This document shows positions 1-10,526 of a stretch of DNA of 10,526 bases, piece after piece. The stretch comes from Bradyrhizobium sp. (GTDB lineage Bacteria > Pseudomonadota > Alphaproteobacteria > Rhizobiales > Xanthobacteraceae), in contig JAQGKC010000135.1 in NCBI GenBank assembly GCA_028290305.1, forward strand, positions 1-10,526. Reading direction: 5' to 3'. The translations under genes and the position numbers were made by a program. The notes beneath the pieces are model-generated. The model searched no databases. It saw only the letters and a program-made list of their open reading frames with translations, and was not told the origin of the DNA. The number at the start of each line of letters is the position of its first letter. Position 1 is the stretch's first letter.

Positions 1-298
1 GGTGCTGGTTGTTGTTGTCTGCCATCACGTCGTCCAGACTTCCGATCTTCTGGTTCTTCTCATTGCTGACACAGATGCCGAACAGGTTGCTCAGCCGCTA
101 GCCTTGTTCGACGACGTTAACGTCGACTTTGACGAGTGCGACGCCGGCTTGCGGCAGCGCGGGACCAGCCGCGAGCGAGACCGCGAGCGCGGCCCAGATC
201 ATGAGAGCGGGGCGCCGCCTGGCGAGCCGGCCATGCGGTGAACCAGACGAAGCAATGCCGGATGCCGGGGCCGTTCGGATCTTGGTGCAGGCTGCCAT
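1..298 (-). pseudogene. Exported PRC-barrel protein, 5' part, with in-frame amber codon (cut by window edge)
   Basis: The reading frame opens with ATG at 298, preceded by GGAG six bases upstream. It encodes a long basic N-region, then a hydrophobic stretch starting ALMIWAALAVSL and a likely signal-peptidase site near ALPQA, so the product should be exported. After the mature start (VALVKVDVNVVEQG) a TAG codon lies at 98-100. The same frame stays open beyond it to the window edge and reads RLSNLFGICVSNEKNQKIGS, then LDDVM. This matches the PRC-barrel core of the intact gene at 7911-8387 (VAKGYRADALKLKPVVNDKNEGLGRIDD). The amber codon falls exactly where that protein has the tyrosine of GYR, so a TAC/TAT to TAG change is the simplest explanation. 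PRC-barrel domains are small beta-barrels; exported rhizobial versions have no firm function. The rest of the gene lies outside the window. Suppression or a sequencing error is possible. Confidence 0.72.
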
Positions 299-357
299 GT
301 TTCTCTCCAGAGGTTCGAGGCATGGTTACCGGATAATCCCCGGAGCCAAACGCGACA

Positions 358-371
358 CTGACTGTCGTCAA
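358..371 (-). promoter_or_regulatory. FNR/FixK-type operator upstream of the PRC pseudogene
   Basis: Read on the minus strand this is TTGAC-GACA-GTCAG, matching TTGAY-N4-RTCAA at 9 of 10 positions. Its centre is about 66 bp before the ATG at 298, so a start site 41 bp downstream would leave a leader of about 25 nt. The rest of the 299-425 gap shows no gene. Confidence 0.5.
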
Positions 372-425
372 TTCGACGCGAGCTTTTTTGAAGGCGCTCT
401 GAGCTTGGCGACCTTTCTTGCCACG

Positions 426-965
426 TCACGCGCTGCTATCGGCCGCCAGGCGCATGCGGATTGCCGCCACCATGGAGGCATAATCATAAGCTCCATCGTG
501 TCGCACACCGTTGATGAAGAAGGTCGGCGTGCCGATCACCCCGCTGCGGATGCCGCCCGTGAAATCGCTGCGAACCTTGTTTCGGTACTGCCCGGTCTCC
601 AGAGCGTTGCGCATGGCCTCCGGCGAAAGTTCGAGCTCTTCGCCGATCAGCAAGATCGTCGCAAGGCTAAGCCTGCTCTGCTCTTGAAACAGCGCCTCAT
701 GCATTTCCCAGAACACGCCAGCCGCGCCGGCGAACTCGGCACTTTCCGCGGCGATCTCGGCGTGAGGATGCACTTCGGTGAGAGGGAAGTGGCGAAAGAC
801 GAATCTCATTTGTCCGCGGAACGACAATTGCACCTGATTGACGATGGGAGCGGCCAGCGCACAATGCGGGCACTCGTAGTCGCCATATTCAACCACCGTA
901 ACCGATGCTTGCGCCGGTCCACGAACGTGATCATGTTGCGTGACCGGTATTTTCAAGGTCGCCAT
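426..965 (-). CDS. DsbA-family thioredoxin-fold protein, cytoplasmic type
   Basis: A 179-residue thioredoxin-fold protein. The fold begins at about residue 20 (SVTVVEYGDYECPHC). C32-P-H-C35 is the CxxC redox site and GTP at 145-147 supplies the cis-proline loop beside the active site. An alpha-helical insert lies between these. No signal peptide is visible, so unlike periplasmic DsbA it should act in the cytoplasm as a disulfide reductase or isomerase. The same domain type is known fused to some NhaA antiporters; here it stands alone. The start is taken at ATG 965 (MATLKIPV) with AAGG nine bases upstream. ATG 971 is close by, and the frame is open to 1037, but those extra residues lie inside the upstream gene. 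The start overlaps the end of the peroxiredoxin gene by 35 bp, so the two are probably translationally coupled. It may reduce the peroxiredoxin; that is inference. Confidence 0.88.
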   Translation of the reverse strand: MATLKIPVTQHDHVRGPAQASVTVVEYGDYECPHCALAAPIVNQVQLSFRGQMRFVFRHFPLTEVHPHAEIAAESAEFAGAAGVFWEMHEALFQEQSRLSLATILLIGEELELSPEAMRNALETGQYRNKVRSDFTGGIRSGVIGTPTFFINGVRHDGAYDYASMVAAIRMRLAADSSA

Positions 966-1458
966 GTTCATTTGCCTTGTTCGCTGCATTTGCCTTGTCA
1001 GCGAGTTTCTCGAGCGCGTCGAGAATTCCGTCGGCACCGGGATTAACCGCGACTGGTGAGAGATAGCTCCACGCGATCATGCCGCTCCGGTCGAGGACAA
1101 AGAGCGCACGTTCGCTCACACCATCGCCGGCCCGGTAGGCCAGATATCGTCTTGCTACCTCGCCTTTGGGTTCGAAATCGGAAAGCAGCGGAAAATGCAG
1201 GCGACGGTCGCGCGCAAAGGCCGCATGGCACCATACACCGTCCACGGAGATCCCGAGCAATTCAGCGCCGTGCCGGTGAAACTCCGGGAGGATCTCGTTA
1301 TAGAGCGTCATCTGATCGCCGCAGACCGGGCTCCAGTCGGCAGGATAGAATGCAAGGATCACCGGCTTTCCTCTCAGGTCCGACAGCGTGAGGTCCTGGT
1401 CGGGGGTCACCCGCAGCGAGAAGTTCGGTGCGGCCGTTCCGGCAGCTAGAATAGGCAT
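931..1458 (-). CDS. Peroxiredoxin (AhpC/TSA family, redoxin domain)
   Basis: A 175-residue thiol peroxidase that would reduce hydrogen peroxide or organic peroxides. The motif P39-x3-S43-x2-C46 (YPADWSPVC) corresponds to the family P-x3-T/S-x2-C site, making C46 the peroxidatic cysteine. R117 in SERALFVLD fits the conserved arginine that stabilises the cysteine thiolate. A second cysteine, C77 in GVWCHAAF, is a candidate resolving residue. There is no signal peptide. The body ends near residue 153; the tail (ADKANAANKANEHGD) is low in complexity and contains a short duplicated unit that also carries the downstream gene's start signals. ATG 1458 has GAGG six bases upstream. It is first in a two-gene unit with the DsbA-like gene. 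An FNR/FixK-like site lies 82 bp upstream. Confidence 0.9.
   Translation of the reverse strand: MPILAAGTAAPNFSLRVTPDQDLTLSDLRGKPVILAFYPADWSPVCGDQMTLYNEILPEFHRHGAELLGISVDGVWCHAAFARDRRLHFPLLSDFEPKGEVARRYLAYRAGDGVSERALFVLDRSGMIAWSYLSPVAVNPGADGILDALEKLADKANAANKANEHGDLENTGHAT
969..998 (-). repeat. 12-bp direct repeat, 18-bp period, spanning the gene overlap
   Basis: On the minus strand ACAAGGCAAATG occurs at 987-998 and again at 969-980, separated by six bases. The repeat is in frame for both overlapping genes. It adds a duplicated segment to the peroxiredoxin tail and gives two AAGG-ATG copies in the DsbA frame (ATG at 989 and 971) ahead of the preferred ATG 965. It looks like a small tandem duplication. 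Confidence 0.8.
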
Positions 1459-1533
1459 CTTCGACCTCGCGCGCTAAGTCCCGGTGGATGAACCCGGCTC
1501 GCCGGCATCTTGCAGCCCTGCGCCTACGCGTCG

Positions 1534-1547
1534 TTGATTGCGGTCAT
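1534..1547 (-). promoter_or_regulatory. FNR/FixK-like operator upstream of peroxiredoxin-DsbA unit
   Basis: The minus strand reads ATGAC-CGCA-ATCAA, matching TTGAY-N4-RTCAA at 9 of 10 positions. The centre lies about 82 bp before ATG 1458, which would allow a leader of about 41 nt if the site sits at -41. It lies in the divergent spacer 1459-1742 shared with the Crp/Fnr gene. Confidence 0.42.
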
Positions 1548-1625
1548 TTTTTCGAGCCATGATCTTCGGCTGGGGGACATCAGTCGTTGGCTCGGACATT
1601 CTGCAGTGCCCTCGCGCCGGAGCGC

Positions 1626-1642
1626 CATTACGTATTTTTACG
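1626..1642 (+). promoter_or_regulatory. CATTACGTA motif upstream of the Crp/Fnr gene
   Basis: CATTACGTA at 1626-1634 is followed by a second TTACG exactly 10 bp after the first (TTACG at 1628 and 1638). The motif ends about 100 bp before the Crp/Fnr start. The same 9-mer occurs at 5915 and, on the other strand, at 9346. The one-turn spacing suits a dimeric LuxR/FixJ-type regulator; the identity of the binder is inference. Confidence 0.4.
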
Positions 1643-1742
1643 ACGCATGGATTTTCGGAATCTTTTGAAACGTTGTGATGAGCCGGTTGTTCATCTGTCG
1701 CTGGGGTTCCTTCGAGACGGTTCCTTTCACGACTGAGGTGCA

Positions 1743-2459
1743 ATGATGAGAACAAAGCTCCACCCGGCAGACTATTATCGCCGAATACTTTCGGGGCAGC
1801 CCCACGCGTTCAAACGGCTTGATCCTTTTGCGAAAATCGTTCGATGCAACAGAGGACAGGAAATTAACTGTGAACCGGGGCCTTCAGGGCAGTGGTATTA
1901 CGTGATTGTCGGCGCTGTCCGGCGCAGTGCAGTCCGTCCGGACGGCCGGCGACAGATCGTCGATCTGATGCTGCCGCAGGATTTCTTTTTCGTTTCCGAC
2001 CACAAAAGAGACGAGGCGGTCGAGGCCATCGCCGAGGAAACCGTCTTGGCAAGCTATCCCGGGACGCCGGTCGAGCTACTCGCGGAGCGTGACCGTCAGT
2101 TCGCCCGCGAGCTCCGCGAGGTCGCGTTTCAATCTCTCAAGCGTATCCAGAACCAGCTCATGATCATTGGCGGCGTCACTGCCGTCGAGAAGGTCGGTTC
2201 GTTTCTGCTCTCGCTTGACCGACGTAGCGCAGACCGACAAGGTCAGGTGGAACTCCCAGTAACACGATATGACATCGCCGAATACCTTGCAGTTTCGGTC
2301 GAGACGGTGTGTCGTGCCATCACGGACCTGCAGCAGCGCGGAGTCATTACTTTGGTTGGCACGCGAACGGTCAGAATCCTGAACCGAGATGCTTTGGAGG
2401 ATCGCTCCATCGATAAGTTCGATGCGGTAAGGTCGACGGTTGCCGCAAAGGCGGCATGA
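1743..2459 (+). CDS. Crp/Fnr-family transcriptional regulator, FixK-like
   Basis: A 238-residue regulator. Residues 25-115 form a cyclic-nucleotide-binding-type beta-roll, residues 118-160 the long dimerisation helix, and residues 170-215 a winged helix-turn-helix. The recognition helix reads VETVCRAITDLQQRGVI; E187 and R191 match FNR E209 and R213, which contact TTGA half-sites. C190 occupies the place of FNR S212. The N-terminal four-cysteine cluster of FNR is absent (only C35 and C43 precede the DNA-binding domain), so an oxygen-sensing iron-sulfur cluster is unlikely. That is FixK-like, meaning control through its own synthesis or an unknown ligand. ATG 1743 has GAGG four bases upstream; ATG 1746 is an equal alternative. 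The gene is divergent from the peroxiredoxin gene and convergent with the FixJ-like gene. No FNR-type box is seen before it, but a CATTACGTA motif is. The protein is the natural candidate for the five TTGAC-type boxes nearby. Confidence 0.9.
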   Translation: MMRTKLHPADYYRRILSGQPHAFKRLDPFAKIVRCNRGQEINCEPGPSGQWYYVIVGAVRRSAVRPDGRRQIVDLMLPQDFFFVSDHKRDEAVEAIAEETVLASYPGTPVELLAERDRQFARELREVAFQSLKRIQNQLMIIGGVTAVEKVGSFLLSLDRRSADRQGQVELPVTRYDIAEYLAVSVETVCRAITDLQQRGVITLVGTRTVRILNRDALEDRSIDKFDAVRSTVAAKAA

Positions 2460-2542
2460 TTTCCACCGACTCTTCAGGCCACTCTATCTTACGTTTGAGC
2501 ATCAATCTTTTCAGGAAACCGCTGCACGCTTGTCGGATCTGG

Positions 2543-3169
2543 CTAGCTCCTACGCCTCGTTACGGGTAGCTGTGGGTTCAATTTCGCCATGACCCCCAGA
2601 CGTATGACCTCCGCGAACTGGCGTACACCTAGCCGTTCCATCATGCGTGCGCGGTGGACCTCGACGGTGCGCACACTGATCCCGAGCTTGTAGGCGATCA
2701 CCTTGTTGGGTCGGCCTGCCAATAATCCATCAAGGACTTCCCCTTCGCGCGCGCTCAGCCTTGCAATGCGTCGCACGGCGTCGGCAATATCAAGATCGGT
2801 GGCTCTCCCGAATGCTGCCTCGATCGAACCAAGCAGCGCCTCGTCACTGTATGGCTTTTCGAGAAAATCGGCCGCGCCTGCCTTCATCGCACGAACGGCT
2901 GTTTGAATGTCGCCCTGGCCGGTCACGACAATCACGGCAAGATCGGGCCTCATCGTCTTGAGTTGGGTCTGCACATCGAGCCCGCTTATCCCAGGCAGGC
3001 GGACGTCCAGCAGGACACAACCCGCGCCGAACGTATCGGCCGCGGCGAGAAATTCGTTCGGATGGTTGAAAGTGACTGGTTGGAAGTTCGCCGAGTTCAG
3101 CAGCCGGGCCATCGAACGAAGGACGGCGGCATCGTCGTCCAGGACATACACCGTTCGTTCATTCGCCAT
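2543..3169 (-). CDS. FixJ-like response regulator (receiver plus LuxR-type HTH)
   Basis: A 208-residue response regulator. The receiver domain (1-120) has the acidic pair D11/D12, phospho-acceptor D55 (VLLDVRLPG), switch T83 (VVTGQGD) and K105 (FLEKP). The C-terminal LuxR/FixJ helix-turn-helix (about 137-195) starts LSAREGEVLDGLLAG and has the typical PNKVIAYKLGISVRTVEVHR segment. Phosphorylation by the upstream kinase should switch on DNA binding. ATG 3169 has GGAG nine bases upstream and overlaps the kinase gene's last 11 bases, so the pair is an operon. The organisation resembles fixLJ, but FixJ is a large family and orthology to nitrogen-fixation FixJ cannot be claimed. The gene converges on the Crp/Fnr gene with an 83-bp spacer in which no clear terminator is seen. 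Confidence 0.92.
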   Translation of the reverse strand: MANERTVYVLDDDAAVLRSMARLLNSANFQPVTFNHPNEFLAAADTFGAGCVLLDVRLPGISGLDVQTQLKTMRPDLAVIVVTGQGDIQTAVRAMKAGAADFLEKPYSDEALLGSIEAAFGRATDLDIADAVRRIARLSAREGEVLDGLLAGRPNKVIAYKLGISVRTVEVHRARMMERLGVRQFAEVIRLGVMAKLNPQLPVTRRRS

Positions 3170-4862
3170 CTGGCTCTGCTCCGGATGGAAGCGTAAAGCG
3201 AAAGATCGTCCCGCCCATCGGGTTCGGCTCCGCTGTCAGTTGACCGCCGTGCGCCTCGACAATCGATCGGGAGATCGACAGCCCCATTCCCATGCCGTCC
3301 CGCTTTGTTGAAACAAACGGGCTGAATAATTGGTCGGCCATCTCGCGGGGAATTCCCGGGCCGATGTCGGCGACGGTAACCTCGATCATTTCACTGGCGA
3401 GAGCTCTGGTCGCCAAGGTCACTTCCCGGACTGCCTGATCGGCCATCGCCTCGCATGCGTTGCGGATGAGATTGACGAGGACCTGCTGGATTTGCACGCG
3501 GTTCACCGATACTTGGCTGGCGTTGTCATCGAATTCGAACCCGACGCGAACTGTCAGCGGCGCGACGCTGCTGAGTGCAAGAGCGCCTGCTTCCTCGATC
3601 ATCGAAGCAAGTCCTTCCACTTGTCTTTGCTTTTCATCGCGGGTGAGGAACTGGCGGAGGCTGCGGACGATTTCGCTCGCTCTCAATGCCTGCTCGGCTG
3701 CCTCGCCCGTTACTTCGCGTGCCACGACCAGGTCGACGCGCCTTTCAAGAAGTCGCTTCACCGCGTTGGCTGAATTGACCACGGCCGTGAGCGGCTGGTT
3801 GAGTTGATGCGCAAGAGCGGCGGCCATCTGGCCCGCTGCCGTGAGCCGCGCGGCGTGAAAAAGCTCGTTCTGCAATTGTCGAAAGCGGAAGTCTGTTTGC
3901 AAGTGTTCCCGTTGCTCCGCGACGAGCCGCCGATTGGCATCCGCCAATTCAGACGTTCGTTGCTCAACGCGTCGCTCCAGCGTTTCATTCACATAACGCA
4001 GCATCGCTTCCGACGCCTTCTGCTCGGTTAGATCCCGGCTCACCGTTGCGACGTTCATCGGCTCGCCCGTGCGCGGATCGTCGATCCTGAAGGAATCGAC
4101 GAGAAAGGATATTGCGGCTCCTGATCCGAAATGCTGCAGGTCGAGTCCTCCCTTCCAACGGCCGGTGCGAAGCACACTTGGCCAGAGTTCGTCCCGCACG
4201 GTTTTCCGGTACTGTGGCGACACGAAATCGCCGATCTCGAGCCGAATTGCATCGTCGAGGCTGGCGAGTCCAACCTGTTGCAGGCCGGCTGGATTGACAT
4301 ATTGGACCTTGCCGGTGAGCGAGGCGATCCCGATAAAATCGGTGGCTCGCTGCACCACTGCCGTAAACCGTTTGTTCTCTACCTCACCAAGCCATTGCTG
4401 GAAGGCGATCGCCGCCTGATTAGCCCCGGTGTTCAGCAGCAGCCGTTCTTCTTTGGTCGGAAATGTCTCTCGCACAGAGGCAGCGGCCAAGGTCGCGTCA
4501 ACGCCGAAACCGATCGGCGCGGTCATAACGTGCAGGTCGCTGCCGCCGGATCCGCCGGCGATGACAAATTCCTGTCCGCTGCCGGACGTCGTTCCTCCAC
4601 GGCGCAGGATGCGTATAAGGCTTGCCGGGGGCAGCGCCGGGCTACCGCGACCCAGCCTGACAATGGGTTCGTGGCTGCGGCCAGGAAGAGCAATGGAAAC
4701 AAAATCGGCGTCGAGCATGGAAATCAGCGCGGCGACAATGCTGTCGCCGATCTGGCGCATATCATAGTTGCGCCAGGCTGCAGGAAGCGCTGAAAGCGCG
4801 ATCAGATCGCGGATGCAACGTCGCAACGCGTCAGGATTTGCGAGCGAATGTGTCCACGGCAT
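3159..4862 (-). CDS. Sensor histidine kinase with GAF-like and PAS domains (FixL-like)
   Basis: Numbered from ATG 4862 (567 residues). Residues 25-160 look like a GAF-type domain, 166-280 a PAS domain (DFIGIASLTGKVQYVNPAGL to VATVSRDLTEQK), and 280-340 a coiled coil. The HisKA box LAHQLNQPLTAV gives H352 as phospho-acceptor. The ATPase domain has an N-box at 464-471 (NLIRNACE), G1 DIGPGIP at 499-505, an F-box FSPFVSTK at 513-520 and G2 GMGMGLS at 523-529. No transmembrane segment is visible, so it is cytosolic. The PAS helix where FixL carries its heme histidine (IRLEIGDFVSPQYRKTVRDE) has no histidine, so heme oxygen sensing is unlikely. The signal is unknown. ATG 4862 is preferred, with AAGG eight bases upstream; GTG 4943 would extend the protein by 27 residues but would place a 17-bp palindrome inside the gene. 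The partner regulator overlaps its end. Confidence 0.9.
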   Translation of the reverse strand: MPWTHSLANPDALRRCIRDLIALSALPAAWRNYDMRQIGDSIVAALISMLDADFVSIALPGRSHEPIVRLGRGSPALPPASLIRILRRGGTTSGSGQEFVIAGGSGGSDLHVMTAPIGFGVDATLAAASVRETFPTKEERLLLNTGANQAAIAFQQWLGEVENKRFTAVVQRATDFIGIASLTGKVQYVNPAGLQQVGLASLDDAIRLEIGDFVSPQYRKTVRDELWPSVLRTGRWKGGLDLQHFGSGAAISFLVDSFRIDDPRTGEPMNVATVSRDLTEQKASEAMLRYVNETLERRVEQRTSELADANRRLVAEQREHLQTDFRFRQLQNELFHAARLTAAGQMAAALAHQLNQPLTAVVNSANAVKRLLERRVDLVVAREVTGEAAEQALRASEIVRSLRQFLTRDEKQRQVEGLASMIEEAGALALSSVAPLTVRVGFEFDDNASQVSVNRVQIQQVLVNLIRNACEAMADQAVREVTLATRALASEMIEVTVADIGPGIPREMADQLFSPFVSTKRDGMGMGLSISRSIVEAHGGQLTAEPNPMGGTIFRFTLPSGAEPDGE

Positions 4863-4920
4863 CGCCTCGGCCTTGAGAAGGTTCGCGGCAGCCCCGATAA
4901 GTATGCTACTGGTCTTCGGA

Positions 4921-4937
4921 ATTTGGCAATGCCAAAT
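4921..4937 (-). promoter_or_regulatory. Perfect 17-bp palindrome upstream of the kinase gene
   Basis: ATTTGGCA-A-TGCCAAAT is an exact inverted repeat with 8-bp arms. Its centre is about 67 bp before the preferred ATG at 4862, a position typical of an operator. It differs from the TTGAC-type boxes, so another regulator would bind it. If the GTG at 4943 were the true start, the palindrome would be coding. Confidence 0.55.
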
Positions 4938-5127
4938 AGGCACCGGCCTCGATCGTGAAAGGTAGGGTGCTAGAAATGCCTGACGGACCTCGGTATGATT
5001 GCACTTTACCTATGTTATGTATCACAGGGGTTGCATGCTGCGGAGATGGTTTAGCAGAGCCGAGCTTTTGCCTGGCCTCTGAGCCTTTCACACCGTCTTT
5101 TACGTCTGATCGGCAGTTCGCTATTGC

Positions 5128-5745
5128 CTAAGCCGCTGATCTGGCCGTGCTGGAATTGAGCGGCTGCTGTTGCCGGGACCGGAGCCTGAAGGAAAATATG
5201 ATCAACGAAATGCCAAACGCGATCGCGTAGGCTCCGATCCACCAGGTGAGTACGACCGCCCCGATAATCGGTGTAGCGATGAGGAGGGCGCCGTACGCGA
5301 GAGAAATCAGGCCGCCCAGAACCAGCCACCATCGGCCATGGTCGATATTGAGGCGAAAGCCCGCGGCGGCCATCAGCGCGCCGGTGACGATTGCCCACGC
5401 CGCGACCAGCAACACGAACGCGAGAACAGTAAGCCCCGGCCAGAGAAAAGCGGCAATGCCGACCGCGATATCGAGCAGGCCTTCAAAAGCCAGCAAGCCC
5501 CAGCGATCCCTTTGGCGCGCCGCCCGCACTGCCGAGATAATCCCGACTACTCCGTCCACCAGCATGTAGGCGGAAAACACGATGACGAGCGATAGCATCG
5601 TTGCGCCTGGGAATATGAGCGCAATCAATCCAAAGATGATGCCCACCACGCCGCGCAGCGTGAACAGCCACCAATTTCGGACGAGTGTCCTCGATGCAGA
5701 ATCGGAGTCAACTTCAGAAGCGTTACCATACGTGGTGCTGGCCAT
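5128..5745 (-). CDS. HdeD-family (DUF308) membrane protein
   Basis: A 205-residue integral membrane protein with about six transmembrane segments arranged as three similar helical pairs: roughly 24-66, 80-125 and 137-185. Typical features are NWWLFTLRGVVGIIFGLIAL at 24-43 (starting N24-W-W), then FPGATMLSL, with the related WPGLTVLAFVLL in the second pair. HdeD proteins are linked to acid or envelope stress; their biochemistry is not known. A polar, Ser-rich N-terminus and a basic C-terminus (RLRSRQQQ) would face the cytoplasm. ATG 5745 is chosen because GGAG lies seven bases upstream. ATG 5751 is too close to it, and the open frame up to 5817 runs into a palindromic operator. The gene appears monocistronic. 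A perfect FNR/FixK-type box is centred 78 bp before the start. Confidence 0.9.
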   Translation of the reverse strand: MASTTYGNASEVDSDSASRTLVRNWWLFTLRGVVGIIFGLIALIFPGATMLSLVIVFSAYMLVDGVVGIISAVRAARQRDRWGLLAFEGLLDIAVGIAAFLWPGLTVLAFVLLVAAWAIVTGALMAAAGFRLNIDHGRWWLVLGGLISLAYGALLIATPIIGAVVLTWWIGAYAIAFGISLIIFSFRLRSRQQQPLNSSTARSAA

Positions 5746-5816
5746 TGACATGCTCCCGCAGCTTGGTTCGATCTGTTTGTCACCTGGCGAACTTAAGCGC
5801 CGTGACGGGACGTGCA

Positions 5817-5830
5817 TTGACGGCCGTCAA
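5817..5830 (-). promoter_or_regulatory. FNR/FixK-type operator (perfect 14-bp palindrome) upstream of HdeD gene
   Basis: TTGAC-GGCC-GTCAA is a perfect palindrome and matches TTGAY-N4-RTCAA at all ten positions. The centre lies 78 bp before ATG 5745, so a -41 placement leaves a leader of about 36 nt. Confidence 0.68.
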
Positions 5831-5912
5831 GAATGAGATCCTTCTCGATAAACAACACAGTCAGCATACGACGGAGCCGCAGAGAGTTCGAGAGCGAGAT
5901 CGGTGCAGCTGA

Positions 5913-5930
5913 AGCATTACGTAGCATTAC
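5913..5930 (+). promoter_or_regulatory. CATTACGTA motif as a direct repeat, upstream of the zinc-ribbon gene
   Basis: AGCATTAC occurs at 5913-5920 and again at 5923-5930, exactly one helical turn apart, with CATTACGTA at 5915-5923. It lies about 90 bp before the start at 6019. The spacer 5831-6018 shows no gene. Confidence 0.42.
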
Positions 5931-6018
5931 TGAATAGCGACTATTTTCATTTCACCCCAGAGTTCAGGGACCGCGTAACCAACGACCAATCAGGGAGAGC
6001 AGCTATCCTGCTGGACCG

Positions 6019-6255
6019 ATGTTCTCAGATCGAACTGATAGATTCAAAGAGCTTGCAACCATCCATCGGCCGTCGTGCTTGAAATGCAAACGTCCGATGA
6101 AATGGGCCAGAACTTCTCCTGGTACGATGGGACATCAAGAGTTCACCTTCGACTGTTCGACTTGCGGTCGTCGCGAAATACGTGCGGTCGCTATCGATCC
6201 ACTTCGGACCGATGCAGTTGGCTGGATAGCGAGTGAACTCAAGCCGCCTAGATAG
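6019..6255 (+). CDS. Small zinc-ribbon protein of unknown function
   Basis: A 78-residue protein with two cysteine pairs, C20-x2-C23 (PSCLKCKRP) and C46-x2-C49 (FDCSTCGRRE), the layout of a small zinc ribbon. The C-terminal part (VAIDPLRTDAVGWIASELKPP) resembles, from memory, small rhizobial proteins that end at about the same place, so the gene looks complete. The ribosome-binding site is weak (GGA close to the ATG). A direct-repeat CATTACGTA motif lies upstream. The same frame stays open for 68 codons after its TAG stop, without recognisable similarity. Function is unknown; the ribbon could bind nucleic acid or protein. Confidence 0.72.
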   Translation: MFSDRTDRFKELATIHRPSCLKCKRPMKWARTSPGTMGHQEFTFDCSTCGRREIRAVAIDPLRTDAVGWIASELKPPR

Positions 6256-6512
6256 CCACGTTGCAAAGGGCTTGTTGGCAGTGACAGACGTGAATGCATA
6301 AAGTCGCGGCCACTGAACGGGATCGAGCCCGACAAGTCGGAAGACGACCTTCAGCGTGACCTGCTTGGGCGACGTGGCGTTCCGGACCCGGAAGGTGACA
6401 CTTGGCGTGCAAAGAAACGCCGAACGACTCGATCCCGGCCATCCTGCGCGATGCTAATGTGACAGGCGCAATAAAACGAGAGTCCAAAGCTCGGCGAAAG
6501 AATATCCCGAAG

Positions 6513-6743
6513 CTATCGTCGCTCTATCACGACGTTGCCTCTGATCACGCAGAACGTCCGCTTGCCATCTGAAACCTCGGTAGCAACGTAAGTATTCGCC
6601 TTGGCGTGGGCGGCTTTTCCGAGGGCGGTCGGAGTACGGCGGACGGCATGGGCGCAGGCCTCATCGGCAGTCCCAAATCGGAGGCCTCTGCGGTCCTCCG
6701 TCAATCGTCCGTTCAAGTACCGATGGAAATAGAATCGCTGCAT
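6513..6743 (-). CDS. DUF6894-like small protein
   Basis: A 76-residue protein starting MQRFYFHRYLNGRLTEDRRG. The opening R-x-Y/F-F-H followed by a short polar turn and a conserved D/E-x-x-G is the hallmark of the DUF6894 family, common in rhizobia and of unknown function. The C-terminal half (VATEVSDGKRTFCVIRGNVVIE) gives beta-strands as in the family. ATG 6743 is preferred; a TTG at 6752 would add three residues. The Shine-Dalgarno sequence is poor. No promoter motif is evident. It stands alone on this strand, next to the dehydrogenase remnant. Confidence 0.68.
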   Translation of the reverse strand: MQRFYFHRYLNGRLTEDRRGLRFGTADEACAHAVRRTPTALGKAAHAKANTYVATEVSDGKRTFCVIRGNVVIERR

Positions 6744-6790
6744 GTCGGCCAATTCGTGGCGCGGGCAGGCGTTCCAATGAATGGCTGCAG

Positions 6791-6982
6791 CTATGAAGCA
6801 TGCCCTGCGAGGACGATCTTTCCGAGCACCTGCCCCTGGGCGAGACGCTCATGCGCCCTGTAAGGACGATCGAGGGAATAGATTTCGGCGATCGGAGCCT
6901 TGAGTCTCGCCGCCTGTACGGCCGCGTTGAGGCGCTCGAATTCGCGAACGCCCGAGATGCCGTCATAACGGATGAGGGTCAT
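6791..6982 (-). pseudogene. 3' remnant of a zinc-type (MDR) alcohol dehydrogenase / quinone oxidoreductase
   Basis: The last 60 or so residues of the open frame match the C-terminal end of medium-chain dehydrogenases. GISGVREFERLNAAV corresponds to the conserved helix before the end, IYSLDRPYRAHERLAQGQ to the family pattern F-x-L-x2-A-x2-AH-x-x-L-x2-G, and VLGKIVL to the terminal strand. Full-length members have about 330 residues; the nucleotide-binding and catalytic parts are missing. Upstream, similarity stops near 6985, and the dispersed repeat starts within 100 bp, so deletion or insertion likely removed the 5' part. The open frame continues to 7159 but that part reads through the repeat and looks non-coding. 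Whether an ATG at 6982 is used is unknown. Confidence 0.6.
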
Positions 6983-7065
6983 GCCGCGGCGCTTCCTTGG
7001 TGCGGGCTCGATACCGTTCGGGTGTGCTAAGCGGCCGCAGCCAAATATGCAACCGCGGCCCGATC

Positions 7066-7150
7066 TGAAGCACGATCCAGAAAAAGTGCGAAGCGGTTTT
7101 CCGAAAAGATCACGCGCAGACAACAACTTGAAGCGCGATGGCGATCGACC
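7066..7150. repeat. Small dispersed intergenic repeat of the Bradyrhizobium type
   Basis: The segment runs from about GAAGCACGATCCAG through GCGGTTTTCCGAAAAGATCA to GAAGCGCGATGGCGATCG. From memory it matches a short repeat seen many times between genes in Bradyrhizobium and relatives, with core CGGTTTTCCGAAAAGATCA. The part 7073-7110 can fold: GATCCAGAAAA pairs imperfectly with TTTTCCGAAAAGATC. There is no coding function. It supports the taxonomic guess and marks a junction next to the truncated dehydrogenase. Confidence 0.66.
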
Positions 7151-7238
7151 TAAGGCCATGCGCTGGTTGGGGCTTTAAGGCGGACGAGCAGGGGAATGAC
7201 GAAGGAGGCGGGACGAGTTCGCAAAAGGGATCACGCAT

Positions 7239-7274
7239 AAAAAAGGAGGACCGCGCAGCTTTCGCCCGCGGCCC
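7239..7274 (-). terminator. Rho-independent terminator-like hairpin, minus strand
   Basis: CGCGGCCC (7267-7274) pairs with GGACCGCG (7248-7255) with one mismatch. On the minus strand the hairpin is followed by a six-T run (7244-7239) after three bases. No minus-strand gene ends just before it. Confidence 0.42.
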
Positions 7275-7289
7275 AAGTTTAGGGGGAGG

Positions 7290-7309
7290 AAAAAGGCCCG
7301 AAGACGGGC
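7290..7309 (-). terminator. Second terminator-like hairpin, minus strand
   Basis: On the minus strand GCCCG-TCTT-CGGGC forms a five-pair stem with a tetraloop and is followed by C and five T residues. With the hairpin at 7239-7274 it gives a tandem arrangement. Apart from these hairpins and the box at 7368-7381, nothing gene-like is seen in 7151-7461. Confidence 0.45.
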
Positions 7310-7367
7310 GGCGACAATTGGGACGTTGTCGCTGACTGACATGATGCAAATCGCTATCGACCGGGCC

Positions 7368-7381
7368 TTGACGATCCTCAA
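7368..7381 (+). promoter_or_regulatory. FNR/FixK-type operator upstream of the PsiE-like gene
   Basis: TTGAC-GATC-CTCAA matches TTGAY-N4-RTCAA at 9 of 10 positions and has the same GATC centre as the perfect box at 8933-8946. Its centre lies about 87 bp before ATG 7462, leaving a leader of about 46 nt if it acts at -41. Confidence 0.52.
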
Positions 7382-7461
7382 TTGCATTGCGACTAAATGC
7401 GACCCACGCTGTTGAAGCCTCGCCGCAACGCTACTTGTATTGCTGTGCCTGGAGGGCATCG

Positions 7462-7935
7462 ATGTCGATCAAGGAAGAACTGGGAAATGCCAAGGATAAA
7501 TTCAGGCTGCTTTCGTTCTATCAGCGCTTCGAGTACATCGTTGTCCTCATCCTCACCGCGTTGATCGCTGTCATCGTCGTTGCGGCGCTCTGGAGCCTGA
7601 GCTTGAAAATTCTGTTCGGTCTCGTTCTGTCGGGCAGCCTTGATCCGTCCGACTACACGATTTTTCAGGTCGTTTTCGGCATGATCTTTACGGTGATTAT
7701 TGCGCTCGAATTCAAGAAATCGCTCCTCGTCATGGCCGAGCGAAGCGAAAGCGTCGTCCAAATCCGTTCGGTGGTCGTGATCGCGCTCCTTGCCATCTGC
7801 CGGAAGTTTATCATTCTCGACCTCACGGAAATCGATGCCTGGCACATCTTGGCGCTTGCCGCGGCGATCCTCGCGCTTGGCGTAGTCTACTGGTTGATAC
7901 GCGATTCCGATCAGCGTCTCGGTGATGCGGACTGA
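7462..7935 (+). CDS. PsiE-like (phosphate-starvation-inducible family) membrane protein
   Basis: A 157-residue protein with a short charged N-terminus (MSIKEELGNAKDKF) and about four transmembrane segments near 24-48, 66-84, 103-118 and 127-146. The pattern FQVVFGMIFTVIIALEFKKS followed by an amphipathic linker (ERSESVVQIRSVVVIALLAI) and RKFIILD is typical of the PsiE family, which is common in rhizobial stress loci. The molecular function is unknown. ATG 7462 has a strong GGAGG six bases upstream; the frame is open to 7387 but that extension lacks such a site and is not hydrophobic. An FNR/FixK-like box lies 87 bp upstream. The gene converges on the PRC gene, and the two coding regions overlap by 25 bp at their 3' ends. 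Confidence 0.82.
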   Translation: MSIKEELGNAKDKFRLLSFYQRFEYIVVLILTALIAVIVVAALWSLSLKILFGLVLSGSLDPSDYTIFQVVFGMIFTVIIALEFKKSLLVMAERSESVVQIRSVVVIALLAICRKFIILDLTEIDAWHILALAAAILALGVVYWLIRDSDQRLGDAD

Positions 7936-8387
7936 GAAGACTGGGCAACCGGTTCACCGACGTAAACCGGCAATTTCTGCAGCGCGGCGCGTGTTGCTCC
8001 CGGCAGCATGATGTTGTCGGCGGATTCGTCGAGTTTCAGGCTGCGGAAGGGAATTGCGATCAGGTGGCTGGTCAGGCCGCCAAAGTCGCCGACGGCCAGG
8101 ACAACAAAGATGCTGTTGCCATCCTTGCTGAAAACGAAGTCGTCGATTCTTCCGAGCCCCTCGTTCTTGTCATTGACGACTGGCTTCAATTTGAGCGCAT
8201 CCGCGCGATAACCTTTCGCGACCTCGTTGGCCTCCAAAGGAGTAAGCGCAATCTCCTGCGCTGCGGCACGATCGATCCGTAGCGCCAGCACGGCAATCAT
8301 CAAGAAGATCGCCAGCAGCAACGTGAACAGGGGCGTGCCGTTAAAACCGCTTTCGCGGGTCAAGCGGGGGTCAAACCAGGCTGACAT
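7911..8387 (-). CDS. Exported or membrane-anchored PRC-barrel protein
   Basis: A 158-residue protein. A hydrophobic segment at about 20-37 (FTLLLAIFLMIAVLAL) is followed by an AAAQE site, so it is either cleaved and exported or anchored in the inner membrane with the barrel outside. The PRC-barrel lies at about 55-120: VAKGYRADALKLKPVVNDKN, then GLGRIDDFVF, FVVLAVGDFGG, HLIAIPFRSL. The tail is Ser/Gln-rich. PRC barrels are adaptor or ligand-binding modules; the role of exported rhizobial ones is unknown. ATG 8387 lies nine bases after the upstream gene's stop, so it is the second gene of a two-gene unit and shares its promoter. It is a paralogue of the broken gene at 1-298. Its 3' end overlaps that of the PsiE-like gene. 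Confidence 0.85.
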   Translation of the reverse strand: MSAWFDPRLTRESGFNGTPLFTLLLAIFLMIAVLALRIDRAAAQEIALTPLEANEVAKGYRADALKLKPVVNDKNEGLGRIDDFVFSKDGNSIFVVLAVGDFGGLTSHLIAIPFRSLKLDESADNIMLPGATRAALQKLPVYVGEPVAQSSQSASPRR

Positions 8388-8396
8388 CGTGGCGGC

Positions 8397-8831
8397 CTAT
8401 TGATGCCGCTGGTTCGAACTGCCGGAAGAAGATCCGACCGAACCATTGCTATTTGAACCGGTGGTGGCCGAATCCGAATCGGAGCCCGAGCTGATGACGA
8501 CTTCGGACACCAGCTTGGAATCCGGATCAATCAGAATAATGCGGTCCGGCAGCTTGACGAACAGCAAGTTCTTTAACTCGGGAACTTGATCGCTGACTCC
8601 GTCGGGCACCGATTGCGCGGTCATGGAGTCGGGAACCTTGTCGCCGACCTTTGGTCGTTCGCCGGACGGTGCAGGCTGTGACGGTGAATTCGCAAGCCCC
8701 TCATTGACCGCCCGCTGCTGCGTTGCGTTCAGCTCGGGATGGTCCTCGCCAAGCGCGTTCTGGCCGCAGGCGAAGCCCAAATTGCCAACTATCGCAAGAG
8801 TAGTTGCGCCCGCACGAATAAGTCTGGTCAT
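8397..8831 (-). CDS. Exported DUF1236-like protein with Ser/Gly-rich tail
   Basis: A 144-residue protein. The N-terminus MTRLIRAGATTLAIVGNLGF is a signal peptide; the single cysteine in FACGQNA is not a good lipobox. The middle (about 60-112) reads KVGDKVPDSMTAQSVPDGVS, then VPELKNLLFVKLPDRIILID, then PDSKLVSEVV. This fits DUF1236, where a periplasmic domain ends in a strand pattern of the type V-x-D-x-I-V-I-V-D-P. The last 30 residues are almost only Ser, Gly, Asn, Asp and Thr, a flexible tail. ATG 8831 has AGGAG six bases upstream. It is first in a unit with the PRC-barrel gene. A perfect FNR/FixK box lies about 108 bp upstream. Function is unknown; both products should meet in the periplasm. 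Confidence 0.75.
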   Translation of the reverse strand: MTRLIRAGATTLAIVGNLGFACGQNALGEDHPELNATQQRAVNEGLANSPSQPAPSGERPKVGDKVPDSMTAQSVPDGVSDQVPELKNLLFVKLPDRIILIDPDSKLVSEVVISSGSDSDSATTGSNSNGSVGSSSGSSNQRHQ

Positions 8832-8932
8832 GACGGTCTCCTGATCAGCTTGAAAGTGTCAAATCGCGTCAGCAAAGGGTCATGCCGAGGCGAAGCTAGT
8901 TTGATCGATAAGGGCGAGAAGTCTGAAGCGCG

Positions 8933-8946
8933 TTGACGATCGTCAA
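8933..8946 (-). promoter_or_regulatory. FNR/FixK-type operator (perfect palindrome) upstream of the DUF1236-PRC unit
   Basis: TTGAC-GATC-GTCAA is a perfect 14-bp palindrome and matches TTGAY-N4-RTCAA at all ten positions. The centre is about 108 bp before ATG 8831, which leaves a leader of about 67 nt for a -41 site. Confidence 0.66.
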
Positions 8947-8964
8947 GGTCATATGAGATCTTGA
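8943..8964. promoter_or_regulatory. Second, imperfect palindrome overlapping the FNR/FixK-type box
   Basis: TCAAGGTC (8943-8950) and GATCTTGA (8957-8964) are inverted with one mismatch in eight around ATATGA. The repeat shares its first four bases with the FNR-type box, so two proteins could compete or cooperate here. Confidence 0.35.
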
Positions 8965-9513
8965 ACTCATTCACGCCCTCGGCCGTGACGCGGCTGGCAA
9001 CTGAGGTACAGCCCGAGCGACAACGAGATTGCAGCTGCCTTCAGTCGCATTGACGAGGCGGGCCGTACCACGCCTTGGCGCGTCGCGTTTGCTTGTTGGC
9101 ACGCACTGGCAACCGACGTTGAACCGCGTTCATCGGCGGTCAGCGAACCGCCGCCCTTACGCCTTTCGGTATAGAGTCACCGGACCGAGAAGCGACCGTT
9201 CTTGTGTCGAATGATCGTGCCATGCAACGGCAGCTTTCCTGTCCTGCATGCCGACGCCGGCGGCCAAAGTCTCTGCCGGCCCTCAAATGAAGTACGAGGA
9301 AGTGAGGACCCGCCTGCGACATCGCACCGGTCAATTGGGTATTTTTACGTAATGTGGACAACGAGCATAATTCTGACGCACAGGGTTATGATCCGGTGCT
9401 GATACTGATGTCGCTCCCCAACTTGAACTGGCGCAGGTCCGGCTGACACGCCCTCTAGAGCTCTAACCCAAACGCCGATCCCATCCGGTTTGGAACGACT
9501 GAGGACAACGATC
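8965..9513. other. Gene-poor stretch
   Basis: The whole gap 8832-9513 lacks a convincing gene. The short open frames here have no family resemblance, no good ribosome-binding site, and residue content like random translation. Besides the two palindromes at 8933-8964 it contains a hairpin at 9134-9153 (CGGCGGT-N6-ACCGCCG, no T-run) and a reverse CATTACGTA motif at 9339-9354. It may be a decayed region. Confidence 0.5.
9339..9354 (-). promoter_or_regulatory. Third CATTACGTA motif, minus strand
   Basis: The minus strand reads CATTACGTAAAAATAC; TTAC is followed by ATAC exactly 10 bp later, the same layout as at 1626 and 5913. The nearest genes are 160 bp to the right (the frameshifted gene) and 500 bp to the left. 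Confidence 0.35.
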
Positions 9514-9657
9514 ATGGAGGACTTTGCATTGGCTCGTTTGGACGCCCATCGGAATGATATAGGCCGCCATTGCCGGACTGCTGAAAACCAATGTTACAGA
9601 GCTGGAGCACGAGTACATCCAAAGACGCCTGTCCGGGGAAACGCTGGACGTGTTTAG
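9514..9657 (+). pseudogene. Small rhizobial protein gene broken by a one-base frameshift
   Basis: ATG 9514 has GAGGA eight bases upstream. The first frame reads MEDFALARLDAHRNDIGRHC-R, a pattern I recognise from small rhizobial proteins beginning with ALARLxAHRxNI. It then turns into unrelated residues and stops at TAG 9655. Removing the A at 9577 restores LLKTNVTELEHEYIQRRLSG, the expected amphipathic continuation (the family usually has RLLKT-x-LTELE followed by I-x-RRL). The simplest reading is a one-base insertion. After the shift the second frame has no stop until 10012, so it runs in frame into the next gene; the natural end of the original gene cannot be placed. A sequencing error must be excluded. 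Function of the family is unknown. Confidence 0.62.
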
Positions 9658-9826
9658 TTTCCCAGAATCCGGCACAACCCAATCTGGCCGACGACCTAGG
9701 ACAAAGGCAGCTTTATTTGGGGACAATCTTCGGTTTCCCGGAATGACAGGTGCGCAGCCGATACGCTGGTTGCACGAAGCCAAGGCACTCGTAGGCAAAC
9801 TCCCAAGGCTAGGAACGGATAAGAAA

Positions 9827-10012
9827 ATGACCATGCCAACGGTTGAAGAGTGCAATGCTCACGCAGTCGAATATCGGACCCTGGCATCGCAACAGGGTAT
9901 TTCAGTCCAACGTGCTACCGCGCTCATGGGAGCGTCCAGTGCCTTGCTGACGTTGGCGTATCATCTCAATCGGCTCTTAGAAATTGCAAAACTGGAACAG
10001 ATTTCGAACTGA
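9827..10012 (+). CDS. Small conserved rhizobial protein of unknown function
   Basis: A 61-residue protein, MTMPTVEECNAHAVEYRTLA, followed by a helical part with QRATALMGASSALLTLAYHL. This resembles a recurring family of short rhizobial proteins with the pattern MPT-x-EEC-x-x-YA-x-x-Y-x-x-L at the N-terminus and R-A-T-x-LM near the middle; recognition is from memory. ATG 9827 or ATG 9833 could start it; AGGA lies 12 bases before the first. The frame is open far upstream only because of the frameshift in the preceding gene. It has no signal peptide and probably forms a helical hairpin. It converges on the zinc-ribbon gene with 30 bp between stops. Confidence 0.62.
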   Translation: MTMPTVEECNAHAVEYRTLASQQGISVQRATALMGASSALLTLAYHLNRLLEIAKLEQISN

Positions 10013-10042
10013 GTCGCCACCGGTCGTTCGGCCCTGCCTCTC

Positions 10043-10240
10043 CTAGCCCCGCTTCAGTAGCGGGCGGCAGGTTTCCATCGGGCTGTAGGCCCAGAAGATC
10101 GTTGTATCACGCCAGCTGTCCATGACGGCGTGGCATTTCCCGCAAACCGCATCGCCGGTCGTCGGAAACCCGGTTCTGACCATTAGAAGCTTATACTTGG
10201 TCCCGCACTCGCACGTATGTATGAGCGCTGGCTGTTCCAT
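10043..10240 (-). CDS. Small cysteine-rich (zinc-ribbon-like) protein
   Basis: A 65-residue protein with C10-E-C12-G near the N-terminus (IHTCECGTKYKL) and C33-G-K-C36 (AVCGKCHAVMDSW) in the middle, a likely metal-binding ribbon. The start is uncertain: ATG 10240 has GGA six bases upstream, while ATG 10255 adds five residues and has GGGG about six bases upstream. Nothing recognisable is fused to it. The 270 bases from 10256 to the window end hold no convincing gene. Function is unknown. Confidence 0.65.
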   Translation of the reverse strand: MEQPALIHTCECGTKYKLLMVRTGFPTTGDAVCGKCHAVMDSWRDTTIFWAYSPMETCRPLLKRG

Positions 10241-10526
10241 CGGCGATCCGTCCATCTTCGACCCCGGTCACGTGCCACCGCGTGCATAAAAGGAGTTGGG
10301 CGATGAATGGTCGGTGAAGGAACCCAAACGGTCGGCGGTATCGCGTTGGCCATCGGCTGCTTTCGACAGCGATTGACCGACGTTTCAAAGAAAAATTAGC
10401 GCGCAGTCGAATTGTTGGCTCGTAGTTCTACCGGATCGCCCGATCAACCGGGAGCCCGCGCGGACCGCGGCGGCACCAACAAGTGCTTACTTTACAGGGC
10501 CTATTGACGAATTTGATGAGGGGCGC

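Follow-up and report, generated by a model that had tools for sequence, protein, structure and literature searches.

The window, that is, the whole 10,526-nucleotide stretch of Bradyrhizobium sp. DNA analysed here, contains genes for a FixK-like regulator, a FixJ-like response regulator and a FixL-like kinase, together with stress-related genes preceded by palindromic boxes (Table 1). The PRC1 frame ends at a TAG (98-100), and PRC-like sequence runs on to the window edge. Going by gene spacing, PRC2 probably shares one transcript with the gene at 8397-8831, termed anchor, which has orthologues at loci L005, L007, L075 and L085.

Table 1. Genes, boxes and promoter elements of the window.
Feature	Position	Strand	Basis or remark
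PRC1, N-terminal part of PRC-barrel gene	98..298	-	Translation; relatives' PRC genes overlap the match
Box TTGACGACAGTCAG	358..371	-	Upstream of PRC1; -10-like TATCCG at 330-335
DsbA-like thioredoxin-fold gene	426..1037	-	Pfam PF13462/PF01323; start uncertain, perhaps 965
AhpC/TSA peroxiredoxin gene	931..1458	-	Pfam PF00578
Box ATGACCGCAATCAA	1534..1547	-	Upstream of peroxiredoxin-DsbA; -10-like CAAGAT at 1507-1512
Conserved FixJ-type element CATTACGTATTTTTACG...	1626..1656	+	Upstream of FixK-like gene; upstream alignment
FixK-like CRP/FNR regulator	1743..2459	+	SVETVCR in the recognition helix; FNR-type cysteine cluster absent
FixJ-like response regulator	2543..3169	-	Pfam Response_reg and GerE
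FixL-like histidine kinase	3159..4862	-	FixL-type core, different N-terminal input region
HdeD/DUF308 membrane protein gene	5128..5751	-	Pfam PF03729
Perfect box TTGACGGCCGTCAA	5817..5830	-	Upstream of HdeD; -10-like TTAAGT at 5791-5796
Box TTGACGATCCTCAA	7368..7381	+	Upstream of PsiE; weakest of the five
Extra one-mismatch match	7459-7472		Overlaps PsiE start codon
PsiE-family gene	7462..7935	+	Pfam PF06146
Extra one-mismatch match	7561-7574		Within PsiE gene
PRC2, PRC-barrel gene	7911..8387	-	Pfam PF05239
Anchor gene	8397..8831	-	Small protein, probably exported; no family match
Extra one-mismatch match	8554-8567		Within anchor gene
Perfect box TTGACGATCGTCAA	8933..8946	-	Upstream of anchor/PRC2; -10-like TATCGA at 8905-8910

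A preliminary description of this DNA had proposed a local FNR/FixK-type regulon, with five TTGAC-N4-GTCAA-like boxes before five transcription units. All five boxes are found where it placed them, matching TTGAY-N4-RTCAA at 9, 9, 10, 9 and 10 of the 10 positions in order along the window, and all five are intergenic. Its distances from box centre to start codon hold at 66, 82, 87 and 108 bp; that of HdeD, given as 78 bp, is either 72 or 78 bp because the HdeD start is uncertain (5751 or 5745). The site list itself was correct for these five and omitted three further 9/10 matches: the whole window holds two perfect and six one-mismatch matches to the pattern. Base composition alone would give 0.019 perfect matches and 0.55 matches with one mismatch per window by chance, and a first-order Markov model 0.03 and 0.91. 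None of 300 simulated windows had at least two perfect matches, and none had at least six with one mismatch. When up to two mismatches were allowed, 15 matches were obtained versus 10.9 expected, which is no clear excess (equalled in 32 of 200 shuffles). The targets had been characterised as an envelope/redox stress set; this is too narrow, as relatives also have chaperone and protease genes that follow boxes or belong to the island.

The FixK-like regulator and the putative cascade above it

That a FixK-like regulator is encoded amid the boxed genes is agreed by domain and sequence comparisons. Its helix-turn-helix region matches PF13545 and PF00325 and contains the recognition-helix pattern E-x-x-(S/C)-R; residues 185-191 (SVETVCR) were invariant across 29 aligned sequences. 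The available part of a published survey assigns to the FixK group those proteins that lack at least one of the four FNR [4Fe-4S] cysteines (PMC2908626). The window regulator falls in this group, its only cysteines being Cys35, Cys43 and Cys190, of which Cys35 is present in 27 and Cys190 in all 29 of the aligned sequences. Identification as an FNR was rejected, since the four iron-sulphur-cluster cysteines are not present. The protein scored 114 bits against the curated FixK model NF050806, below the cutoff of 300, and we therefore call it FixK-like. In a tree whose deeper forks are open and which raised long-branch warnings, the regulator belongs to a clade of 16 rows, including Azospirillum and NGR234 (98/99 support), that is separate from FixK1/FixK2, fixK2 lying in another clade. 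Among the helices compared, position 185 is Ser or Ala throughout the regulator clade and Thr in paralogues with an ETVSR helix. The presence of Cys190 tracks boxes in part only, and position 185 together with Cys190 is a lead, not a test.

Of 98 Bradyrhizobium genomes, 6 yielded a close relative of the regulator and are hereafter called carriers; in some of the 98, not every initial candidate was scored, so that a regulator may have been missed. An alignment of 16 upstream regions revealed the conserved element before the gene, with an exact TTACGTR core in 13 of the 16 orthologues; in L062 the element has diverged. The strict pattern lies directly upstream of the regulator gene in five of the six carriers and is also present in 13 of the 92 non-carriers. 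Its shared core, TACGNNNTTNTAC, occurs in two of four fixK2 loci and in none of 20 other CRP/FNR loci. A variant, GTTACGTGATTATAC, recurs in non-carriers, with no FixK-type gene behind it in the flanks examined. The regulator gene itself has a box 154-202 bp before its start in 7 of 12 upstream regions, mostly the box shared with the peroxiredoxin gene. As this box is only a distant one and the FixJ-type element is separate from it, a FixLJ-like step probably stands above the regulator; indeed, the fixK2-like nature of the conserved element makes a chain running from a FixL-like through a FixJ-like to a FixK-like protein, and from there to the boxes, likely.

The FixJ-like protein reached 203 bits against the curated FixJ model NF006900 and did not pass its cutoff of 255. 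The start of the kinase was chosen by comparison with relatives, most of which are 560-574 aa long. A FixL-type kinase core is present in it: NF041777 aligns solely to residues 341-589, with 267 bits against a cutoff of 850, and PDB chimeras containing the FixL kinase are also matched. The input region gave no FixL PAS match at E 1 or less, and a weak match to 3ewk (E 0.007). A structure model with a mean pLDDT of 62 was too poor to settle the input domain; the best fold matches of this low-confidence model were FixL-kinase chimeras and other histidine kinases. In many cases FixL and FixJ do not neighbour the regulator: across 13 loci, two of which (L002 and L012) end early, FixL was found in three and FixJ in six (two as fragments), and neither was found in L003, L004, L006, L009, L011 and L013. 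Because the input region lacks a match to the haem PAS domain of FixL, the cascade may respond not to oxygen but to redox state or to some other cue from the envelope or from respiration.

Boxes in relatives and the protein that may read them

The preliminary description had named conservation before orthologues and start sites near -41 as checks on its proposal. When sites within one mismatch were scored, with the window itself counted in, a box preceded 9 of 9 HdeD and 9 of 9 PRC1 orthologues and six of eight peroxiredoxin-DsbA orthologues, the remaining two of which sit after an HdeD gene that itself has a box. The anchor gene, with 2/3, is thinly supported; boxes were found before four of seven PsiE orthologues and before none of the FixL (0/1) and FixJ (0/4) orthologues scored. 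Orthologues aligned from past residue 5 (46 for PRC1) were omitted, among them the HdeD genes of L011 and L013, each with a box upstream; the HdeD query starts one codon past a possible start. Boxes also cluster around the local regulator gene in the loci of relatives, and six such loci contain 16 perfect boxes versus 1.1 expected from the density in those genomes. Moreover, of 29 non-redundant sites (32 minus three near-duplicates), 20 have a TA that starts 22 or 23 bases beyond the box, and no other offset has a TA in more than three of the 29. The binomial p of about 1e-23 is overstated because sites belonging to one gene are related. This -10 placement fits a box at -41.5, and the promoter-spacing check thus came out positive for most sites, as judged from sequence. 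PsiE, previously listed as a target, is a weak one: its box has a core mismatch and is not followed by a suitably placed -10 (offsets 21-23 lack a TA), and only those four of seven orthologues have a site.

Among the 98 genomes, an HdeD orthologue was found in exactly the six carriers (Fisher p 1e-9). Carriers have 6-11 TTGACDNNHGTCAA sites each, versus a mean of 3.2 in the 92 non-carriers (Mann-Whitney p 5e-5), where TTGAC-N4-GTCAA sites number 0-11 per genome. A rule that the box occurs only with this regulator failed: clustered boxes were found in two non-carriers (G200 and G182) and a family member (G031), where they lie within polysaccharide loci and close to a CRP/FNR protein of another kind, and the box is thus not exclusive to this regulator. 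A family-wide count over 119 genomes was uninformative because only three of these genomes had the regulator at E 1e-35 and many sites occurred in the non-carriers G049 and G119. Azospirillum and NGR234 have related gene sets on large plasmids, and the annotated Azospirillum set additionally has DnaK, ClpB, Hsp20, DegQ and Usp genes. Six perfect boxes were found in the Azospirillum island (0.03 expected), and none in NGR234, where 11 sites with one mismatch stand against 1.4 expected. A megablast search of plasmids with the window as query gave no matches. An accessory set of stress-tolerance genes, apparently under a regulator of its own, seems to recur in part of the Bradyrhizobium genomes and in soil bacteria related to them.

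The FNR/FixK-type designation of the boxes stands for their palindromic type but not, as regards FixK2, for position 6. Most boxes here have C at position 5 and A or G at position 6; C occupies position 6 in 3 of the 29 sites versus 11 of the 14 putative FixK2 boxes in the portions of the literature available, two of the 14 being one site read both ways. In the available part of PMC2908626, C is frequent at position 5 of the R. sphaeroides FnrL sites but absent from position 6 of most of them (present in 5 of 22 counted), which sets the present box apart from FixK2 sites and not from FNR sites.

We consider it probable that the window belongs to an accessory stress-tolerance island in which a dedicated FixL/FixJ/FixK-like cascade acts through the boxes. 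This reading builds on what is directly visible in the DNA: boxes that are conserved, a -10 at a regular spacing from them, the conserved element upstream of the regulator gene, and a regulator that co-occurs with HdeD. The earlier proposal of a local FNR/FixK-type regulon is supported, with the corrections given above. In the proposed cascade, the FixL-like kinase and the FixJ-like regulator would probably switch on the FixK-like gene via the 1626-1656 element; the FixK-like protein would bind the TTGAC-N4-GTCAA boxes centred near -41.5 and, once bound, would be expected to activate the PRC-barrel, peroxiredoxin-DsbA, HdeD and anchor/PRC2 units, with PsiE as a possible additional target. Points that weigh against this reading are the box sites in non-carriers, the loci where FixL and FixJ are not beside the regulator, the strict upstream pattern in 13 of 92 non-carriers, the diverged element of L062, the want of a perfect box in NGR234 and the long-branch warnings of the tree.

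The main competing explanation, to which we give a minor but real share of probability, is that the boxes are ordinary FixK2/FNR-type sites controlled by the global low-oxygen regulator of the genome and not by the local protein. The published FixK2 box TTGA/C-N6-T/GCAA does cover the present sequences (available part of PMC9104804), FnrL sites resemble them at positions 5 and 6 (PMC2908626, in part), and uspA and groEL belong to FNR/FixK2 regulons described in the accessible parts of both sources. Other FixK-type paralogues, of about 30-40% identity, are present in the six genomes examined for them; since such paralogues bind related boxes, according to the portions of the literature available, they could act on these boxes too. 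However, the position-6 difference from FixK2 boxes speaks against a global regulator, as does the clustering of boxes around the local regulator gene; furthermore, in each of the 98 genomes, either both the regulator and HdeD were found or neither was, whereas other FixK-type genes are general where examined. We find it improbable that a different CRP/FNR protein uses the sites, or that the sites repress, with the neighbouring regulator there by coincidence. The unrelated CRP/FNR protein amid the same boxes in polysaccharide clusters does imply that more than one protein may read the box sequence, but the boxes stand at the distance from the -10 that is typical of class II activation, and the regulator and HdeD co-occur in six of six genomes. 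As for chance matches in a GC-rich window, the shuffles at two mismatches and the three one-mismatch sites within or at the start of genes are points in favour of such an origin; we rejected it as extremely improbable in view of the simulated windows, the retention of boxes in different genera and orders and their constant distance to the -10.

Significance and comparison with known systems

Beyond the cascade itself, we tentatively suggest, as a possibility that we hold to be less likely than its opposite, that Alphaproteobacteria have an accessory stress island which does the work of a tLST and moves together with a FixLJ-FixK-like cascade of its own. The regulator of this cascade would read a TTGAC-RRYY-GTCAA box set apart from FixK2 sites; throughout its clade, position 185 is occupied by a small residue, and the Bradyrhizobium-type recognition-helix cysteine might make DNA binding redox-sensitive. 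The analysis provides concrete targets for one clade of FixK-like regulators, a kind of regulator left without a role in the available part of a published survey (PMC2908626), and describes a stress-tolerance island to which a sensor and promoters of its own seem to belong. Through one regulator gene it becomes possible to test how soil and plant-associated bacteria survive redox, heat or envelope stress, and the FixK2 box and the present box offer a natural system for the avoidance of cross-talk by paralogous CRP/FNR proteins.

The window shares with the FixLJ-FixK2 system of Bradyrhizobium diazoefficiens a FixL-type kinase core, a FixJ-like regulator, a FixK-like protein without the FNR cysteines, palindromic TTGA-N6-TCAA boxes and, for two of four fixK2 loci, a similar element upstream of the regulator gene. 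It differs in the kinase input region, which lacks the haem-PAS match, and in the regulator, which belongs to a separate clade, has Thr174 at the redox position of FixK2 (Cys183) and has Cys190 within the recognition helix. Moreover, the targets in the window are stress genes, and the regulator was found in 6 of 98 genomes.

Like the tLST, the window encodes HdeD, thioredoxin-type (DsbA/peroxiredoxin) and PsiE families, the hdeD/trx/psiE-like combination, and the related Azospirillum island has Hsp20, ClpB and the DegQ protease. As regards carriage on mobile elements, which is at most a possibility here, the set is accessory in Bradyrhizobium (6/98), and related sets lie on large Azospirillum and NGR234 plasmids. 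Unlike in the tLST, the window HdeD is about 33% identical to hdeD-GI proteins, among the annotated matches listed; sHSP20, ClpK/G, FtsH, YfdX1/2 and KefB were not among the ten window proteins scanned; and a FixK-like regulator is present where the tLST has a Mer-like orf1 (available part of PMC8290217).

We found nothing in the open-licence literature joining FixK with HdeD and PRC-barrel proteins, nor FixK with HdeD and Bradyrhizobium; FixK and PRC-barrel proteins come up together there in one heat-shock paper. The accessible portions of the regulon tables of PMC2908626 contain no stress set like that of the window, and they give no known roles for orphan regulators and for FixK orthologues outside Nitrobacter, Bradyrhizobium and Rhodopseudomonas. 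The lxa locus of Burkholderia cenocepacia, as described in the available part of PMC6127331, has Usp, heat-shock and BON-domain genes and is linked by its authors to low oxygen and an Anr/FixK-like regulator; by description only, its gene content overlaps partly with that of the window. Finally, the alphaproteobacterial FNR/FixK/DNR regulons, as far as covered by the available part of PMC2908626, involve regulators of the same superfamily and near-identical half-sites.

Boxes in the window and their spacing

The preliminary description had listed five TTGAC-N4-GTCAA-like boxes (TTGAY-N4-RTCAA, matching at 9 or 10 of the 10 scored positions); all five were recovered with these scores and the observation is real. 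The whole window contained two perfect matches, against 0.02-0.03 expected, and six with one mismatch, against 0.55-0.91 expected; three of the latter, located inside genes or at a start codon, had not been listed. Since no clear excess was seen at two mismatches over the whole window, the box count alone is good evidence, but not decisive.

Features of the window
Feature	Position	Strand	Remark
Stop codon (TAG) in PRC1	98-100	-	after residue 66
Box	358-371		before the PRC-barrel gene PRC1
Box	1534-1547
Element	1626-1656		FixJ-type, before the regulator gene
Regulator	1743-2459	+	FixK-like CRP/FNR protein
FixJ-like gene	2543-3169	-
FixL-like kinase	3159-4862	-
Box	5817-5830
Box	7368-7381
PRC2	7911-8387	-	second PRC-barrel gene
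Anchor	8397-8831	-	small, probably exported
Box	8933-8946
Element-like matches, CATTACGTA / TATTTTTACG	5915-5923 and 9340-9354		two more matches that resemble the FixJ-type element; no gene assigned

The ten window proteins scanned were DsbA-like, peroxiredoxin, FixK-like, FixJ-like, FixL-like, HdeD (DUF308), PsiE and PRC-barrel proteins, together with two lacking a family match, one of which is the N-terminal part of another PRC-barrel gene, PRC1. PRC1 is broken by a stop codon, beyond which the same frame stays PRC-like up to the window edge; the stop reflects either a pseudogene or a sequence error.

Promoter spacing was analyzed on 29 sites, obtained from 32 by removing those with downstream sequences at least 80% alike. 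At 20 of the 29 sites, a TA started 22 or 23 bases downstream of the box, and every other offset occurred three times or fewer. If the box centre lies at -41.5, as in class II activation by FNR-type proteins, offset 22 falls at -12, where the -10 element begins. This spacing is seen in the window for PRC1 and the anchor gene; HdeD has its TA one base nearer and the peroxiredoxin gene has CAAGAT in the -10 place; PsiE has no -10 TA at the right spacing.

Conservation and type of the box

A search with the regulator alignment retrieved 13 loci from Bradyrhizobium, Rhodopseudomonas, Methylopila and metagenome bins. The recurrent gene order was PRC - DsbA - peroxiredoxin - regulator - FixJ - FixL - HdeD, with PsiE and PRC2/anchor farther along, and it was kept whole or, more often, in part. 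We scored 260 bases upstream of each orthologue (330 for PRC1), with starts extrapolated from alignments, accepting at most one mismatch and counting the window. Boxes preceded all HdeD and all PRC1 genes (9/9 each), six of eight peroxiredoxin genes (the other two, at loci L011 and L013, lie downstream of a boxed HdeD gene), four of seven PsiE genes, two of three anchor genes, and three of four copies of a small DUF6894 gene absent from the window; none was found upstream of FixL (0/1) or FixJ (0/4). The regulator's own upstream regions carried a box in 7/12 cases, but at 154-202 bp. The PRC1 box had one particular form, TTGACAAYGGTCAG, in 7/9, a conservation exceeding the consensus.

In B. 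rifense (L005), the peroxiredoxin and FixJ homologues are fragmented (9277-9734 and 10695-10921), which suggests that the island is decaying there. Locus L012 carries two FixK-like copies close together, the second split over two frames, and genome G175 (L064/L067) has the FixK-like gene in two neighbouring copies.

Perfect boxes numbered 77, 107, 78, 102, 46 and 18 in the six relatives with searchable genomes, and the reversed pattern 3, 2, 5, 1, 4 and 0; the regulator-centred loci of these relatives held 16 perfect boxes, against 1.1 expected at their own genome densities. Of 98 Bradyrhizobium genomes, six were found to encode a regulator closely related to this one at E 1e-40 or better; in some of the 98, only part of the first-look candidates had been scored. 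An HdeD orthologue was found in the same six carriers, and the peroxiredoxin (E 1e-50) in two of the 98 genomes, both carriers. TTGACDNNHGTCAA sites amounted to 6-11 per carrier and 0-11 (mean 3.2) in the 92 non-carriers.

At the 29 sites, C occupies position 5 in 24 and position 6 in three. The FixK/FnrN consensus is TTGANCNNGATCAANG in the excerpt of PMC4999443; among the putative FixK2 boxes in the excerpt of PMC9104804, 11 of 14 have C at position 6 (two of the 14 being one site read both ways), a significant difference from our 3/29 (Fisher p 2e-5). The R. sphaeroides FnrL sites in the excerpt of PMC2908626 show a similar pattern, with C at position 6 in 5 of the 22 counted and at position 5 in many. 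Judged against these excerpts and by its bases, the box is distinct from FixK2 sites, and not clearly distinct from FNR sites. Among the helices compared, residue 185 of the recognition helix is Ser or Ala in the regulator clade vs Thr in ETVSR paralogues, and a CRP/FNR protein encoded amid similar boxes in a polysaccharide cluster has the helix SLETVCR; these residues may bear on specificity and provide a lead.

Several TTGAC-N4-GTCAA-type boxes occur in polysaccharide gene clusters of three genomes (L068/L069 in G200, L070/L071 in G182, L080-L082 in G031). Their CRP/FNR protein is a different one (about 24% identity), and ETVCR is also found in the L069 and L081 helices. These clusters are possibly a second local regulon sharing the box.

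Putative control of the regulator gene

The regulator start is preceded, at a distance of about 100-125 bases, by the element RTTACGTRNTTYTACG. Thirteen of the 16 orthologues have its TTACGTR core unchanged, L010 and L015 differ from it by one base, and in L062 the element has diverged. Few of the 98 genomes contain the strict pattern RTTACGTRNTTNTAC: all six carriers and 13 of the 92 others. In five carriers, a strict copy directly precedes a regulator gene (one of the two copies in G175); in the sixth, G124, the pre-regulator copy has one change and strict matches lie about 19-23 kb off. The core TACGNNNTTNTAC was present upstream of fixK2 in two of four fixK2 loci and in 0/20 other CRP/FNR loci searched. 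On these motifs, the regulator gene would be under FixJ-type control. FixL and FixJ were both absent from six of the 13 loci, so another FixJ may act there. A recurrent variant, GTTACGTGATTATACGGAG...CATTTCTTTGATCT, exists in several Bradyrhizobium genomes (L097, L101, L102, L104), with no FixK-type gene downstream within the flanks examined.

The C-terminal 250 residues of the kinase match FixL. In a low-confidence model, the helix-strand order of its N-terminal region looks GAF-like. A PAS-like stretch follows, below the Pfam cutoff, and its single suggestive PDB match was weak (3ewk, a flavin-binding sensor; E 0.007). In the H-box of the window kinase and of two relatives, P0122 and P0123, the phospho-accepting His is followed by Gln (AHQ); the remaining 18 of 21 aligned have AHE.

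The wider island and known systems

A simple script that called genes and distances placed the following, among others, behind perfect boxes at the loci of the relatives: AI-2E family transporters (four loci), baeRF proteins, MMPL transporters, a flavin oxidoreductase, an alcohol dehydrogenase, a TPP enzyme, DUF2267, Lon (299 bases off) and, in Methylopila, Hsp70. When plasmids were searched at E 1e-25, no more than four relatives of the regulator appeared: three from Azospirillum and one from S. fredii NGR234. The annotated Azospirillum brasilense region encodes PsiE, AI-2E, Usp, BON, HdeD, GrpE, DnaK, ClpB, Hsp20, PRC-barrel, DegQ, DsbA, redoxin, DnaJ/CbpM, TrxC and DUF2267 proteins, the regulator and a response regulator. 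It contains six perfect boxes against 0.03 expected: five intergenic (usp/usp, BON-HdeD, redoxin-DsbA, DUF5335/DnaJ and TrxC/TMEM175) and one over the start of a usp gene. NGR234 had no perfect box, and 11 with one mismatch against 1.4 expected.

The initial interpretation, a local FNR/FixK-type regulon, was largely right; we widen it to a self-regulated accessory stress island, for which we infer binding, activation and signal. No description of this regulon was found in the open-licence papers searched. In its working, the circuit would resemble FixLJ-FixK2. However, the curated FixJ and FixK cutoffs and the FixK2 box type, as excerpted, were all missed here, and the regulator is therefore named FixK-like and kept out of FixK2. 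The gene set may similarly work like tLST, a known stress-tolerance island (excerpt of PMC8290217), although the HdeD here shares only about a third of its residues with hdeD-GI, the hdeD of that island, and most tLST genes named in the excerpt were not found among the ten window proteins scanned. Another functional parallel is the Burkholderia lxa locus, as excerpted from PMC6127331.
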